A DNA stretch of 64,000 bases. It comes from Streptomyces flavotricini (GTDB lineage: Bacteria; Actinomycetota; Actinomycetes; Streptomycetales; Streptomycetaceae). How positions within the stretch are numbered: position 1 is the stretch's first letter; each line of letters starts with the position of its first letter. Positions 1 through 64,000 of the stretch are shown here, piece after piece. The notes under the pieces are model-generated. The model was not told the DNA's origin. It did no database searches and saw only the letters and a list, made by a program, of their open reading frames with translations. The position numbers and the translations under genes are program-made. The stretch spans positions 67,746 through 131,745 of the forward strand of contig NZ_JAINUL010000001.1 of the NCBI RefSeq assembly GCF_020639365.1, read 5' to 3'.

Positions 1-21
1 GAACCCGCCCCGCCGACACCC

Positions 22-648
22 GTGCACTTCCCCGCCGCCGCAGCAGCACTGGAGGCCATCAACCAGTCCGTAAGAGACGCGCAGCAGTCCTCCGCGCAAA
101 CCCCGCTGCCCGCGGCGGGTGCCGGCCCGCACCCGGCCCTGACCGCGCTCCTGATGCTGCGCGAGATCCGCGAACAGCTCGCCGGCTGGGAGAGCGGCCT
201 GATCGAAACCGCCCGCGAACAAGGAGCCAGCTGGGCCGACCTCGCCGGTCCCCTCGGCGTCGCCAGCCGCCAGGCAGCCGAACGCCGCTACCTCCGGCTG
301 CGCCCCGGCAAGGCCGGGAGTACCGGCGAGGAACGCGTCCAGGCCACCCGCGACACCCGCGCCGCCGACCGCACCGTCACCGCCTGGGCCCGCGACAACG
401 CCGCCGACCTGCGCCGCCTCGCCGGCCAGATCACCGCCCTCACCGGCCTGCCCGCCAGCGCCCGGAGTGCCGTCGAGGACCTGAACGCAGCCCTCGGCGA
501 CAACGATGCCGCCCGCCTCGTGCGTCCCCTGACCGACACCCGGCCCCACCTGAGGCCCGAGGACACCGCACTCGCCGAAGACATCGACGCCATGACCCGC
601 CACACCCAACAGCTCCGGCAGGACACCCACGACCAGCGCAGCACGTGA
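22..648 (+). CDS. HTH regulator-like protein, possibly linked to small heat-shock control
   Basis: No enzyme motif is present. The middle of the protein has a helix-turn-helix-like stretch: GASWADLAGPLGVASRQAAE (about residues 69-88), followed by a basic RRYLRLRP. The N-terminal part is Ala-rich and the C-terminal half is predicted helical and charged. From memory, Streptomyces proteins of this type are labelled Hsp18 transcriptional regulators; that name is recalled, not shown here, although an hsp18-type gene does lie at 21277. The first start codon in the window is GTG at 22, only 21 bases from the edge, so the true start may lie outside. Function as a DNA-binding protein is inference. Confidence 0.6.
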   Translation: MHFPAAAAALEAINQSVRDAQQSSAQTPLPAAGAGPHPALTALLMLREIREQLAGWESGLIETAREQGASWADLAGPLGVASRQAAERRYLRLRPGKAGSTGEERVQATRDTRAADRTVTAWARDNAADLRRLAGQITALTGLPASARSAVEDLNAALGDNDAARLVRPLTDTRPHLRPEDTALAEDIDAMTRHTQQLRQDTHDQRST

Positions 649-1044
649 CCCGCCTCGAAATCCCTTCTCCAACGCACCAGAAGCACCGCCCCAGGCTTAT
701 GTCGCCCCCGGTAGACCCCACACCCTCGCCCGCTGCGTCGCTGGAGGGAGCCTGCACTTCCGGTCCCCTGTGGGGCCGATACAGCACGAGGCACAACACG
801 ACGGGCCTCCGGGGCAGCCGTGCCCGCACCCCTCGTTCAAAGAACCGGCCAGCCCGAAAGGCAAAGTTCCAGGCCCAGCGGGACGCGCCATGTCCACCCC
901 GGTCCCCCGCTCGCCCCCTGCCAGTGCTCGGCGTCTATCCGGCCCGCACCACCCGGCGTGGCGGGAGCACCAGACCGTTCGACTGAACGAGCACGAACCG
1001 GCCCACTTCTTCCCTTCTGGAATCGAACAGAATTACGTTCACAG
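649..1044. other. Intergenic stretch without a supported gene
   Basis: Every reading frame here gives only low-complexity Arg/Pro/Gly-rich translations without a recognisable domain. I see no clear promoter or strong hairpin. Confidence 0.5.
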
Positions 1045-1404
1045 GTGACCGATCAGACTTCCTTCCCCGACGACCTCCTTCACCTCCAGGAACGCCTCCA
1101 CCGGGCCCATGCCGAGCACCGCGCCTACTTGGCGGCACTGCCCTGGAGCGTGGAACCCATGAAGGGCTGGGCGCGCGGTGAGCGGTACTCCCACCGCGGG
1201 GACGTGCCCGACAGTCCGGGCTGGAGCGACGAGCAGAAGGCGACGGTCGACCGAATGTGGGCCGAGCTGCGGGTGCTGTCGAGCGCGGTGGTCGACCATC
1301 CCTACTGGAAGACCATTCCCGCCGAGGTCCTGGTGAACAGACGCATGGAGCTGAAGCGGCAGGCCCTCCCCCACGAACCAGGCGACACACCCGAAGCGCC
1401 GTAG
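1045..1404 (+). CDS. Hypothetical protein, about 119 residues
   Basis: The reading frame is open from 820, but the part before 1045 is low-complexity. Protein-like composition starts at the GTG at 1045 (VTDQTSFPDDLLHLQERLHR). The product is soluble, acidic and helical, with an Arg/His-rich first helix and a central GWARGERYSHRGDVPDSPGW segment. There is no signal peptide, membrane segment or known motif. It looks like one of the small uncharacterised proteins common in Streptomyces accessory regions. It stands alone on the plus strand, upstream of a tRNA-like remnant. No function is assigned. Confidence 0.55.
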   Translation: MTDQTSFPDDLLHLQERLHRAHAEHRAYLAALPWSVEPMKGWARGERYSHRGDVPDSPGWSDEQKATVDRMWAELRVLSSAVVDHPYWKTIPAEVLVNRRMELKRQALPHEPGDTPEAP

Positions 1405-1653
1405 CCGTCATGCCGGAGCCCCTCACCGGCTCGTCTTCACGACGGCCGCGAGGCCGCCGTCCGCAGTGGCGGGGTCCGGTAGCGCTCACGGACGGTGGTG
1501 CTCGCGTGGTCGCGCCAGTCCCTGCACAGCTCCTTGAACTCGCGCCGCCGTTCCACCAGAAGGAGGCGCAGCCGAGTACCCGCTCGGCTGGGCTGCTCTC
1601 CCGGGCGACCAGCCGCTGCATCGTCGCGCGGAGCCGTAGGGTTCGGGACGGAT

Positions 1654-1723
1654 GGGGCCGTAGCGCAGGGTCGACTCGCGGCCTTCACAGCCGAGGACGC
1701 CGGTTCGAATCCGGCCGGACCCG
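1654..1723 (+). pseudogene. Degenerate tRNA-like element with intact 3' half
   Basis: The T arm is perfect: stem GCCGG (1699-1703), loop TTCGAAT, stem CCGGC (1711-1715). It is followed by a 3' acceptor strand CGGACCC (1716-1722) that pairs with GGGGCCG (1654-1660) except for one G-A mismatch. The anticodon stem has four good pairs around loop CTTCACA (1683-1689), which would read anticodon TCA. The D arm does not pair in the standard register. An intact 3' half with a decayed 5' half fits an old integration site left by a mobile element, or a dead tRNA. Confidence 0.4.
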
Positions 1724-1780
1724 CCCCTCCTGCACGAGTGGAGCCCGCCGCCATCTTGACCGAGAGGCTCGGTGCGGTGG

Positions 1781-2013
1781 TCACTGCGATACGCGGCGGG
1801 CGTAGCGTTCGTGGGCCGATGGGCGTGTGCAGCCCAGCGCGAAGCTCGTGCGCTGGCAGCCCGTACGGTCCTCGACGGCGAGCGGGAGAGCGGAGATGGC
1901 CGCCCCCATCGGCAAGACCTGCGGGAGGACGCCGGCTGATCGGCGGCGTGCGCCATGGCGGGCAGGGACAGGGCGAGAGCAGCGGCCGCCACGACGGCCC
2001 GCATCATGATCAT
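1781..2013 (-). pseudogene. Remnant of a secreted HNH nuclease (GmrSD C-terminal type), N-terminal part only
   Basis: On the minus strand the frame starting at 2013 encodes a clean signal peptide (MRAVVAAAALALSLPAMAHA). It then turns into Arg/Ser-rich nonsense. The neighbouring frame continues with AISALPLAVEDRTGCQRTSF, which resembles the start of the mature domain in secreted Streptomyces HNH-family proteins. The match to that family is from memory. A one-base frameshift near 1920 separates the two parts, and the sequence stops making sense after about 1840, so the catalytic HNH half is missing. Confidence 0.5.
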
Positions 2014-2426
2014 CGCAAGGCGGTTCTATCCGCCCCCACCTCGTCAAGAACAAGGCGCGGAGCCGGGGTTAAGCTGCCAAGGGGCCATGTTTCACCGGCG
2101 AAATGCCACTGCTGTGCCTGTACGCGTCCTCCCCCAACGCCGGACGAGGTCAGGCGCCCGGGATGCCTCGCCGATCGCCATCAGGCTCGCCTCGAAGCAC
2201 CCACGAGTACCCGAGGCGCGAAAGGCCGCAACCGGCTCGGGGGGAGAGCCGATCGGGGCGGGCCCGGGCCAGCCGGGGATTCCCCGTCCGCCCCGAGGCA
2301 GGTGTGAATTTTGGTGAGAGCCCTCGACCCCCGCACCGCGTCACGCCTCACGGGTGGCTGCCCGGGATCGCCGCGGCCGGATCCGTGCGGGGCGCTCCAC
2401 GCCGTCCAGGAGACGCCGCGGACATC

Positions 2427-2461
2427 CCGGCCCTGCCGCCGAGTTTCGGAGGCAGGGCCGG
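2427..2461 (-). terminator. Hairpin downstream of the 2485-2706 gene
   Basis: A perfect 11-bp inverted repeat (2427-2437 with 2451-2461) is extended by a 4-bp inner stem around a GTT loop. It lies 23 bases past the stop of the minus-strand membrane gene. No T-run is obvious, which is usual in high-GC actinobacteria. Confidence 0.6.
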
Positions 2462-2484
2462 ATACGTGCCCGCCCGCGCCAGCC

Positions 2485-2706
2485 TCACCGCTCCCCGCGG
2501 CTCCCCGCAAGGCGTCCCCGCTGAGGGCTGCCCGCACGGGTCCAGTCGGCGAACCACCAGGCTGCGGTGACCACGGCAGCCCAGAGCAGCCCTTGCAGCA
2601 AAGCTTTAGGCCACGCCGCCGACTCACCCCATCGCTCGACTCCCGTCAGCACCCCCCAGGCCACCACGAGGACCACGGCCGTACGCACACGTCGATGCTT
2701 GAACAT
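2485..2706 (-). CDS. Small two-helix membrane protein
   Basis: The product has about 73 residues with two hydrophobic segments: RTAVVLVVAWGVLTGV near the N-terminus and a central LLQGLLWAAVVTAAWWFADW. A basic tail follows (RAGSPQRGRLAGSRGER). The ATG at 2706 is preferred; a GTG two codons upstream (2712) is possible. This pattern is frequent among small unnamed Streptomyces membrane proteins. It is monocistronic, with a hairpin just downstream. No function can be given. Confidence 0.65.
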   Translation of the reverse strand: MFKHRRVRTAVVLVVAWGVLTGVERWGESAAWPKALLQGLLWAAVVTAAWWFADWTRAGSPQRGRLAGSRGER

Positions 2707-2869
2707 GCGCACAACCTGCCCCGGACACCGATGGCCAACAGAGATCAGTGCGCCATTTTCGGAGCAGGCCGTGGTGAAAATTGCGCTGATGCCCCTGCTG
2801 GCCGCATAGAGCCGCGGATCCCGGTCAGGTGCGGGGGTGAGGACCGACTACGCGAACGGAGGCATGACG

Positions 2870-3127
2870 ATGGACTGGCGTCACCGAGCGGCTTGCCGCG
2901 AGGAAGACCCGGACTTGTTCTTCCCCATCGGGAGCAGCGGCCCAGCCCTGCTCCAAATCGAAGAGGCCAAGGTGGTGTGCCGCCGGTGCCCGGTCTTGGA
3001 GCGCTGCTTGGAGTGGGCTCTCGAAGGGGGCATGGACATGGGCGTGTGCGGAGGCCTCACCGAGGAGGAACGGCGCGCCGTCAAACGCCGCAGGGCCCGG
3101 GAAGCACGGGCTCGCCTCCACTCCTGA
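2870..3127 (+). CDS. WhiB-family iron-sulfur transcription factor
   Basis: WhiB-like (Wbl) proteins carry a [4Fe-4S] cluster and control development, antibiotic resistance or redox stress by binding the primary sigma factor. The four cluster cysteines are visible at residues 9, 37, 40 and 46 (C, then CxxC, then C five residues later). The basic tail (KRRRAREARAR) fits the DNA-binding end. The usual GVWGG turn is changed to GVCGG, which puts a fifth cysteine at residue 60. The start was chosen at the ATG at 2870 because GGAGG (2858-2862) lies 7 bases before it and MDWRHRAAC is a typical family start. Two in-frame starts lie slightly upstream (2837, 2864). Length (85 aa) is normal. Confidence 0.9.
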   Translation: MDWRHRAACREEDPDLFFPIGSSGPALLQIEEAKVVCRRCPVLERCLEWALEGGMDMGVCGGLTEEERRAVKRRRAREARARLHS

Positions 3128-3295
3128 CCACGCCTGCCCTCGGAGCCCGTCCGGCAGGTTCACTCCACGCCGAGACAGCGGCGGCACCTACGAACGCTGT
3201 GGGCCGTCCCCGCGCCCGGCGCGGTCGCCGCGGATAGGGCCCACTCGTCCCGCGGCAACCGCTGCGCAGACGCGGTATCAAGGCAGCCATTCCCG

Positions 3296-3463
3296 AGAAG
3301 CCACCGCCGACCTGAGACCTCTGCGGCAATCCAAGAACCTCACTCCCACCGCCGCGGCACGCCACTTCGGCGTCTGGCCGGCCACCATCTCCACCCTCGA
3401 ACGAGAGCGCGCCGAGACGACGGCCCCGCCCACGCTTGCCGGGACTGGCTCCAGGCCGCCTGA
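3296..3463 (+). pseudogene. C-terminal remnant of an HTH protein or transposase
   Basis: One frame reads LRPLRQSKNLTPTAAARHFG followed by VWPATISTLERERAE, a recognition-helix-like stretch. After a frameshift near 3440 it ends ACRDWLQAA-stop. I recall this ending from a common Streptomyces transposase or mobile-element protein, but cannot name the family. There is no start, so only a fragment survives. Confidence 0.4.
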
Positions 3464-3487
3464 CCACCGAGCAGAGTTCGAAGCTCC

Positions 3488-3997
3488 TCACGCGGGAGCC
3501 GAGGGAGCTCCCGCGCCCGGAAGCCGGTTCGCCACCAAAAGCGCCTCGGCAGCCGTCAGAGCGGCGTGCGCAGTGCGGCAGCCGGTGAGGACGTACGGGG
3601 TGTAAAGGCAGCTCTCCAGCTCCGCCCGCTGCGCGGCATCGTGGGGAGCGACCAGGGTCCTGCGGCGCGCCGCCCGCACCTGGCTCACCTGCTGGCGCAG
3701 GACGAACGGGGACGGGTACAGCGCCGTTGCGGGGGGCGGGGCCGGGGCGGTGCGGGCGCGTTCGATCTCCGCGCGCACCGCCCGCTCCGTGCGGTCGCCG
3801 CCGGGCGGGCCGCAGACGTCATCGCGCAGGCCCATCACCACCTGAGCCGTGAGCTCCCGTGGCAGGCCAGCGGCACGGGCCGCGCTGTCGAGGATCCGGT
3901 GCGCGACCGTGACCGTGCACGGGACCAGCGCCATCAAAACCCCCACCGCCGGCCCGCCCTCGCCGACGCCGTGCGTGGCAAAGGCTGTACTGGTCAT
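3488..3997 (-). CDS. DUF5133-like hypothetical protein
   Basis: The protein has 169 residues. The N-terminal part has the helical run VTVAHRILDSAARAAGLPRE, resembling the ANTAR-like lead of some actinobacterial regulators. The C-terminal part (PSPFVLRQQVSQVRAARRRT, LYTPYVLTGCRTAHAALTAAE) matches what I recall of DUF5133. Between them is a Pro/Ala-rich linker. There is no signal peptide or membrane segment. The start is ATG at 3997. It is transcribed alone, opposite to its plus-strand upstream neighbours. The role is unknown; RNA- or protein-binding regulation is a guess. Confidence 0.65.
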   Translation of the reverse strand: MTSTAFATHGVGEGGPAVGVLMALVPCTVTVAHRILDSAARAAGLPRELTAQVVMGLRDDVCGPPGGDRTERAVRAEIERARTAPAPPPATALYPSPFVLRQQVSQVRAARRRTLVAPHDAAQRAELESCLYTPYVLTGCRTAHAALTAAEALLVANRLPGAGAPSAPA

Positions 3998-4386
3998 CTC
4001 GGGCTCCCTTGCTCACCCCTGCGGGCAGCAAGCCCCCTGTCTACAACCACACCCCACGTCCACCCGCTCCGGGCGGACATCACGCCGCCCGGAATGCTGC
4101 CTGCCGTTGACCGGACGTCAACCCGCCATCAACGCGTGCCCCTCGGAGATGAGCAGCCCTGTGCAGACGGTGCGCTGCTGGGACGGTGGTCGACCAGGCC
4201 GGTCCCTTGGGTCCCTGCCGGTCCGGTCCGACGCGACCGGGACGGCCGCCGATCTCGGAGGTGAGCAGGTCCCCTGCTGCGTCACGAGGACCGGCCCGGC
4301 CGATCCCGCACATATCTCCCAGCGACAGCCATCACCCCGTTCGTCGGCTTCGGGGAATCTGCGTGGCAGGAGGGCACGCACGCGGC
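3998..4386. other. Intergenic stretch, no supported gene
   Basis: Translations are Pro/Arg-rich without domains. The upstream region of the DUF5133-like gene and the downstream side of the small membrane gene meet here. Confidence 0.45.
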
Positions 4387-4420
4387 GGTGGGCCGCTCCC
4401 CGGTCGGGGAGCGGCCCACC
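4387..4420 (-). terminator. Strong hairpin terminator
   Basis: A perfect 15-bp stem (4387-4401 with 4406-4420) closes a GGTC loop. It lies 33 bases beyond the stop codon of the minus-strand gene 4453-4614. Confidence 0.75.
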
Positions 4421-4452
4421 ATGGCCTGTCGCCGCAACTTACGCAGGCCGCG

Positions 4453-4614
4453 CTACCAGCGGTACCAGCGGCCGCTGCTGCCCTTCGGACGGGCGACGAA
4501 CCCGATCAGCCACAGGACCAGGACCGCGATCGCGATCCACCAAAGGATCTTCACCGCGAAACCGGCGCCGAACAGGATCAGGATCAGCAGGAGAACCAGA
4601 AGCAGGGGAACCAT
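4453..4614 (-). CDS. Very small hydrophobic membrane protein (53 aa)
   Basis: The gene is short but well supported. ATG at 4614 has GGAGG nine bases upstream, the frame encodes two strongly hydrophobic stretches (VPLLLVLLLILILFGAGFAV and ILWWIAIAVLVLWLIGFVAR), and it ends GRWYRW-stop. A strong terminator follows. Small proteins of this shape are widespread in Streptomyces and usually annotated only as hydrophobic proteins. Two transmembrane helices with a short basic/aromatic tail are predicted. Function is unknown. Confidence 0.75.
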   Translation of the reverse strand: MVPLLLVLLLILILFGAGFAVKILWWIAIAVLVLWLIGFVARPKGSSGRWYRW

Positions 4615-4830
4615 AGTTATCAACCTCCGAAGCGTCGACTGCCCGCCTCTGCGACGGTCATGCGCTCGATTCTTACCCGGTTCTTATGCGTATGGCCGGG
4701 CAAGAGCGACGGTCGGCTACGACGTGGCGTAGCCGGTTCGCCCTGTCGGCGGCAAGGAGGGGGTTTGCGGTCGCCGGGCCGGAGCGGGCGAGCGGTCACG
4801 ACCAATCCGGTACCACACGAGGAGGTCCGG

Positions 4831-5256
4831 ATGCCGGGCACGGAGAAGACCACGGCACACGCCGAGCAGGCCAAGGGCAACGCCCGACAGGCCAAGGAAG
4901 ACGTCAAGGACACCTTCCGCCACTGCCACGCCCACACCCTGACACTTCAACCCCTTCTCGGGCCCCGACCCCTCCCCCGGGTCGGGGCCCGGTCGGTCCC
5001 GTCCCGGGCAAGCGCGGGCGCGCAGGCGCGATTGATACCACTGCCAGGCGGTAGGGCAGTGGTCGGCGCCAGGACGTGGGCGTGCCGCTATCGACTCCAC
5101 CTCCGTCAGATCCGGCACCTGCTGCGGGGTGGAGGTGCACAGTTCAGGACGGGACGAGCCCGGGAGGAGCGCGCCGTCGAGCAGCGCCGCCGCGGCTGGT
5201 GGTGGGGTGCCGATCCGGCACGACGCCATTTGCCATGCACGTGCCATAAAACCTAG
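4831..5256 (+). CDS. CsbD-like stress protein, shortened and reading through its terminator
   Basis: An excellent Shine-Dalgarno (GAGGAGG) precedes ATG 4831. The first 30 residues (EKTTAHAEQAKGNARQAKED then VKDTFRH) resemble the Lys/Ala/Gln-rich helical repeat of CsbD-family general-stress proteins, which normally have about 55-70 residues. Here the middle is missing and no stop follows FRH, so the frame runs through a strong hairpin (4960-4990) to 5256 with non-family sequence. Probably a decayed gene whose real coding part ends near 4925. Confidence applies to the CsbD-like origin of the N-terminus, not to the full frame. Confidence 0.45.
   Translation: MPGTEKTTAHAEQAKGNARQAKEDVKDTFRHCHAHTLTLQPLLGPRPLPRVGARSVPSRASAGAQARLIPLPGGRAVVGARTWACRYRLHLRQIRHLLRGGGAQFRTGRAREERAVEQRRRGWWWGADPARRHLPCTCHKT
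4960..4990 (+). terminator. GC-rich hairpin after the CsbD-like segment
   Basis: A perfect 12-bp stem (4960-4971 with 4979-4990) encloses a 7-base C-rich loop. Its place about 35 bases after the CsbD-like sequence suggests the ancestral terminator of that gene. Confidence 0.65.
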
Positions 5257-5299
5257 GGTCGGGCGGATTCTGATCATTGACACGGGAGTTCCCGCCGCC

Positions 5300-5935
5300 A
5301 TGCGCATTCACCGGCTCGCCAGCGTCACGACCACCAGCTTGCTCTGCCTCACGGCCCTGACCGCGTGCGGGAGCGGTGACGAGGGCGGATCCGTCGACGG
5401 GGCACTGGGCAACCAGGCACCCGCTAAGAACGGCGGCACCGGCGGCTCGGGAGGCTCCGACGGCGACGGAAAGGCCGGCGCACCGGGGCTGCCCAAGGCG
5501 GGCACGATGGCGAAGGCAGCGCAGATCGTCAACGCCTACGGCGCCTGCAACGACATCTCCACCGACCCGAAGGACGACGACTTCTTCCCCGGCGACGAAA
5601 CCTACGACCAGAAGTGGGGCGTCACCGAGCGCGGCGCCTGCGGCAAGGGCACCCGCATCTTCATGTTCAAAGACCTCAAGACCTTCCAGGCCACGTACAA
5701 GGCCGAACTCGACGCAGACCGCAAGGAAAGCCCGAACAAGGGCCACCGCGGCAAGTTCCTCCTCGGCCAGGACTTCGCCGTCCTGCCCGACCAGAAGCCC
5801 GTCATCCGCAACGCGATCAAGCCCGGCGGCCTCCTCATCCTCAACTGCCACCCCGACTTCAACCCTCCCAGCGGCTACCGTAAGGACCCCGCACTCGTGA
5901 AGGGCTGCGTCCTGACCGACTACTTCGAAGACTGA
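5300..5935 (+). CDS. Secreted lipoprotein of unknown function
   Basis: The 211-residue product begins with a basic N-terminus and a hydrophobic helix, ending in the lipobox LTAC followed by GSGDEGG. It should be lipid-anchored outside the membrane. A Gly/Ser/Asp-rich linker follows, then a globular domain with several cysteines (YGACNDIS, RGACGKG, LILNCHPD, KGCVLTDY) that could form two disulfides. The ATG at 5300 is chosen because it opens the signal peptide; the frame is open further upstream but low-complexity. No known domain is recognised. It is a single gene. Confidence 0.75.
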   Translation: MRIHRLASVTTTSLLCLTALTACGSGDEGGSVDGALGNQAPAKNGGTGGSGGSDGDGKAGAPGLPKAGTMAKAAQIVNAYGACNDISTDPKDDDFFPGDETYDQKWGVTERGACGKGTRIFMFKDLKTFQATYKAELDADRKESPNKGHRGKFLLGQDFAVLPDQKPVIRNAIKPGGLLILNCHPDFNPPSGYRKDPALVKGCVLTDYFED

Positions 5936-6071
5936 CCGGCCCCACGCACCGAGACGGTCGCGGTTCGTCGGAGGTAGGCCCCCGCCCGGCCGAGGCGGGA
6001 GGGACTGTGAAGAGAACGGGTCTGTTCCGTAGTCGGTGGTGACGGTGAGTGCTTGCCTCTGATCATCGAGC

Positions 6072-6305
6072 GTGCATGAGGCGAACACGCGTGTAGGAAC
6101 GGCGTTTTCGGGGTTGCCGGCGTTGGTCATCGAGGATGTGGCAGACGGTGGCGAGATAGTCCGGGTTTCGGCTCGGACCCGGGATGTTCCTGTTCCCTGT
6201 CCGGGGTGCGGGGTGGTGACGGGGAGGATCCACGGGTATCACGGCCGGACGGTGCGGGATGTTCCGGTCGACGGCCGGCAGGTCGTGGTCCGGAGTTATG
6301 CGACC
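6072..6305 (+). pseudogene. ISL3-family transposase, N-terminal fragment
   Basis: The frame reads FSGLPALVIEDVADGGEIVR, then VPCPGCGVVTGRIHGYHGRT and DVPVDGRQVVVRSY. This matches the N-terminal zinc-ribbon region of ISL3 transposases (CPxC, HGYHxR, DxPxxG). After about 6305 the resemblance ends abruptly, close to the stop of the convergent minus-strand gene. The rest of the transposase and the second CxxC are gone. Confidence 0.7.
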
Positions 6306-6370
6306 GGGCGTCCGCCCGGCTCACCCGGTCGCTGGCCGTGCCCGTGTCGTACGCCTCCGCCTGGGGTGGG

Positions 6371-6901
6371 TCAGTTTCTGCCCGTGCTCGTCGCGACCGG
6401 CTCCTGGAACGGTTCGAGGTCCGAAATCTCCGCCAGGGACAGATCCAGGGCCTCGTGGAGGAAGCGGACGATCGTCCAGTGCGGCAGGATGCCCTCGTCC
6501 ACCGGGCCGAATTCCGCGCAGTACAACGGAATCCAGCGCAGCGCCTCCTCGACGGCCCGCTCCCGGCCGGGGTCGGCCTGGTAGTCCTCGTACCCGATGC
6601 TGCGGTGGTGAATGAAGAAGCCCCCCGGGAGGCGCTCCTCGCACAGCGCCCGGTACTCGCGCGTCTGCAGGATGAGGAAGTGCCAGATCTCGTCGATGTC
6701 CTGCTCCACCGGGAGGAAGAGCCCGCCCAGGCGGTCCGGGTGCGCGGAGACCAGGTAGAGGTAGCGCATGCATTCCAGCACCTGGCGTTCGGCGTACGGA
6801 CGCCGTACGCCGGTGCGGCGCTGCGCATGGCGGACCGCTTCCTCGTGGAGCGGCTCCCCGAGGAGGGTGCGCAGCGCGTCGGGCGTCGTACGGGGGCTCA
6901 T
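6371..6901 (-). CDS. Putative RiPP-associated protein with a DxxWH motif (glycine-rich-domain-protein-like)
   Basis: The protein has 176 residues, is soluble and has no signal peptide. Residues 68-100 carry the pattern DIDEIWHFLILQTREYRALC and then GGFFIHH. This resembles the Asp-x-x-Trp-His ... Tyr ... Cys ... His-His core of DUF1399/glycine-rich domain-containing proteins. That resemblance is from motif memory only, and conserved His/Asp/Cys residues could bind a metal. The ATG overlaps the stop of the adenylate-forming enzyme by four bases (ATGA), so the two are translationally coupled. The tripeptide-repeat gene 8365-8517 lies upstream in the same transcription unit. A role in modifying that peptide is inference. 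Confidence 0.7.
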   Translation of the reverse strand: MSPRTTPDALRTLLGEPLHEEAVRHAQRRTGVRRPYAERQVLECMRYLYLVSAHPDRLGGLFLPVEQDIDEIWHFLILQTREYRALCEERLPGGFFIHHRSIGYEDYQADPGRERAVEEALRWIPLYCAEFGPVDEGILPHWTIVRFLHEALDLSLAEISDLEPFQEPVATSTGRN

Positions 6902-8226
6902 GCGCCTCCTCCTCGGGGGTCCGCAGCCGTCGGTTCCCGGCTGTCAGCGGTTGCCAGCCAGGCGTACTTGCCTGACGCGCCGATCGGCAGGTGGGCGGTG
7001 TGCTCGGTGCTGGAGGGTCGCCCGGTGAGGGCGGTCACCGCGGCGGCGAGCGCGGCGTCCCGGCCTTCGGCGGGCGGGCGCCCGTCGAAGGTGGTGTAGC
7101 GCAGCAGCGCCGCCGAGCCGGGGCCGCCGTGCGTTTCCAGGCGGTAGAGGAAGACCTCCGGCGCGACGGCGGCCACGCGGTCGTCGAGGTCGGCCTGGGC
7201 GACGGGCCCGTGCGGGGTCTCCAGCAGCTCCTTCTCGCGCCCGCAGAACGCGACGACCTTCGCCGGGTCGGCGCTGCCGTCCGAGGTGCGCACGCAGTCG
7301 CCCGAGCGGTAGCGCACCAGCGGCATGTACGGGTTGCGGATGCTGGTGACGATCAGGCTGTGGATGCCGCTGCCGGGGGCCACGGGGACGAGCTCGATGC
7401 CCATGCGGTCCAGGTACGGGTGGTAGCGGCCGTCCCGGTCGCTGTAGTACAGGTACCCCAGCTCGGTGCTGCCGAAGAGATCGATCACCGGTACCCCGAA
7501 CCGCTCGGCGAGGTAGCGGCGAACGTTGGCCGGGGTGTACTCGTACGCGGTGACGACGCTGGCCGGCCGCGGGAACGTCTCGGGGCTCCACAGACCGAAC
7601 TCCTCGGCCCGGCGCGCCAGGTGGGCAAGGTGGTAACCCGAGCAGTCCAGGTGGTAGTCGCCGTCGGGGTGCGCCTCGGAGACCTCGCGGATCTCGGCCA
7701 GCATCCGCTCGACGTCGGCCCTGTCCCACTGCCCGGGGTCCAGGCGCAGGTTGAGGTACATGGTGCGCTCGTCGAGCCGGCGGTCCTCCAGCGTCGGGGT
7801 GGCGACCGGTTCGGTGCCTTTGCGGCGGGCGTTGACGCGGGCCACATGCTCGGTGGCGAGGACGGTCGTCAGCGAGACCCGCCGGCAGCCGCCCGCCCAG
7901 GTCTTCGCCAGGTCCGGGTGTTCGCTCCACAGCCGGTAGTAGGAGCGCAGCAGGAAGTACGGGGGCCGGATGAGCTGCATCCGGGCGTGGTGTGTGCCGG
8001 TCGACCAGACGTACTCGGCTTCGCCGGCGGCCAGCGCGGCGGCCAGGCGCGGGGTCATCCAGTTCTCCGGAAAGCCCTGCGCCATCGCGGGCTTCTCGAG
8101 GATGGGGAACGCGTCCAGGTCGAGCGCGGGGCGGTAGAGGGGGATGTCCCGAATGCAGTCGAGGACGTCGGCGACCTTCAGGCCGTCCGACTGGGGGATG
8201 CCGGTCGGGGTGGATGTGCCGTCCAT
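6898..8226 (-). CDS. Adenylate-forming enzyme (PaaK / coenzyme F390 synthetase / LuxE-like)
   Basis: The ANL-type signature is visible in order: a phosphate-loop-like WSTGTHHARMQ (about residues 76-86), FGSTELGYLYY (253-263), RYRSGD (307-312) and GREKELLETPHG (331-342). Enzymes of this family activate a carboxylate as acyl-AMP and pass it to a thiol or amine. The length (about 442 aa) is normal. The ATG at 8226 is preferred because GGAAAG lies just upstream; a GTG at 8232 is possible. It sits between a small peptide gene with GCIS repeats and the coupled DxxWH gene. The substrate could be the peptide C-terminus or Asp/Glu side chains, or a small acid attached to it; this is inference. Confidence 0.75.
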   Translation of the reverse strand: MDGTSTPTGIPQSDGLKVADVLDCIRDIPLYRPALDLDAFPILEKPAMAQGFPENWMTPRLAAALAAGEAEYVWSTGTHHARMQLIRPPYFLLRSYYRLWSEHPDLAKTWAGGCRRVSLTTVLATEHVARVNARRKGTEPVATPTLEDRRLDERTMYLNLRLDPGQWDRADVERMLAEIREVSEAHPDGDYHLDCSGYHLAHLARRAEEFGLWSPETFPRPASVVTAYEYTPANVRRYLAERFGVPVIDLFGSTELGYLYYSDRDGRYHPYLDRMGIELVPVAPGSGIHSLIVTSIRNPYMPLVRYRSGDCVRTSDGSADPAKVVAFCGREKELLETPHGPVAQADLDDRVAAVAPEVFLYRLETHGGPGSAALLRYTTFDGRPPAEGRDAALAAAVTALTGRPSSTEHTAHLPIGASGKYAWLATADSREPTAADPRGGGA

Positions 8227-8257
8227 GGCCACTTTCCGTAGCGGGGCAGGGGGATGG

Positions 8258-8287
8258 GTCCGCCCGGGGCGGGGCCCCGGGGCGGAC
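8258..8287 (-). terminator. Hairpin between peptide gene and enzyme genes (possible attenuator)
   Basis: An 8-bp stem (8258-8265 with 8280-8287) continues into a 5-bp stem (8266-8270 with 8274-8278), with one bulged G. It lies 78 bases after the peptide stop and 32 bases before the enzyme start. Such partial terminators often let a precursor be expressed more than its modifying enzymes. Confidence 0.55.
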
Positions 8288-8364
8288 GGACGGGGATCGT
8301 GGTCCCGTCTGCGCCGCGCCTCCGAGGGCCCCGCCGGCCGGGCGGTCAGGCCGGATCAGGTGCG

Positions 8365-8517
8365 TCAGGAGATGCAGCCGCTCTTGCCGGCGAGGCTGAT
8401 GCAGCCCTCCTTGGGCGAGGCGCTGATACAGCCGTCCTTCGCGGACTGAGCCGAGTTGGCCTCGACCCAGCGGCGCCAGACGTCGTCCTGCGTCATGGTG
8501 CGAATGAGCTTCTCCAC
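8365..8517 (-). CDS. Putative RiPP precursor peptide with three GCIS repeats
   Basis: The 50-residue product starts at a GTG (8517) with GGAGG seven bases upstream. The first half (VEKLIRTMTQDDVWRRWVEA) is a charged amphipathic helix typical of a leader. The second half contains KDGCIS, KEGCIS and KSGCIS at residues 27-32, 36-41 and 45-50, an exact 9-residue period with the last repeat at the C-terminus. Each repeat contributes one Cys and one Ser. There is no membrane segment. It is the first gene of a unit with an adenylate-forming enzyme and a DxxWH protein. I do not recognise a described RiPP family with this core; the RiPP reading is inference from leader, repeats and context. Confidence 0.75.
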   Translation of the reverse strand: MEKLIRTMTQDDVWRRWVEANSAQSAKDGCISASPKEGCISLAGKSGCIS

Positions 8518-8575
8518 GGCGATACCTCCAGTGATGGGAAGACCATGGCATCGGTGTTTTCCACCGCCTCCCCGA

Positions 8576-8604
8576 AGGTAAAGAGAACGCCAAGTGCGAG
8601 TCAA
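8576..8604 (-). promoter_or_regulatory. Candidate promoter of the peptide operon
   Basis: On the minus strand, TTGACT (8604-8599) is followed after 17 bases by TTACCT (8581-8576). It lies about 60 bases upstream of the GTG at 8517, in a locally AT-richer stretch. The -10 box is poor, so this is tentative. Confidence 0.35.
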
Positions 8605-8691
8605 TGAAACACCAAGGGATGGCGTGTAATCGCAGGAGGAAGACCGAAACCGTCACGGCGGCGGCAGCGCGTCCGGAGGGCCGGACCGGTC

Positions 8692-10149
8692 TCAGGGCCT
8701 CGCCGGAACCTCGATGGTGACCCCGCGCAGCTGCGCCCAGCCCTCCAGGGTGGTGCGGCAGGCGTGGTCCAGGTGGCGAAGCCCGGAGAGGTCAAGCTCC
8801 ACGGGGTGCCCCGAGGGCAGGGCTTCGAGGGTTTCGAGCATCCGGGGCAGCCGGAGGAAGGTGGCGGAACCGCTGAGGGTGACGAGGAACCGGCCGTCCG
8901 TCGTCTCATGCACGTCGAGGTGGACGTGCGAGGTCTCCCAGGCGCTCTTGGCCACGGCCAGGGCGATGCCGAACAGGACACCCTCGAACATGTTCGTGAC
9001 GATGATGGCGATCGCGGTGGCGGCCAGGACCAGGGCCTCGCCTCGGTGGTGGCGCCACAGGGGGAGCAGATCCTTGACGGGGATGAGCTTGCAGCCCGCG
9101 TGGACGAGGACGCCGGCGAGGGCGGCCAGGGGGATGACCCCGATCGCGGCCGGCAGGAGCGCGGCGAAGAGCACGAGCCACAGCCCGTGCAGGACACGGG
9201 AGAGCTTGGTCCTGGCTCCGGCCTGGACGTTGGCCGCGCTGCGCACGATGACGGCGGTCAGCGGCAGGGCGCCGAGCACGCCGCAGATGGCGTTGCCCGC
9301 GCCCTGCGCCATGAGCTCCTTGTCGAAGTCGGTCCGCGGGCCGTCGTGCATGCGGTCGACGGCGGCGGCGCTGAAGAGGCTTTCGGCCGAGGCGATCAGG
9401 GCGAAGGCGATGACCGTACCGACGGCCGCGAGGCTGCCCAGCGCGGCGAAGTCCGACAGTCCTGGCGGCTGGATGGCGGCGAGGAGTCCCTGTACGTCGA
9501 CGCGGGGGACCGACCAGCCGGCCGCGGCGGTGACCGCGGTGGCGAGCGCGACCGCGGCCAGAGGGGCGGGGACCGCCTGGACCTTGACCGGGAGCCTCTT
9601 CCAGAGGACGAGGACGGCGATGGTGGCCGCGCCGACGGCGAAGGAGGTCAGGACGGCGCCGGTGGAGGCGATCTCGGTGGCCAGCCGCGGAATCCCCGCG
9701 ATCTTGCCGAGTCCCGAACGGGGCTGCCCGACGCCGGCCATGGTGTAGAGCTGTCCGAAGATCAGGACGAGCCCGATCCCCGCGAGCATGCCCTGGACCA
9801 CGGCCACGGTGATCGCACGGAAGAACCGGCCGAACCGGAGTGCCCCCATGGCGAGTTGGGCGAGTCCGGACAGCAGGACGACAGCTCCCAGGGCGCCGAG
9901 ACCGAACTCCTGCACGGCTTCGAAGACCAGTACGGTCAGACCCGCGGCCGGGCCGCTGACCTGGAGGCTGCTGCCGGGCAGGCAGCCGACGACGAGACCG
10001 CCGACGATCCCGGTGACCAGTCCTAGTTCGGCGGGTACCCCGGAGGCGACGGCGACTCCGACACACAGGGGCAGGGCGACCAGGAAGACGACGAGCGAGG
10101 CCAGGAGGTCTCGTCGCAGATGGGCGGGCTTCTTGAGGGTGGAGAGCAT
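8692..10149 (-). CDS. SulP-family anion (probably bicarbonate) transporter
   Basis: The 485-residue protein has a long run of about 12 hydrophobic segments starting LLASLVVFLVALPLCVGVAV, with the SulP-type SGPAAGLTVLVF and a DFDKELMAQGAGNAICG segment. It ends in a hydrophilic STAS-like domain (HVHLDVHETTDGRFLVTLSG ... VELDLSGLRHLDHACRTTLE). The ATG at 10149 is preferred because GAGGAAG precedes it. A beta-carbonic anhydrase gene lies 73 bases upstream on the same strand. That pairing is common in bacteria and suggests bicarbonate uptake or CO2/bicarbonate homeostasis rather than sulfate transport. The substrate is inference from context. Confidence 0.88.
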   Translation of the reverse strand: MLSTLKKPAHLRRDLLASLVVFLVALPLCVGVAVASGVPAELGLVTGIVGGLVVGCLPGSSLQVSGPAAGLTVLVFEAVQEFGLGALGAVVLLSGLAQLAMGALRFGRFFRAITVAVVQGMLAGIGLVLIFGQLYTMAGVGQPRSGLGKIAGIPRLATEIASTGAVLTSFAVGAATIAVLVLWKRLPVKVQAVPAPLAAVALATAVTAAAGWSVPRVDVQGLLAAIQPPGLSDFAALGSLAAVGTVIAFALIASAESLFSAAAVDRMHDGPRTDFDKELMAQGAGNAICGVLGALPLTAVIVRSAANVQAGARTKLSRVLHGLWLVLFAALLPAAIGVIPLAALAGVLVHAGCKLIPVKDLLPLWRHHRGEALVLAATAIAIIVTNMFEGVLFGIALAVAKSAWETSHVHLDVHETTDGRFLVTLSGSATFLRLPRMLETLEALPSGHPVELDLSGLRHLDHACRTTLEGWAQLRGVTIEVPARP

Positions 10150-10222
10150 CAGTGGACTTCCTCGCACGGCGGAAGCGGAAGGGGAAGGCGGAAAGGCGGC
10201 CCGTGGGGAGGGCGGATGAGGG

Positions 10223-10816
10223 TCACAGCGGCCGGAAGGAGCTGGCGGCCGACTGGTACGCCCGCACGGCCCCGGTGTGGACCTCGTAGTACCAGGCGTG
10301 CACCGTCAAGGTCCCGGCCTCCACCCGTTCCGCCACACAGGGGTGCTCGTACAGCCGCTCCAGCTGGGCGACCGCGTGGCGCTGGACAGCCTCGGCGAGG
10401 TCCGGTGACAGGGGCGCCGTCGTCTCGGGCCGGCCGGCCGCGTGCTCCAGCCAGCTCCGAACGGCGGGCAGGCCGGAGAGGTCGCCGCCGCTCACCAGGG
10501 CGTTGACCGCCCCACAGTGCGAGTGCCCGCACACGATGACGTCGCGGACCCCCAGCACCCGTACCGCGTACTCGATGGTGGCCGTTTCGGCAGAAGGACG
10601 GCCGCCGCTGTACGCGGGGACGATGTTGCCCGCCGTCCGCAGCTCGAACAGCTCGCCCGGACGGGCGCCGGTGATCAGGGACGGCACCACCCGGGAGTCG
10701 GAACAGGCGATGAAGAGGACTTCGGGGCTCTGCCCGGCCTCGAGGGCGTGGAATTCCTGGGCACGTTCCGCCACGTGGGCCGTGAAGGACCGTGCGTTGT
10801 CAACCAGGGACTTCAT
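10223..10816 (-). CDS. Beta-class carbonic anhydrase
   Basis: The enzyme interconverts CO2 and bicarbonate in the cytoplasm with a zinc ion. The full signature is present: CSDSR with Cys38, Asp40 and Arg42, then HSHCGAV with His98 and Cys101 as the other zinc ligands. The length of 197 residues is typical. The start ATG at 10816 gives MKSLVDNARSF, a normal family N-terminus. It precedes the SulP transporter on the same strand and probably forms an operon with it, supplying or consuming the transported bicarbonate. Confidence 0.93.
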   Translation of the reverse strand: MKSLVDNARSFTAHVAERAQEFHALEAGQSPEVLFIACSDSRVVPSLITGARPGELFELRTAGNIVPAYSGGRPSAETATIEYAVRVLGVRDVIVCGHSHCGAVNALVSGGDLSGLPAVRSWLEHAAGRPETTAPLSPDLAEAVQRHAVAQLERLYEHPCVAERVEAGTLTVHAWYYEVHTGAVRAYQSAASSFRPL

Positions 10817-11046
10817 GGTGGCCTTTCTCCTGCGCTCGCGAGGGTGTGCGGGCGCGGTGTGTTCAGGTCATCAGTCGATGGATGGGTCGGCGCGCCCCAG
10901 GGGCATGACGCCGGTGTTCGCTCGTCGCCGCCCGCGCCGCGAGCCGATGCGGGGCGGGACAGCACTCGGTGATCTACTTGACCACCTCGCGAACACATCT
11001 TTGCCTGAAGATTACCTCGACCGCGGAGGGGGCGTCACGGCCCAAT

Positions 11047-11085
11047 ATTCGCCAATAGCTCTACTTCTAGGGGTAGTTGGCGGAT
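11047..11085. promoter_or_regulatory. Inverted repeat in the divergent intergenic region
   Basis: ATTCGCCAA (11047-11055) and TTGGCGGAT (11077-11085) are inverted with 8 of 9 matches and a 21-base spacer. They lie in an unusually AT-rich pocket of the roughly 500-base gap (10817-11317) between the carbonic anhydrase and the monooxygenase. It could be an operator for either gene. The rest of the gap shows no supported gene. Confidence 0.35.
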
Positions 11086-11317
11086 TTTCGACGACAATGC
11101 GTTCGGGTGCAGGACCCCCCGGAAGGAGGTGGCCGACGAGCCACCCCCACTTCCCACAACGCCGGACATGCACCAGGATGTCGCTCCCGTGCCGCCGCGC
11201 CCCCGCGCACCCGCCGGCTCCTCGCGCGGCGACCGCACCCACCACCGCACCCGCCACTGCCGACGCCGCCCCCGACGGGGCGGCCCGCCTGCCGCGTGCG
11301 GGGAGATGGAGCAATCG

Positions 11318-12952
11318 ATGGGAACCACCACCGCCGCCGGCGCCGACCGGGTCGACGCCGTCGTCGTCGGCGCCGGGCTCTCGGGGCTCTACCAGCTGTA
11401 CCGGCTGCGTGCGCTCGGCTTACGGGTAGCGGTCTTCGAGGCCGGCGAGGACATCGGCGGGACCTGGTACTGGAACCGTTATCCCGGCGCACGCTGCGAC
11501 GTCGAAAGCATGTCGTACTCGTACTCCTTCTCCCCCGAACTGGACCAGGAGTGGGAGTGGAGCGAGCGGTACGCGTCCCAGCCGGAGATCCTGCGCTACA
11601 TCCACCACGTCGCCGACCGCTTCGGCCTGCGCGGGGACGTCACCCTGCGTACCCGTGTCACGAGCGCCGCGTACGACGGCACCACGCACACCTGGCGCGT
11701 CTCCACGGACACCGGGCGCACCGTCACCACCCGGTTCCTCGTCCTGGCCTCGGGCTGCATGTCGGCACCCAAGGACCCCGGAATACCCGGGCAGAACAGC
11801 TTCACGGGCGAGGTCCTGCACACAGCCCGCTGGCCGAGCGAGGAGGTCTCCTTCACCGGCAAGCGGGTCGCCGTCATCGGGACCGGGTGCTCCGGGGTCC
11901 AGGCCGTCCCCGTGATCGCCGAGCGGGCGGCCGCGCTCACCGTCTTCCAGCGCACCCCGGCCTACGCGCTGCCCGCCCACAACCGCCCGCTGCTCGGCGC
12001 CGAGACCGCCGAGCTCAAGGCCCGGTACCCGCAGTTCCGCCAGGCCCAGCGGCTCTCCCGGGGCGGTACCGTCTTCGAACCGCCGACCGGTTCCGCCCTG
12101 GCGGCCGACGAGGCGGAGCGGACGGCCGCCTACGAGGCGGCCTGGGGGTCGGGACTGCTCAGCGGGCTCCTCCGCACGTACACCGACATCCTGACCGACG
12201 AGAAGGCCAACGCGACGGTGGCCGAGTTCGTCCGGTCCAAGATCCGGTCGATCATCGACGACGCGGAGACGGCCGAGGCGCTCTCCCCGCGCACGTTCCC
12301 GTTCGCGACGAAGCGCCCCTGCCTGGACACCGGCTATTACGCCGCCTACAACCTGCCCCACGTGATGCTGGTGGACCTCCGCGCGACCCCGATCGAGACG
12401 ATCACGCCACGGGGGATCCTGACCACGGAAGAAGAACACGCCCTCGACACGATCGTCTTCGCCACGGGCTTCGACGCGCTGACCGGATCCCAGCTCGCCA
12501 TCGACATCGTGGGCAGCGCCGGCGTGAGCTTGAGGGAGAAGTGGGCGGACGGCCCCCGCAACCACCTCGGGCTCATGTCGGCGGGCTTCCCCAACCTCTT
12601 CACCGTGCTCGGCCCGCTCAGCCCGTCCGTCCTCAGCAACATCGCGGTCTCCCTTGAGCAGCAGGTGGAGTGGATCACCGACTGCATCGCCCACCTGATC
12701 GGCCGCGGCCTCACGGAAATCGATGCCACTCCGGAGGCGGAGGAGGCCTGGGGCGCCCACGTCGCGGAGCTCGCGGACCGGACACTGTACCCGACGGCGG
12801 AATCCTGGTACATGGGATCCAACGTCCCCGGAAAGCCGAAGGTGTTCCTGGCCTACACCGGCGGGCTGGACCGGTACCGGGCCGTGTGCGACGCGGCGGC
12901 CCGAAACGGCTACAGCGGCTTCGTCCTCTCCGGCGACGCCCGCGAACGATGA
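11318..12952 (+). CDS. Flavin-dependent Baeyer-Villiger monooxygenase
   Basis: The product is about 544 residues. It has the FAD Rossmann motif VVVGAGLSGLY at about residue 15, the family hallmark GGTWYWNRYPGARCD, the Baeyer-Villiger fingerprint FTGEVLHTARWP, and a second dinucleotide-binding motif VIGTGCSG for NADPH. Such enzymes insert oxygen next to ketones to give esters or lactones, as cyclohexanone monooxygenase does. The ATG at 11318 is chosen because GGAG lies six bases upstream and the length then equals the family norm. An ATG at 11306 is also possible, and the longer upstream frame is low-complexity. The natural ketone cannot be told from sequence. Confidence 0.9.
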   Translation: MGTTTAAGADRVDAVVVGAGLSGLYQLYRLRALGLRVAVFEAGEDIGGTWYWNRYPGARCDVESMSYSYSFSPELDQEWEWSERYASQPEILRYIHHVADRFGLRGDVTLRTRVTSAAYDGTTHTWRVSTDTGRTVTTRFLVLASGCMSAPKDPGIPGQNSFTGEVLHTARWPSEEVSFTGKRVAVIGTGCSGVQAVPVIAERAAALTVFQRTPAYALPAHNRPLLGAETAELKARYPQFRQAQRLSRGGTVFEPPTGSALAADEAERTAAYEAAWGSGLLSGLLRTYTDILTDEKANATVAEFVRSKIRSIIDDAETAEALSPRTFPFATKRPCLDTGYYAAYNLPHVMLVDLRATPIETITPRGILTTEEEHALDTIVFATGFDALTGSQLAIDIVGSAGVSLREKWADGPRNHLGLMSAGFPNLFTVLGPLSPSVLSNIAVSLEQQVEWITDCIAHLIGRGLTEIDATPEAEEAWGAHVAELADRTLYPTAESWYMGSNVPGKPKVFLAYTGGLDRYRAVCDAAARNGYSGFVLSGDARER

Positions 12953-13139
12953 CGGGTGAACATCCACCTCATGGCGCGCCTGGGTCTCTTCTCGTTCTGC
13001 CAGTCAGCGCGCGGCGTCAGATGCGGTGCATCGCAAGGCGGAGGGTCGTCCTCATACTGGGCGTATTCGGGTGATCCCGACCACGCGGCGAGGTGCCGTA
13101 GCCGGCGCCGCGCGCCCGCCGGGGATTACGGGACAGCCC

Positions 13140-14504
13140 TCAGGACTTGACGTCCCAGAGGCTTCGCGTGACCCAGCCCTTGTTGACGAAGTCGAAACCG
13201 TACCGGTTCTTCAGCGCGACCATCTCCGCGCCGGTGAGCTGACGGTCGCTTTCTCCTGTGCGGGCGATCGTGCCGGAGACCCCGGCGCCGTGTCCCCCGA
13301 AGGTCCACCAGACCGTCAGGTGGCGCGGGTCGCGCGTGTGCTCGGCGATCGCATTGTTCTCATGGATACGGCCTTCATAGGTGACGTACCCGCTGGCCCC
13401 GGCCAGGACCCAGTCCGGGGCCTTCACGGGATCGCCCTTCCAGGACACGTGGGGGGTGCCGAACTCGTCCATGCTCATCCGGTCACGGCGGGCGATCGCC
13501 GTACTGGCTGCCACCTGGATCTGGTCGTAGGGGGTACTCCGGGGCAGAACCACGATCCTACTGGTCACATAAGTCTGGTGTCCGGCCAGCCAGCTGCCGA
13601 AGACGTGCCAGCTGCCGGCCTGCAGCAACTCGGGCTGCCCGCTGATCTCCCAGCGTGAGACCGGGCGTCCCGATTCGACATCACGCTGCCATTGCGAAGG
13701 GGGCCGCCGTTCAGGGCTGACCGCCACCGCGGTTCCCAGAACACGGAACTCCGGGGCCAGCAAGTACACGCCGACGTCGCTGCGGTTCTCGAAACTGATG
13801 GTGACCGGCAGTGCGAATGCCTTCTTGTCGGCGCTGAGCACCGGTTCGCCCAGTGTCACGTCCAGCACTGGATTGATCTCGGTGTGATAGGGCTGGTAGA
13901 GCTGCGTGTAACCGAAGTTCGCGACAGCCACGGCCCCCGACACGATCACAGCCGCCGCGATCCGCTTGGGCGCGGGGATCTCGACTGACGTCCGGTAGAC
14001 GGCGACGGCTGCCCAGGCTCCCCCCGCGGCGAGCGCGCACCACACCAGGAGATAGGCGGTGGAGTCTCCCTCCCTCAGCGTGGTGATGAACAGCATGAGG
14101 TTGGCCGTGGCTGCCGTCACGCTGCCCAGCAGCGCCACGAGTCCGGAGTAGGGGAAGCTCTGCCGGTACCAGTGGTCGACTGCGGCGATGGCGCCGAGCA
14201 GGACCACGGCCGCGGCCACGATGAGCAGCACACCGGTGAAGCGTCCGGTGTACGCCAGTGCCGTGCTGACGTCCAGGACCCCGAAGAACCCCAGGAAGCC
14301 GGTCGTCACGAGGAGGATCAGAACGATCAGCAGCAGGGATACGGAGGCCCGGTCGGCGCGCCGTGCGGTCCGGACGGGCGGTACGCGGGTCCGCCGTGCG
14401 CGGGTCCGCGCTCGTGCTCGTACCGCGTCAGCGCCCCGAGCGGTCACAGTGGCGAGCCTCTTCGGACGGGGCCGCGGACACCGGCCCCGGTGGTGTGGAT
14501 TCAT
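13140..14504 (-). CDS. Large membrane protein of unknown function
   Basis: A 454-residue protein. The first 50 residues are extremely Arg-rich. They are followed by four to five hydrophobic helices (VSLLLIVLILLVTTGFLGFF, FTGVLLIVAAAVVLLGAIAA, LVALLGSVTAATANLMLFIT, LLVWCALAAGGAWAAVAVY, IAAAVIVSGAVAVANFGY). A large, probably external C-terminal domain (about residues 220-454) is rich in beta-type sequence and ends FDFVNKGWVTRSLWDVKS. I recognise no family. The Arg-rich start may be over-long, and a later start within the first 50 codons is possible. No operon partners. Confidence 0.7.
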   Translation of the reverse strand: MNPHHRGRCPRPRPKRLATVTARGADAVRARARTRARRTRVPPVRTARRADRASVSLLLIVLILLVTTGFLGFFGVLDVSTALAYTGRFTGVLLIVAAAVVLLGAIAAVDHWYRQSFPYSGLVALLGSVTAATANLMLFITTLREGDSTAYLLVWCALAAGGAWAAVAVYRTSVEIPAPKRIAAAVIVSGAVAVANFGYTQLYQPYHTEINPVLDVTLGEPVLSADKKAFALPVTISFENRSDVGVYLLAPEFRVLGTAVAVSPERRPPSQWQRDVESGRPVSRWEISGQPELLQAGSWHVFGSWLAGHQTYVTSRIVVLPRSTPYDQIQVAASTAIARRDRMSMDEFGTPHVSWKGDPVKAPDWVLAGASGYVTYEGRIHENNAIAEHTRDPRHLTVWWTFGGHGAGVSGTIARTGESDRQLTGAEMVALKNRYGFDFVNKGWVTRSLWDVKS

Positions 14505-14818
14505 GCGTCAGTCCTCACCCGGCCGCCGCCGGAGCGCCGCGTCGCGGTCCCCGAGCAGGCTCGCACGCCGCCCGTGGCTGAGAGCACTGGCGATGCACCG
14601 GTCAGCGGACTCATACCGGTCCAACGAGTGGCACAAGCCCGGGATACGCCTCGATTCTCCGACGGCGTCGGCTGACCGGTGCAAGACGCCGGCGAGCGCG
14701 GACCTCACGCACCGCGCCCACTGCGCCTGTTGCCCTGGCCCGCCGGAGCGCTCCCGGGCCGACCCGTCAAGGACGGACAGACGGCGCCGGGTTGCGAGCC
14801 CCGGCGCCGCGTTCTCGG

Positions 14819-15136
14819 TCAACCAGTGGGTCGAGCCGTTCCGGCGTAGGCTTGGATTGCCGCCCGGGTGTTCCGCGGTGCGTGGTGCGGCTGTGCTTGA
14901 GGACGCGGTCCCCGAGGAGGCGGACTCTCGACGGTGTCGGCCCCGACGCGCAGGGCAACCGTGGCCACCGTCAAGCCCACTGCACCCGCGCCGATCTGCC
15001 GGCAGGCGATCTCCAGACACTTGTGCGCCTTCGCATGGGGAGGCACCGCAACTCCGCCAGCCCTGGCCGCGGCCGCCAACCGGCTGATGTCGCGCTCCAT
15101 CACGTCGACGTCTGCCACCAGCGCCCGCGTGACCAT
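14819..15136 (-). pseudogene. N-terminal remnant of a PLP-dependent DSD1/alanine-racemase-fold enzyme
   Basis: The first 60 residues (ALVADVDVMERDISRLAAAA, then PHAKAHKCLEIACRQIGAGA and VGLTVATVALRVGADTVESP) match the start of D-threonine aldolase or D-serine dehydratase-like enzymes. They include the PHAKxHK motif, whose Lys binds pyridoxal phosphate. The frame then becomes low-complexity and ends, so about 300 residues are missing. The rest of 14505-15419 holds no supported gene. Confidence 0.6.
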
Positions 15137-15419
15137 GCCTCAGGAAGACCTGCCTCTCGCTTCTGGAGCCGAAAGACTCCTGACAGCATGCCAGCGCGGC
15201 GATCCCCCCTCACGGCAGGCGCGTGGCCGGGAAGGCCCTCGGCGCAGCCCCGCCGGCGGTCTCCTCCCGGAGGAGGAGGCCGGACCGGGCCGCAGGTCCC
15301 GGACCAGGAGGTGAACGGGACCGGGGTCCTCGTGCCCTTGGGCGATGTGCCGTACCAGGGCGGGTTCCTAGCCTCGGGGCATGCGATCACACGAAGCGGA
15401 CGATGCTCAAGGAGACCCC

Positions 15420-16991
15420 GTGACCCCTGTCAGCCCCGCCGCACGCCGCGCCTTGGCCGTGGGCTTAACCCTCGCCGCCTGCCTCACGTCCTCCCCCGTC
15501 CTGGCCACGGCCGCCGAGACCCCCGCCCAGGACAGCTCCGAGGCTGGACTCGACCGGTACTACCGCCAGCACCTCGGCTGGGGCAGCTGCATCAAGGGCC
15601 CCGACGACACCACGGGCCGCGATCTGGACCAGGCAGGCGTGCAGTGCGCGGACGTGACCGTGCCCCTGGACTACGCCGACCCCCGGGGGCGCACGATCAC
15701 CGTGGCGATCTCCCGGCTCAAGGCCACCGACACCCGCCACCGCACCGGCGCGATCCTCCTCAACAACGGCGGTCCGGGCGGTCCCGCGCTCCAGTCCCCG
15801 CCGCAGGCCCGTGCGTCGATGAAGGAGGTCGGCGCGCGCTACGACATCGTCGGCTTCGACCCGCGCTTCATCGGGCGCAGCACCGCGCTGGACTGCGGCT
15901 TGCCCGTCGGCATGACCTGGCTGTCCGCCGGCACCGGCCGGGCGGGCTTCGACCGCCAGGTCACCCTGCAGAAAGGCCTGGCCGACAAGTGCCGGGCCAC
16001 CGACGCCGCGGTGCTCCCCCACATCACCACCCGCAACACGGCCCGCGACATGGACGTCATCCGCGGCACGCTCGGCGAGCGGAAGATCTCCTTCCTGGGC
16101 TACTCGTACGGCACCTACCTGGGCACGGTCTACACGCAGATGTTCCCCGGCCGATACGACCGGATGGTGCTGGACGGGGCGATCAACCCGAACGACTACC
16201 GCCCCCGGCTGCTGAAGGGCACCGAGCTCGAGAACGAGAAGGCGCTGTCCGACTGGGCCGCCTGGGCCGCGGAACACCACGACACCTACGGCCTCGGCCG
16301 CAGCCGCGCCGAGGTGCTCGCCACCGTCGACCGCATCGTCGCGGCGGCCGCGCGCGGTCCGCTGACCATCGGCGCCGGCGCCGATGCCTTCCGGATCGAC
16401 GACAGCCAGGTGCCGCTCCTCTTCTTCTCGGGCATCGCGGACGACACCGCCCCGGCGCGGGCGTCGTTCGGCGAGCTGCTGTCCGTACTGGCCAAAGCCG
16501 CGCAGGGCCGCCCGACGACGGTGCCGCCGATGCTCGTCCCGGAGCTCCGGTACGTGCTGCGCGGTGAGGGCGAGCCCACCGGCGCGCAGTCCGCCGTCAT
16601 CTGCGGGGACGTGGCCGCCGCGCGCGATCCCGAGCTCTACTGGCGGGACATCGAGCGCAACCGCATCGCGCACCCGCTGTTCGGCGCTCTGACCAACAAC
16701 ATCAACCCGTGCGCCTTCTGGGACTCGCCGCGCGAAGAGCCCACCCGGGTGCGGCGCGATGCCCCTGCATTGATCGTCGCCGCCACCGGTGACCCGCGTA
16801 CGACGTACAAGGGAAGCGTCGAGCTCCACAAGCAGCTGCCGAGCTCCAGGCTGGTCACCCTTGAGGGCGCCAACCGGCACGCCCTTTTCGGGCGCTACGG
16901 CAACGCGTGCGTGGACGACCAGGTCAACCGGTACCTGGCCACCGGCAAGCTGCCGGCGAGGGACCAGACCTGCGTCAAGCAAGCGGGATAG
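15420..16991 (+). CDS. Secreted alpha/beta hydrolase, tripeptidyl-aminopeptidase type
   Basis: The 523-residue precursor starts at a GTG with AAGGAG six bases upstream. It has a signal peptide (LAVGLTLAACLTSSPVLATA). Catalytic features are in order: an oxyanion-type NNGGPGGPA, nucleophile Ser229 in GYSYGT, a C-terminal acid in ATGDPRTTY and the His in ANRHALFG. This layout matches Streptomyces tripeptidyl aminopeptidases and the related mycelium-associated proteases, which remove N-terminal tripeptides from extracellular proteins. Paired cysteines (SCIKGP, QCADV, DKCRAT, NPCAFW, NACVDD, QTCVKQ) fit an extracellular enzyme. Single gene. Confidence 0.88.
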   Translation: MTPVSPAARRALAVGLTLAACLTSSPVLATAAETPAQDSSEAGLDRYYRQHLGWGSCIKGPDDTTGRDLDQAGVQCADVTVPLDYADPRGRTITVAISRLKATDTRHRTGAILLNNGGPGGPALQSPPQARASMKEVGARYDIVGFDPRFIGRSTALDCGLPVGMTWLSAGTGRAGFDRQVTLQKGLADKCRATDAAVLPHITTRNTARDMDVIRGTLGERKISFLGYSYGTYLGTVYTQMFPGRYDRMVLDGAINPNDYRPRLLKGTELENEKALSDWAAWAAEHHDTYGLGRSRAEVLATVDRIVAAAARGPLTIGAGADAFRIDDSQVPLLFFSGIADDTAPARASFGELLSVLAKAAQGRPTTVPPMLVPELRYVLRGEGEPTGAQSAVICGDVAAARDPELYWRDIERNRIAHPLFGALTNNINPCAFWDSPREEPTRVRRDAPALIVAATGDPRTTYKGSVELHKQLPSSRLVTLEGANRHALFGRYGNACVDDQVNRYLATGKLPARDQTCVKQAG

Positions 16992-17358
16992 CGGCCCGCG
17001 GTTCACGTTCCGAGTGCGCGGGCCAGCAGCGTTCTCCGGTTGTTCGTCGCGGTCTTGGCGAACACCGACTTTCCCCCACCGTTTCGCCCGGCCCGCGCAC
17101 TGACACGCTGCCTGGGCGCGCGGTCGACTAGCCACTTTGATGTCGTCGGGTTTGGAGAGCGCCTGGGTGCTTGCTTCCGGGCCAGGGTTGTGCTCGGCAT
17201 GACGAGGGGGGGCCGGGGTGCTACGGCTGGTTCGCTGCCGCTCCGACGCGCGGAGAGCTGGAGAGGTTCTTCCGTCTGAGTACCGGGGCGCTGATGGCCG
17301 TGGCGGTTTGGTCTCGGGGCCGGTCGGTGGTCCTGTCTCCTGAAGGCTGCTGACTCCG
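16992..17358. other. Intergenic stretch, no supported gene
   Basis: This lies between the converging hydrolase and antiporter genes. No frame shows a recognisable domain and I see no convincing terminator stem. Confidence 0.4.
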
Positions 17359-18642
17359 TCAGTGTGGGTTGTCGTGCTGCGCGAGGGCGTTCTCCCGCAG
17401 GTTCGGTTCCTTGCGGAGTGTCCTGGTGAACCATGTGCCGTAGCGGTCTCCCAGGATGGGAGCTGATGCTCCGTGAAGGATGATGCTCAGGCCCACGGTC
17501 ACGGCGATGACCTCGCTCAGCAGGGTCTCCCCGGGCAGGTGTTCTTCAAGGGCGAGCAGACCGAACACGAGGGAGGCGAGCCCTCGCGGGCCGAACCAGC
17601 CGATGTACGCGATGGAGGCGGGGCGCAGGCCGGTGCCGGTTAGGGCGAGTGCTACGGGCAGCATCCGGATGACGGTCAGGCTGAGCAGCGCGTAGAGGAC
17701 CGTGCGCCAGGTCAGGTGCTGGAGTGTGGGTCCCAGGATGACCGCGCCGAAGACGAGGAAGCTCAGCGAGGCGAGCAGGAGGCCGATGCGTTCGGTGAAC
17801 CTTGTGCTCTGCGAGGGGTCCGCGTCTTGGGGAGGGATGCCCAGGCCGGCGGGTGTGCGGCGCAGGTGGATGCCGAAGGCCAGGCCGGCAACCCAGGCGC
17901 CGATGAAGCCGCTGCCCTCACCCATGACGCAGAAGGCGTATGCGATGACCGGGACGGCGAGGACGAGGAACTGCCGCCAGTCGGAGCTGCTCCACCCCCG
18001 GACGAGCGACCATCGCAACAGGCTCGCCCCGCCCCAGCCGGCCGCGATTCCGATCGCGCCGCTCAGCAACAGCGCGCGCAGGAACGTCTCGGCCACGCCC
18101 GGGTGGCCGTGGCCCTCGCCCGCCGCCGCGAGTGCCAGGACGAAGAACGGAAGGGCCAAGCCGTCGTTCAAACCGGATTCGACGGTCAGGCCGCCGCGGA
18201 CCAGCGGGGGCACCCGCTTGTTGGAGAAGGCCTGCTGCCCGAGCGCGGCGTCCGTCGGCGCGAGGATGACGGAGGTCAGGGCCAGCTCCCACACGCTCAG
18301 GCCGGGCAGCAGCGGCCAGGCCACCAGCCACCCCAGAGCCATCGCGACCGGCAGGCCGACCGCGAGCAGCCGCAGTGGCAGGAACTCCTCCCGGCGCAGG
18401 TCCCGGGCCCTGATCCCCGCCGCGTCGGCGAACAGCAGGAGCACCAGTGCGCTCTCCAGCAGCGTCCGCGTGACCTCGGGATCCTTCGCCCGGTCCAGCA
18501 GGTCCAGGCCCAGGGGGCCGATCGCCAGACCGACGAGCATGAAAACCATCGGTCCCGAGAGCACCGTGGTCGACAAACGCCGTGAGAGCGCCCCGTAGCC
18601 GACGACCGCACTCCCGGCGACCACGACGGCCCAGCCGTTCAT
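17359..18642 (-). CDS. Cation/proton antiporter (CPA1, NhaP-type)
   Basis: About 427 residues with 12 or so hydrophobic segments. The protein exchanges Na+ or K+ for H+ across the cytoplasmic membrane. Recognisable CPA1 stretches are SVILAPTDAALGQQ (the family's ion-binding region), RGGLTVESGLNDGLALPFF with the conserved Glu-x-x-x-Asn-Asp-like pattern, and the late FGPRGLASLVFGLL. The short cytoplasmic tail has no regulatory domain. The ATG at 18642 has GAGGAG just upstream and is preferred over the GTG at 18648. It is transcribed alone. Confidence 0.88.
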   Translation of the reverse strand: MNGWAVVVAGSAVVGYGALSRRLSTTVLSGPMVFMLVGLAIGPLGLDLLDRAKDPEVTRTLLESALVLLLFADAAGIRARDLRREEFLPLRLLAVGLPVAMALGWLVAWPLLPGLSVWELALTSVILAPTDAALGQQAFSNKRVPPLVRGGLTVESGLNDGLALPFFVLALAAAGEGHGHPGVAETFLRALLLSGAIGIAAGWGGASLLRWSLVRGWSSSDWRQFLVLAVPVIAYAFCVMGEGSGFIGAWVAGLAFGIHLRRTPAGLGIPPQDADPSQSTRFTERIGLLLASLSFLVFGAVILGPTLQHLTWRTVLYALLSLTVIRMLPVALALTGTGLRPASIAYIGWFGPRGLASLVFGLLALEEHLPGETLLSEVIAVTVGLSIILHGASAPILGDRYGTWFTRTLRKEPNLRENALAQHDNPH

Positions 18643-18845
18643 CCGCACTCCTCACGCCCGCCTCGCGCAGAGAGGCGAAGTCCGACTGTATGGCGGCGCC
18701 GGTCAGATCTACGGGAACCGTGCTCCGAACTCCGCCGGACCGGCCCGGTCGGCCCAACGCGACGGTATCGAAAGGTGGTCGAGAACACGCCCGATCCGAT
18801 GGCCCTGCGCTTGGCGCCAGGTCCGGGGAGAGGGTGGGAGCGTTC

Positions 18846-19796
18846 TCAGTCGACGGGTTCCACGGTCGGGAAGGTCCAGGTGCCGTCGAGGATCTCGGGC
18901 CTCGGCCGGTAGAGGCGGACGGTGTAGTTCCAGCCGTCCATGATGCGCAGGCAGTTGGGGCGCCCGTCGGCGCACCCTCCGAGGTTGATGACGAACGAGC
19001 CGTCCGGCTCCCTTCGGGCATTGAACTGGTTGAGGACGCATCCGCCTTCGCTGCTGTCCTCGAAGTAGCCATCGGCGTTGTAGAGGGAGATCGACCAGAA
19101 GCCGTCGACGGGCACGTCACCGACCACGATGCGGTACTTCCCGACCGGCAGGCCCGGCTCGACCAGCAGGTAGAACGCCTCGCTCTCGGGGAGGCCGGCC
19201 CAGCCCACCGCCGTACCGATGAGGTGCCGAACAGGGTCGACGTCCTCACGGCGGCCGAACATTCGCTCAGTTCCGGGCAGGGTCCGGCCGAGCACCGCGA
19301 GCGCGTCCCGTACGGCGCTGAGGGAATCCTCGTCGTAGTCGGGTACGACGAGCGGTTCGGCCGACCCCGCGGACAGCCTCAGACCGTCCTGCAGGGCGTT
19401 GGCCTCGGCGACATCGGCGGGGTCGCCCGGGTCGACCAGGACGCGCATCGTCAGGAGTACGTGGCGGGTGCCGTGGTCGTTGATGGTGAGCCGGTGCTCA
19501 CCGGGCGTGTGGATGACCTGGTTGACGTAGTGGTCCTGGCTGAGAACCATGAGCGACGCGTAGCGGTCGCCGCTGTCCGGCATCGTGACAGTGGCGCCTT
19601 CGGCCAAGTCCAGCACGGCGAAGCTGTACAGCGTGTCGCGGTTCATCCGGACCGATGTCTGCTGATCGAGCGGTGTCGGCACCCGGCTGTGATGCCATCG
19701 GTTGACGCCACCGCAGAGCGCCATCAGCTTCGCCATCGCACGGTTGGATTCGGCCCGGACGAAGTTTTCGACCGTTACCTTGACCTTGTCACTCAC
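18846..19796 (-). CDS. DUF1254/DUF1214 domain protein
   Basis: The 316-residue protein shows the DUF1254 start ([20 protein letters not shown], then [20 protein letters not shown] and [20 protein letters not shown]). It ends in the DUF1214 part ([20 protein letters not shown] and [20 protein letters not shown]). These families are found in many bacteria and have no agreed biochemical function. There is no signal peptide here. It begins nine bases after the stop of gene 19806-20471, so the two are likely co-transcribed. Confidence 0.85.
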
Positions 19797-19805
19797 GGCC
19801 GGTGC

Positions 19806-20471
19806 TCATTCCCAGGGATCAAAGTTGTTCACCCCGTCGACGCAGCCCTGGTACATGTTGGCCAGGTTGTCGGAGACGATGTGCGCCACGCCGTGGGTGG
19901 TGATGGTCAGGTCACGGTCCACCGTCCGCGCCTTGTACGTCCAGCCCTCGGGCAGAGTGAGGCGCTCGGCCAGGCGGGGCAGGGCCGATTCGGTCAGGCT
20001 GTGATCCACATGATCGGTGAAGGTCTGCATCACCCAGGTGGTCTCGTCGGGCGATCTCAAGAGGAAGACCGGCCGTCCGCTCAGGAACGTGTACGTGTTG
20101 GCCCGGTGGATCTGCATCGGCCGGTAGGCCAGCGCCGACTGGTCCCGCTGCGGGTCGAAGCCGGCCGGCATCTGCATGTCAGCGAGGCAGTTGAACATCA
20201 GGCCACCCAGCTCACGGGGCTCGCCTGCGAGGTCGATGGTCAGGGTGTCCATCATCCAGAACCGTCTCGGGTTCTTCCACACCAGATCGCACCCGGTGTC
20301 CTTCGCCAGTTGCGCGGTGTCGATCGCCGCGAACTCATCGGCCGGGCACGGGCCGAACCCGCTGGTGTTGTAGACGAGGCCTTCGAACGCTTCACCCGCC
20401 CGGCTCAGCAGGAAGATCTCTCCTTGGGCGTAGGCCCGAAGATCCTCCAGATGCATCGGTGTGTCGGTCAT
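19806..20471 (-). CDS. Hypothetical protein co-transcribed with the DUF1254 gene
   Basis: A 221-residue soluble protein. It starts at ATG 20471 (MTDTPMHLEDLRAYAQGEIF) with AGAAGGG upstream. Trp/Tyr-rich stretches (DLVWKNPRRFWMMDTLTIDL, TTWVMQTFTDHVDHSLTESA, YKARTVDRDLTITTHGVAHI) suggest a compact beta-rich domain. I do not recognise the family, but its spacing (9 bases) to the DUF1254/DUF1214 gene argues for a joint function. The longer frame upstream to 20855 overlaps an opposite-strand STAS remnant and is rejected. Confidence 0.75.
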   Translation of the reverse strand: MTDTPMHLEDLRAYAQGEIFLLSRAGEAFEGLVYNTSGFGPCPADEFAAIDTAQLAKDTGCDLVWKNPRRFWMMDTLTIDLAGEPRELGGLMFNCLADMQMPAGFDPQRDQSALAYRPMQIHRANTYTFLSGRPVFLLRSPDETTWVMQTFTDHVDHSLTESALPRLAERLTLPEGWTYKARTVDRDLTITTHGVAHIVSDNLANMYQGCVDGVNNFDPWE

Positions 20472-20742
20472 ACGGGTAACCCTTCTGCACAGGTGGGGCC
20501 ACTGCACCTTCTGACCCGCGAACGGGTGAGGCGGACAGCGCTGACCTTCCAGAGAGACGAAGGTCAACCACGGTGGACGTTGCTGACAGACCGGATCCTG
20601 GAGGAGGCGGGCGGAGGCAGCCCCGTCCTGGTCGAGGCTCGGCACCTGGTCAGTTGCACGCTCTGATACCGCACCGCCGGACAGGACCGGTAGGTGTGTG
20701 ACGTGAGTCCGCCGGACCGCGAAGGAGGGCGAGAACCATCGA

Positions 20743-21280
20743 GTGCCTCGCGGTTTCATCCACCTGGCATGGCGGTGGACGGTGGTCCGTGTGGCAGGCG
20801 AACTCGACATCGCCACGCAAGAGGCGCTGCGCATTGAATTACACAAAGTGATCACAGGTGATCACCATCGTGGACCTTGGCTGGCTGGACTTCTGCGACG
20901 CCAGCGGGCCCAGCGCCCTCGTCGCCGGACAGCATCGAGCCCGCCGACATGCAGGCGAGCCACCTCTGGCGTGTCCGCAGGGCCCCGTCAAACGCTTGCT
21001 GGAGGTGACCGCGGTGTGGCTGGAGCTGCACACCCGGAACGCCTGCGACGCGGCCGTCTTCTACGGGGAGGTCGTCATCGTTCCCGACGCCGCGCCGTGG
21101 GACGAGGGGAAGCCGCAGGTGACGGTGAGCGCCCCTGACGGCGCCCGGTTCACCCTCGACGAGCCCGCTGCGCCCGCTGCGCGCTCTGCGCAAGCCGGGG
21201 GCACGGCTCGCTTTCGGTGGCGTGGAAGCGGAACATGGAAAGTGACCTTCAAACCTGTTCATGGAGGTGAACCGCTATGA
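20743..21280 (+). pseudogene. Frameshifted STAS-domain gene fused to a VOC-like remnant
   Basis: The first frame gives WTVVRVAGELDIATQEALRI, the start of an anti-sigma-factor antagonist (STAS). About 115 bases in, the next frame takes over with ITIVDLGWLDFCDASGPSAL, the STAS core with the phosphorylatable Asp-Ala-Ser motif. Beyond the end of that domain the frame continues as WLELHTRNACDAAVFYGEVV, which resembles the opening of glyoxalase/VOC domains, then loses identity. It ends overlapping the hsp18 start by four bases. A one-base frameshift near 20855 plus fusion of two unrelated pieces indicates decay. Confidence 0.6.
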
Positions 21281-21744
21281 CACTGCCTGTACGCCACAGG
21301 CCCGGCCGGCTCGTGGAGAGGGCTTTCCCCTCGCTGGGCTGGGGCGAGCCGATGGCCGCCGAGTTCGACGAGCTCTTCGAGCGAATGAACCAGTTCCTCG
21401 CGTCTGCCGCGCCCTCTGGGGCATGGGCTCCGCTGGCAGAGATGCATGAGACGGATGACGCCTATGTGGTCGAGGCAGAAGTCCCGGGGATCAAGGACGA
21501 AGACATCGACGTGGAGATCGGTGATCGGGAGCTGTCCATCACCGGGGAGTACAAGGAGCGCGAGCGTGAGGGTGTGTTGCGGCGTACCACGCGGCGCACG
21601 GGACGCTTCGAGTACCGGGCGCTGCTGCCTTTCGACGTCAAGGCCGAAGCCGTTACGGCGACCATGGCCGACGGAGTGCTGACCGTGACCGTTCCCAAGG
21701 CGGAGGCCAGCAAGCCCAGGCACATCGAGATCACTTCTGGCTGA
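21277..21744 (+). CDS. Small heat-shock protein of the Hsp20/alpha-crystallin family (Hsp18-type)
   Basis: The 155-residue chaperone holds unfolded proteins in the cytoplasm during heat stress. The alpha-crystallin domain spans about residues 48-145: APLAEMHETDDAYVVEAEVP, GIKDEDIDVEIGDRELSITG, and the classic ADGVLTVTVPKAE near the end, finishing KPRHIEITSG. The start ATG (21277) has GGAGG eight to nine bases upstream. The length equals Streptomyces Hsp18. I do not see the perfect CIRCE or RheA-type operator directly upstream; the immediate upstream sequence is the decayed STAS/VOC frame. Confidence 0.93.
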   Translation: MTLPVRHRPGRLVERAFPSLGWGEPMAAEFDELFERMNQFLASAAPSGAWAPLAEMHETDDAYVVEAEVPGIKDEDIDVEIGDRELSITGEYKEREREGVLRRTTRRTGRFEYRALLPFDVKAEAVTATMADGVLTVTVPKAEASKPRHIEITSG

Positions 21745-21893
21745 CACACGCGGGACTTTCACTGTTGAAGCCAGGGCTCACATCGAAATGCTGCCCAGAA
21801 CAGCAGCCGGGGACCCTCGCCCCCATGATGCGAGGAGGGCCTCATCACCGCACCTCACGCCGCCTTCTCAAGCCGGTGACGTGCGGCTCTCAA

Positions 21894-21917
21894 CCCTGCT
21901 GAAACGGATCAGCAGGG
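21894..21917 (+). terminator. Possible hairpin downstream of hsp18
   Basis: A perfect 9-bp inverted repeat (21894-21902 with 21909-21917) has a 6-base loop, 150 bases past the hsp18 stop. The gap 21745-22121 has no supported gene. Confidence 0.4.
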
Positions 21918-22121
21918 GTCTGATCGCTTCCACCGGATACAGCCAAGGTTGAAGGTTGACACGCCGCTTACCCGCATCTGCGTGCCGACACGATGCTGGC
22001 ACGATGCCCTTATGCAACCGCCGCTCACCCTCTGTTACAGCCCCCGGCGTCCGCGCCGAACGGCTGGCGCCGACGGCCAGCTCACCGCGGGCGCCGGTGA
22101 AGGGGAAAGCCCAAAGGCCGG

Positions 22122-23465
22122 GTGCCGGTGATGTCGGGCAGCGAGGAAGAGTCTGGACGGCCGGGCATTCCCGACAGGCCGATGGCGTTGCGGCTGGATA
22201 CCCAGCTGGAAGAGATCGCGGAGAAACTACGGGAACTGGGGCGGGCGAAGGGCCGGCTGGAGGGCTTGCTGGACGCAGTCCTGGCCTTGAGCCGAGAGGA
22301 GGATCTTCCCGCGGTGCTGCACCGCGTCGTCACCACCGCCATGGAACTGACCGGCGCCCGCTACGGTGCGCTGGGCGTCCTGGACGAGTCCGGCCAGGAA
22401 CTGGCGCAGTTCATCACCGCCGGCCTGTCGACGGCAGAACTCGAGGACCTGGCGGGGACGGAGTTCCCCCGAGGACGCGGCGTGCTCGGGCACCTGATCC
22501 GCCACCCCAAGCCCCTGCGCGTCGAGAACATCGCCTCGCACCCGGCCTCGGTCGGCTTTCCCCCCGGACACCCGCCCATGCACACCCTTCTGGGCGTCGC
22601 CATCAGCGTCCGCGGAACGATCTACGGCGACCTCTACCTTTCCGAGCGGACAGACGGCGCCCCCTTCGACCAAGACGACGAGGCCATCGTCCTCACCCTG
22701 GCCGGAGCCGCTGGCATCGCCATCGACAACATGCGCCTGCTCGAACAGCACCGCGAGAGCGCCGAACGCTTCCAACGGCTGCTGCTCCCCACCCTGCCCG
22801 ACCTGCACCCTTTCACCGGCGCCGCCACCTACCGACCCGCCACCGCCCCCGGCCACCTGGGAGGTGACTGGTACGACGCCATCTGGCTCCCCGACAACAC
22901 CTGCGCCGCGGTCATCGGCGACGTCGTCGGCCACGATCTGCACTCGGCCGCCGCCATGGCCCAGACCCGCAGCATGCTGCGCGCCCTGCTCTACGACCAT
23001 CTCACCCCACCCAGTGCCGTCCTACACCAGCTCGACCGCACCCTCAACGCCCTCACCGACCTGCCCGTCACCACCGCCTGCCTCGCCCGCATCGAACCCG
23101 CCCACCAGGGCTGGACCCTGCACTGGAGCACCGCGGGCCACCTTCCCCCGCTGCTGATCGCCCCCGGCCATCGGGCGCGATACCTCCAGGCCGAGCCGGG
23201 CCTGCCTCTCGCGGTCGGCGTCGAGCAGCCCCGCCCCGACCACACTCATCCCCTTCCCGCTGGCGCCATCGTGGTCTTCTTCACCGACGGCCTCATCGAG
23301 CACCCCGCCCACAGCATCGACGACGGCCTGGCCGCCCTCGCCGAACTCGCGACCCTCCACGCAGGCCTCCCCCTGCAGGACTTCGTGGACACCCTGGCCG
23401 ACCACCACCCCAGTGACGGCCACGACGACATGGCCATCCTCGCCCTGCGTACCCCGGAAGCCTGA
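22122..23465 (+). CDS. GAF-domain SpoIIE-type serine phosphatase
   Basis: About 447 residues. A short coiled-coil (LEEIAEKLRELGRAKGRLEG) leads into a GAF sensory domain (about 55-215; VVTTAMELTGARYGALGVLD, HPPMHTLLGVAISVRGTIYG). A PP2C/SpoIIE phosphatase domain follows, with metal-binding GGDWYDAIWLPDN, VIGDVVGHDLHSAAAMA, STAGHLPPLLI and the late FFTDGLIE and HDDMAIL. In Streptomyces these enzymes dephosphorylate STAS antagonists and so free sigma factors. A partner STAS gene is broken 1.4 kb upstream, and an intact one lies at 33371. The start is GTG 22122; ATG 22131 is equally possible. Confidence 0.9.
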   Translation: MPVMSGSEEESGRPGIPDRPMALRLDTQLEEIAEKLRELGRAKGRLEGLLDAVLALSREEDLPAVLHRVVTTAMELTGARYGALGVLDESGQELAQFITAGLSTAELEDLAGTEFPRGRGVLGHLIRHPKPLRVENIASHPASVGFPPGHPPMHTLLGVAISVRGTIYGDLYLSERTDGAPFDQDDEAIVLTLAGAAGIAIDNMRLLEQHRESAERFQRLLLPTLPDLHPFTGAATYRPATAPGHLGGDWYDAIWLPDNTCAAVIGDVVGHDLHSAAAMAQTRSMLRALLYDHLTPPSAVLHQLDRTLNALTDLPVTTACLARIEPAHQGWTLHWSTAGHLPPLLIAPGHRARYLQAEPGLPLAVGVEQPRPDHTHPLPAGAIVVFFTDGLIEHPAHSIDDGLAALAELATLHAGLPLQDFVDTLADHHPSDGHDDMAILALRTPEA

Positions 23466-23491
23466 CGCGAGGAAACCCGCAAGCCCGCCGG

Positions 23492-24180
23492 TCAGCCCTG
23501 GAATGGCTCCGCTTGCCGCAGTGGGCGGGAGGAGCTGTTGAGCTGGGTCATCAGCTCCCGGTTGGTCGCCCGCGCAGCCTGGAGGTCCTCGTCACGTTCG
23601 GTGAGCCGGTCTCGGAGCTCGGCCACCTGTTGTTCGAGGTCGTTGATCTTCCTCTGGAGAGCCCCGGTGTCGTTGGGAGCACCAAGGCCGGTGGCGCTCC
23701 AGGCGTCCTGTCCGAAAGCTTCGGACAGACGTGTTCGAGCCGGTTCACGTGCCGTGCGAGGCGGGTGTTGCGGTCGGTGAGGTTGGCCAGATCGGCCAGC
23801 AGTGACGGTCGGCTGACCTGCGGCTTTTCGGGCCCCTCCTGTGGTTGTGCGGCCCGGCTCAGGACGGCTGCGTGCAGATCGCTGTGCCGGTAGATCAAGC
23901 TGCGATGGACGCCCGCCAGGCGGGCGACGGCGGCCTCCCGTCCGACGCGGGCGGCAATCCGCTCCAGCACCCCGGCGGCGCGCAGCGCGGCCAGCGGCGC
24001 GTCCGCGGCCGTGGCGGCCAGCTGCTCGGTGATATCGACCAGGAGGGCGGCCAGAGGCTCCGGCAGGCGTGCCGCCTTGTCGCGGACGAGGGACAGGCGC
24101 GCGTTGCAGTCCGCGAGCGGTCCGGTGAGGTCGACATCCGCCTCGTACGGGGGCTGGTCGCCGACCGCGCCCCAGTCCAC
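23492..24180 (-). pseudogene. Frameshifted HTH/coiled-coil DNA-binding protein (DUF6262/KfrA-like)
   Basis: The minus frame from GTG 24180 encodes an N-terminal helical domain, then an HTH (REAAVARLAGVHRSLIYRHS) and NLTDRNTRLARHVNRLEHVC. Around 23735 coding sense moves to the neighbouring frame. That frame continues RLSEAFGQDAW, then the coiled coil LQRKINDLEQQVAELRDRLT and ERDEDLQAARATNRELMTQL, ending at 23492. HTH plus a long C-terminal coiled coil is typical of the small proteins encoded beside tyrosine recombinases in actinobacterial mobile elements. The family name is recalled. No recombinase is nearby. Confidence 0.6.
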
Positions 24181-24399
24181 GGCATACTCCGCAGCGCCCC
24201 GCCAGCCACACGCGAACCCCGCCCTCAGCGCCTCGACACGCGTGCGGCCGCTGCCCGGAGGCCGCCATCAGGTCCAACCACCGGTCCTGGGGCAGCGACC
24301 CTCGCCTGGCCTCCTGTCGTCAACTACTCCCGCGGACCAAACCCACGCCCTAGACTGCGACCGCTCCAGGACTCATCAATAATCGGGAGGGCGTGCGAG

Positions 24400-25125
24400 A
24401 TGAAACGGGCTCTGATCAGCACATTCGCGGCCGTGGCGTTAGTCGTGTCCGGGGGAAGTGCGGCAACCGCTTCCGACGGCGCTCCGCCGCGCACGACGCA
24501 CGGCCCTTGCCAGTACACACAGACCCCGGACGAGCCGCCGGCGCGCTCTGTTCCGCTGCCGCCCGACCCGCGGCGCACCCCCAGTCGTGGCACGGTTGAC
24601 ATGGCTGTTCCGACCAGCCAGGGCCCGCTCCCGCTGCACTTGGACCGGGCCAAGGCGCCGTGCACGGTCCAGAGTTTCCTGCACCTGGCACGGCATGGGT
24701 TCTACGACCGAACGGTGTGCCACCGTCTGACGGCGTACCCGACGCTGAAGGTCCTGCAGTGCGGCGACCCGACCGGTACCGGTGAGGGCGGACCCGGGTA
24801 CAAGTACAAGGACGAGCTGCCGGTGGACCTGCCACCCGCACCGACCGATCCGACCGGCGCACGCCGCCTGTACGGGCGCGGCCTGCTGGCGATGGCCAAC
24901 GCCGGTCCGGACACGAACGGCTCACAGTTCTTCGTCGTCTACGGCGACTCCGCACTGCGCCCGAACTACACGGTGTTCGGCACGGTCGGCCCCGACGGCC
25001 TGACCACACTCGACAAAACCGCCGCCGGAGGAATCAAGCCGACCGCGGAGGACCCGGCACCGGTCGACGGCACACCCGTACTGCGGACCGAGCTGCTCCG
25101 CGTCAGCCCATCCTGTCGGCATTGA
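24400..25125 (+). CDS. Secreted cyclophilin-type peptidyl-prolyl isomerase
   Basis: The 241-residue precursor has a signal peptide (ALISTFAAVALVVSGGSAAT), then a Pro-rich linker. A cyclophilin domain starts near residue 65: GTVDMAVPTSQGPLPLHLDR, VQSFLHLARHGFYDRTVCHR, GRGLLAMANAGPDTNGSQFF and NYTVFGTVGPDGLTTLDKTA. These contain the CypB-type F-x-R-analogue and the NGSQFF signature. It should accelerate proline isomerisation in exported proteins. The ATG at 24400 follows GGGAGG. Four or more cysteines suggest disulfides outside the cell. Single gene. Confidence 0.9.
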   Translation: MKRALISTFAAVALVVSGGSAATASDGAPPRTTHGPCQYTQTPDEPPARSVPLPPDPRRTPSRGTVDMAVPTSQGPLPLHLDRAKAPCTVQSFLHLARHGFYDRTVCHRLTAYPTLKVLQCGDPTGTGEGGPGYKYKDELPVDLPPAPTDPTGARRLYGRGLLAMANAGPDTNGSQFFVVYGDSALRPNYTVFGTVGPDGLTTLDKTAAGGIKPTAEDPAPVDGTPVLRTELLRVSPSCRH

Positions 25126-25441
25126 CGCAATCGCGACGGAGCCGCGGCCGCGCAGCCTGCCGGCCTCGTCCCGGCCGCCGCGGTGGCCTCTCCACGGGGT
25201 GCCCGCCCCCGTCCAACCACCCTCCTCCCTGCACCGCAACTGGAGCAGGGCTTGCAGAGTTGACCCGTTGGGCCAGGTCCGCGCTCAGCCACGGAAGAGA
25301 TGCGATAGGCGTCCCGACGGGTCAGGGTGAGGCGGGCTCCGCGGCGTGCCACGGAGGTGTCGGCGTACCGTCGGGATTCAGGCCATAGGGCCACAGCCTG
25401 TCGAGTACTTGCCGTAGCCAACGGCTCCGTACCAGGTCACG

Positions 25442-25660
25442 TTAGATGGCCCGCCGGGCCAGGGTTTCGGCGCCGTTCCGGTTCCCGGCCTCCTCTCGCA
25501 TCACGACCAGGCGGCCCGCGGCGTAGGTGTCGCCGTGGTGGGCGGCCCGCTCGAGCGAGGCTTCAGCGTCCTTCCGGCGCCCGGCCCTCCCCAGCAGCAG
25601 AAGGCGCCAACCGGGCAGAGAGACAGGTGTGGGGCGCCGTCGACTACGACGGCGCCCCAC
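25442..25660 (-). pseudogene. Fragment of a TPR/Sel1-type repeat protein
   Basis: Only about 40 residues look protein-like: GRRKDAEASLERAAHHGDTY followed by AAGRLVVMREEAGNRNGAET, a pattern of tetratricopeptide-like repeats. The upstream half of the frame is the arm of a long hairpin (25621-25668). There is no plausible start or partner, so it is a remnant. Confidence 0.45.
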
Positions 25661-25668
25661 ACCTGTCT
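25621..25668. repeat. Perfect 22-bp inverted repeat with 4-base loop
   Basis: The arms 25621-25642 and 25647-25668 are exactly complementary around ACTA. It is the longest perfect short-loop hairpin I noticed in the window. It could be a bidirectional terminator or the tip of a small mobile element. Confidence 0.8.
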
Positions 25669-25714
25669 GCGATGGAAACCCTGTTCACGCCTCTACAACC
25701 GAGGCCGGGCTGCT

Positions 25715-25773
25715 ATCCGGCAGCTGGAGCGGTCCTGCTCCACCTCGTCGAGCAGCCGCTCCAGCTGCCGGAT
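25715..25773. repeat. Perfect 18-bp inverted repeat with inner stem
   Basis: The arms 25715-25732 and 25756-25773 are exactly complementary. Inside them CTGCTC (25735-25740) pairs with GAGCAG (25750-25755), leaving a two-base bulge and a nine-base loop. It lies 46 bases from the preceding hairpin and about 100 bases after the response-regulator stop. Confidence 0.8.
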
Positions 25774-25875
25774 CGCACGGACGAGCGCCGGCAATCGTCA
25801 GCGGCTGCCCATGAGGGTGTGAAGCCCGGCGTTCACACCGGGGCGCACCTTGCTCGATGCGGCACGAGTGACAGG

Positions 25876-26541
25876 TCAGGCCAGGCCCGAGGCGATGGCG
25901 CGCCGGACGGCGTCCGCGCGGTCACGGATCCCGGCCTTGGCGAACAGGTTGTTGATGTGCGTCTTGACCGTGGCCTCGCTGATGAAGAGCCGCTCGGCGA
26001 TGCCCCGGTTGGGCAGGCCCTGGCCGATCAGGGCGAGGACCTCGCGTTCGCGGGGGGTGAGGTCCTCGGGCAGGGGCCCGTCGAGCGAGGGCGCCTTCGT
26101 CCTGACGGTGGCGAGGAGGCGGTCCTGGACCTCGCGGTCGAGTACGGACTGACCGGCGGCCGCAGCCCGGATCGCGCGGGTGATGTCCTGGCGTCCGGCG
26201 TTCTTGGTCAGGTAGCCGCGGGCTCCCGCACCGAGCGCGCCAAGAATCGAGTCGTCGTCGGCGAAGGTGGTCAGGACGACCACCGCGACCTCCGGGTGCT
26301 CTCCGGCCAGCCGGCGGGTCGTCTCGATGCCGTCCATGACGGGCATCCTCAAGTCCATCAGCACCACGTCCACCGGGCCGGCGGCGACGGCCGCCAGCAC
26401 CTCGGCGCCGTTCGCCGCGGCCGCGACGACCTCGACGCCCTCGGCCAGGGCGAGGACCGCGGCGAGGGGCTCGCGGACCGCGGCCTGGTCGTCGGCGACG
26501 ACCACCTTCAACTGCTGTTCCTGCGCTACGTCTCCGGTCAT
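25876..26541 (-). CDS. NarL/FixJ-family response regulator
   Basis: A 221-residue two-component regulator. The receiver domain has the acidic pair (VVADDQAAVRE), the phosphorylation Asp in VVLMDLRMPVMDG, the conserved Thr in VVLTTFAD and Lys in GYLTKNA. The C-terminal LuxR-type HTH reads LTPREREVLALIGQGLPNRG, then ERLFISEATVKTHINNLFAK. The start ATG 26541 overlaps the stop of the kinase gene by four bases, so the two are co-translated. The regulon is unknown. Confidence 0.93.
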   Translation of the reverse strand: MTGDVAQEQQLKVVVADDQAAVREPLAAVLALAEGVEVVAAAANGAEVLAAVAAGPVDVVLMDLRMPVMDGIETTRRLAGEHPEVAVVVLTTFADDDSILGALGAGARGYLTKNAGRQDITRAIRAAAAGQSVLDREVQDRLLATVRTKAPSLDGPLPEDLTPREREVLALIGQGLPNRGIAERLFISEATVKTHINNLFAKAGIRDRADAVRRAIASGLA

Positions 26542-27749
26542 TGCGGGATCACTGCCTCCACTTGCCAGTCACCTTGGTGCGGACCCTCGGTGACCGGGCT
26601 CGCCGTGAGCGTTCCCCCCAGCTGGGCGACGCGTTCACGCATGCCGATCAGTCCCATCCCACTGCCCTCGCCCGGGACTGCCGGGCGGGTGGCGGGACGG
26701 TTGCGGATTCTCAGCGCGGTCGATGCCCGGGCGAACGCCAACTCGACTGAGACGGCTCCCCCGGGTGCGTGCCGGGCCGCGTTGGTCAGGGCTTCCTGGG
26801 CTATTCGCAACAGGCTCCGCACCACCTCGGCGGGCACCTCGCGCACGGCCCCGGTGACGGTGAGTGCGTCGCGGTGACCCGAGGACGCGAGCATCGAGGC
26901 GAGGGTCTCCCGCAGCGGAAGCGCGTCCTCGCGCAGGGCGTGCACGGTCCACTGCGCTTGCTTCAGGCTCTCCTTGACGAGGCTGTGGGCCTTGGCGTGG
27001 GCCTCTCGGACCTTCTCCAGGTCCCCCGTGTCGATCAGCGCGTCCGCCAGCTCCAACTGCATGTTGATCCCGGCGAGGGAGTGCGCCAGGACGTCGTGCA
27101 CGTCCCGGGCGATCCGGCCCCGTTCGGTCAGCACAGCGGTGCGTGCCTCGGCGCGGGCGGCGCGTTCGGCCGACTCGGCGGCGTCGATCGCCGCCCGTAC
27201 GGCCTGCCGCTGACTGCGGTTGACGATTCCGATCAGGACCGGGGCGCCGGTGGTGAGGCCGAACACCCACGGCAGCACCTCGTGCCCCGGTCCCAGGCAC
27301 AGGTACAGCACGGCACCGCAGAGCAGGCTGCAGAACCCTGCCACGACGAGGGCCTGCCGGGTGTCCAGCCGGTATCCGATGTGGCCGGCGAGGAAGAAGG
27401 CGAAGAGGTAGCCCGTTCCACTGCTGCTCAGGCCGATCAAGGCGGCCGCCGCGCCGACCCCGAGCGTGAGCCAGACCATGGCGAGGCGCGGCGGGACCTT
27501 GTGCTCGGGCAGCCGACGGGCCAGCAGCGCGGCGGAGTTGACCACGACCAGGGCGGCCACGGCCAGGCCCCGGCCGCTCAGCCCCACGGGCCGGATCGTC
27601 AGGACTCCCACGACGACGACCGCGAGGGAGACCACCCATTGCACGCGCGGGTCGTACCCCGGTACGGGGCGCGTGCCCGCACCTCGGGCGGTGTCGTCGC
27701 CGGGGTGCGGGGCGCTCTGGTCTGCGGGCACAGGCCGAAGATACGGCAC
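26538..27749 (-). CDS. NarL-family sensor histidine kinase
   Basis: About 403 residues. Roughly six hydrophobic segments (VVSLAVVVVGVLTIRPV, GLAVAALVVVNSAALLA, AMVWLTLGVGAAAALIGLSS, LFAFFLAGHIG and more) anchor it. The HisKA_3 dimerisation segment follows: TERGRIARDVHDVLAHSLAG, with the phospho-His in DVHD. Then comes a HATPase domain (LLRIAQEALTNAARHAPGGA, GSGMGLIGMRERVAQLGGTL). The GTG at 27749 is chosen, 2 bases after the stop of the upstream membrane gene; the longer frame upstream is a shadow of that gene. Its partner regulator follows with a four-base overlap. Confidence 0.9.
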   Translation of the reverse strand: MPYLRPVPADQSAPHPGDDTARGAGTRPVPGYDPRVQWVVSLAVVVVGVLTIRPVGLSGRGLAVAALVVVNSAALLARRLPEHKVPPRLAMVWLTLGVGAAAALIGLSSSGTGYLFAFFLAGHIGYRLDTRQALVVAGFCSLLCGAVLYLCLGPGHEVLPWVFGLTTGAPVLIGIVNRSQRQAVRAAIDAAESAERAARAEARTAVLTERGRIARDVHDVLAHSLAGINMQLELADALIDTGDLEKVREAHAKAHSLVKESLKQAQWTVHALREDALPLRETLASMLASSGHRDALTVTGAVREVPAEVVRSLLRIAQEALTNAARHAPGGAVSVELAFARASTALRIRNRPATRPAVPGEGSGMGLIGMRERVAQLGGTLTASPVTEGPHQGDWQVEAVIPQ

Positions 27750-27751
27750 GT

Positions 27752-28276
27752 TCAGACCGTGGTGCCGAGCACGGGCCGGGTCGGGGCTGTCCGTACCGCC
27801 CGGCTGCGTACGTAGATCGTGGCCACCCGGGTGACGACCTCGGTGATTGCCATGAGGACGAAGGCCGTGACCCACGCCTGCCCGCTGGTGATGTGGTGCG
27901 CGAGGCTGAAGCGGGCGACGTCGTCGGCGCCGCCGCCGTGCTCCACCCACGTCTGGAAGCCCATCCGGGCCCCCATGCCCGCGATCCAGAGGACCGCCGA
28001 CACGGCGCCCGCCTTGATCAGGAGATCTCCGTCGAGCGTGCGAATGCGGGTGTAGATCCCGCCGGCGATGCCCAGCACGGCGCCCACCGCCGTCAGGGCC
28101 CCGATCAGGACGAGGTCGTTGCCGGCGGTGGGGACGGAGTCCAGGTACGAGTACCCCACGAAGGCCACGATCGCCAACGGGAGCAGGAAGGTCTTGTGGT
28201 CGAGACGGCCCTCCCGCAGCTGCCGGAAGACGATCAGGACGAGAGCGATGTCGGTGATCCACTCGGTTGCTGTCAT
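27752..28276 (-). CDS. DUF1453-like membrane protein, first gene of the two-component operon
   Basis: A 174-residue protein with about five hydrophobic segments (WITDIALVLIVFRQL, TFLLPLAIVAFVGYSYLDSV, LVLIGALTAVGAVLGIAGGI, AGAVSAVLWIAGMGARMGFQ, VTAFVLMAITEVVTRVA). The shape and the IYTRIRTLDG-like segment fit DUF1453/CcdC-like proteins, named from memory. ATG 28276 has GGAGGAC directly upstream. It ends two bases before the kinase start and may be a sensor accessory or a target of the system. Confidence 0.75.
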   Translation of the reverse strand: MTATEWITDIALVLIVFRQLREGRLDHKTFLLPLAIVAFVGYSYLDSVPTAGNDLVLIGALTAVGAVLGIAGGIYTRIRTLDGDLLIKAGAVSAVLWIAGMGARMGFQTWVEHGGGADDVARFSLAHHITSGQAWVTAFVLMAITEVVTRVATIYVRSRAVRTAPTRPVLGTTV

Positions 28277-28452
28277 GTCCTCCAGACTGCTGCGGCGCCG
28301 TTCGCCGCGCCTGGACCCGAGGGTGGAGAAGGGGGTGGAGATCCGGCACGGGCGTCCCCGTCCGCCAGATCGGCGCCATGGTCGTCCGAGGCACACGACG
28401 GATCCGGCCGGAGCGGACGTCAGGCGACGGGACGGGCGTCAGGCGTCGTGCG

Positions 28453-29255
28453 TCAGTCGTCAGGCGGCGGACGACGGTCCGGGCCACAGGATGCCGGCTC
28501 CCACGGCGCCGGCCGGCGCTGGTGGACCCGCGCGGCCGCCGAAGCCCGCGCCACCCGGCCCGCGCGGTACCAAGGCCGCACCCCGGGCACCAAAGGACCG
28601 CACGCCCCGCCGCACCACGCCCGATACGGCCCGGAAGTGTGCGTTGGTGCCGTAGGCGGCGTCCGCCACCACGGCCGGAGGCCGCATGTCCCACTCGGCC
28701 AGCGTGTCGAGCATGTCCAGGGCCAACCGCCATTTCTCACGGTGTGTGACCTCGGACGGGACGCGTGTGGATGTCCTTCGATCGTTGTCTTCTTCCCATG
28801 ACCGAGGCAGGAAGAGTCTCCACTGCAGCGGGCAGGAGGCAGTGTCCGGCGCGGCATGGACGCTGACCGCGACCTGGCAGTTGGCTCGTTCGCCCAGGGC
28901 ACCGCAGTACTGCGGGGCCACCCCGACCGATATTTTTCTGTTTTTGGGTAGCGACACATCGTCGATCACCCAGGCCGTCGGAGCGATGAGCGGCAGCATA
29001 TGCTCGCAGATCCGGCGCTGCACCGGCACCGGATCCCCAGGTGGACTGGTTCACGAACTGCTGCAGGTTCTGCTCGTTGCCGTCCGGCAGCCGGGCCGCC
29101 ATGGCCTGGATCGACTTACGCCGGTCGTCCAGCATCAGTCCCCGCAGGTAGCAGTCGCTCTTGGCCCGCTGGTCCTTGCGCCTCAGAGAGGCGAACACGT
29201 GAGCCACATACGACACCAACCCAGCCCGCACACGGCCCACTTCGCGTGCATCCAC
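28453..29255 (-). pseudogene. IS701-family transposase, frameshifted and truncated
   Basis: The minus frame from GTG 29255 reads VGRVRAGLVSYVAHVFASLR, KDQRAKSDCYLRGLMLDDRR and LPDGNEQNLQQFVNQSTWG. An extra G in a G-run near 29040 moves coding to the next frame: VQRRICEHMLPLIAPTAWVI, DDVSLPKNRKISVGVAPQYC and GALGERANCQVAVSVHA, then VVADAAYGTN with the second catalytic Asp. These are the DDE landmarks of IS701 enzymes. After about 28600 identity is lost, so the C-terminal catalytic Glu region is gone and the element is dead. Confidence 0.8.
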
Positions 29256-29748
29256 ACATTCGGCATGTCCGCCACGAGCAGCCCGAACCGCAAGGCCTCA
29301 CGGAGTCCCACTAACGACTTGTCGAAGCCCTCATGCACGACGACGGTGGAGACGCTGCGCATCAGCACCTGGAAAGGCATCTCGCCCGGCTGCTGCACGG
29401 GCGCGGCCCGGTTTCCGGCAGAGAAGCGGATCTTCGTATCAGCCTAACGAGTCGGCCCCGCCCCGACACGACCCAGCCACCCGAAGAGACCGAGGCGGAT
29501 CAACCTGATGGAAATCGCCCCTGCGGACGCCGAAGTGCCATGCGGCCTGTCCTGGCCGAGGGGACGTGCCGTCGAGCAGGGCGGGCAGGTTCCGGCGGCG
29601 AGCGAGGGCGGCCACCCGGTCTGGGTGGACGTCGGGGAACTGTCCCTGTCCTGCCTCATGGGTATGGCAGGCGCCCGGGCGGGAAGGCGGTGAACGGCCC
29701 CGGGGGCTGCTGGACTGGAAGAACGACCCGACGAAGAGGACCGACGTC

Positions 29749-30465
29749 ATGACCCGCACCCGCGCCGATGCCCGCACCGCACACCCCCGGCACGAGCGTC
29801 GCGGGGAGGCACGCCTGCCCGCGGTGATCGCCACTCTCGTCGCGATCGGGCTGTACCAGGTCCTGCCGCAGCAGCTTCTGATCGGCCCGCGATACGTACT
29901 GCTCGCACTGGAGCTGCTACTCCTCGTACCGTTGATCGCGATCAATCCCAGACGGCTCACCCGTCAGACCAGGCTCTCCCGTGTCCTGTCCCTGACGCTT
30001 GTCCTGGTCATCGCGGCGAGCAACCTGGTCTCACTGGGAATCCTGATCCACGACCTGGTCTCCACCAGCGTGAAGGATGGAGGCTCCCTGCTGACAGCAG
30101 CGTTCCAGGTGTGGCTGACCAACATCATCGTCTTCGGCCTCGCCTACTGGGAACTCGACCGGGGCGGCCCCGTCAGCCGGACCCAGACCCCCCGCGCCGA
30201 GCTGCCGCTGGCCGACTTCCGCTTCTCCCAGGACGAAAACGACGACGCCGTCCAGGAAGTCGCGGACGGTTCCAGCGTCACCTCCGACTGGGTACCCACC
30301 CTGATGGACTACCTGTACGTGTCCGTCACCAACTCGACCGCCTTCAGCCCGACCGACACCATGCCCCTGTCCACCCGAGCCAAGATCATGATGAGCGTCC
30401 AGAGCGTCGCCGCCCTGATGACCTCACTCCTCGTCATCGCCCGCGCGGTCAGCATCCTCCACTAG
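29749..30465 (+). CDS. Four-helix membrane protein (DUF1345-like, channel-like end)
   Basis: A 238-residue integral membrane protein. Helices are LPAVIATLVAIGLYQVLPQQ, YVLLALELLLLVPLIAINPR, LSLTLVLVIAASNLVSLGIL, AAFQVWLTNIIVFGLAYWEL and a final VQSVAALMTSLLVIARAVSI. Before the last helix is YLYVSVTNSTAFSPTDTMPL followed by STRAKIMM. This pattern is seen in DUF1345 and ion-channel-like bacterial membrane proteins, where the T-x-FSP-TD loop precedes a terminal helix. ATG 29749 follows AGAGGA. It is a single gene. Ion conduction is a suggestion only. Confidence 0.8.
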   Translation: MTRTRADARTAHPRHERRGEARLPAVIATLVAIGLYQVLPQQLLIGPRYVLLALELLLLVPLIAINPRRLTRQTRLSRVLSLTLVLVIAASNLVSLGILIHDLVSTSVKDGGSLLTAAFQVWLTNIIVFGLAYWELDRGGPVSRTQTPRAELPLADFRFSQDENDDAVQEVADGSSVTSDWVPTLMDYLYVSVTNSTAFSPTDTMPLSTRAKIMMSVQSVAALMTSLLVIARAVSILH

Positions 30466-30672
30466 TGCCGTGAGCCAGCGGCATGGAGCAGATCACGGCG
30501 TTGGAGTGGTGAGCACCCCAGCGCGATAGCCCTCAGCAGCGGGACGGGAACCGGCTGGACCCGCGGAGCCTGGTTCGATTCCTCATGGAGGTGGAGTGCT
30601 CCGCGAGACGACCACGGCCGCTACGGAGCGGCCGAGGCAGACATCGAGTGTCTGGCTCCTGGTGCAGCCCAT

Positions 30673-30949
30673 TTACCAGGTGTGCAGGCGGCTGTTGGGC
30701 CGTCCTGGTGACCGACGCTCTCGTCGTTGAACCAGTAGTCCCCCGCGGCCAGGTACCGGAAGGAGTGCGTGCTCTCGGCCGGCAGCTCGACCGTGACAGC
30801 CCGCTTACCGTCCCTGCGCGGGCGCAGGGTGCGGACGCCAGGCTGCCATTCGCTGAAGTCGTCCACCCCACGGACCGGCCCGGGCGGAACGTCGGCGGGA
30901 AGGATGAGAGCGACCTCGGTGCGTCCTTGCGCAGCAAGCGCTCCAGCAT
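30673..30949 (-). pseudogene. Isoamylase early-set (CBM48-like) small protein, two frameshifts
   Basis: An intact family member has about 95 residues beginning MLER. Here ATG 30949 opens PMLERLLRKDA. The next frame then gives RTEVALILPADVPPGPVRGV, DDFSEWQPGVRTLRPRRDGK and AESTHSFRYLAAGDYWFNDE. A third frame ends PNSRLHTW-stop at 30673. The central sequence is the N-terminal glycogen-branching-type beta-sandwich, found alone as a small carbohydrate-binding protein in Streptomyces. Two shifts within 280 bases mean it is probably dead, or that reads here are faulty. Confidence 0.7.
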
Positions 30950-31135
30950 GGGGATCGGCTCCTGACGGCGAAGGCGGATGGAATACGGCCGTCCTGCGCA
31001 CCGGACCCGAAGGCCGCACTCCGGCGCATCCACACCCGGGCCGACGTCACTCTTCGCGACGATACGTCGAGACGTGACACTCCGTGTCAGCGTGGGTGGC
31101 AGGAATCCGTACCCCCGCAGCAGGGAGTCACCGTC

Positions 31136-31328
31136 ATGGGCGGTATCCAGGACAAGCGGCAGGAACCGGGCAAGGGCCGCAAGGAGCAGCAGCGCCCCCA
31201 CGGGCCCGGCCAGGACCCGGCCCACCCGAGCCCGGCGCCCCGTCCCGCGGCAAAAGCCCCGATGAGAGCAAGCGCCGCGAGGACGACCCCACCACGAGGA
31301 GCGCGACCTGCGCGAAGAAGAGTTCTGA
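31136..31328 (+). pseudogene. Small charged protein remnant
   Basis: It begins MGGIQDKRQEPGKGRKEQQR and should end HEERDLREEEF-stop at 31328, but the two lie in different frames. The composition (Lys/Glu/Gln/Pro, no hydrophobic core) resembles small disordered Streptomyces proteins. The family is not named. Confidence 0.35.
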
Positions 31329-31629
31329 CCTGCACGGCACCCCACGCACGCACAGCCCGGCCAGGCGCTCCGAGGCACCCCGGCCGGAGTCTGTCACGCC
31401 ACGCAGGCAGGCCCTGGCCTGGTCCGGACTGAACACCGCCGACGAACCACAGCCGGCACCACGGCCGCGGAAAGAAGGAGCGCGTGCCACAGACGCGGCC
31501 AGGGGCGACCGGGTGCAGATCCGCCAAGGTCGACACGAACGCCTGGACGAATGGTGGGACGATGGCAGTACCAGCGGTAGAGGCGTTCGTACCCGTGCGC
31601 CCATCCCGAGACAGACAGCAGGCCAGGCC

Positions 31630-32022
31630 ATGACGAAACAGCCGAAGCCATCCCAGCCCACCCACGGCAAGGGTCCCAGCCGTTACGAGGGCACCAAGCA
31701 ACACGGCTGGTCACCGGATGTGGACGAGACCCATCAGCAGGACAACCCGAGCGCCCACCGCTCCTTCCACCCAGACAAGTACGCACCCGCCAAGGGCCCC
31801 GAGCCGGCCGTGTCCACGGAAGAAGAGGCGGGCAACCCCCACGGCAACCCCGTCAAGAGCCGGGGCAGGCGCGGTGAGGAGCAGAACAAGGGCTCCGGAA
31901 ACAAGGGCATGCACGACCTCGGCCGCCGAGGCCGCTCCCAGCGCCCCAGCGGAACCAAGGACGCCTCAGCCACCACAGGCATCAACCCCCAGGACCCGCC
32001 CGGCACACGCAGCGCCGGATAG
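31630..32022 (+). CDS. Small disordered basic protein (intact paralog of 42306-42702)
   Basis: A 130-residue hydrophilic protein starting MTKQPKPSQPTHGKGPSRYE. Conserved blocks are HGWSPDVDET, DNPSAHRSFHPDKYAPAKGP, GMHDLGRRGRSQRPSGTKDA and a C-terminal SATTG...QDPPGT.SAG. It has no Cys, no hydrophobic segment and almost no predicted order. A related copy in inverse orientation 10.7 kb away shares most of these blocks, which argues the protein is real and under selection. It may bind nucleic acid or act in desiccation/stress, but nothing in the sequence proves a role. Confidence 0.65.
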   Translation: MTKQPKPSQPTHGKGPSRYEGTKQHGWSPDVDETHQQDNPSAHRSFHPDKYAPAKGPEPAVSTEEEAGNPHGNPVKSRGRRGEEQNKGSGNKGMHDLGRRGRSQRPSGTKDASATTGINPQDPPGTRSAG

Positions 32023-32559
32023 CGACAGCACCCGAGCACCGCGCCAATCCGGTACGCATACCCCTCGCGGGTCGACCACCACGGCCGCCGACAACACACG
32101 TCACCCAGCCGATGCGACCCGTGTCTGCTACGTAAACCCTTGGAAATCTGACCGCCTGCCCCCGGGGCGTCCTGGGCGTCCTGCTCTGCGCACTCGATGG
32201 CGTGCCGACGGGGTTGTGTGAGCTGTCGTTTGCCGGCTCGGAGGGCACGCGAAGGAACGAGCGCCTTCTGATTTTCCGGATGCCGCCGGACGCCGGCGGA
32301 AGACACCGACGTGGCAGGTCCGCTCCTGGCCATGCCATCCCACCCATTGAGCCCGTCGATGAACACCACGACCCGCCCCACACCGCCCGCAACCAACCGC
32401 ACAGACCAACATCCTGCTCCCGGTCCGGACCCCGTCCCGGGCGCGCAGATCGTCAGGTCGGCCGGCCGCGCAAAGCCGGCTGTTGTGGGCCGCACGGAAG
32501 ATTTCAGTGGCCGACACCGTGACCTGGGCGCTGAGACAGGAGGCGCCGGCTGCGCGCGG
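32023..32559. other. Intergenic stretch with no supported gene
   Basis: Frames here are short and low-complexity. The end of this stretch may hold the decayed 5' part of the XRE-like pseudogene that follows. Confidence 0.4.
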
Positions 32560-33118
32560 AGCTGCGCCGGCTCTGCCTGGCCCGTTGTCCGACCAGTACG
32601 CAGGTGGCCGAAGGCCTGTTGATCTCCCAGCCAAAGATCAGCCACATGGGGAACTGCCGCCGCGCCATCAAGCCCGTGATGTGCGGGACCTGTGCGGCCT
32701 CTACGAGGTCACAGACCCGCGGGTCGGCCCACCACCCGGCCCGGCCGTTCCGCTTGTGGGCCGTGCTGGATCAATCGGCACTGCGCCGCAGGGTCGCCAG
32801 CCCCAAGATCATGTGCGACCAGGTCGCGTACCTGAACCACCTCGGCGCGCAGCCCCAGATCACCGTGCAGGTCCTCCAGCGCGAGGCGGGCGCCCATCCG
32901 GGCGTCTCGGGACGGTCCTCCATCCTCGGCTTCCCGGGCGCCGCCACGGGGACGGTGCATCCGGAACGGTTCACCAGCGACCTCTCTCTGGAGAAACGAT
33001 CCGACGTGCAGCACTACGGCCTTGTGCACAACCACCTTCAGGCCCAGGCCCTGACCCCTGAGGACACCCGCGACTTCATCACCCACGCCGCCGAGGTCCG
33101 ATCGTCTCTTGCCAGCCG
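32560..33118 (+). pseudogene. XRE-family regulator with DUF5753 domain, decayed
   Basis: Pieces of a helix-turn-helix regulator are spread over frames: TQVAEGLLISQPKISHMGN (HTH), AIKPVMCGTC, then LDQSALRRRVASPKIMCDQV, PQITVQVLQREAGAHPGVSG, SLEKRSDVQHYGLVHNHLQA and QALTPEDTRDFITHAAEV. These are landmarks of the XRE plus DUF5753 proteins that Streptomyces pairs with small DUF397 partners. Frame changes occur near 32680 and around 33110. No DUF397 gene is adjacent. Confidence 0.7.
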
Positions 33119-33358
33119 GTGGACAGCACGCGGTACGCAGAACGACTGGGCGTCGTCTGGACTGTGGCCGTGGCTTCTGGAACTGTGGGGGGGACAACCA
33201 GCCTGGTCTGGTGGGAGACCCCGCGCCGCCCCTGCGGCCATGTCAATGGCCAAGGCCTGGTGCGGGTGGTCTCGCTCGGCTGCGCGTGGCCCAACGCCGC
33301 GCGCTCAGCGGCCTTCTCTCCCGCATCGGCGGGCGACCGTGATGGGCTCGACCCCTGA
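33119..33358 (+). CDS. Hypothetical 79-residue protein before the STAS gene
   Basis: GTG 33119 opens a frame (VDSTRYAERLGVVWTVAVAS, then TTSLVWWETPRRPCGHVNGQ) that ends 12 bases before the STAS gene. It could be the C-terminal end of an ATP-binding anti-sigma-type domain, since such genes often precede STAS genes, but no N/G-box motif is visible. It may also be the tail of the pseudogene upstream. Low confidence. Confidence 0.3.
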   Translation: MDSTRYAERLGVVWTVAVASGTVGGTTSLVWWETPRRPCGHVNGQGLVRVVSLGCAWPNAARSAAFSPASAGDRDGLDP

Positions 33359-33370
33359 ACGGGGCGAACC

Positions 33371-33712
33371 ATGAACGACGGCATCCGCGTCACCACGAGC
33401 CACGGTCCAGAAGGCACGGTCATCACGGTGGCCGGCGAACTGGACATGGACACCTGCCCGCCCCTGCACCAAGCCACCGCCGCCGCGGCGGCCAATGGCG
33501 CCCCCTTGCACCTGGACCTCGCCGGCGTGCCCTTCATGGACGTCAGTGCACTGCACCTGCTGCTCGACCTCCAGCGCGACTTCCAGCAGCGGCCGGCATC
33601 CTTGGCCATCAGTGGATTCCAGCGGCAGCCCACACGGCTCCTCACCCTCACCTCCAGCAATCACCTGCTCCGCTGCCCCCCGCCCCACAACCTCGTCTCT
33701 ACGCTGGTGTGA
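33371..33712 (+). CDS. STAS-domain anti-sigma-factor antagonist
   Basis: A 113-residue single-domain protein. It has the opening VITVAGELDMDTCPPLHQAT, the beta-strand PLHLDLAGVPFMDVSALHLL with the phosphorylatable Ser in Met-Asp-Val-Ser, and the tail PASLAISGFQRQPTRLLTLT. Unphosphorylated antagonists bind anti-sigma kinases and free sigma factors; SpoIIE-type phosphatases (two are present in this window, at 22122 and 43115) reactivate them. ATG 33371 is preceded by GGGGCGAACC. The length is normal. Confidence 0.9.
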   Translation: MNDGIRVTTSHGPEGTVITVAGELDMDTCPPLHQATAAAAANGAPLHLDLAGVPFMDVSALHLLLDLQRDFQQRPASLAISGFQRQPTRLLTLTSSNHLLRCPPPHNLVSTLV

Positions 33713-34140
33713 GCGAAGTGCGTGACATCCGGCTCTCCGCCTCGGCGCTTCCGCGCCCGTGCGAGGTGGGCGAGCTCGTCGTGGAGGAGCCGGCCGGCCA
33801 GCGCGCCGCCGAACACGACGACGCCCACGCCGACCAGCCAGGACTGGATGACCGGGACGGTTCCGAACGGGCCGTAGGTGACAGCGCGCTGGATACGATC
33901 AGTGGTGAGAACACGAGCAGGGAGAAGAGCCTGAGGCCGAGCAGCCCGTTCATGGTGGCGACCGCCCCGGGCAGCAGGGTGGCCCGGGCGATGCGGCCGC
34001 CGAGCAGGAGCCGCTGGGACCACCAGAAGGACTGGGTGCCTATCAGCACCTTGACCACCCCGCGGGCCAAGGATTCGCGTCACAGGGGCGTGATCGCGGA
34101 CAGGAGGAGGACCTCGCCACCGGCGTGAATGCATCGCCGC
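33699..34140 (-). pseudogene. Frameshifted small membrane protein
   Basis: Coding sense passes through three minus frames: GEVLLLSAITPL, then VKVLIGTQSFWWSQRLLLGG, ATMNGLLGLRLFSLLVFSPL, and finally TTDRIQRAVTYGPFGTVPVI and QSWLVGVGVVVFGGALAGRL. Together they give about four hydrophobic helices and a basic tail (HLARARKRRGGE). The family is not recognised. Confidence 0.5.
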
Positions 34141-34325
34141 AGCCCCGCTAAGTTGAGAGCCTGTATCTGAACCCCGCCCGGACGTCCGACATCTGGCACG
34201 CACGCTTATCCGAACGGGAATCAGCCACAGGCTCTGACCGGCAGGGGAAGTTGCGTTCGGTAAAGTTCCGCGTGCGCCGGGCGGGTGCCGTGACCCGGGC
34301 CGAAATCGACTGTAGGGGAATCGAG

Positions 34326-35999
34326 TTGGACACCGTCTTTCATCCGCTGGAGGGCGACGATCCGCGGTCCGTGGCCGGATACCGCATCGCGGCCAGGCTC
34401 GGCGCCGGCGGCATGGGCAAGGTGTACCTCTCGTACACGCCGGGCGGACGGCCCGTCGCGATCAAGGTGATCCGGCCGGAGTTCGGCGAAGACGCCGAGT
34501 TCCGCCGCCGCTTCCAGCAGGAGGTGCGGGCCGCCGAGCGCGTGCAGGGGCTCTACACCGCGCCGGTGATCGACTCCGACACCGAGGGCCGCCGCCCCTG
34601 GCTCGCCACGGCCTACGTCCCCGGGCCCTCCCTGGCCGACGCCGTACAGCGCCACGGTGGGCTGCCCGTACCCACCGTGCTGCTCCTGGTCGCGGGCGTC
34701 GCCGAGGCCCTGCAAGTCATCCACGGGGCCGGCATCGTCCACCGCGACCTCAAGCCGTCCAACGTCCTGCTCGCCGGCGACGGGCCCCGCGTCATCGACT
34801 TCGGCATCGCGCGGGCCGCCGACGCGACCGCCCTCACCGGCAGCGGCGTCACCATCGGCACCCCAACCTTCATGGCACCCGAACAGGCCGCGGGCGATGC
34901 GGTCACCCCGGCCACCGACATCTTCGCGCTCGGCCAGGTCGCAGCGTACGCGGCGACCGGCCTGCCCGCGTTCGGCGAGGGCACCTCGCACGGCGTGCTC
35001 TACCGCATCGTCCACGAGCAGCCCGACCTCACCCGACTCCCGGCCCAGCTGCAGGAATTGGTGGCCCGCTGCCTCGCCAAGGACCCGGCGGCCAGGCCCT
35101 CGGTCGACGAGGTCCTCGCCCTGTGCCGGGCCGCCAACGGCGACACGCCGCTGCGTCGGCCCGAGGCCTGGCTGCCCGGTGCGGTCGCCGCCGACATCAC
35201 GCTGCGCGCGGCGGCGCCCGCACCGCCCGAGGTGACCCGGGTTCCGGCGGCCCCGGCACCGGCGCCGCCCGGCCACACGCCGACGGTGACCGCCTCGCCC
35301 GCCGCGCCGCCCGCCGTCCAGGGCGCGTACGGACCGCCGACGCCGCCCCCGCCGGGCCCCTACGCCCAGCCATCGATGCCACCGGGCTACCCGCCCCGGC
35401 CGTCCGCGCCGGGCCGCCCCAACCGGCGGCCGGGCGTCGCCGTGGCGGTCGGGCTAGCCCTGGCGCTGCTCGCCGGCGGAGGCCTGTACCTCGTGAGCCG
35501 CAACTCCGGCACGGAAGAACAGGCCGCCGGGAAAGGGAAGAGGGCCTCGTCCACCCCGAAGGCCTCGCAGCCGCCGACCGGCGTGGCCAAGGCGCCGGAG
35601 CCGGTCACCCGCACGGGCATCAACCTGCCGGAAAACTACACCCTGAGGTTCGGCGACGGTGAGCTGCAGCCGCAGGAGTCGGGCGGCCCCGCCGGCGACC
35701 TGGAGTTCGCCGGACACTCGCTCCCGTACCGCGTGCGCACCCAGGCGGGCAACCACCTCGTGCTGCTCGACCCGGGGCAGGCCGGATCTCTGGACACCTG
35801 CCGCGACGAGACGCGCTTCGCCAACTACATCCCCCTGGACAAACTGTCCCCGGGCGCCCAGTTCTGCGTCCTCACCAAGGCGGGTCACATCGGCCTGATC
35901 ACTTTCCGGGGACAGACGGCCAACACCGACCCCGCCTTCCACGTCACCCTCGACGCCACCGTCTGGCGCCGGGCGGTCGCGCCCTCGTCAGCGGAATGA
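34326..35999 (+). CDS. Transmembrane serine/threonine protein kinase
   Basis: About 557 residues. The N-terminal kinase domain (about 15-275) has ARLGAGGMGKVYLSY (glycine loop), AIKVI (catalytic Lys), VHRDLKPSNVLL, VIDFGIARA and APEQAAGDA. A Pro/Ala-rich juxtamembrane linker follows, then one membrane helix (VAVAVGLALALLAGGGLYLV). The external domain of about 160 residues has no PASTA repeats: ENYTLRFGDGELQPQESGGP ... CRDETRFANYIPLDKLSPGA ... VTLDATVW. The start TTG 34326 is inferred from AGGGG seven bases upstream and the usual short N-terminus; the frame is open to 34251. It likely senses an external ligand. Confidence 0.85.
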   Translation: MDTVFHPLEGDDPRSVAGYRIAARLGAGGMGKVYLSYTPGGRPVAIKVIRPEFGEDAEFRRRFQQEVRAAERVQGLYTAPVIDSDTEGRRPWLATAYVPGPSLADAVQRHGGLPVPTVLLLVAGVAEALQVIHGAGIVHRDLKPSNVLLAGDGPRVIDFGIARAADATALTGSGVTIGTPTFMAPEQAAGDAVTPATDIFALGQVAAYAATGLPAFGEGTSHGVLYRIVHEQPDLTRLPAQLQELVARCLAKDPAARPSVDEVLALCRAANGDTPLRRPEAWLPGAVAADITLRAAAPAPPEVTRVPAAPAPAPPGHTPTVTASPAAPPAVQGAYGPPTPPPPGPYAQPSMPPGYPPRPSAPGRPNRRPGVAVAVGLALALLAGGGLYLVSRNSGTEEQAAGKGKRASSTPKASQPPTGVAKAPEPVTRTGINLPENYTLRFGDGELQPQESGGPAGDLEFAGHSLPYRVRTQAGNHLVLLDPGQAGSLDTCRDETRFANYIPLDKLSPGAQFCVLTKAGHIGLITFRGQTANTDPAFHVTLDATVWRRAVAPSSAE

Positions 36000-36087
36000 C
36001 CCGCCCGCCGCAGCCCGGTCAGATCTCCGTCGGAGGTACGGATTTCCTCCACGAGTGGCGACTCCACCACCGCCCGCAGGGCCACGG

Positions 36088-36514
36088 TCAGCCTGTGCCG
36101 GGGCGGTAGACGCGCACCCTGCGCTGCGCGACAGCCAGGCGCCCGCCCGCGAAGATCACGGGGCGGGTGCCGCCCTTGGCGGTAGCGGAGATGGGTGAAG
36201 GCGACCAGGCGGCCGCCGGCCTGGACCTGGTCCCCGAGGCGCAGTTCGGTGGGCGGCACGTCCACCGGCATCTTTCCCGCCGCGATCCGTAGCCCGTCCT
36301 GGCCCTCGTCTGCGGCGGGTGCGGCCGGTGGCGGTGCGGCCGGATCGCAGGCGACGGTACGGGCGATCCACTGAAATCCGGCCGCATCCGCCAGGCGCGC
36401 CACGAGGGGGGACGGGCAGAGGCCGACGGCGTGGCCGTGGGCCTGGCGCTCGCGGTCGAACATCGCCTGGCCGACGGCGTACTGGCCGGCAATGTTGATG
36501 AGCTTGGGAGTCAC
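36088..36514 (-). pseudogene. Hypothetical protein, frameshifted near its end
   Basis: The minus frame from GTG 36514 reads VTPKLINIAGQYAVGQAMFD, GFQWIARTVACDPAA, GLRIAAGKMPVDVPPTELRL and GGRLVAFTHLRYRQG. A shift near 36180 gives the natural end GGTRPVIFAGGRLAVAQRRV, RVYRPGTG-stop. The intact product would be about 140 residues. I do not recognise it. It lies directly after the truncated monooxygenase and may have fused with it by deletion. Confidence 0.45.
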
Positions 36515-36604
36515 CGCCGCCCAGGCTTGAGCGGGGTGGGACGAAGAGCGTCGGATCGGGGCCTGCGCGGCATATTGGCTCTTCTCGGTGATCACTTTGA
36601 TCCA

Positions 36605-37095
36605 GGTCCTGAGCCGTGTTGTGCTCGGAGTCGATCCCCGCAACCGCTTCACCTTCGAAAGTGGTGACCTCGGCGCTGCGGCGGAACAGGGGCTCGTACT
36701 CGGTGAGGGCGGCCCCGATGTCGTCGGGGTGGGCTGCGAGGGCCTTGCCGAGTTCGGCGCCGTCGAGCACGGCCAGGTTGGAGCCGTCGCCATTCGGGGG
36801 CGCGAGGTGGGCGGCGTCGCCGAGCAGGGTGACCCCCGGCACCCGGTCCCACCGGTGCCCGGTGGGCAGAGCGTACTGGGGGCGCAGGACCGGCGCCGTG
36901 TCGCCTTCGGCAATGAGAGCGGTGAGTTCCGGTGCCCAGCCGTCGAACTCGCGCGCGATCCGGGCGGTGGCCGTGGCGGCATCGGTGAAGTCGACGGCGG
37001 CGAAACAGTCCTGTGGCCTGGTCAGCGCCACGCAGGTGTGCTGGGTGTCGCCGTTCTCCCGGTGAGCGAAGATTCCGTCTGCTGTCGGCGCCGGT
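36605..37095 (-). pseudogene. C-terminal part of a FAD-dependent aromatic monooxygenase
   Basis: The fragment contains WDRVPGVTLLGDAAHLAPPN followed by GDGSNLAVLDGAELGKALAA. This is the second FAD-binding motif (GDAAH...P..G.G.N.A..DA) of tetracycline- or PHBH-type hydroxylases. The N-terminal GxGxxG half is missing; upstream sequence is Arg-rich nonsense up to the divergent epimerase gene. The end also merges with foreign sequence. Confidence 0.65.
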
Positions 37096-37289
37096 GGTGC
37101 CGGCACGGGCTCCTCGGGTCCTCGGGGTGGATATGACTTTGCCTTCCGGCGCGGCCACACATAGGGAACGGTGCGGCGACGGCCGCGGCGCACGCGCGGT
37201 ACCCCCAAGGCCCACCCGGCAAGGAGGGCCCAGTACGCCCTCGGCGAAGCAAGTGCCCCCAGGCGCACGCAGCGTGTTTGGGTGAGTTG

Positions 37290-38276
37290 ATGAAGATCTT
37301 GGTTCTGGGTGGAACAGCGTGGGTCGGCCGCGAGATTTCGCGGCAGGCGGTGGAACGTGGGCATCAGGTGACGTGTCTGGCACGTGGAAAGAGCGGCGCC
37401 GCGGCCAAGGGCGCGGTACTGATCGCCGCGGACCGGCATGATGCGGCGGCGTATGAAGAGGTCAGCGATCAGGACTGGGATGCCGTCGTGGAGGTGTCAT
37501 GGCAGCCGGGCTTCGTCCGCGGTGCGCTGCGCGCTCTGTCCGAGCGGGCGGGACACTGGGCGTACGTGTCGTCGGTCAGCGCCTATGCCTCGCACGCCCA
37601 GCCGGGCGCTGATGAATCGGCGCAGCTGCTTACCGCCACGGAGCGAGAGGCAGTCGGCCACGACGAGTTCGGGCAGGCCAAGGTCGCCTGCGAGGAAGCA
37701 GCAGCCGCCGAACGGGGAGATCGGCTCCTTGTAGCGCGGCCAGGCCTAATCGGTGGGCCGGGCGATCACAGTGGCCGATCCGGGTACTGGGTCGCTCGCG
37801 CGGCCCGCGCGCCGCAGTCCCCGCTGCTCGTACCGGCATCTTCGGATGTTTCGACGCAAGTGATCGGCGCACAAGACCTTGCTGCCTGGCTGCTCGACTG
37901 CGCGGAGAAGGGGACGACCGGGACGTACAACGCGGTCGGGCCGACCATGGCACTCTCGGAGTGGATCACGCTGTCGCGGGAGATCGGCGGACACACTGGC
38001 CCGGTGGTGGAAGCGGAAGACGACTGGCTGCTCAAGCAGAAGGTGGTCCAAGCGATGGGGCCCGAATCGCTCGCACTGTGGGTGGCCGACCCGGAATGGG
38101 CCGGGTTCGGAGCCCGCAACGGCACCGCGGCGAACGCAACCGGTCTGCGGCACAGGCCCCGAGCACAACTGCTGGAGGCAACCTTGCGCTGGGAACGCGA
38201 GCAGGGACTTGATCGGCCCCGACGTGCCGGGCTCAGCACGGAGCGCGAGCGGGAACTCCTACGGACACTGAAGTAG
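37290..38276 (+). CDS. NAD(P)-dependent epimerase/reductase (extended SDR)
   Basis: The 328-residue protein starts MKILVLGGTAWVGREISRQA, a Rossmann fold with the GxxGxxG-type nucleotide loop. It continues with GHWAYVSSVSAYASHAQPGA, where the SDR Ser/Tyr region lies, and LLVARPGLIGGPGDHSGRSG. The middle shows GTYNAVGPTMALSEWITLSR, typical of the epimerase/dehydratase family used on sugars or isoflavone-like substrates. ATG 37290 is taken; the first four codons of the longer frame are weak. Single gene, substrate unknown. Confidence 0.85.
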   Translation: MKILVLGGTAWVGREISRQAVERGHQVTCLARGKSGAAAKGAVLIAADRHDAAAYEEVSDQDWDAVVEVSWQPGFVRGALRALSERAGHWAYVSSVSAYASHAQPGADESAQLLTATEREAVGHDEFGQAKVACEEAAAAERGDRLLVARPGLIGGPGDHSGRSGYWVARAARAPQSPLLVPASSDVSTQVIGAQDLAAWLLDCAEKGTTGTYNAVGPTMALSEWITLSREIGGHTGPVVEAEDDWLLKQKVVQAMGPESLALWVADPEWAGFGARNGTAANATGLRHRPRAQLLEATLRWEREQGLDRPRRAGLSTERERELLRTLK

Positions 38277-38410
38277 CCATATGTGGTCGCCGGCCGCGAC
38301 GGCGGCTTCGAAGGCGACTCCCGCCGGGGCCGCCGGCCTACCGTGCCCCAGGGGCGCCGCACCCCGTCGCAGCGAGCACCGGCGCAGCCGTCAGGACTAG
38401 CAGGGCTTTG

Positions 38411-38533
38411 TTAGGTGGTGTCGTAGGGCTGCCAGGTGGGTTGTCGGCAGGTGGGGCAGGTGCCGGTCCAGGTGGCGAGTAGGTGTTGGAGGAGGTCCGG
38501 GGCCTGGTAGAGGGTCAGGCCCTGGCAGGGGCT
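38411..38533 (-). pseudogene. C-terminal coding fragment, unidentified
   Basis: The minus frame gives [20 protein letters not shown], then TWTGTCPTCRQPTWQPYDTT-stop (stop at 38411). The CPTC suggests a zinc-binding end. It abuts the plus-strand IS701 fragment at about 38535, so it was probably cut by that element. The family is not recognised. Confidence 0.35.
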
Positions 38534-38534
38534 T

Positions 38535-38772
38535 TTGCTGTCGGACCTGCCGCGCAAGAACTGCTGGACGATCGCGGAGTGGGCCGGGGAAGCGACCCCT
38601 CACGGCATGCAGCACCTGCTGTGCCGGGCCTCATGGGACGCCGACGCGGTCCGCGACGACGAGGCCGCGGTTCTGGTCGTTTACGAGACCGGTGACCTGA
38701 GGAAGGGCACCCACACCGTCAGGGTCCAGCGCCAATTCACCCGCACGGCTGGGCGGATCGAGAACTGGACCG
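38535..38772 (+). pseudogene. IS701-family transposase internal fragment
   Basis: The frame reads [40 protein letters not shown] and [20 protein letters not shown], where the first catalytic Asp of VVDETG has changed the motif to VVYETG. It ends at GRIEN. Roughly 80 residues of a protein of about 400 remain. The element differs from the IS701 remnant at 28453. Confidence 0.75.
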
Positions 38773-38783
38773 GATGCGATACG

Positions 38784-39260
38784 TCAAGCGGCCGCGGAAG
38801 GCGCTCGGAGCCGTGGCCCCCGCCGTCTTCCACGAGCGGCTGCTGGCCGACCTGCCTGGCTCTGCCTCGTGGGCGATCCCGTCCCGGACGATCTGCGGGT
38901 GGCTCCGTGCCGACGCAGCCGCATGAGGAGAGCCCAAGCCCAGCTTGCCGCTTCCTGTCGTTGCTCACTGGACATCTGTCCCACTCGGCGTGCGACCTCG
39001 ACCGGGAGGGTCTTGTCTTCGACCGCCTGTTTCAGGTTGGGGGTGAGCTTCAGCAGCGCCATGTGCTGGGTTACCCAGCCACCGGATTTGCCGAGGGCTC
39101 GGGCGACGGCCCGCTGAGAGCCGTGCACTCCGACGAGCCGCTGAAGCGCCCTGGCTTCGTCCAGGGGATCGGGGTTCTCGTGCTGGACTGCGGCGATGAA
39201 CGCGGTCTGGAGCAGTGTGTCGGCGTCTTCGGCAAAGGAGTCGTCGAGGGGGGGCTCGAA
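38784..39260 (-). pseudogene. ParB/KorB-like partition protein remnant
   Basis: The minus frame reads [60 protein letters not shown] and [20 protein letters not shown], then [19 protein letters not shown]. That is the central helix-turn-helix part of a plasmid-type ParB. The N-terminal nuclease-like box and the C-terminal dimer domain are missing, and sequence past 38940 leaves the family. This suggests plasmid-derived DNA. Confidence 0.65.
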
Positions 39261-39491
39261 AGCACCGACGCTGCGGGACCTGCCGGAGACCCGGTGGACA
39301 ACGTCCTGGACCTCCTGGATGTCCTGATGTCCTCCTGCCTCTTGGCCCGCGCGGACCCAGCCGGCAAGGAGGAGAAGCTGAAGGCCCTGCCGAAGCTGAA
39401 TCCGGCGCCGGGCCGGGTGACGAGGGGCGGTTCCGGGGCAGCGTGCGGCTCAGGACCCGGGGTATCGTCCAGTGAGCTGGTCCTCGCCGTC

Positions 39492-39857
39492 TCAGGCTGC
39501 GGATGTCGGGTTCGCCGATTCGGCGGCGCGGCGGTACTCGGCGTTGATGCGCTGGGCCTCCTCGAGCTGGTCCTCGAGGATCACGATCCGGCACGCCGCC
39601 TCGATGGGGGTGCCCTGGTCGACGAGTTCGCGGGCGCGGGCGGCGATGCGCAGCTGGTAGCGGGAGTAGCGGCGGTGGCCGCCGGCGGAGCGGAGCGGGG
39701 TGATGAGGCGGGCTTCGCCGATGGCGCGGAGGAAGCCCTGCGTGGTGCCGAGCATTTCGGCGGCCCGGCCCATCGTGTAGGCGCCATCAGGATCGCCCGG
39801 GCGGAAGTCTGAGCCCGGGTACCGCAGGACATCGATAGTGAGGTGGTCTCCGGTCAA
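39492..39857 (-). CDS. MerR-family helix-turn-helix regulator, copy 1 of an inverted pair
   Basis: About 121 residues. The MerR HTH is [40 protein letters not shown] and [20 protein letters not shown], followed by the coiled-coil-type [20 protein letters not shown]. The C-terminal effector part is very short, as in HspR-like members. The core is nearly identical to the gene at 40017 on the opposite strand. The N-terminus differs ([17 protein letters not shown]). Start TTG 39857 is uncertain. Confidence 0.8.
39505..39783 (+). repeat. Left arm of a 279-bp inverted duplication
   Basis: This segment is the near-identical reverse complement of 40065-40343; the differences I see are mostly synonymous third-base changes. 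It contains most of the minus-strand MerR gene. The central loop is 281 bases (39784-40064). Confidence 0.8.
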
Positions 39858-39958
39858 GCAACCGCGATCCCCGCATCACCCGTCCTTGTTCGGGCGGGTC
39901 AGCGGATACAGAAAGCCGGCGAAGTATCAGGGCCGGCAGATGGTGTAGCAGTTCCTTC

Positions 39959-39990
39959 GGGGCCCTGGTGCCGTACGGCACCAGGGCCCC
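39959..39990. repeat. Perfect 32-bp palindrome upstream of the plus-strand MerR gene
   Basis: The 14-base arms 39959-39972 and 39977-39990 flank a self-complementary GTAC. It lies 26 bases before the ATG at 40017, within the loop of the large inverted duplication. It could be an operator for the MerR proteins or a terminator. Confidence 0.7.
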
Positions 39991-40016
39991 TCCACGCGTT
40001 CCACGAGAGAGGTTCC

Positions 40017-40355
40017 ATGACAGCAGACGCCTCGTTCAGCCGTCTCGACGACGACGACTACCCCGCCTACACGATGGGCCGGGCCGCCGAAATGCTCGGC
40101 ACCACCCAGGGCTTCCTCCGCGCCATCGGAGAGGCCCGCCTCATCACCCCGCTCCGCTCCGCGGGCGGCCACCGCCGCTACTCCCGCTACCAGCTGCGCA
40201 TCGCCGCCCGCGCCCGCGAACTCGTCGACCAGGGCACCCCCATCGAGGCCGCCTGCCGCATCGTCATCCTCGAAGACCAGCTCGAAGAAGCCCAGCGCAT
40301 CAACGCCGAATACCGCCGGACCGCCGAATCGGCGAACCCGACAACCACACCCTGA
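40017..40355 (+). CDS. MerR-family helix-turn-helix regulator, copy 2 of an inverted pair
   Basis: A 112-residue protein with ATG 40017 and GAGAGG upstream. The DNA-binding core ([40 protein letters not shown]) and the coiled-coil tail equal copy 1 at 39492-39857. Residues at the two ends differ (MTADASFSRLDDDDYPA at the start, ANPTTTP at the end). The two genes diverge from a 160-base spacer with a perfect palindrome. Both frames are intact, so both may be expressed and could form mixed dimers. The target is unknown. Confidence 0.85.
   Translation: MTADASFSRLDDDDYPAYTMGRAAEMLGTTQGFLRAIGEARLITPLRSAGGHRRYSRYQLRIAARARELVDQGTPIEAACRIVILEDQLEEAQRINAEYRRTAESANPTTTP
40065..40343 (-). repeat. Right arm of the 279-bp inverted duplication
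   Basis: Near-identical reverse complement of 39505-39783, covering the codons from YTMGRAAEM to the C-terminal NP of the plus-strand MerR gene. Confidence 0.8.
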
Positions 40356-40559
40356 GACGGCAAGGACCTGAGACCCTCCCGGGGTCGCGTGATCCAGATC
40401 CGGAAGGGCTGCCCCACCCGATCGTCTGCCCCGCCTGTCTCACCCCGCCGCGCCGCCCCGGAGGGCACCGCCCGAGAGCCTCAACGACCAGCCAGGGCCT
40501 GCGCCCGGTACAGCTCTTCCCGGCACGGGCCCCGCCGTGGCCTGGCCAACCTGTCCCGA

Positions 40560-41033
40560 CTGGCCCGGGACTTCCGCCCTGGCCGCCGTCCCAACCCTGG
40601 GCTTGCAAGGACGCCACAACCGTGTCCTTGGCGACATCCACTGGTCCCACGCCAATACCGACCAGGCCGTCGCAGCGTTCGGAGCCAGCCGCGCCGAAGC
40701 CGAAGAAGACGGTGCCGCCGGCGCGCGCGCAATGATGCAGGTCCGCCTCGCCCTCTCACTGTCCTTCGCCGACCCGGACCGGGCCGGCGCCGAACTCTCC
40801 CTCGCCCACCAGCCGCGAAAGAGCCTCGACCAGAGGAGCTGGCCGCCGCCATCGGCCGCCTGCGCGAACTCACCGCGACCGGCGACTTCGCCTACTTCAC
40901 CGACATCGCCCCCTTCATGGGCGGCCCGCCCCTGTCCGCTCCCACCACCACGCAGTGGATCGGCAGCCCCGACGCCGTCCCCGCCCGCTGGCAGCACCTC
41001 GTCCACACCCGATGTACCCGTACCGGCCGCTAG
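40560..41033 (+). pseudogene. TPR-protein C-terminal remnant
   Basis: One frame gives GLQGRHNRVLGDIHWSHANT, DQAVAAFGASRAEAEEDGAA and QVRLALSLSFADPDRAGAEL, a tetratricopeptide pattern known from the ends of large regulatory ATPases. After about 40830 the next frame continues EELAAAIGRLRELTATGDFA, YFTDIAPFMGGPPL and ends RTGR-stop at 41033. There is no start and at least one frameshift. Confidence 0.5.
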
Positions 41034-41138
41034 CCGCAGCCGCGTCGCGGCGCCGATCGGAGGCTCGTGTGCCCGGCCCACACACGGATCGGGGCCCGAT
41101 TTCACCCTGGCTGGCTGTTCAGCCGCAGGGGCGTGAGG

Positions 41139-41256
41139 TCACTGGGTGTCGGTGCTCTTGCCCACGAGCGAGGACAGCAGCTCGACCATGGTCGCGTCGA
41201 CCGTGCGCTGCTCGTCGATGAAGCCGTCGATCTTCCGCTCCAGGCCGTCCAGCCGC
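41139..41256 (-). pseudogene. Short coiled-coil fragment
   Basis: The minus frame reads RLDGLERKIDGFIDEQRTVD, ATMVELLSSLVGKSTDTQ-stop. An in-frame TAG lies directly before it. It is a conserved-looking heptad end of some larger protein, not identified. Confidence 0.3.
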
Positions 41257-41316
41257 TAGGTCATATGATCCCGAACTCACGGGAGTCCTGAGCCGAGGTC
41301 TCTTCGAAGCGCCAAG

Positions 41317-42192
41317 TCAGGGCTGATCCGCCGAGGCATCGTGTTCGGGGGCCTTGCGCCAGCGGGCCTCGCAGAACGAATAGAGGCCGAACACCAGGAG
41401 GCCCAATGCCGCGGCGATCAGCAGCACCGGCCCCACGGGGGTAGCCGCGAACGATCGCAGCGTCTCGTCCAGGCCCTTCGCCTGGCTGGGGTCGAACCGC
41501 ACCGCGGCAAGTAGGACGAACAGGCCCGTCATGACGGCGACGACGCCGCACGCCACGCCGCCGACGATGCCCAGACCCGCGACGATGCGCCGCGTCGTCG
41601 GGCTCATCTCGCCCGTACGGAGATTCTTCTCGAATTTCCGCATCAGGCTGCGCACCACGATCACCACGCCCACGATGGCCAGAACCGCCCCGAACACGCC
41701 GACGAGCACGCGCCCGAGGGGCCAGTTCAGCACCCTCGCGGTGTACTCCTTCGACGAGTCGTCGCCCGCGCGAGTCCCGGCGGACCCGCCGACCAGCGCA
41801 CTCTGCACCACGCCGACACAGATCACGGCGTAGAAGACCGCGATGCCCAGGGAGCCCAAGCGCCGGGTCCATGTGTCACCACCTGCCGTCGCCTGCCCGA
41901 ACACGGCCTCGGACAGCCGCCACAGTGCCATCGCCGCCAGGCCCACCGCCAGCGCCCACAGCAGTACCCGGCCAAACGACTGCTCGGCGATGGTCCGCAC
42001 CGCTCCGGACCGGTCGGCCTCCTTGCCGCCGCTGTCGCCGCCGAAGCCGAGCCGTACCGCGAGGAGCCCGACCAAGACGTAGATCACACCACGGGCGCAG
42101 AGCCCGACCCGGGCCGCGACCTCCATAGCGCGGCTGTCGGCCACACGCTGCCCCTGGCTCTTGACCTGTGCGGCGTCCTTCTCGATCGCCAT
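41317..42192 (-). CDS. DUF1206-family membrane protein
   Basis: A 291-residue protein with about six hydrophobic segments in three similar pairs, the layout of the DUF1206 triplication. It reads VGLCARGVIYVLVGLLAVRL, LLWALAVGLAAMALWRLSEA, RLGSLGIAVFYAVICVGVVQ, VGVFGAVLAIVGVVIVVRSL, GIVGGVACGVVAVMTGLFVL and VGPVLLIAAALGLLVFGLYS. RG.IY.L.G and G....GLYS boxes are visible. ATG 42192 has GGGAGG nine bases upstream. The cellular role of the family is unknown; a stress or envelope role is often assumed. Confidence 0.88.
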   Translation of the reverse strand: MAIEKDAAQVKSQGQRVADSRAMEVAARVGLCARGVIYVLVGLLAVRLGFGGDSGGKEADRSGAVRTIAEQSFGRVLLWALAVGLAAMALWRLSEAVFGQATAGGDTWTRRLGSLGIAVFYAVICVGVVQSALVGGSAGTRAGDDSSKEYTARVLNWPLGRVLVGVFGAVLAIVGVVIVVRSLMRKFEKNLRTGEMSPTTRRIVAGLGIVGGVACGVVAVMTGLFVLLAAVRFDPSQAKGLDETLRSFAATPVGPVLLIAAALGLLVFGLYSFCEARWRKAPEHDASADQP

Positions 42193-42305
42193 ACCTGGCA
42201 CCTCCCGTGCCCTGCTCGGATGTCGACACGGTGCGCACACCGAGCCGACGGGACCCGGCCCACCGTGCGGCGCCCTGTATGGATGGGAACGTTGCGGCAG
42301 TCGGT

Positions 42306-42702
42306 CTATCCCGCGCTGGGGGTGCCGGGAGGATCCTGGAGGACGACACCGGTAGTGGCGGAGGCGTCCTTGGTCCCGCTGGGACGCTGGGAGCAGCCTC
42401 GGCGGCCGGTGTCGTGCATCCCCCGGTCGCTGGAGCCCTTGCTCTGGTCCTCACCGCGGCTGCCCGTGCTCCTGGAGGGGTTGCAGTGGGGATTGCCCGA
42501 TTCTTCCTCGGAGACGACGGTCCTACCGGGGCCCTGGGCGGGTGCGTACTTCTCGGGGTGGAAGGAACGGTGGGCGCTGGGGTTGTCCTGTCTGTCTGGT
42601 CTCGTCCACGTCCGGCGACCAGCCATGCTGGTCGGTGCCCGTGTGCGGGCTCGGCGCTTCACCGTGGGTGGGCTGGGAAGGCTTCGGCTGCCGCTTGGCC
42701 AT
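42306..42702 (-). pseudogene. Frameshifted paralog of the small disordered protein at 31630
   Basis: ATG 42702 opens MAKRQPKPSQPTHGEAPSPH, then QHGWSPDVDETRQ. A one-base shift near 42590 moves to the frame reading DNPSAHRSFHPEKYAPAQGP, GMHDTGRRGCSQRPSGTKDA and DPPGTPSAG-stop. Nearly every block matches the intact 130-residue paralog. The frame beginning at 42662 starts with unrelated Arg-rich sequence and is not the natural N-terminus. Confidence 0.75.
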
Positions 42703-43114
42703 GACTTGACCTGCTGTTCTGTATGCGGAAGGCGTAGGCCGCCTGAGCGCGTCGACCCTGCCGCCGATTACCCCTATTGTCCCACCGCAGGGCCCCAGAC
42801 CGCCGTCCCACGGCCTGAGGAGCGGCGGCGGTCGCTCATGCGCCTCCAGTCGGTCTCGCGGTTCCCGATACGGATCCGATGCGGTACTCGCTACCGTTGG
42901 GAAGAGGTTTGCCGCGCGAGGCCCGCGGCGCTACCTTCCCCCTGCGATGTGACGCGTGAGGGCCGGCTCCGCCCGTGCCCGCACCCTCCTGCCTTCGCCG
43001 GACCCTGAGCGTGCACGGAAGCTGATCACGTCTCTGGCCGGGGCGCGCGGGGCTGCCGCAGTTGTGACTCTGTCTTCTCAGGTGAAGACGAATCCGTGAC
43101 CGCTGGAGGCTGAT

Positions 43115-44338
43115 GTGGCGCGTGACCGGATCGGACTGGCCGAGGTACTGGCCGCGGCGGAGGCCGCCGCGCCAGTGCGCTCCCTCAACGTCGTGGCGCA
43201 CAATCTCCGCGACCGCTTCGACGCCCACTACGTGTCGTTTCTGTTCGTCGACGTCGTCGGCCGACGTCCGCTGAGGGTCAGCGACACAACGGCCACGAAG
43301 CTGGAGGATCGCGCCGAACAGGTCCCCCTCGTCGGCAGCGGCGTCTACGACCAGGTCCTGCGCACGCAGAAGCTGGTGCTGGCGCCGGACGGCGGCCACG
43401 GGCAGCGGGTACTCGCCCCGGTCAGCAACCGCGGGGACACCATCGGTGTCCTGGAGCTGTTCCTCACCCAGGGCACACCGGAAGTACTGGCACAGCTGGA
43501 GGAGGCAGGGCACGCTCTGGCGCACATCATCGTCACCGACCGCCGCTTCACCGACCTCTACCACTGGGGCAATCGCACCACCACCGTCAGCCTGGCCGCG
43601 GAGATCCAACGCCAGCTCCTGCCTTCCGGCCCGTCCTGCGAAGCAGCCGAGTTCGCCCTCGCCGGCGCCCTGGTCCCGGCCTCCGACATCGCCGGCGACA
43701 CCTACGACTACAGCCTCGACAACGACACCCTGCACCTGTCCATCACCGACGCCATGGGCCACGACGTCAACGCCTCGCTCATGGCCACCCTCCTGGTCAA
43801 CGCCTCCCCCGGCGCCCGCCGCGCCGGATGTGACCTCGCCGAACAGGCCCGCCAGACCCACCAGGCTCTCGTCGACCACGGCCACCACACCTTCGCCACC
43901 GGCCAGCTCCTGCGCATCGCCCTCGACGGAACCGGCTCCCAGCTTGTCAACGCCGGCCACCCCCTCCCCCTCCTCCTGCGCGACGGCACGGTCACCGAAG
44001 TGCCCCTGGCGGTGAACATGCCCTTCGGCGTCACCCACCATCAGGGCCGCTACCAGGTCCAGGACCTCAACCTGCGGCCCGGTGACCGCCTTCTGCTTCA
44101 CACGGACGGCATGCAGGACCGCGAGGCCGACACGGTCGACCTGCCCGGTCTTCTGCGCAAGACCGCGGCCGAGCATCCGCGCGAGGTGGTGCGCACGCTG
44201 GTCGGCGCGGTAACCGGCGCGTACGACGGCCGGCCACCGAGCGACGACGCCACCGTCCTGTGCCTGGACTGGCGCGGACCCCATGACGGCAGTCGCAACG
44301 TGAATACCGGATCCCTGACCGACTACTGGACAGGTTGA
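43115..44338 (+). CDS. SpoIIE-type serine phosphatase with N-terminal GAF-like domain
   Basis: A 407-residue protein. The first 150 residues form a sensory region ([40 protein letters not shown]). The phosphatase domain starts at [20 protein letters not shown] and shows [56 protein letters not shown] and [12 protein letters not shown], with a final [11 protein letters not shown]. It should dephosphorylate STAS antagonists. GTG 43115 has GGAGG upstream. It is distinct from the phosphatase at 22122 and followed by a strong terminator. Confidence 0.9.
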
Positions 44339-44403
44339 CGGGACCGCCGGAGCGCCGCAGACAGGGGCCGCCGCGACAGCCGGGCAGACGCCTGGTCGAG
44401 GTG

Positions 44404-44445
44404 TTGACGTGCTGCGGTTACCCATAGGCAACCGCAGCACGTCAA
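44404..44445 (+). terminator. Perfect 16-bp hairpin after the phosphatase gene
   Basis: The arms 44404-44419 and 44430-44445 are exactly complementary with a 10-base loop, 66 bases past the stop codon. Confidence 0.75.
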
Positions 44446-44633
44446 AACGCAACTCCGCTTGCCCCAGGGCGCGAGCCGAACCCGCCGACCTCGCTCCTCC
44501 TCCGCGACGCCGTCGAGGTAGGCATCGAGCGCAGCCAGGTCGGGTGCACCTCAGACCGGTCAACCCGGCCGACCCGAAGCGCGCCGCCCCAGAAGGCCAC
44601 GTTCGTGGTTCGTGCATGCTCCGGGTTCGGGGG

Positions 44634-44725
44634 CTAGGAGCGTGTCTCAGTAACCGGCAACCCGCCTGTGTTCGTGATCATTGGTGCGGGATGATCTCGG
44701 CATGCGTGGTGGCGTCGGGGAATGG
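44634..44725 (+). mobile_element. Solo left end of an IS1182-type element
   Basis: The sequence CTAGGAGCGT followed by GTCTCAGTAACCGGCAACCC matches the left end of the complete IS at 45712 almost base for base. The similarity continues through GCGGGATGATC and ATGCGTGGTGG, then is lost. It is a relic of a second, deleted copy. The stretch 44446-45189 otherwise holds no supported gene. Confidence 0.7.
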
Positions 44726-45189
44726 ACCTCGCGAGGGCCGGACTCGCTCCGCCCCCGACCGCGAGGACTGCCGCCAGCCTGGACACCAGCAAACGCCGCA
44801 TCCAGCGCATGGTGAGCATGCCTGCACGGTAGGGGTGCGCATCACCGGCTCCGGGTCAGCGATCCGGTAAGAATATTGGCGCCGCAAAACGCGTCCGACG
44901 CAAGATGGTTCGGCGTGCCCGGCGGACACCGTCGAGCCACGTCCACGGCGTATGCCCGCTCCCACGGGCCTATGTTCATGGGGTTCTCATCGACGAGACC
45001 ACAGCCCCGAGCCGCCACGCCATCGAGTGATGCGCCTCAGCCAGGCGAGTGACAGCGGCCACCGCAGGCTGCTACCGGGCGGGCCGGTGTTCCAGGATCG
45101 GTGCCGCCGCCCTCTCCGGCGGAATGTGCATCGACCACGTCTGTGCCGTCCGATCGGCTCGACCACGCCTGTTCGAGGAGTCCCATCCC

Positions 45190-45711
45190 ATGCGTTCACG
45201 CGTCATCGCCGTCATGGCCGCCGCGGTTGCGGCCACTGCCGCACTCGCGCAACCCGCCCACGCCGCCCCGCTCGTCGACGGGGTCTACCGGTTCGCGGCT
45301 CTCAGCGACGGCAAGTGCCTGGTCTGGCCCAAAACACACGCGAGTATCGGCATGGTGTCGCTGGGCGCCTGCACGGACAACGCGTCCACCTCGGCGAACT
45401 GGCAGGTACGGCAACGCCCCAACGGAACAATGGAAGTCTCCACGCCGGGTTCCAACCCGCGCACCTGCCTGAAGTTGACTGACGACTACAGAGTGATGGT
45501 CAACGACTGCGCTGACAAATACTCCGAGTGGACCGTCTCCTACGGCTCCGCCGGGCCCGGCAGCGTGGTGTGGGCCGACATCGAGCACACCCCCAGCGAC
45601 CACTCCGGCTCGTGGGGGAAGCTGGTGGACAATCCCAACGTAACCGGTCGAATCGTGGTGAGGCAGGCCCCCATCGAACCGCACTACTGGGCATTGCAGC
45701 AGGTTAGCTAG
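45190..45711 (+). CDS. Secreted protein, possibly lectin-like (beta-trefoil)
   Basis: A 173-residue precursor with a good signal peptide (VIAVMAAAVAATAALAQPAHA, cleavage near AHA-AP). The mature part reads YRFAALSDGKCLVWPKTHAS, TSANWQVRQRPNGTMEVSTP, TCLKLTDDYRVMVNDCADKY and IEPHYWALQQVS. Spaced Trp and Cys pairs and the repeat-like W...C layout resemble ricin-type carbohydrate-binding modules. The stop TAG (45709-45711) lies inside the CTAG target of the IS that follows, and the same stop would exist without the IS, so the protein is intact. Confidence 0.7.
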   Translation: MRSRVIAVMAAAVAATAALAQPAHAAPLVDGVYRFAALSDGKCLVWPKTHASIGMVSLGACTDNASTSANWQVRQRPNGTMEVSTPGSNPRTCLKLTDDYRVMVNDCADKYSEWTVSYGSAGPGSVVWADIEHTPSDHSGSWGKLVDNPNVTGRIVVRQAPIEPHYWALQQVS

Positions 45712-47429
45712 GAGCGTATCTCAGTAACGGGCAACCCGCCTGCGTCTTGTGATTTTTCATGCGGGATGATCCCGGTATGCGTGGTGGGGATGGGCTGTTC
45801 GCAGACGAGCCGGTCAAGGCGAAGCGGCGTCAGGGCCGTCCGGCGGCGGTGGACAAGACGTTCCGGGCGTTCGACCCGCACCAGGTCCTGCTGCTGCCTC
45901 CCTCGCTGGACGACTGGCTGCCCGAGGACCACCTCGCCCGGTTCGTCGCAGACCTGGTCGACGAGGTACTCGACCTCTCCCCGATCCTGGCCGCCTACAT
46001 CGAGAAGCGCGGCCACCCGCCCTATGACCCCCGGCTGATGGCGCGCTTGCTGATTTACGGCTACACCACCGGTGTCCGCCCCTCCCGGGCGATCGAGCGC
46101 AAGTGCGCTGACGACGTGACGTTCCGGTTTCTGGCCACCGACCAGGCCCCGGACTTCCGCTCGATCGCCCGGTTCCGCCGCCGTCACCTCAACGCCCTGG
46201 CCGACCTGTTCACCCAGTCGCTGCACCTCGCGACCAAGCTCGGCATGGTCAAGATGGGCCGCGTCGCCCTGGACGGCACCAAGCTCGAAGCGAACGCCTC
46301 CAAGCACAAGGCGATGAGCTACGGCCGCCTGATCAACAAGGAAGAACGGATCGAAGTCGAGATCGCCGAGTTGGAGGCCAAGGCCACCGCCCTGCTCGCC
46401 GACGCCGAGGCCACCGACGCCGCCGAGGACCAGGCCTTCGGCCCCGACGGCAAGGACACCGACCTGCCCGCCGAACTGGACCGCCGCGAGAAGCGCCTCG
46501 CGCGCCTGCAGGCCGCCCGCGCCCAGATCGAGGCCGAGGCCACCGAAAATGCCCGCCGCCACGCCGAGGACAAAGAACGCCGCCGCCAGCAGCGCAAGGG
46601 CACAGCCGCCGAGCAGGCCGTCACCGACGCCGGGGAGAAGGCCGCCGCCAAGGCCTGCCCGAAGCCGAAGGCCCAGGCGAACTTCACCGACCCCGACTCG
46701 CGGATCATGAAGAACAGCGACGGCGCTTACATCCAGGCCTACAACGCCCAAGCCGTCGTCGACGAGCAGCACCAGATCATCACCGCCGCCGACGTCACGA
46801 CCAACGCCTCCGACGCGCTGAACTACACCACCATGCTGGAGCAGTCCGCGGCGAACACCGGCACCCACCCCAAGCAGGCCCTGGCCGACGCCGGATACTG
46901 CTCCGAGACCAACCTCGAAGCCGGCCGGGACCGCCAACTCGCCTGCGGAACCGATACATTCATGGCCACCGGCCGCCTCGCCCACGACGAGCAGGTCCCA
47001 CCCGCACCTCGCGGACGCACTCCCAAGGACGCGACCTTGAAGGAGCGCATGGCCCGCAAGCTGCGGACCAAGCCCGGGCGAGCCACCTACAGCCGCCGCA
47101 AGGCCATCGTTGAACCCGTCTTCGGACAGATCATGACCTGCCAGAACGGCCGCCAGCTCCTCCTGCGCGGCGAAGACGGCGCCCGCGGCGAGTGGCGTCT
47201 GCTGGCCGCCTGCCACAACCTCCGCAAGATCTTCCGGCACGCAGGGACGGCAGGGATCGCCGCCCTGGCCGGCTGACCGGCCGGGCCTCCCCGGCCACGT
47301 GACAAGCCCTGTCGGCCGGACACCCGGCCGACACGGCCCCGCCAGTGCCTCACACGCCCGGACAGGGCCGCCGCAACCGATCCGCCGGTCACAGCAACGG
47401 ACCCGCTTGCTCGTTACTGACCCACGCTC
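45712..47429 (+). mobile_element. Complete IS1182-family insertion sequence with CTAG target duplication
   Basis: The ends are imperfect inverted repeats: GAGCGTATCTCAGTAACGGG on the left and, read inward from the right, GAGCGTGGGTCAGTAACGAG. Both ends are flanked by CTAG (45708-45711 and 47430-47433), the likely target duplication. The single long gene 45759-47276 encodes the transposase. Length is about 1.7 kb. Intact ends and open frame suggest recent activity. Confidence 0.85.
45759..47276 (+). CDS. IS1182-family transposase
   Basis: A 505-residue DDE transposase. It has the N-terminal TFRAFDPHQVLLLPPSLDDW, RGHPPYDPRLMARLLIYGYT and RFLATDQAPDFRSIARFRRR. The first catalytic Asp is in RVALDGTKLEANAS and the second in QALADAGYCSETN; the Glu lies in YSRRKAIVEPVFGQIM. 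A long Ala/Glu/Arg-rich coiled-coil insertion (about 200-300) is typical for the family. The start is ATG 45759, with ATG 45777 an alternative. It fills the IS almost entirely. Confidence 0.92.
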   Translation: MRDDPGMRGGDGLFADEPVKAKRRQGRPAAVDKTFRAFDPHQVLLLPPSLDDWLPEDHLARFVADLVDEVLDLSPILAAYIEKRGHPPYDPRLMARLLIYGYTTGVRPSRAIERKCADDVTFRFLATDQAPDFRSIARFRRRHLNALADLFTQSLHLATKLGMVKMGRVALDGTKLEANASKHKAMSYGRLINKEERIEVEIAELEAKATALLADAEATDAAEDQAFGPDGKDTDLPAELDRREKRLARLQAARAQIEAEATENARRHAEDKERRRQQRKGTAAEQAVTDAGEKAAAKACPKPKAQANFTDPDSRIMKNSDGAYIQAYNAQAVVDEQHQIITAADVTTNASDALNYTTMLEQSAANTGTHPKQALADAGYCSETNLEAGRDRQLACGTDTFMATGRLAHDEQVPPAPRGRTPKDATLKERMARKLRTKPGRATYSRRKAIVEPVFGQIMTCQNGRQLLLRGEDGARGEWRLLAACHNLRKIFRHAGTAGIAALAG

Positions 47430-47480
47430 CTAGCGGGGGTTGCCGCGCCCACCAAACCACTTGGCGCGCCCGTGGCCCGC

Positions 47481-47510
47481 GGCCGTGGCCGTGGCCGTGG
47501 CCGTGGCCGT
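47481..47510 (+). repeat. Five tandem copies of GGCCGT
   Basis: The hexamer is repeated exactly five times in a row, followed by a near copy (GGCGGG) and preceded by the related CGTGGCCC. No reliable gene covers it. Slippage could vary the copy number. Confidence 0.85.
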
Positions 47511-47596
47511 GGCGGGATGGTCGTCCCCGACGGCCTGCGCGGTTTCCGCGCCGGCGGCGTCACGCTGCTGGATGAGGTCCTCACGTTCGGGGTCCA

Positions 47597-47860
47597 CTAC
47601 CGCGCTCCCGCGCTTCGACGGGAAGGAGCCGTCGCGACGGGCTGTCCGGCAGCGCCGGCCAGCATGAGGACCAAGCCGAGAACTGCGAGGGCGCCGATGG
47701 CGATGCCGTAGAGGACCACGCCGGTCGAGCTGGTGACGTGGTAGCCGAAGGACGAGAAGTCATTGGTGAGTTCGTGGGCGCTGCCGAGATCGGCCATGAC
47801 CCAGGCCACCGTGACGATCAGAGTGGCGATCAGGATGATGAGGCCGAGTATGAGGATCAT
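47597..47860 (-). CDS. Small two-helix membrane protein
   Basis: An 87-residue protein. ATG 47860 has GGGGAG about eight bases upstream. The first helix is LILGLIILIATLIVTVAWVM, the second VVLYGIAIGALAVLGLVLML, joined by an acidic/Ser loop (HELTNDFSSFGYHVTSSTG). It resembles the small unnamed membrane proteins common in Streptomyces, often near stress genes. No function assigned. Confidence 0.7.
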   Translation of the reverse strand: MILILGLIILIATLIVTVAWVMADLGSAHELTNDFSSFGYHVTSSTGVVLYGIAIGALAVLGLVLMLAGAAGQPVATAPSRRSAGAR

Positions 47861-48779
47861 GGAGCGCTCCCCACTTCGCACTGCCTCGTGCGAATGAGCG
47901 ACCGCGGTGGAGGCCCGCCGATCCAAGTGCGCGTCTACCCGCAGGTCGCGCAGCCAAGCGGACCGGGGCTCGCTTCACGCCTGGGCAGGGCGACAGACCA
48001 GCTACGCGGGCAACTGGGGACCCTGCCTCGACGGGGCCGGGTGGGGCGCAGGCCGGGATGGGCACTGTTGCACAGTGTGCACCTGGGCCCCAGGGGCATG
48101 CCCTCCGCAGCGTTCCGCCCCCACGCGCGCAGACCTGCGACGGATCCACCGAGCCGCCTGAAGGTGCGGCCGAGCGGGGGACAGCTGTACCGGGTGGCGT
48201 AGCCGCCTGCTACCCAGGCCGACGCAGCGGGCAGTGATCGTCATCGCTCCCCCGGCCACCGCGGCGCAGGGAGGAACCGGCCGCGCGGCCAGCGGTCAAC
48301 CCTGACCTGTCCGGCGACGGAGCAGCGGCGGCTCGCACATGGGAAGCCGCTAGCCCTCGGGGATCCACCTCGGGAGCATGGCCCGCAAGACGCTCGGCGC
48401 ATCAGCAGGGTCGGCCAGCACGAGCGTGATGGCGGCGAGGGCAAGCACGTGCAGGGGGCCGCCGAGGCCGTACGTAGTGAGCGGCGAGGCCACAACAGCC
48501 CCGGGATGTACAGAACATCAGTGCCCGGCTTATGGAGAAAAGCTTCGCCGTCGACGCCGGCGAGCTGATCACCAGGCTGTGGAGGCTCGCCGAGGCCGGC
48601 AAGCCGGCTCCCTACTTCGGTGACCCGACCCGCTTCGGGGCTCTTTAAGCCGATGTCCTGCGCCCGGGGCGGGGAAGCCCGTAGCCGAGGGCCTGGGCAA
48701 GCCGCCTCTCGCGGGTGGTTTGCCCCGGGTCCCCTCGGGCTTCCCCAGGCGCTCAGGCTTGTCCGGCTGCCGGCTCCCA
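47861..48779. other. Largely non-coding stretch with one short candidate frame
   Basis: The only protein-like piece is a 38-residue plus-strand frame at 48532-48648 (MEKSFAVDAGELITRLWRLA, then GKPAPYFGDPTRFGAL-stop). It looks like the end of a larger lost protein. No promoter or other gene is evident. Confidence 0.35.
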
Positions 48780-49023
48780 CAGCGGCCGGGCACGGCCGGT
48801 GCCGTCGCAGTGGAAGCGCTGGCCGCCGCCTGGCGTGCTACGGGCCCGATGGTGCCGACGGCCTGGCGCAGGAGCTGGGTGAGGCCGTGGATGTGGGCCG
48901 GGTGCAGGGCCAGTTCGTGCCGGGTGCCCACCACGATTTCCAACGTCTCCCCGGAAGAGCACTCCTGTCGTCCGTATTCAGGGCAGGCACCAAATCCGCT
49001 ACAAGGTCGTGCAGGTCGGCCAT
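48780..49023 (-). pseudogene. Small conserved protein, frameshifted
   Basis: ATG 49023 follows GGCGGAGA and opens MADLHDLVADLVPALNTDDR. After a one-base change near 48955 the next frame gives SGETLEIVVGTRHELALHPA and HIHGLTQLLRQAVGTIGPVA. The joined product of about 70-80 residues looks like a coherent small protein. The family is not recognised. Confidence 0.5.
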
Positions 49024-49197
49024 GGTCTCTCCGCCTGCCAGCTCCACCCGCGCCCAACAGAGAAGTTTGATCCTCTGACGGAAGGAATTCAGGGCGCGAT
49101 CATCTCGCCTTCTTGCGCGATGTGAAATATCACATCACACAAGGCGGGTTGATGGCCCGTCACGCACCGACGAAAACACAAAGGAGAGCACGTCCCC

Positions 49198-49653
49198 ATG
49201 AACCGCTTAGCCCTTCTCGCGGTCGGCGTTGCCGGCCTGACCGTTCTGGCCGCCGGCCCGGCCGCCGCTACCCCCGAGGCCGCCGCCGACCAGACCGTGA
49301 CCACCTGCGGGAACTCGGGCCTCCAGGCAGGCCTGCTCACCCGGCTGTGCGCGGACGTCACCGGTAACGCGGTGCAGTTCTACGGCAGGGTCAGCCTCGC
49401 AGGCCCGCCCTCTCCCGGCAGCCCGACGCCCGCCACAAAGGAGCTGTCCACCACGCTGTCCGCCGAGGTCGTGGGAGCCGGCGCCCCGCCCCTCACGCAG
49501 GACAAGCCTGTCGTCTTCACCACCACGACGCTCGAGGTGCGCGGCCCGGCGGGCACCGTCCCCTGTGGCACCACGGTCCGCGGCACGTTCGGCGTGGCCT
49601 CCTTCCCCTGGACACCCCAGCCGGTCGTGCACGAGGTCACCCTCACCTGCTGA
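49198..49653 (+). CDS. Secreted protein of unknown function
   Basis: A 151-residue precursor. The signal peptide is LALLAVGVAGLTVLAAGPAA with cleavage near AAA-TP. The mature part has four cysteines (TTCGNSG, RLCADVTG, VPCGTTV, final LTC) and a beta-rich Thr/Val pattern, consistent with a small disulfide-bonded extracellular domain. ATG 49198 has AAAGGAG upstream. No family recognised. Single gene. Confidence 0.72.
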   Translation: MNRLALLAVGVAGLTVLAAGPAAATPEAAADQTVTTCGNSGLQAGLLTRLCADVTGNAVQFYGRVSLAGPPSPGSPTPATKELSTTLSAEVVGAGAPPLTQDKPVVFTTTTLEVRGPAGTVPCGTTVRGTFGVASFPWTPQPVVHEVTLTC

Positions 49654-50557
49654 CGCCCCGCCACCGGGCGACTCGCCCAAGCGGGTCGCCGACGCGGCCT
49701 CCACCCGCACTGCCGCCACGCAACCGGCCCAGGCCCGCTCCACACGGCAACCTGCCCCGCCCCGGCTCTCACCTGGGCTGCCCCCTCTCACCGGAGGACA
49801 GCCCTCGCCGCGAACGGCCTGCCGACGGGGGGCGCGCCCCGCTCCCACGACACAAATTGCGAAGGCCGGCCTGGCGTCGCTGCGGGCGAGCCAGGTGAGC
49901 ACCATGCCGGTCTGTAAACCCGGCCCGCACCTCTCCATGCGCACAGGTGGTTTCGCACTTGACCCACGTGCACCGAGGGCATGTACAAGGCGCCCGGCCA
50001 CAGCGGTGATTCCTCTCCCCCACGGCACCGCTGTGGCCGCCACCCCAAAGCGGGCCCCAGGCGCCGATCCGTCGGGGCGGCCCCCGGCCCTGCACCCGCC
50101 AGGGTGTCAGGGCCGGGGGCCGCAGCATTCCGGTGGGCGCGCAGTCGACGGCCCCCGATCCGGGCTAGCCGAGCCGACGCCCGCCCCGGCCGCCCACCTC
50201 CTGCCAGCAGACTTCACGCCCGGCCGGTGGAGCGGGTACACGGACACGTCGCGCGGGCCCGCGCTGGATGCCAGATCATGTGACGGCCCGGCGCCCGGCA
50301 CGCGCGGAGCTGTTGTGCCCGCCCTGATTCGTACCCGCATCGGCTGTGAAGGTGCTGCTGCCCATGAGGCCGACCGCAACCGGGCACTCAGAGCAGGGCA
50401 GCGGCCACGAGCCTGGCCATCTGGACACTCTGCGCTGGCACCGGCCGCGAGCTGGCCTCGGACAGGCCGGCCGGGGTGTCCTCGGGGAAGCCCAGAACGC
50501 CCGCACCGAGCAGGTCCAGGATCTCCTCGGTGCACCTTGCCCAGCTGACCCCGGTGC
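49654..50557. other. Intergenic stretch with a hairpin, no supported gene
   Basis: All frames are Pro/Arg/Ala-rich without domains. The only structured element I see is the hairpin at 50077-50123. Confidence 0.4.
50077..50123. terminator. Very stable hairpin
   Basis: A perfect 16-bp stem (50077-50092 with 50108-50123) is extended by an inner CACCC/GGGTG stem. It is about 420 bases past the nearest plus-strand stop, so its parent transcript is unclear. Confidence 0.55.
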
Positions 50558-50701
50558 GTGACGAACCATGCCCGGCGCTTCCACCACGTGAACGGCCGCC
50601 CCGTGCACGTGCGGATGCGGGCCTGGCCGACGAATGAGGGCGGGTGCCTGGTCATAGCCACCGACCTGATGGTCGGTGGCGGGCCGGTCAACACCACGTG
50701 A
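50558..50701 (+). CDS. Short candidate gene or C-terminal fragment
   Basis: GTG 50558 opens a 47-residue frame: VTNHARRFHHVNGRPVHVRM, RAWPTNEGGCLVIATDLMVG, GGPVNTT-stop. The composition is protein-like and unlike the surrounding sequence. It may be the end of a lost enzyme. Unidentified. Confidence 0.3.
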   Translation: MTNHARRFHHVNGRPVHVRMRAWPTNEGGCLVIATDLMVGGGPVNTT

Positions 50702-50874
50702 GTCGCCGATCACGCCAGCCAGCCGGCCACGAGGATCTCAGCGGGGCGGCTTGCAGCAGGATGCCCGCGGTCCCGGCCCGCTGGCCCTCTCGGCCGGCTC
50801 CCTGTAGGAGAGCCTCCAAGGGGCGGTGGATTGCGGCCTGCTCGCTCCCGAGGTCGCCGCCGGTGTGGTGGTGG

Positions 50875-51744
50875 TCAGTACAGGCCCATTCGGCGGGCAG
50901 TGTTCTCTCCGTGCTGCATCCGCTGGTGGGCACCTTCGCCGAGGGCGGTGAGCACGCCGGCGACGACTGTTTCGATGATGGCCAGGGTAGGGACGAGGCT
51001 GTCGTAGGGGGATGGTGCGGCGACCTGGCTCGGCAGTACTACCTGTGCGTGCGCGGCGGCGGGTGAGAGCCATACGTCGGTGAAGAGGATGACCTTGCCG
51101 CCGTGTTCCTGGACGAGTTCGGCGATGGAGACCTTGTCCGGCTCGTAGCGCCGGTAGTCGAACAGGACGAAGACATCACGTCGGTTCACCGCTGCGAGCT
51201 GCGCGGTGCGTTCGACGTCGCGGTCCGGCAGGAACCGGACGTCGTCGCGTACCTGCATGAGGTGCAGGCCGAGGTATTGGGCGAAGAGGTTCGTGAAGCG
51301 GCCGCCGGCGAGGGTGATGCGGCGTTTGCCGTCGGAGAGCAGTGTGATCGCGTGTTCGAGATCGTGCGGGGGTAGTTCGGCGAGGGTCTGGGCCACGGCG
51401 GAGCTGAAGAGGTTGCTGCCGCGCTGGAGGAGGGAAAGGTCCTCGGCTCCGTCTTGGTTGCGGCCGTAGTCGGTTGCCTCGTAGAGGGAGAGGGGGGAGG
51501 CGTTGCGTTCGTCGAGCTCTGCGCGGAGCGCGGTCTGGAAGTCGGGGAAGCCTCGGTAGCCGAGTCGGTTGATGAAGCGCAGGACGGTGGGGGTGCTGAC
51601 GGCGGCGCGTTCCGCGAGGACGGCCATGGTTTCGAAGCCGGCGGAGGGGTAGCCGGCGAGCAGCACCCGTGCGACTTTACGTTCGGCGGGGCTGGCGTCG
51701 CCCAGCTTGAGGCGGATCTCGTCGGCGAGCGTGCCAGGGGCCAT
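50875..51744 (-). CDS. MurR/RpiR-family transcriptional regulator
   Basis: A 289-residue regulator. The N-terminal HTH_6 domain reads SPAERKVARVLLAGYPSAGF, MAVLAERAAVSTPTVLRFIN and RLGYRGFPDFQTALRAELDE. The C-terminal SIS domain (about 120-260) has RRITLAGGRFTNLFAQYLGL and DVFVLFDYRRYEPDKVSIAE, which normally binds a phosphosugar or related metabolite. Start ATG 51744. It lies just downstream of the cyanophycinase gene on the same strand, with a 133-base gap. It likely controls the S51/M20/ABC cluster; the effector may be unusual for the family. Confidence 0.88.
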   Translation of the reverse strand: MAPGTLADEIRLKLGDASPAERKVARVLLAGYPSAGFETMAVLAERAAVSTPTVLRFINRLGYRGFPDFQTALRAELDERNASPLSLYEATDYGRNQDGAEDLSLLQRGSNLFSSAVAQTLAELPPHDLEHAITLLSDGKRRITLAGGRFTNLFAQYLGLHLMQVRDDVRFLPDRDVERTAQLAAVNRRDVFVLFDYRRYEPDKVSIAELVQEHGGKVILFTDVWLSPAAAHAQVVLPSQVAAPSPYDSLVPTLAIIETVVAGVLTALGEGAHQRMQHGENTARRMGLY

Positions 51745-51877
51745 GCGCGGGCTCTTCCTTCGTGTGTGTGGGTGCTGGGCGGGTCAAGGTCGAGCTTAGT
51801 GTCGGGCCTCGCGGCTGGGGCCGGCCGGATCCCCCGGATTCCGCCGGCCCTGTCGCCCGGAGTGCGTCAGGGCAGAG

Positions 51878-53164
51878 TCACTCCGGTGCGACGGCTATCC
51901 GCAGGCCAGTGACGGTTTGCGCGGTGGCACCGTCGCTGGTCCAGGCGGTGAATCCGGGTTGCTTGGTGAAGGTGACGGTGAATCGGGGGCCGCTCTCGAA
52001 GGTGCTGGCCGTGGTGGTGCGCTGGGTGCTGGCGGTCAGGGCGCGGGCCGTGTTCAGGAAGGAGTAGGGGACGCCGGCAGGGTTGGCCGGTGAGTAGAAG
52101 ACGTCCGAGTTGACCGGTACCGGTGAGGCCGACAGCGGGATCAGCGGCCACTTGCCGCTGGCGGGCAGGATCTGCCAGCGGTTCGGGTCGTAGCGGTCGC
52201 CGCTCGAGAGGTAGCTGTAGCGGGCGCCGGTCAGGGACCATCCGGCCGGCGAATTGCTGGTCCGGACTTGGCGCAGGTCGAGGACGGCGACACCCTGCGG
52301 ACCCAGAACACGCAGTCGCTCGCGGGGGGTGTTGGGGTCATCGACGATGAGCGCGGTGTTCTCTTCCAGCGCGTACACACGGTCGTGTCCCGTGTCGGCG
52401 GCCAGTCGCAGGGCCCTGCCTTCGCGTCCGTTGGTGCCGTTGTGGGTGTCGATCAGTCCTGAGCGCAGGAAGCCGAAGCCGCCTTCGGGGAGGTATCCGA
52501 GGCGGGCGGGGTCGTCGAAGTAGCCGGGGCTGCTGCCGTCGCGGAGTGCTTCGTAGGAGTCGCCTCCAGTGACCATGTCGGCTCCGGCTGCGATCTGTGC
52601 TCCGGCGCTGGATCCGGATACGACGGCCCCGGCCGCGAGCTTGGCCCGGATGGCGGCGAGAACCTTGGAATCGGTGTGCGCGGAGCCGTGGAGCAGGGTG
52701 GTGACATAGCGGTACTGGTCGCCGCCGCCGAAGAAGAAGCCGGTCATCGAGTTGACCTGCCGCACCACCTCGTCGGAGTCGGCGTTGGCGATGTGGTCGA
52801 GGTCGACGGGGATCCACTGGGCGTCGGCGGCGCCGTGCTGCTTGAAGAGCCCGGCGTAGTAGGCGCCGTTGCAGGCGGAGTTGCTGCAGTTGGCAGGGTC
52901 GTTCGCGTCCGGGTCCTGGCTGGCGGGGATCGAGGCGGCGGTGAGGACACCCATGCGCGCTTTCGATCCCCCCGCACGCTTGATGATCTCGCCGTAGATC
53001 TGCGTGTTGTCGGCCTTCAGGCCGCCACCGATCAGGACGAGCGAGCCGCGGCCGCCGGCAGGTGCGGAGCTCTGTGCATGGGCGGAGGGGGCGAGGGTGA
53101 GAGCGACGATGAGAGCGGTGCTGCCCACCAGTGCGGTACGGCGGGCTCCGGTCGGTACGGGCAT
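51878..53164 (-). CDS. Secreted cyanophycinase (peptidase S51 family)
   Basis: A 428-residue precursor. The signal peptide is LVGSTALIVALTLAPSAHA. S51 landmarks are SLVLIGGGL at the start of the mature enzyme, GFFFGGGDQYRY (about 142-153) and the nucleophile Ser186 in VVSGSSAGAQIAAGADMV. Cyanophycinases cut multi-L-arginyl-poly-L-aspartate into beta-Asp-Arg dipeptides. Export indicates action on external polymer, as in the CphE-type enzymes. ATG 53164 has AGGAGA upstream. The next genes upstream in the same direction are an M20 peptidase and an ABC importer. Actual substrate is inferred. Confidence 0.85.
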   Translation of the reverse strand: MPVPTGARRTALVGSTALIVALTLAPSAHAQSSAPAGGRGSLVLIGGGLKADNTQIYGEIIKRAGGSKARMGVLTAASIPASQDPDANDPANCSNSACNGAYYAGLFKQHGAADAQWIPVDLDHIANADSDEVVRQVNSMTGFFFGGGDQYRYVTTLLHGSAHTDSKVLAAIRAKLAAGAVVSGSSAGAQIAAGADMVTGGDSYEALRDGSSPGYFDDPARLGYLPEGGFGFLRSGLIDTHNGTNGREGRALRLAADTGHDRVYALEENTALIVDDPNTPRERLRVLGPQGVAVLDLRQVRTSNSPAGWSLTGARYSYLSSGDRYDPNRWQILPASGKWPLIPLSASPVPVNSDVFYSPANPAGVPYSFLNTARALTASTQRTTTASTFESGPRFTVTFTKQPGFTAWTSDGATAQTVTGLRIAVAPE

Positions 53165-53336
53165 GAGGGTCGTCTCCTGTGGGTGGGGTCTTGTGGTGGC
53201 CGGGACCACAGCGGCGGGTGGCTGCTGCGGTCCCGGCGCGGGTCGGCAGCCCGGTGCGTGGTGGGAGGGGCTGCCGGAGTGGGGTCCCGCACCGGGCAAT
53301 GGCGCGATCAAACCGGTACGGGACGTCTGGGGAAGG

Positions 53337-54551
53337 TCAGCCGGTGCGGCTGTCGCCGAGGTCGGCGATGAGTGAGGCCAGGAGCGCGACGCGGGCCGGG
53401 ACGGTGGAGGTGTCCAGCCATTCCTCGGGGGTGTGGTCGGCTCCGCCTACGGGGCCGAGGCCGTCGAGGGTGGGCACGCCGAGGCCCGCGATGAAGTTGG
53501 CGTCCCCGACACCTCCGGTCGCAGCTGCTCCCAGGCTGATTCCAAGGCCTGCGGCTAGGTGTCTGGCCTGATCGAACATGCAGCGTGAGGAGGGTGTGTC
53601 CTCCATGGGCGGGCACAGGTCCAGCTGCTCGACGGTCGCCGTGGTGCCGGCCACGGCGGGCCGTGCCGCGGCTGACTCGATCGCGGAGCGGGCTGCTGCG
53701 AGTCCGGCTGCGGTGGCCGAGCGGACCTCGACGCGCAGCTCGGCTTCCGGGCAGACGATGTTGGTGCGGCTGCCGGCCCGTACGACACCGACGTTGACGG
53801 TGACGTCGTCCCAGTGGCCGTTGAGGGACTGCAGGGCCACGACCAGGTGGGCGGCGGCCAGGGCAGCGTTCGCTCCGCGTTCCGGCTCGATGCCGGCGTG
53901 CGCGGCCCGGCCGGTGACGCTCACACGGAAGTCGGCAACGCCTTTGCGGGCGATGACCAGGTCGCCGTTCTCCCGGGCGCACTCCAGGGCGAGGGCGAAG
54001 TGGACGCCGCGGGCTGCTGCTTCGGTCATCGGGCGGCTCGCCGGAGAGCCGATCTCCTCGTCTGGGGTGGCGAGGAAGACGAGTTCTGCGTACTGGCTTG
54101 CCCGCGTCTCCTCCAGGATCTCCAGCGCGGTGATCCCGGCCAGCAGGCCCGCCTTGTCATCGCTGACACCGGGGCCGCGCGCCGTGTGGCCGTCGAGGTG
54201 AAAGGGCCTCGCTGCGGCAATACCGTCGTCGAAGACGGTGTCGAGGTGCGCGACGAGCAGGATGCGCTGTCCGCCCTGCTCGACCGGAAGGCTGCCCGCC
54301 TTGCGGGCGAGGATCATGTCGCCGACAGGGTGCCCGTGAGAGGAGGCGGGGGTGACGCGCTCGACGTCGAATCCGAGCCGGTGCAGCCGGTTCTGGGTCC
54401 AGTCGGCCATCTGGTTGACGCCGACGGGGCTGTAGGAGCCCGAGTCGATGGCCACCAGGGCAGCCAGGTCGGTCAGGTAGCCCTCCAGACGGGCCTCGGC
54501 ATGCGGGAGCAGCGGGTTGGTGTGCAGCTGTTCCCGTGAGGGGGCGGTCAC
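53337..54551 (-). CDS. M20-family metallopeptidase (candidate isoaspartyl dipeptidase)
   Basis: A 404-residue cytoplasmic zinc peptidase. Metal-binding pieces are [13 protein letters not shown] (His-x-Asp), [20 protein letters not shown] (bridging Asp), [13 protein letters not shown] (catalytic Glu-Glu) and a late [13 protein letters not shown] (His). The dimerisation domain is [20 protein letters not shown]. ArgE/CPG2-type enzymes release C-terminal residues or split dipeptides. The ATG overlaps the ATPase stop by four bases. In this setting it would split imported beta-Asp-Arg or similar dipeptides, a role usually filled by isoaspartyl dipeptidases of other families. Confidence 0.88.
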
Positions 54552-55312
54552 AGGACCTTCGAGAGGAACGCGCGGGTGCGTTCCTGGCGGGGTTCGACGA
54601 GGACCTGGCGCGGGTCGCCGGATTCGACGACGACGCCGTCGTCCATGAAGACGGCGGTGTCGGCGACCTCGCGGGCAAAGCCGATCTCGTGGGTGACCAC
54701 GACCATCGTCATGCCGTCGGCGGCGAGCCGGCGCATGACGTCCAGTACGTCTCCGACCAGTTCGGGGTCGAGCGCGGAGGTGGGTTCGTCGAAGAGCATC
54801 AGTTTGGGTTTCATCGCCAGGGCGCGGGCGATGGCGACGCGCTGCTGCTGCCCGCCAGAGAGCTGGGCCGGGTAGTGGCCCGCCCTGTCCCCGAGGCCCA
54901 CCTGTTCCAGCAGATGGTGGGCCTCGTCCCTTGCCTGCGACTTGTCGGTCTTGCAGACGTTGACGGGGGCTTCCATGACGTTGTCCAGGGCGGTCATGTG
55001 AGGGAAGAGGTTGAAGCGCTGGAAGACCATGCCGATGTCGCGTCGCCTCGCGGCGACTTCCTTCTCACGCAGTTCGTGGAGCCTGGATCCGTTCTGGCGG
55101 TAGCCGACCAGGTCGCCGTCGACCGCCAGCTTGCCGCCGTCGACTCGGTCGAGGTGGTTGATGCAGCGCAGGAACGTCGACTTGCCCGAGCCGGAGGGAC
55201 CCAGCAGACAGCACACCTGGCCGCGTTCGATGGTCAGGTCGATGCCCTTGAGGACTTCGAGTTTCGCGAAGTGCTTGCGCACGCCGTGGGCGTGGACCAT
55301 GGGGACGCTCAC
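54548..55312 (-). CDS. Polar amino acid/dipeptide ABC transporter ATPase
   Basis: A 254-residue ATPase of the GlnQ/HisP type. It has Walker [10 protein letters not shown] (about 39-47), Q-loop [11 protein letters not shown], signature [16 protein letters not shown], Walker [15 protein letters not shown] and switch His [10 protein letters not shown]. The start GTG 55312 overlaps the permease stop (GTGA). It drives uptake by the permease 55309-56271. Confidence 0.93.
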
Positions 55313-56271
55313 GCACCCGCCTCCTTGGTGTTCTTCTTCGTGCGGGCAGGCTGGGCCAGTGCACCGGCAAGCATCCGGCGCAGGGGCGAGGTGTGGCCGC
55401 CTCGGTCGGTGCCGCGGCCGTAGCGGCGCTCCAGCCATGCCTGCGGGATGCTGAGCAGGGTGACCAGGCCCAGGTACCAGAGGCTGGCGACGACGAGCAT
55501 GGGGATGACCTGGTAGTTCTGCGCGTACACGTCCTGGATGTTGGACATCAGGTCGTGCGCCGAGATGATCGACACCAGGGCGGTCATCTTCAGCATGTTG
55601 ATCGTCTCGTTGCCCATCGGCGGGATGATCACCCGCATGGCCTGGGGCAGCACGATCCTGCGCATCGTCTGCGCGGGCCGCATACCCAGGGAGTGCGCGG
55701 CTTCGCTCTGGCCGGGGTCCACCGACTGGATGCCGGCCCTGACGATCTCCGAGGCATACGCGGCCTCGTTCAGCCCGAGGGCCAGCAGGGCTGCGATGGC
55801 CGGGGTGAGGAGGGAGTTCGTCTCGACCTGGAAGAAGGTGACGCTGGTGAACGGGATGCCGATCTTCACGTACTGGTAGAGGGCGGCGGCGTATCCCCAG
55901 AAGATGATCTGGACCAGCAGCGGGGTACCGCGGAAGAACCAGACGAACAGTGAGGACATCCCGTAGAGAACCGGGTTGGACGACAGTCGCATCACCGCGA
56001 CCAGCGTGCCCAGAATGAGCCCGAGGGCCATCGCGGCCACGGTGAGCCACAGGGTGGTGACGAGTCCGGAGAAGATCAGGTCGGCGAACAGGAAGTGCCC
56101 GATGATCTCCCAGTGGAGATTGCTGTTCTTCGCCAGTGATCCGGCCACACCGATGAGTGCAGCAATGGCCGCGACGGCGGCGATCCAGCGGCCGTAGTGG
56201 CGCAGCGGCACGACGGTGAGCTGCTGGGGCGCGGGACGGTCGGTGTCCACGGGGACTGTGGTCGTGGTCAT
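55309..56271 (-). CDS. Polar amino acid-type ABC transporter permease
   Basis: A 320-residue membrane protein. The first helix ([18 protein letters not shown]) precedes the HisM/ArtQ-type core: [60 protein letters not shown], and the ATPase-contact EAA loop [20 protein letters not shown]. It starts two bases after the stop of the binding-protein gene. A single fused permease is typical when it works as a homodimer. Confidence 0.92.
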
Positions 56272-56273
56272 GT

Positions 56274-57224
56274 TTAGTCCACCGCCGCGTTCTTGGTGGC
56301 TTCCTTGACGGCGATGGAAGCAACCCCGTACTTGTCGAAGATCTTGGTGACGGTGCCGTCGTCGATCAGCGCCTGCAGGGCCTTGTGGATCGCGTCGCTG
56401 AGCTGGGGCAGCTTCTTGGAAACCGCGATCCCGTTCGGCGAAGCCCCGTAGCCGCCCGCGGCGGCCGGGTCGTCGACGACCTGGAAGGCGTTTCCGCCGT
56501 CAGCGGTCTTCGCGGTCCAACCCGCGGCGGGCTTGGTCTGCACCTGGGCGACGACCTTGCCCGAGCGCAGGGCGAGCTGCGCGTCGGAGTCCTTGGGGAA
56601 GGTCTGGATGTCGATCTCCCCCCTGCCCGCGGCCTTGCACTTGGCCTCGTGGTTCTTGAGGAGGTCGAGCTGGTTGGTCGCCGCCTGCACCGCGGCCTTC
56701 TTGCCGCACAGGTCATCGAGGGTGGTGATCTTCTCAGGGTTGCCCTTGGCGACCATGATCCCGGAACCGGAGACGGAGTAGTCGACGAAGTCGACGACCG
56801 CCTGGCGCTCCTTGTTGTCGGTCATTGCCGACATCGCCGCATCGAACTTGCCGGCCTGGATCGCGGGCACGATCCCGTCGAACTTCTGCGGCGCGAAGTC
56901 GAACTTCACACCCAGCTTCGCCCCGAGCGCCTGCCCCAGGTCGTAGTCGAGCCCGGTGAGCTCCGGCTCGCCCTCGGCCACGAACATCTCGAACGGCGCG
57001 TAGGGCACGTCCGTGGCCACGCGCACGGTGCCCGACTTCTTGATCGCGTCCGGCAGTGCGTCGTGCAGCGCGGTGTCCTCCGTGACCGCCGCACCTGCGA
57101 CGGTGATCTGCTCACCGCCAGCGGACTTGGCGGCGTCGGCGGAGTCCGAACAGGAAGTGAGCGTGGCCAGCGCGGTCGCGGCCGTCAACGCAATGATCAG
57201 GTTTCGGGACAGACAGGTGTTCAT
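56274..57224 (-). CDS. Extracellular solute-binding lipoprotein (family 3)
   Basis: A 316-residue precursor. The signal peptide ends in the lipobox LTSC (Cys25) followed by SDSADAAKS. Mature sequence is typical of amino-acid binding proteins: [80 protein letters not shown] and [16 protein letters not shown]. It is the first gene of the minus-strand operon and would deliver dipeptides or basic/acidic amino acids to the permease. Confidence 0.93.
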
Positions 57225-57578
57225 CAGGCGTATGCCTCTCCGGTCTTCGGGCCGACGGGGCGTTCGCCGTCGACTGCAACACGGAAATTACAGAACTGGT
57301 TCGATGATGGCTAGATGTATCGCTCATTACATTGCAGTAACGGGGCACGGTTTGGGCTGCAAGGCCCTCGCGGCCAAGCGGTTGAGCGGCCTGAATCAAC
57401 TGGCCAGGGGGAGAGGTGCTGCGTTTTGCGTGCTACATCTACCGTTCACTCAACTTGGCTTGTAAGTTCTGCTACTGCGCACCACCGCGACGGCGCAGCT
57501 CCCCCACGCGCCCCTCAGGGCGTCGCCACGCCCTGCCCTCTGCAGATCCGCGCACCTCCCCCACCTCTCGGAGACTTC
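57225..57578. promoter_or_regulatory. Divergent control region between the importer operon and the second S51 gene
   Basis: The 354-base gap contains an AT-rich block (57275-57345) with two direct ATTACA hexamers and a TTAC-N6-GTAA dyad, unlike the GC-rich surroundings. It must hold the promoters of both divergent transcription units. Binding by the RpiR regulator is inference. Confidence 0.5.
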
Positions 57579-59009
57579 ATGGGCACACGATTCAGGCATG
57601 CCAAGCTGGCCTCGGCCGCTATGGCTCTGCTCACGCTGACCGGCGCACTCGCCTCCACCGGCAGCGCCGAAGCGGCCGGCACCCGCATACGCCTCGGCAG
57701 CGCCTCCGACGTCAGCCGCACCTCCTGGCAGGGCCCCGCCTTCACCATGAACGGTGACGGAAAGATCAACCCCGGATCCATGTCGGCCGCCATCGACGCC
57801 ATCCGCGGCGGCACCGGCAGCCTCGACGTCGTCATCCTGGCCGGCTCCGCCCCCACCTCAGGCAGCGCCGCCCCCGAATGCGACGCCGTCATGGCGCTGC
57901 CCGGCGTCAACTCCTGTACCAGCTGGACCCTGACCGCCGCCTCCGACGGCAACAACAGCCAGGTCAACGCAGACATCCGCAACGCCGAGTTCGTGTACTT
58001 CGCCGGCGGGGACCAGTGCCGCTACGCCGCCTGGAAGGGCACCGCACTGGAAGCCTCCGTCGAATCCGTCGTCGCCAAGGGCGGCGGCTCGGGCGGCGGC
58101 AGCGCGGGCACCCACATCAACAGCCCCGTGGTCTACGACGCATGCCAGGGAAGCGTCACCAGCGCCGAAGCCCTCGCCAACCCGTACGACAGCTACATCA
58201 CCTTCACCACCGGCATGTTCGACTGGCCGAACTACGCTGGCGTCATCAACGACTCCCACTTCACGGCCCGCGACCGGATGGGCCGCACCATGGCCTTCGT
58301 CGCCCGCGCGATCAAGGACGGCCGGACCTCCGGCGGCAAGGCCTGGGGCGTCGGAGTCGAGGAAGGCAGCTCGCTGCTCCTCGACAGCAACGGCCAGGCC
58401 ACCCTCTACGGCACCGAGGCCTTCATCGTCCTCGGCGACCACCAGCCCGAACAAGCCACCGCCGGCAAACCCCTGACGTTCTCCGGCTACAAGATCTGGC
58501 ACCTCGGCCCCGGCCAGACCTACGACTTCAAGAACCGTCCCACCTGCGGCTACTACCTCCGCAACGTCACCGGCGGCGTCATCGACACCAACCCCTACAG
58601 CGGCACACCACAGACCACCTGCGGCACCCCGGGCGGCACAGTCCTCCTCGCCGAGAACGAAGCCAACGACACCCGGGCCACCGCCAACGACGCCACCGCC
58701 CTCACCTACCCCGCCTCCATCAGCGGCACCATGGCCTCCACCACCGACCGCGACTACTTCCGTGTCTCGCTGGCGGCCAACGAACGCCTCACCGTGCAGT
58801 GCGCCGTGCCCGACGCCTACGACGCAGACCTCTACCTCCTCGACTCCAACGGCAGCACCCTCACCCGATCTGTCAACAACGGCCTGGGCACCGACGAGTC
58901 ACTCACCTTCACCAGAACCGCCGCGGGAAGCGCCACCTACCACCTCGAACTCGAGGCCTACCGCGGCTCGGGCACCCCCACTTACACCTGCACCCTCACC
59001 AAGAACTGA
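57579..59009 (+). CDS. Secreted S51 cyanophycinase-like peptidase with C-terminal PPC domain
   Basis: A 476-residue precursor. The signal peptide is LASAAMALLTLTGALASTGS. Peptidase part: VVILAGSAPTSGS, VYFAGGDQCRYAAW and nucleophile Ser175 in GGGSGGGSAGTHINSP. After about residue 358 a bacterial prepeptidase C-terminal (PPC) domain follows: LLAENEANDTRATANDATAL, GTMASTTDRDYFRVSLAANE and DADLYLLDSNGS, often a polymer- or surface-binding module. ATG 57579 opens the signal peptide. It diverges from the importer operon and complements the first cyanophycinase. Confidence 0.85.
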   Translation: MGTRFRHAKLASAAMALLTLTGALASTGSAEAAGTRIRLGSASDVSRTSWQGPAFTMNGDGKINPGSMSAAIDAIRGGTGSLDVVILAGSAPTSGSAAPECDAVMALPGVNSCTSWTLTAASDGNNSQVNADIRNAEFVYFAGGDQCRYAAWKGTALEASVESVVAKGGGSGGGSAGTHINSPVVYDACQGSVTSAEALANPYDSYITFTTGMFDWPNYAGVINDSHFTARDRMGRTMAFVARAIKDGRTSGGKAWGVGVEEGSSLLLDSNGQATLYGTEAFIVLGDHQPEQATAGKPLTFSGYKIWHLGPGQTYDFKNRPTCGYYLRNVTGGVIDTNPYSGTPQTTCGTPGGTVLLAENEANDTRATANDATALTYPASISGTMASTTDRDYFRVSLAANERLTVQCAVPDAYDADLYLLDSNGSTLTRSVNNGLGTDESLTFTRTAAGSATYHLELEAYRGSGTPTYTCTLTKN

Positions 59010-59085
59010 CACCAGCGCCGGACCGGCGTCGACCGGTCCAGCGCACGTGTCGCCGCGGAGACGGGGCGGCGCCACAAGAATCCTC

Positions 59086-59120
59086 CGAAGGCCGCGCCCT
59101 GCCCCGGGGCGCGGCCTTCG
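59086..59120 (+). terminator. Hairpin terminator of the S51-PPC gene
   Basis: A 14-bp stem (59086-59099 with 59107-59120) lies 77 bases after the stop. Confidence 0.75.
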
Positions 59121-59193
59121 TATGCGTGGCCCTGGGTACAAAACTGCCAGACGTTGGTTACACATGGGTCTCCGAGAGTGACGGAGATCCGCC

Positions 59194-59330
59194 ATGCCCC
59201 CTTCGCCGCAACAGCAGCAGGACCGCCAGGCCCAGCACCGTCTGGCGGTCCTGCGACACGCCGAGGAAGTCACCGGGAACGCCTCGCTTACAGAAGCGGC
59301 AAAAGGTTCTCCGGGACGGCTTGTTGGCGT
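59194..59330 (+). pseudogene. Start of an IS481-like integrase/transposase, truncated
   Basis: ATG 59194 opens a frame with RLAVLRHAEEVTGNASLTEA, similar to the N-terminal HTH of IS481-type enzymes (...IRHAEEVTGNVALTCRYYGI...). The match is from memory. Resemblance stops within 45 residues. A 12-bp inverted repeat (59218-59229 with 59242-59253) lies inside. Confidence 0.5.
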
Positions 59331-59559
59331 CGGCACGCTCCGAGCTACCGCGCGGCCCCGTTTCCTATGCCCGGCGCCGACCACGATCACCCCATCGAGA
59401 AAGGGATCTGGCCTTCAACGACGCCTACACATGATCGCTGACGTGCCCGTGTCCTGCACGTCGAGGGGGTGGGGCGGTTCGCCGGAATGATCGGCAGGGT
59501 GAGCGGGGTGGACGAGTCAGGCTGGGCGAGGATGCTGCGGCTGATCGGTATGTCGATGG

Positions 59560-60468
59560 TCAGGGGCGTTGTTGTGTGCGGAAGGTGCCGGGGGGCAGGC
59601 CGGTCTCCCGGGTGAAGAACTTGCCGAAGTTGGTGGGTTCGGTGAAGCCGAGGCGGCGGCCGATGGCGGCGACGGGCAGGTCGGTGTGGGCCAGGAGGCG
59701 GCCGGCTTCCAGGGCGACGCGGGCGTCGATGAGGGTTTTGGCGTTGCGTCCCGTGGCGGCTTGGCAGGCGCGGTTGAGGGTGGGCAGGGAGTACCCGACC
59801 CGGGCGGCGTAGGCGGCGGCGTTGCGGGTGGTGGCGAAGGAGCGTTCGAGTTCGTGCTGGAAGCGCAGGAAGGTGTCGCCTGCGGTGGTGGAGGGTCCGG
59901 GCTGGCTGTCGTGCGGGCCGGGGAGTCTGGCCAGGCGGAGGACGAGTGCGGCGAGCAGGTGACGCAGGAGTTCCGCGGTGGTCGCGCTGCATGGGTCTCG
60001 CACGGCGCTTCGGTATTCGGCGGCCAGTTCTCCCAGGGCGGCGGTGAGCAGGGTGTTCTCGTGTGGCGCGAGGCGCCAGACGGCGGGACTGAAGGGCGTG
60101 AGCAGGGTGCGGGCGGCCCCCAGGGGCGGCAGGAAGGCGGGGGTGAACAGCACTATGGCCGCCTGGACCGGGTCGGCCGGGCGGACGGGTCGGGGCAGGC
60201 GCAGTACCCGGCCGGGGGCCACGTGCAGCAGAGTGCCCGGGGGTGAGGGGTGATCTTGGAAATCAACCATGGTGATGGCTTCGCCCGCGGCGACCAGGAT
60301 GATCTGATGGAAATCTGTGCGGTGCACGCCGGTCAGCGCCTGCGGGGAAAGTCTGCTGGCCAGACACGTAATACTGGTCACTTCGATACCCAGAGGGGCG
60401 CGGTCGGGGTTGTGGAAGCCGTACTCGGCGACGTGCGTGCCTTCGCCCGGATGCTCGGTTTTGACCAT
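59560..60468 (-). CDS. AraC-family transcriptional regulator
   Basis: A 302-residue regulator. The N-terminal cupin-type part reads HRTDFHQIILVAAGEAITMV, DFQDHPSPPGTLLHVAPGRV. The C-terminal double HTH reads AAYAARVGYSLPTLNRACQA, TGRNAKTLIDARVALEAGRL, LLAHTDLPVAAIGRRLGFTE and PTNFGKFFTRETGLPPGTFR. Start ATG 60468. It diverges from the tandem NTF2 gene 100 bases away and probably controls it and the dioxygenase. The inducer is unknown, likely an aromatic or small organic compound. Confidence 0.92.
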   Translation of the reverse strand: MVKTEHPGEGTHVAEYGFHNPDRAPLGIEVTSITCLASRLSPQALTGVHRTDFHQIILVAAGEAITMVDFQDHPSPPGTLLHVAPGRVLRLPRPVRPADPVQAAIVLFTPAFLPPLGAARTLLTPFSPAVWRLAPHENTLLTAALGELAAEYRSAVRDPCSATTAELLRHLLAALVLRLARLPGPHDSQPGPSTTAGDTFLRFQHELERSFATTRNAAAYAARVGYSLPTLNRACQAATGRNAKTLIDARVALEAGRLLAHTDLPVAAIGRRLGFTEPTNFGKFFTRETGLPPGTFRTQQRP

Positions 60469-60568
60469 GATGCTTTCGGATCTTACCTCGCGACAGCGGC
60501 ACACCTGGCCGAAGGTGGAGGTGCGACTGGTGGAGACGGCTCCGCCTCCGCGCCGGAAGGAACGTGTC

Positions 60569-61327
60569 ATGGGCAACAAGGAACTGGTTCTGCAGGCCGC
60601 CGATGAGCTGTTCGGCAAGAAGGACCCCTCCGCGGTGGACCGCTGGGTCGCGGCCGACTACCGCCAGCACAGCAGCCTGGCCGCCGACGGCCCCCAGGCA
60701 CTGCGCGACCTGGTGGCCGGTCTGCCCGACGGTTTCCGCTACGAGGGCGCCCGGGTGATCGCGGACGGCGACCTGGTCGCCCTGCACGGCACCTACTACG
60801 GCTTCGGACCGGACCCGCTGGTCGCCTTCGACCTGTTCCGCGTCGACGCCGACGGCAAGCTGGCCGAGCACTGGGACGCCCTCACCCCGGTCGTGGCGAA
60901 GACCGCTTCCGGCCGCTCGCAGACCGACGGGCAGGGCGAGCCGCGTGAACTGGACAGGACCGAGGCCAACCGTGCCCTCGTCGTGGAGTTCGCGGAGAGG
61001 GTCCTCAAGGGTGCCGACTACTCGGTGCTGACCGACTTCATCTCCACCGAGACCTACCTCCAGCACAACCCGGAGGCCGCCGACGGCCTGGACGGCTTCG
61101 GCGCCGCCGCCGCGACGTGGGGCGAGCAGGGCAAGAACCTGGTCTACAAGCAGGTCCACAAGGTCGTCGCCGAAGGCGACCTGGTGCTGCTGCAGTCCGA
61201 GGGCGAGTTCGGCGTGCCAGTGGCGTACTGGGACCTGTTCCGCGTCGCCGACGGCAAGATCGTCGAGCACTGGGACGTCATCGCGCCGGTCCCGGCCGAG
61301 CTGCCGCACACCAACGGCCTGTTCTGA
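60569..61327 (+). CDS. Tandem NTF2/SnoaL-like domain protein
   Basis: A 252-residue protein made of two SnoaL-like halves: ADELFGKKDPSAVDRWVAAD, DLVALHGTYYGFGPDPLVAF and DLFRVDADGKLAEHWDALTP; then VEFAERVLKGADYSVLTDFI, YLQHNPEAADGLDGFGAAAA and DLFRVADGKIVEHWDVIAPV. Each half has the Y..H/Q and F...G...EHWD pattern of predicted ring-reaction or binding pockets. ATG 60569 follows GGAAGGA. It opens the plus-strand cluster divergent from an AraC regulator and may act on aldehydes or aromatic products. Confidence 0.85.
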   Translation: MGNKELVLQAADELFGKKDPSAVDRWVAADYRQHSSLAADGPQALRDLVAGLPDGFRYEGARVIADGDLVALHGTYYGFGPDPLVAFDLFRVDADGKLAEHWDALTPVVAKTASGRSQTDGQGEPRELDRTEANRALVVEFAERVLKGADYSVLTDFISTETYLQHNPEAADGLDGFGAAAATWGEQGKNLVYKQVHKVVAEGDLVLLQSEGEFGVPVAYWDLFRVADGKIVEHWDVIAPVPAELPHTNGLF

Positions 61328-61343
61328 GCGGCCGGAGAACATC

Positions 61344-61572
61344 GTGAGCACTCTGACCTACGCCGGGAAGAAGTTCCGGTTCACCGTGGACAACGGCACG
61401 GTGTTCCACAACACCTACGCACCCGACGGCACCGAACTGCGCTACGAGACCGTCGCCGGCCCCGGCACAGGCACGGTCAATGAACACCAACACGGTCCAC
61501 GCCTTCTGGACCTACGAGACTCCCGACGGCCGGGAGGGCGAACTGCACACCGGCACCCTCGAAGAGCTCTGA
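61344..61572 (+). pseudogene. MoaF-like gene with internal deletion
   Basis: GTG 61344 opens STLTYAGKKFRFTVDNGTVF and RYETVAGPGTG. An intact family member continues about 40 more residues before the end, but here the frame jumps at about 61470 to a different frame giving NTNTVHAFWTYETPDGREGE, LHTGTLEEL-stop at 61572. Both ends are conserved and the middle is missing, so it is probably non-functional. It lies 16 bases after the tandem NTF2 gene. Confidence 0.7.
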
Positions 61573-61730
61573 GGACACCCGACGGCGAGCGGCCGGACCG
61601 CCCGCGGTCCGGCCGCTCGCCGCTTGGCACCCGAATCCCCCCTTTGCGTCCGCCGCCTCCAGCGAGTTCCCGGGGCCGACGTCCGCGATCAGACTTCTTC
61701 CCTCCGCGATCTGACTGTTGAGGAGTACCG

Positions 61731-62534
61731 GTGACCACCGAGCCCGGCACCATGCCCGCCGTCTTCGTCGGCCACGGCAGCCCCATGAACGCCCTGGAGC
61801 CCAACGAGTGGACTTCAGGCTGGGAGGAGCTCGCCCGGTCCATGCCCCGCCCGCGCGCCATCCTGTCCGTCTCCGCCCACTGGTACGTGCCGGGCGTCCG
61901 CGTCACCGCAGCCGAGCAGCCCCGCACCATCCACGACTTCGGCGGCTTCCCGCCCGCCCTGCACCAGGTGCAGTACCCCGCGCCGGGCTCGGCGGAGCTG
62001 TGCCGCCGAGTGACCGAACTGCTCAGCCCGCAGCCGGTGGCCGCCGACCGGCACTGGGGTCTGGACCACGGCACCTGGTCACTCCTGGTCCACATGTATC
62101 CCGAGGCCGACATCCCCGTCGTCCAGCTCTCCGTGGACGAGAACCTCACCCCGCGCGAACACTACGAACTGGCCAAACGCTTGCGCCCGCTGCGCGAGGA
62201 GGGAGTGCTGATCCTCGGCTCCGGGAACGTCGTGCACAACCTGCACACCTACGCCTGGGGCCTGACCCGCGACGAGCCCTTCGACTGGGGCGTCCGCTTC
62301 AACCAACGGATCCGCGAAGCCGTCCCCGCCGGCCGCATCGACGAACTCGTCGATTACGAGCAGTGCGGCCAGGACGCCCTCCTGTCCGTACCGACCCCCG
62401 AGCACTACCTGCCGTTCCTGTACGTCATCGCCCAGTGCCGCCACGACGAAGGCATCCAGGAGCCGGTCACCTTCCCCGTCGACGGGTACGACGGCGGCGG
62501 AGCGATCTCCATGCTCTCCGTCCGCATCGGCTGA
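61731..62534 (+). CDS. Extradiol dioxygenase of the 4,5-DOPA dioxygenase family
   Basis: A 267-residue enzyme. Metal/active-site signatures are FVGHGSPMNAL, LSVSAHWYVPG (His), WGLDHGTWSLLVHMYPEADI and SGNVVHNLHTYAWG, all typical of LigB/YgiD-type class III dioxygenases that open catechols. GTG 61731 has GAGGAG upstream and gives MTTEPGTMPAVFV. It follows the decayed MoaF-like gene and may share regulation by the AraC protein. Confidence 0.93.
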   Translation: MTTEPGTMPAVFVGHGSPMNALEPNEWTSGWEELARSMPRPRAILSVSAHWYVPGVRVTAAEQPRTIHDFGGFPPALHQVQYPAPGSAELCRRVTELLSPQPVAADRHWGLDHGTWSLLVHMYPEADIPVVQLSVDENLTPREHYELAKRLRPLREEGVLILGSGNVVHNLHTYAWGLTRDEPFDWGVRFNQRIREAVPAGRIDELVDYEQCGQDALLSVPTPEHYLPFLYVIAQCRHDEGIQEPVTFPVDGYDGGGAISMLSVRIG

Positions 62535-62542
62535 CGCCCACC

Positions 62543-63462
62543 ATGACCCCGAACGCCCTGCGCCTGGACGCCTACCGAGCCGCGATCGCCCTGAACACCC
62601 CGCCCCGGCCGCTCGCACCACCCGCGCCCACCGAGGAACGCGCACCCTGACCCGGACCGCGCTCCGGCTGCTGGCCGACGACCCGGCCGCCCCACGGCCC
62701 GGGCTGACCGCGAAGGACCAGGAACAGGCCGACGACACCCGCGCCCGGCTACTGCTGCGCACCGTAATGACCGTGCGCGCCCCCGGCCCGCTGCCCGACG
62801 GAGCCGCCAAGGTGCTCGACGCCCTGCTCGGCGGCGAACGCCTGGCGCGCACGGTCACCGACCCCGCGCGACTGCCGGCACTCGCCGACCAGCTGCCCAC
62901 CACCTCCTACCGGGCGGCCGGCCGCACCACGCTCTGGCAGGGCGACATCACCACGCTCGCCGCGGACGCGATCGTCAACGCCGCCAACAGCGCGATGCTC
63001 GGCTGCTTCGTCCCCCTGCACCCGTGCATCGACAACGCCATCCACAGTGCCGCCGGGCCCGGACTGCGCGATGACTGCCACACCGTCATGGAACTCCAAG
63101 GCCACCCTGAACCCACCGGCACCGCCAAGATCATCGTACGGGGCGGGCGGCTGCCGGCCCCGTACGTCCTGCACTCCGTCGGCCCGATCGTCGACGGCAC
63201 CCTGGGCCCGGATCACGGACAGGCGCTGGCATCGTCCTACCGCGCGTGCCTCGACCTCGCCGCCGAGACGGGCGGTATCCGCACGGTGGCGTTCTGCGGC
63301 ATCAGCACCGGCGTCTTCGGCTTCCCCAAGGCACCGGCCGCCCGGATCGCACTGGACACCGTCGCCGACTGGCTCGACGAGCACCCCTGCGTCCTCGACC
63401 GCGTGATCTTCAACGTGTTCACGGACGACGACTACGCCACCTACCAGCACGCCCTGACCTAA
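62543..63462 (+). CDS. Zinc-type macrodomain ADP-ribose hydrolase, frameshifted near its start
   Basis: ATG 62543 begins MTPNALRLDAYRAAIALNTP ... PTEERA but meets a stop because of two extra C residues near 62645. The other frame resumes LTRTALRLLADDPAAPRPGL and continues to the end. The macrodomain has ITTLAADAIVNAANSAMLGC, the zinc motif CFVPLHPC followed by IDNAIHSAAGPGLRDDC, and GISTGVFGFPKAPAAR. It removes ADP-ribose from modified proteins. It sits before a class M-like sirtuin, the known partner arrangement. A sequencing error is possible; an internal ATG at 62767 keeps the domain open. Confidence 0.85.
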
Positions 63463-63487
63463 CCCGCTCGAAGGAACCCCTACCGCG

Positions 63488-64000
63488 ATGAACACCCACC
63501 GTGTCCCCGACCTGACGGCCGCCGCCCGCACCGTCCGCACCTGGCTGGGCGAGGCGGACAGGGTCCTGGTCACCGCAGGATCCGGACTGAGCGCCGCCGC
63601 CGGGTACGACTACGGCGACCAAGAGCGACTGAAGGAACTGTTCCCCGCCCTGCACCGGATGGGACTGCGCTCCCGCTACATCGTCGGCGTGCACCTGCCG
63701 CCCGCCCTGTGGTGGGGCTACTGGGCCGTCCACATCGACGACATCCGCTACACCCCGGGGCCGAACCCCCTCTACCAGCGACTGCGGGCGCTCGTCGCCG
63801 ACAAGGAGCACTGGGTGATGACGTCCAACGTCGACGCCCCGTTCGCCCGCAACGGCTTCGCCCCGGAGCGGATCTTCACCCCGCAGGGCGACTACGGCCA
63901 CTACCAGTGCACCGTCCCCTGCCTGCGCACCACCTGGGACAGCCACCCGCTGGTGAAGGGGCTGCTCGCCGCGTACGACCCAGCCACCGGTGCGATCACC
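63488..64000 (+). CDS. Class M-like sirtuin (protein ADP-ribosyltransferase), partial
   Basis: The gene is cut by the window end after 171 codons. It shows the NAD-binding LVTAGSGLSAAAGYDY, the TSNVDAPFARNG motif and TPQGDYGHYQC, where ordinary sirtuins have a catalytic His; a Gln here fits what I recall of SirTM enzymes. A Cys pair (QCTVPC) begins a zinc ribbon. ATG 63488 follows GAAGGAA. It is 26 bases after the macrodomain hydrolase, the partner that reverses its modification. GcvH-like and lipoate ligase genes usually complete such operons and might lie beyond the window. Confidence 0.88.
   Translation, partial: MNTHRVPDLTAAARTVRTWLGEADRVLVTAGSGLSAAAGYDYGDQERLKELFPALHRMGLRSRYIVGVHLPPALWWGYWAVHIDDIRYTPGPNPLYQRLRALVADKEHWVMTSNVDAPFARNGFAPERIFTPQGDYGHYQCTVPCLRTTWDSHPLVKGLLAAYDPATGAIT

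Follow-up and report, generated by a model that had tools for sequence, protein, structure and literature searches.

In the 64,000-nucleotide stretch of Streptomyces flavotricini DNA analysed here (the window), three genes on the minus strand make up a self-contained unit about 2.2 kb long. They encode a peptide of 50 residues in which GCIS occurs three times, an adenylate-forming (ANL) enzyme of PaaK-like type and a protein with a DxxWH motif. Comparison of sequences across genomes indicates that the three proteins almost certainly constitute one functional unit. The peptide and the DxxWH protein are unmatched in Pfam, NCBIfam and PADLOC. The cassette occurs in about one eighth of the sampled genomes of the genus and is shared with Burkholderiaceae and Sorangium. 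The peptide is very likely a modified precursor or a scaffold. Our tentative reading is that the cassette represents a so far undescribed RiPP-like pathway, with the ANL enzyme adding an acyl group to every repeat, probably on its Cys. If the inferred chemistry is true, a PaaK-type adenylating enzyme acts on a ribosomal peptide, a reaction absent among the literature matches listed, and the repeat design amounts to a natural count of modification sites. Furthermore, one member of a widespread, unnamed DxxWH family has gained a conserved gene context.

The original prediction placed three genes in one direction on the minus strand, the DxxWH gene overlapping that of the enzyme by four bases, and all of these frames are present. 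The peptide gene occupies positions 8365..8517 (minus strand) and starts with GTG. The outer edge given earlier, 8604, marks the first TTG in this open frame, but it is not the start of the peptide; a ribosome-binding site (GGAGG, 8525-8529), 7 nt upstream of the GTG, and the homologous frames place the start at 8517. A spacer with a strong predicted hairpin (8233..8364, minus strand; z -3.08) separates the peptide gene from that of the 444-residue enzyme (6898..8232, minus strand), for which an alternative inner ATG is possible at 8226. The gene of the 176-residue DxxWH protein (6371..6901, minus strand) shares positions 6898-6901 with the enzyme gene. A promoter scan found nothing.

Relatives of the enzyme are accompanied by an intact peptide gene and a DxxWH gene at 33 of 35 loci, which belong to Streptomyces, Kitasatospora, Amycolatopsis, Burkholderiaceae and Sorangium and span three phyla. 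The DxxWH gene was detected at 34 of the 35 loci. At the two exceptions, L053 and L054, the peptide is broken and the DxxWH gene fused or missing. All 36 genomes with a strong DxxWH match among 295 of the genus, the window's own included, also contain the peptide and the enzyme, and the peptide was found at each of the 35 loci fetched around strong DxxWH matches in other genomes. The peptide gene is therefore far from a chance frame. The prediction would have been refuted if the enzyme and the DxxWH protein were always found without such a peptide. This is not the case, and both exceptions are decayed in peptide and DxxWH gene alike.

The cassette is carried by 37 of the 295 sampled genomes, or about 1 in 8. 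Four weak peptide matches in this survey (E 6e-4 to 3e-3) were left unexamined, and one genome, G105, gave only a weak DxxWH match, without a further search there for the enzyme or the DxxWH protein. The contig scan of genomes used a single-protein query and reaches close relatives only. Distances between enzymes are correlated with those between DxxWH proteins (r 0.83, 30 loci), and leader distances with enzyme distances (r 0.65, 28 loci). Linkage and correlation meet the RiPP criterion of a linked, co-evolving modifying enzyme; modification of the peptide by the enzyme is an inference. At L051 the enzyme frame is apparently shifted. In five genomes the nearest ligases outside the cassette reach about 25 bits, without a DxxWH match in the ~12 kb fetched for each, and a plasmid collection yielded distant ligases only, all below 60% identity. 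Three alignments were used: A1 with 32 rows (L037, L040, L053 and L054 left out), A2 with 31 rows (L035, L037, L040, L051 and L053 left out) and A3 with 31 rows (L030, L040, L047, L053 and L054 left out).

The peptide of the window consists of a leader (residues 1 to about 23) and three K-x-G-C-I-S repeats, in which GCIS occupies residues 29-32 (8422..8433), 38-41 (8395..8406) and, at the C terminus, 47-50 (8368..8379), all on the minus strand. Homologous frames are present at 70 loci in three phyla and give 61 distinct peptides, 59 of whose genes have GGAGG just upstream of the start; the frame is thus conserved in relatives. The motif GC[IV]S is found in all 191 repeats of the distinct peptides (GCIS 175, GCVS 16) and contains no acidic side chain, its Ser and Gly being as invariant as its Cys. 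A Lys stands two positions before the motif Gly in 184 of the 191 repeats. The last motif is the exact C terminus of 57 of the 61 peptides, and the other four have no intact GC[IV]S end. Both Ser codon families (AGY and TCN) and both Cys codons are used for the motif, which is therefore maintained at the amino-acid level. The spacers between the repeats and the copy number change freely around the invariant motif. The core of the peptide hardly varies.

In answer to the check proposed earlier, the number of repeats varies (2, 3, 4 and 7 in 4, 48, 8 and 1 of the distinct peptides, respectively), whereas the leader is conserved. M1, L4, W14, W17, N21 and S22 stay the same in all 31 peptides compared, whose hosts include Streptomyces, Sorangium and Burkholderiaceae. 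For leader codons 2-22, comparison of all pairs gives 13,453 non-synonymous and 5,225 synonymous changes, with third positions the most variable; outside the motif, simple counts reveal no tight constraint on the leader. The RiPP criterion of a short ribosomal precursor with a conserved leader and a distinct core is met by the 61 homologous peptides. None of the NCBIfam precursor models matched any of 31 members at its curated cut-off. The best E value, 0.0038, was to an unrelated model (7 members), and an NHLP-related model reached 0.16 with one member of the 31.

The enzyme has a PaaK fold by prediction. Its model resembles PaaK-family ligases over the whole length (Z 24.3 for BT_0428, 23.9 for PaaK1 and 23.7 for ClxA, with 348-361 residues aligned), and its structural neighbours at Z 21-24 include NatL2 and AjiA1, which we take to be aryl-acid ligases of this family. 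Of the earlier label 'PaaK/LuxE-like' only the first half is retained, on the strength of these PaaK-family neighbours and without a direct comparison with LuxE. Identity over the structural alignments is about 14-22%, the best E value against PDB sequences is 1.4e-7, and in NCBIfam the enzyme stays below cut-off, with 27.5 of 800 and 32.1 of 300 bits for the BagE/FevW and DVU1553 ligase models. Lys422 and the motifs GSTELG, RYRSGD and GRE are retained; G254, S255, E257, R307, Y308, G311, D312 and K422 are invariant in 31 rows and T256 is nearly so. The canonical P-loop, (S/T)SGTTG, is absent. The cassette enzymes have STGT[HN]HARM in its place, whereas outgroup ligases have SSGT[TA]GxPT (four) or TSGTSGEP (one). 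The model is poor in this region (pLDDT below 50 at residues 78-90). Adenylation itself is uncertain, given how weakly the enzyme resembles PaaK enzymes in sequence and how atypical and poorly modelled its P-loop is. Among the aryl-acid ligases of the PaaK family (ClxA, NatL2, AjiA1 and BagE/FevW), the cassette enzyme shares most core motifs and, with ClxA, NatL2 and AjiA1, the predicted fold, but it differs in its P-loop and in being tied to a DxxWH protein and a peptide made by the ribosome. ClxA is reported to be a ligase that forms amide and ester bonds (PMC12519233).

Like the three-gene unit and the leader-repeat anatomy, the linkage of the cassette to MFS and monooxygenase genes has been demonstrated at the level of sequence. 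In a set of 36 loci (L050 and L054, without a DxxWH gene call, left out), the next same-strand gene encodes an MFS protein at 26 of 34 loci, and the other 8, including the window, have no adjacent MFS gene. In a second set of 36 loci, many from the same species, it does so at 25 of 33 (L109, L110 and L112 lack a DxxWH gene call; L115 is at a contig end). Genes were called for both counts by an in-house codon-position GC script. Among nine genomes without an adjacent MFS match, five, the window's included, have relatives of only 42-45% and four have none at E 1e-40; a control carrier genome has a 75% relative. A gene for a Baeyer-Villiger-type flavin monooxygenase (11306..12952, plus strand), an optional partner, is found some 3 kb upstream of the window's peptide gene; relatives, Sorangium and Amycolatopsis among them, also have it close to the cassette. 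Close copies occur in 8 of 37 carriers versus 1 of 258 other genomes (Fisher p 2.4e-7, uncorrected for relatedness; in each genome, carrier or not, scoring covered only four first-look candidates). In only 4 of the 8 carriers is the copy less than about 10 kb from the cassette, and no second locus common to the unlinked copies was found. SulP genes lie near the cassette, on one side or the other, at 11 of 36 large loci. SulP with carbonic anhydrase was rejected as a cassette part, since close SulP relatives exist in many cassette-free genomes, which account for 19 of the 41 that had a match.

The absence of LanC, YcaO and radical SAM genes nearby, noted earlier, was confirmed by Pfam for the cassette genes, ten neighbouring window genes and the monooxygenase. 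No dedicated protease was recognised by Pfam in the ten flanking window genes or by eye in the neighbour clusters shared by at least five loci, which were judged without profile annotation. Many RiPPs rely on host proteases. By Pfam, 15459-16991 encodes an alpha/beta hydrolase with a TAP-like domain, of a family that includes exopeptidases.

In the mechanism that we propose, the 50-residue peptide would be the precursor. Its conserved leader of about 23 residues would recruit the enzymes, while the GC[IV]S repeats would be one modification site apiece in a multi-core peptide. The PaaK-like enzyme would use ATP to convert a small carboxylic acid into an acyl-AMP, from which the acyl group would pass to a nucleophile in every repeat, most likely the thiol of Cys, and possibly onward to the Lys three residues before the Cys or the Ser two after it. 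The DxxWH protein would be an obligatory partner of the enzyme, for substrate binding or a follow-up step. The monooxygenase may tailor the acyl group or the product in some strains, the MFS pump may export the product in most, and host proteases may cut at Lys between the repeats, freeing the units. Acylation of the repeat is plausible but remains in doubt; it is inferred, as are the modified residue, the cutting and the export. No modification or product has been seen so far.

The cassette resembles RiPP systems in having a short ribosomal peptide with an N-terminal leader and C-terminal Cys/Ser repeats, an adjacent enzyme that probably uses ATP and, usually, an exporter gene. It differs from them in its unshown modification, its near-invariant core and the lack of a recognised dedicated protease; most RiPPs have a variable core. 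The closest class comparisons are multi-core and fixed-core small-molecule RiPPs, namely cyanobactins, dikaritins, PQQ and mycofactocin. We know of no RiPP class with a PaaK-like ligase and a DxxWH protein. Both of the observations that could have refuted a RiPP-like interpretation were sought and neither was made, so the interpretation is supported. 'RiPP-like' is apt, but 'RiPP' is unproven because no chemical modification has been shown. Nothing above cut-off was found for the three proteins in Pfam, NCBIfam or PADLOC (the last searched with the window's proteins only), and no description of the cassette was present among the open-access literature matches listed. The main text of the decRiPPter paper has no hit for 'adenylat-', 'AMP-binding' or 'phenylacetate' (PMC7794033).

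It is possible, although unlikely, that the peptide is not the product but a carrier or scaffold, each of whose Cys residues holds an activated acyl thioester while partner proteins act on the acyl group and a small molecule is released and exported. An invariant motif amid changing spacers and copy number would suit this, as would a monooxygenase acting on a non-peptide group, the absence of a peptide ABC exporter or dedicated protease from the ten flanking window genes scanned, and the MFS gene at most loci, given that MFS pumps usually move small molecules. However, no chain-building or thioesterase gene was seen by eye in the shared neighbour clusters or as the next gene, and neither the Lys of the repeats nor the exact C-terminal ending is explained. 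Carrier proteins hold acyl groups on phosphopantetheine as a thioester. There is a limited chance that the peptide is a multi-thiol carrier, whose GC[IV]S repeats serve for attachment: the PaaK-like enzyme would load an acid directly onto Cys as a thioester, without phosphopantetheine, and 50 residues would replace carrier-protein domains in building a small molecule for export. PEARLs are relatives of lantibiotic dehydratases that use aminoacyl-tRNA at the C terminus. No PEARL-type gene is among the cassette and flanking window genes scanned. PEARL scaffold-peptide systems are alike in the idea of a ribosomal peptide as a platform (PMC11212132).

It is rather improbable that what the enzyme activates is a carboxylate within the peptide, which it would close to a ring or an imide as a functional analogue of the ThiF-like MccB/EnfB or of ATP-grasp systems. 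ANL enzymes make acyl-AMP, and the Ser of the last repeat ends nearly all of the peptides; PaaK relatives, however, act on small free acids. The motif offers no acidic side chain, several equal repeats are hard to reconcile with a single C terminus, and four peptides do not end in an intact motif. The fold of MccB and EnfB is unlike that of the cassette enzyme. EnfB provides a precedent, activating the C terminus of a peptide to form a macrocyclic imide (PMC12250964). MccB/EnfB resemble the proposed system in adenylation as the activating step on or for a peptide, but EnfB acts on one C terminus whereas the cassette peptide has repeated sites.

The DxxWH protein has five invariant residues in the cassette, D70, W73, H74, C87 and H99. 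The 'DxxWH...HH core' described earlier holds for its second His (H99), but the first is often Glu or Gln in the 32-row alignment. The predicted model is all-helical with zero strands, in contrast to the RRE, a winged helix with beta strands; the N-terminal part of the enzyme was not examined separately. Neither Pfam and NCBIfam nor PDB sequence and fold searches gave a match to the protein, which does not prove a new fold. It is part of a larger family, most of whose members end in Cys-rich tails. The Streptomyces members share the conserved D/W/H/T/C positions but differ from the cassette protein, which has no such tail, and in their gene neighbours. This unnamed Streptomyces family has, to our knowledge, no known function. 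D70, W73, H74, T80 and C87 are conserved in all of 20 distant relatives and H99 in 18. Four that were tested had no Pfam or NCBIfam match. When the 20 loci were searched by pattern for small frames containing a pair of Cys-x-Ser/Thr-type motifs, no GC[IV]S peptide came up, only three frames that look like chance. Without binding data, we infer that the protein probably binds a metal through D70, H74, C87 and H99. The conservation of this set, the Cys-rich tails of most distant relatives and the position of one beside CsoR-, CopA- and CopZ-like genes (named by eye) could suggest that the Cys repeats bind metal or are oxidised, the DxxWH protein acting as metallochaperone, with a small ligand coming from the ligase. 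This is clearly improbable: no metal transporter or regulator was seen by eye in the shared neighbour clusters or as the next gene, and the motif conserves Ser and Gly as strictly as Cys.

That the peptide is merely a regulatory leader of the enzyme operon, a Cys- or Ser-codon attenuator, would fit the strong hairpin predicted between the two genes but can practically be dismissed, given the six invariant leader residues across such distant hosts and the synonymous switching of motif codons, including Ser AGY/TCN. The predicted spacer hairpin itself is a candidate attenuator or 3' stabiliser. In relatives, tested at 26 of 35 loci by in-house shuffling with 60 shuffles per locus, its mean z is -2.6, with z below -2 at 17 of the 26 loci and above 0 at two.

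The three minus-strand frames of the original prediction are present as stated, and the four-base overlap between the genes of the adenylate-forming enzyme (444 residues, 6898-8232) and the DxxWH protein (176 residues, 6371-6901) is borne out. The outer edge of the peptide gene, predicted at 8604, is merely the first TTG in the same open frame. Because homologues align from 8517, the start is placed at the GTG at that position, which has GGAGG 7 nt ahead of it. In Pfam the enzyme and the DxxWH protein have no match and the peptide has a single chance match at 0.09; the enzyme gives weak NCBIfam matches to AMP-forming ligases. The three-gene unit is real and conserved, its anatomy is RiPP-like, and it is apparently undescribed. 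We know of no class that matches the pair of a PaaK-like ligase and a DxxWH protein. No RiPP with a PaaK-like ligase is described among the matches listed from the open-access (PMC) literature. Subscription literature was mostly outside the search and could contain a description.

The proposal that the three proteins co-occur was examined from each partner. An enzyme-based scan of 84,980 species, one genome per species and reaching close relatives only, found 35 loci: 27 in Streptomyces, three in Paraburkholderia (one a MAG) and one each in Kitasatospora, Amycolatopsis, Sinosporangium, Burkholderia and Sorangium. The peptide is intact at 33 of these and the DxxWH gene was detected at 34, in agreement with the proposal. 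Both loci without an intact peptide are decayed cassettes. In S. benahoarensis (L053, 5000-6465) the peptide frame is reduced to a short remnant and an enzyme fragment continues into the DxxWH gene; in Sinosporangium (L054, 9780-10010) the peptide frame is shifted and a search for the DxxWH gene did not find one. Peptide and DxxWH gene are thus damaged or lost jointly at these two loci. The DxxWH profile has 36 strong matches (E <= 7.5e-80) in 295 Streptomyces genomes, the window's own included, and each of the 35 loci retrieved for the remaining genomes has enzyme and peptide; in one genome, G017, the cassette is divided between two contigs. The peptide profile has 37 strong matches in the same genomes, not counting four weak ones: the same 36 genomes and G105, with the peptide ~30 nt away from the end of a contig. 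A sample of 296 genomes from the phylum yielded a single strong DxxWH match, that of the window itself. Furthermore, distances between the partner proteins correlate across cassettes. A midpoint-rooted tree of the enzyme places the sequences from Burkholderiaceae, Sorangium and Amycolatopsis, the last on a long branch, in one group (support 98/93), which suggests, on sequence grounds, transfer between phyla.

The peptide was compared in 61 distinct forms from 70 loci. The repeat number varies, with 2, 3, 4 and 7 repeats in 4, 48, 8 and 1 peptides, respectively. The leader has a consensus like MEQLIKKMAQDxVWQxWVAANSA. Six of its residues (M1, L4, W14, W17, N21 and S22) do not vary among 31 aligned peptides, and third codon positions are the most variable, but non-synonymous codon differences over all pairs (13,453) exceed synonymous ones (5,225), and by this measure the whole leader is under only partial constraint. 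The motif GC[IV]S occurs in 191 of 191 repeats (175 Ile, 16 Val). Four codons are used for its Gly, two for its Cys and five, from both Ser families, for its Ser, so the motif is kept at the amino-acid level. The residue two positions ahead of Gly is Lys in 55 of the 61 first repeats and in 129 of the 130 later repeats; the six exceptions among first repeats are four from Burkholderiaceae, Sorangium and L038, a locus with Arg. Spacers are 3-10 residues long, most often 5 (91/130). The peptide ends with the motif in 57 cases; two others carry an extra Arg, one ends in QAG and one (L104) has a degenerate last repeat.

Among solved structures, the AlphaFold model of the enzyme (mean pLDDT 86.1) is closest to BT_0428 (Z 24.3), PaaK1 (23.9), ClxA (23.7), NatL2 (21.9) and AjiA1 (21.7). 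The adenylation motifs are retained except for the P-loop, which is STGT(H/N)HARM in the cassettes compared to SSGT(T/A)GxPT in four outgroup ligases and TSGTSGEP in one. Since the closest non-cassette ligases examined score only 23-27 bits, the enzyme looks like an isolated clade. At a separate locus (L149:1345-7948) a PaaK-like ligase adjoins, by eye, GriI/GriH-like (3-amino-4-hydroxybenzoate) genes and an FAD hydroxylase; an aminohydroxybenzoate-derived product is possible there.

Neighbouring genes were compared in 36 longer cassette stretches. Of the 34 with a DxxWH gene call, 26 have a same-strand MFS transporter as the next gene, overlapping by 4 bases in ten; in the other eight, the window included, it is not next. 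Of nine genomes that lack an adjacent MFS match, five have relatives elsewhere of 42-45% identity at best (43% in the window's own genome) and four have none at E 1e-40, compared to 75% in a control genome (G035). The exporter thus often accompanies the cassette without being a universal part of it. The window also encodes a Baeyer-Villiger-type monooxygenase (11306-12952), for which the nearest curated model is PtlE (298 bits; cut-off 1100). This gene is near the cassette in four of the 36 stretches, namely the window, L042, L045 (Sorangium) and L050 (Amycolatopsis). Nine of the 295 genomes contain close copies (E <= 1e-200), 8 of 37 peptide carriers versus 1 of 258 others (Fisher p 2.4e-7, relatedness ignored). 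The gene is within ~10 kb of the cassette in four carriers (G000, G017, where it adjoins the MFS gene, G147 and G274) and elsewhere in the genome in four (G114, G139, G205 and G211). That carriers have the gene even where it is not linked to the cassette points to a functional tie. A lasso-peptide-like set (L139:132-2864; a 41-residue precursor, a 611-residue gene and two small genes, by eye) lies about 5 kb away from the G205 copy, which is unlinked. Genes for a SulP-type permease and a carbonic anhydrase (8692-10816) are immediately upstream of the window's peptide gene; SulP is near the cassette, on either side, in 11 of the 36 stretches, and close relatives are common in Streptomyces.

Every step beyond the existence of the three-gene unit is inferred. 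PaaK relatives activate small free acids, Cys, Ser and Lys of the repeats are available as nucleophiles, and a small or acylated product would suit both the usual transporter and the monooxygenase. Acylation of each repeat by the PaaK-like enzyme is for these reasons the leading reading, held tentatively. The peptide might instead be a thioester carrier; this is unlikely, but such a thiol carrier, which would be categorically new, is not excluded. Activation of the peptide's own carboxylate, rather than of a free acid, is less likely still, and a metal role for the cassette is yet more doubtful.

The model of the DxxWH protein (mean pLDDT 88.5) is helical throughout and has no match in the PDB by sequence or by fold. 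Its invariant residues include D70, W73, H74, C87 and H99, and this D/H/C/H set suggests, from residues alone, a bound metal. Some DxxWH match is found in 98 of the 295 Streptomyces genomes, 36 of them strong, and weak relatives occur in many. In 20 weak relatives (18 from Streptomyces, two from other parts of the phylum) D70, W73, H74, T80 and C87 are kept in all; H99 is kept in 18 and falls in a gap in the remaining two. By eye, 19 have at least two Cys in the C-terminal tail.

The spacer between peptide and enzyme genes contains a predicted hairpin that is stronger than in shuffled sequences (z -3.08 in the window; z < -2 in 17 of 26 relatives, mean -2.6). By inference it may set an excess of precursor over enzyme; that the peptide is a mere attenuator is very improbable.

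Small DxxWH proteins with mostly Cys/Gly-rich tails, e.g. CNPPACCGDGGGCGGG, are widespread in Streptomyces (L116-L135), and several of their genes are, by eye, close to XRE-like regulator genes. Relatives of one such protein are found in 46 plasmid records, 37 from Streptomyces. These proteins might be substrates or metal proteins in their own right. One of the DxxWH genes is divergent to genes that by eye resemble CsoR, CopA and CopZ (L116:3309-7462), a hint of a metal link. At L121:5059-7438 a radical SAM protein (PF04055, E 1.8e-14), a 40-residue peptide ending in GCGNDNPF, a 158-residue protein and a Cys-tailed DxxWH protein are encoded in a row, a candidate for another peptide-maturation cluster with a DxxWH member.
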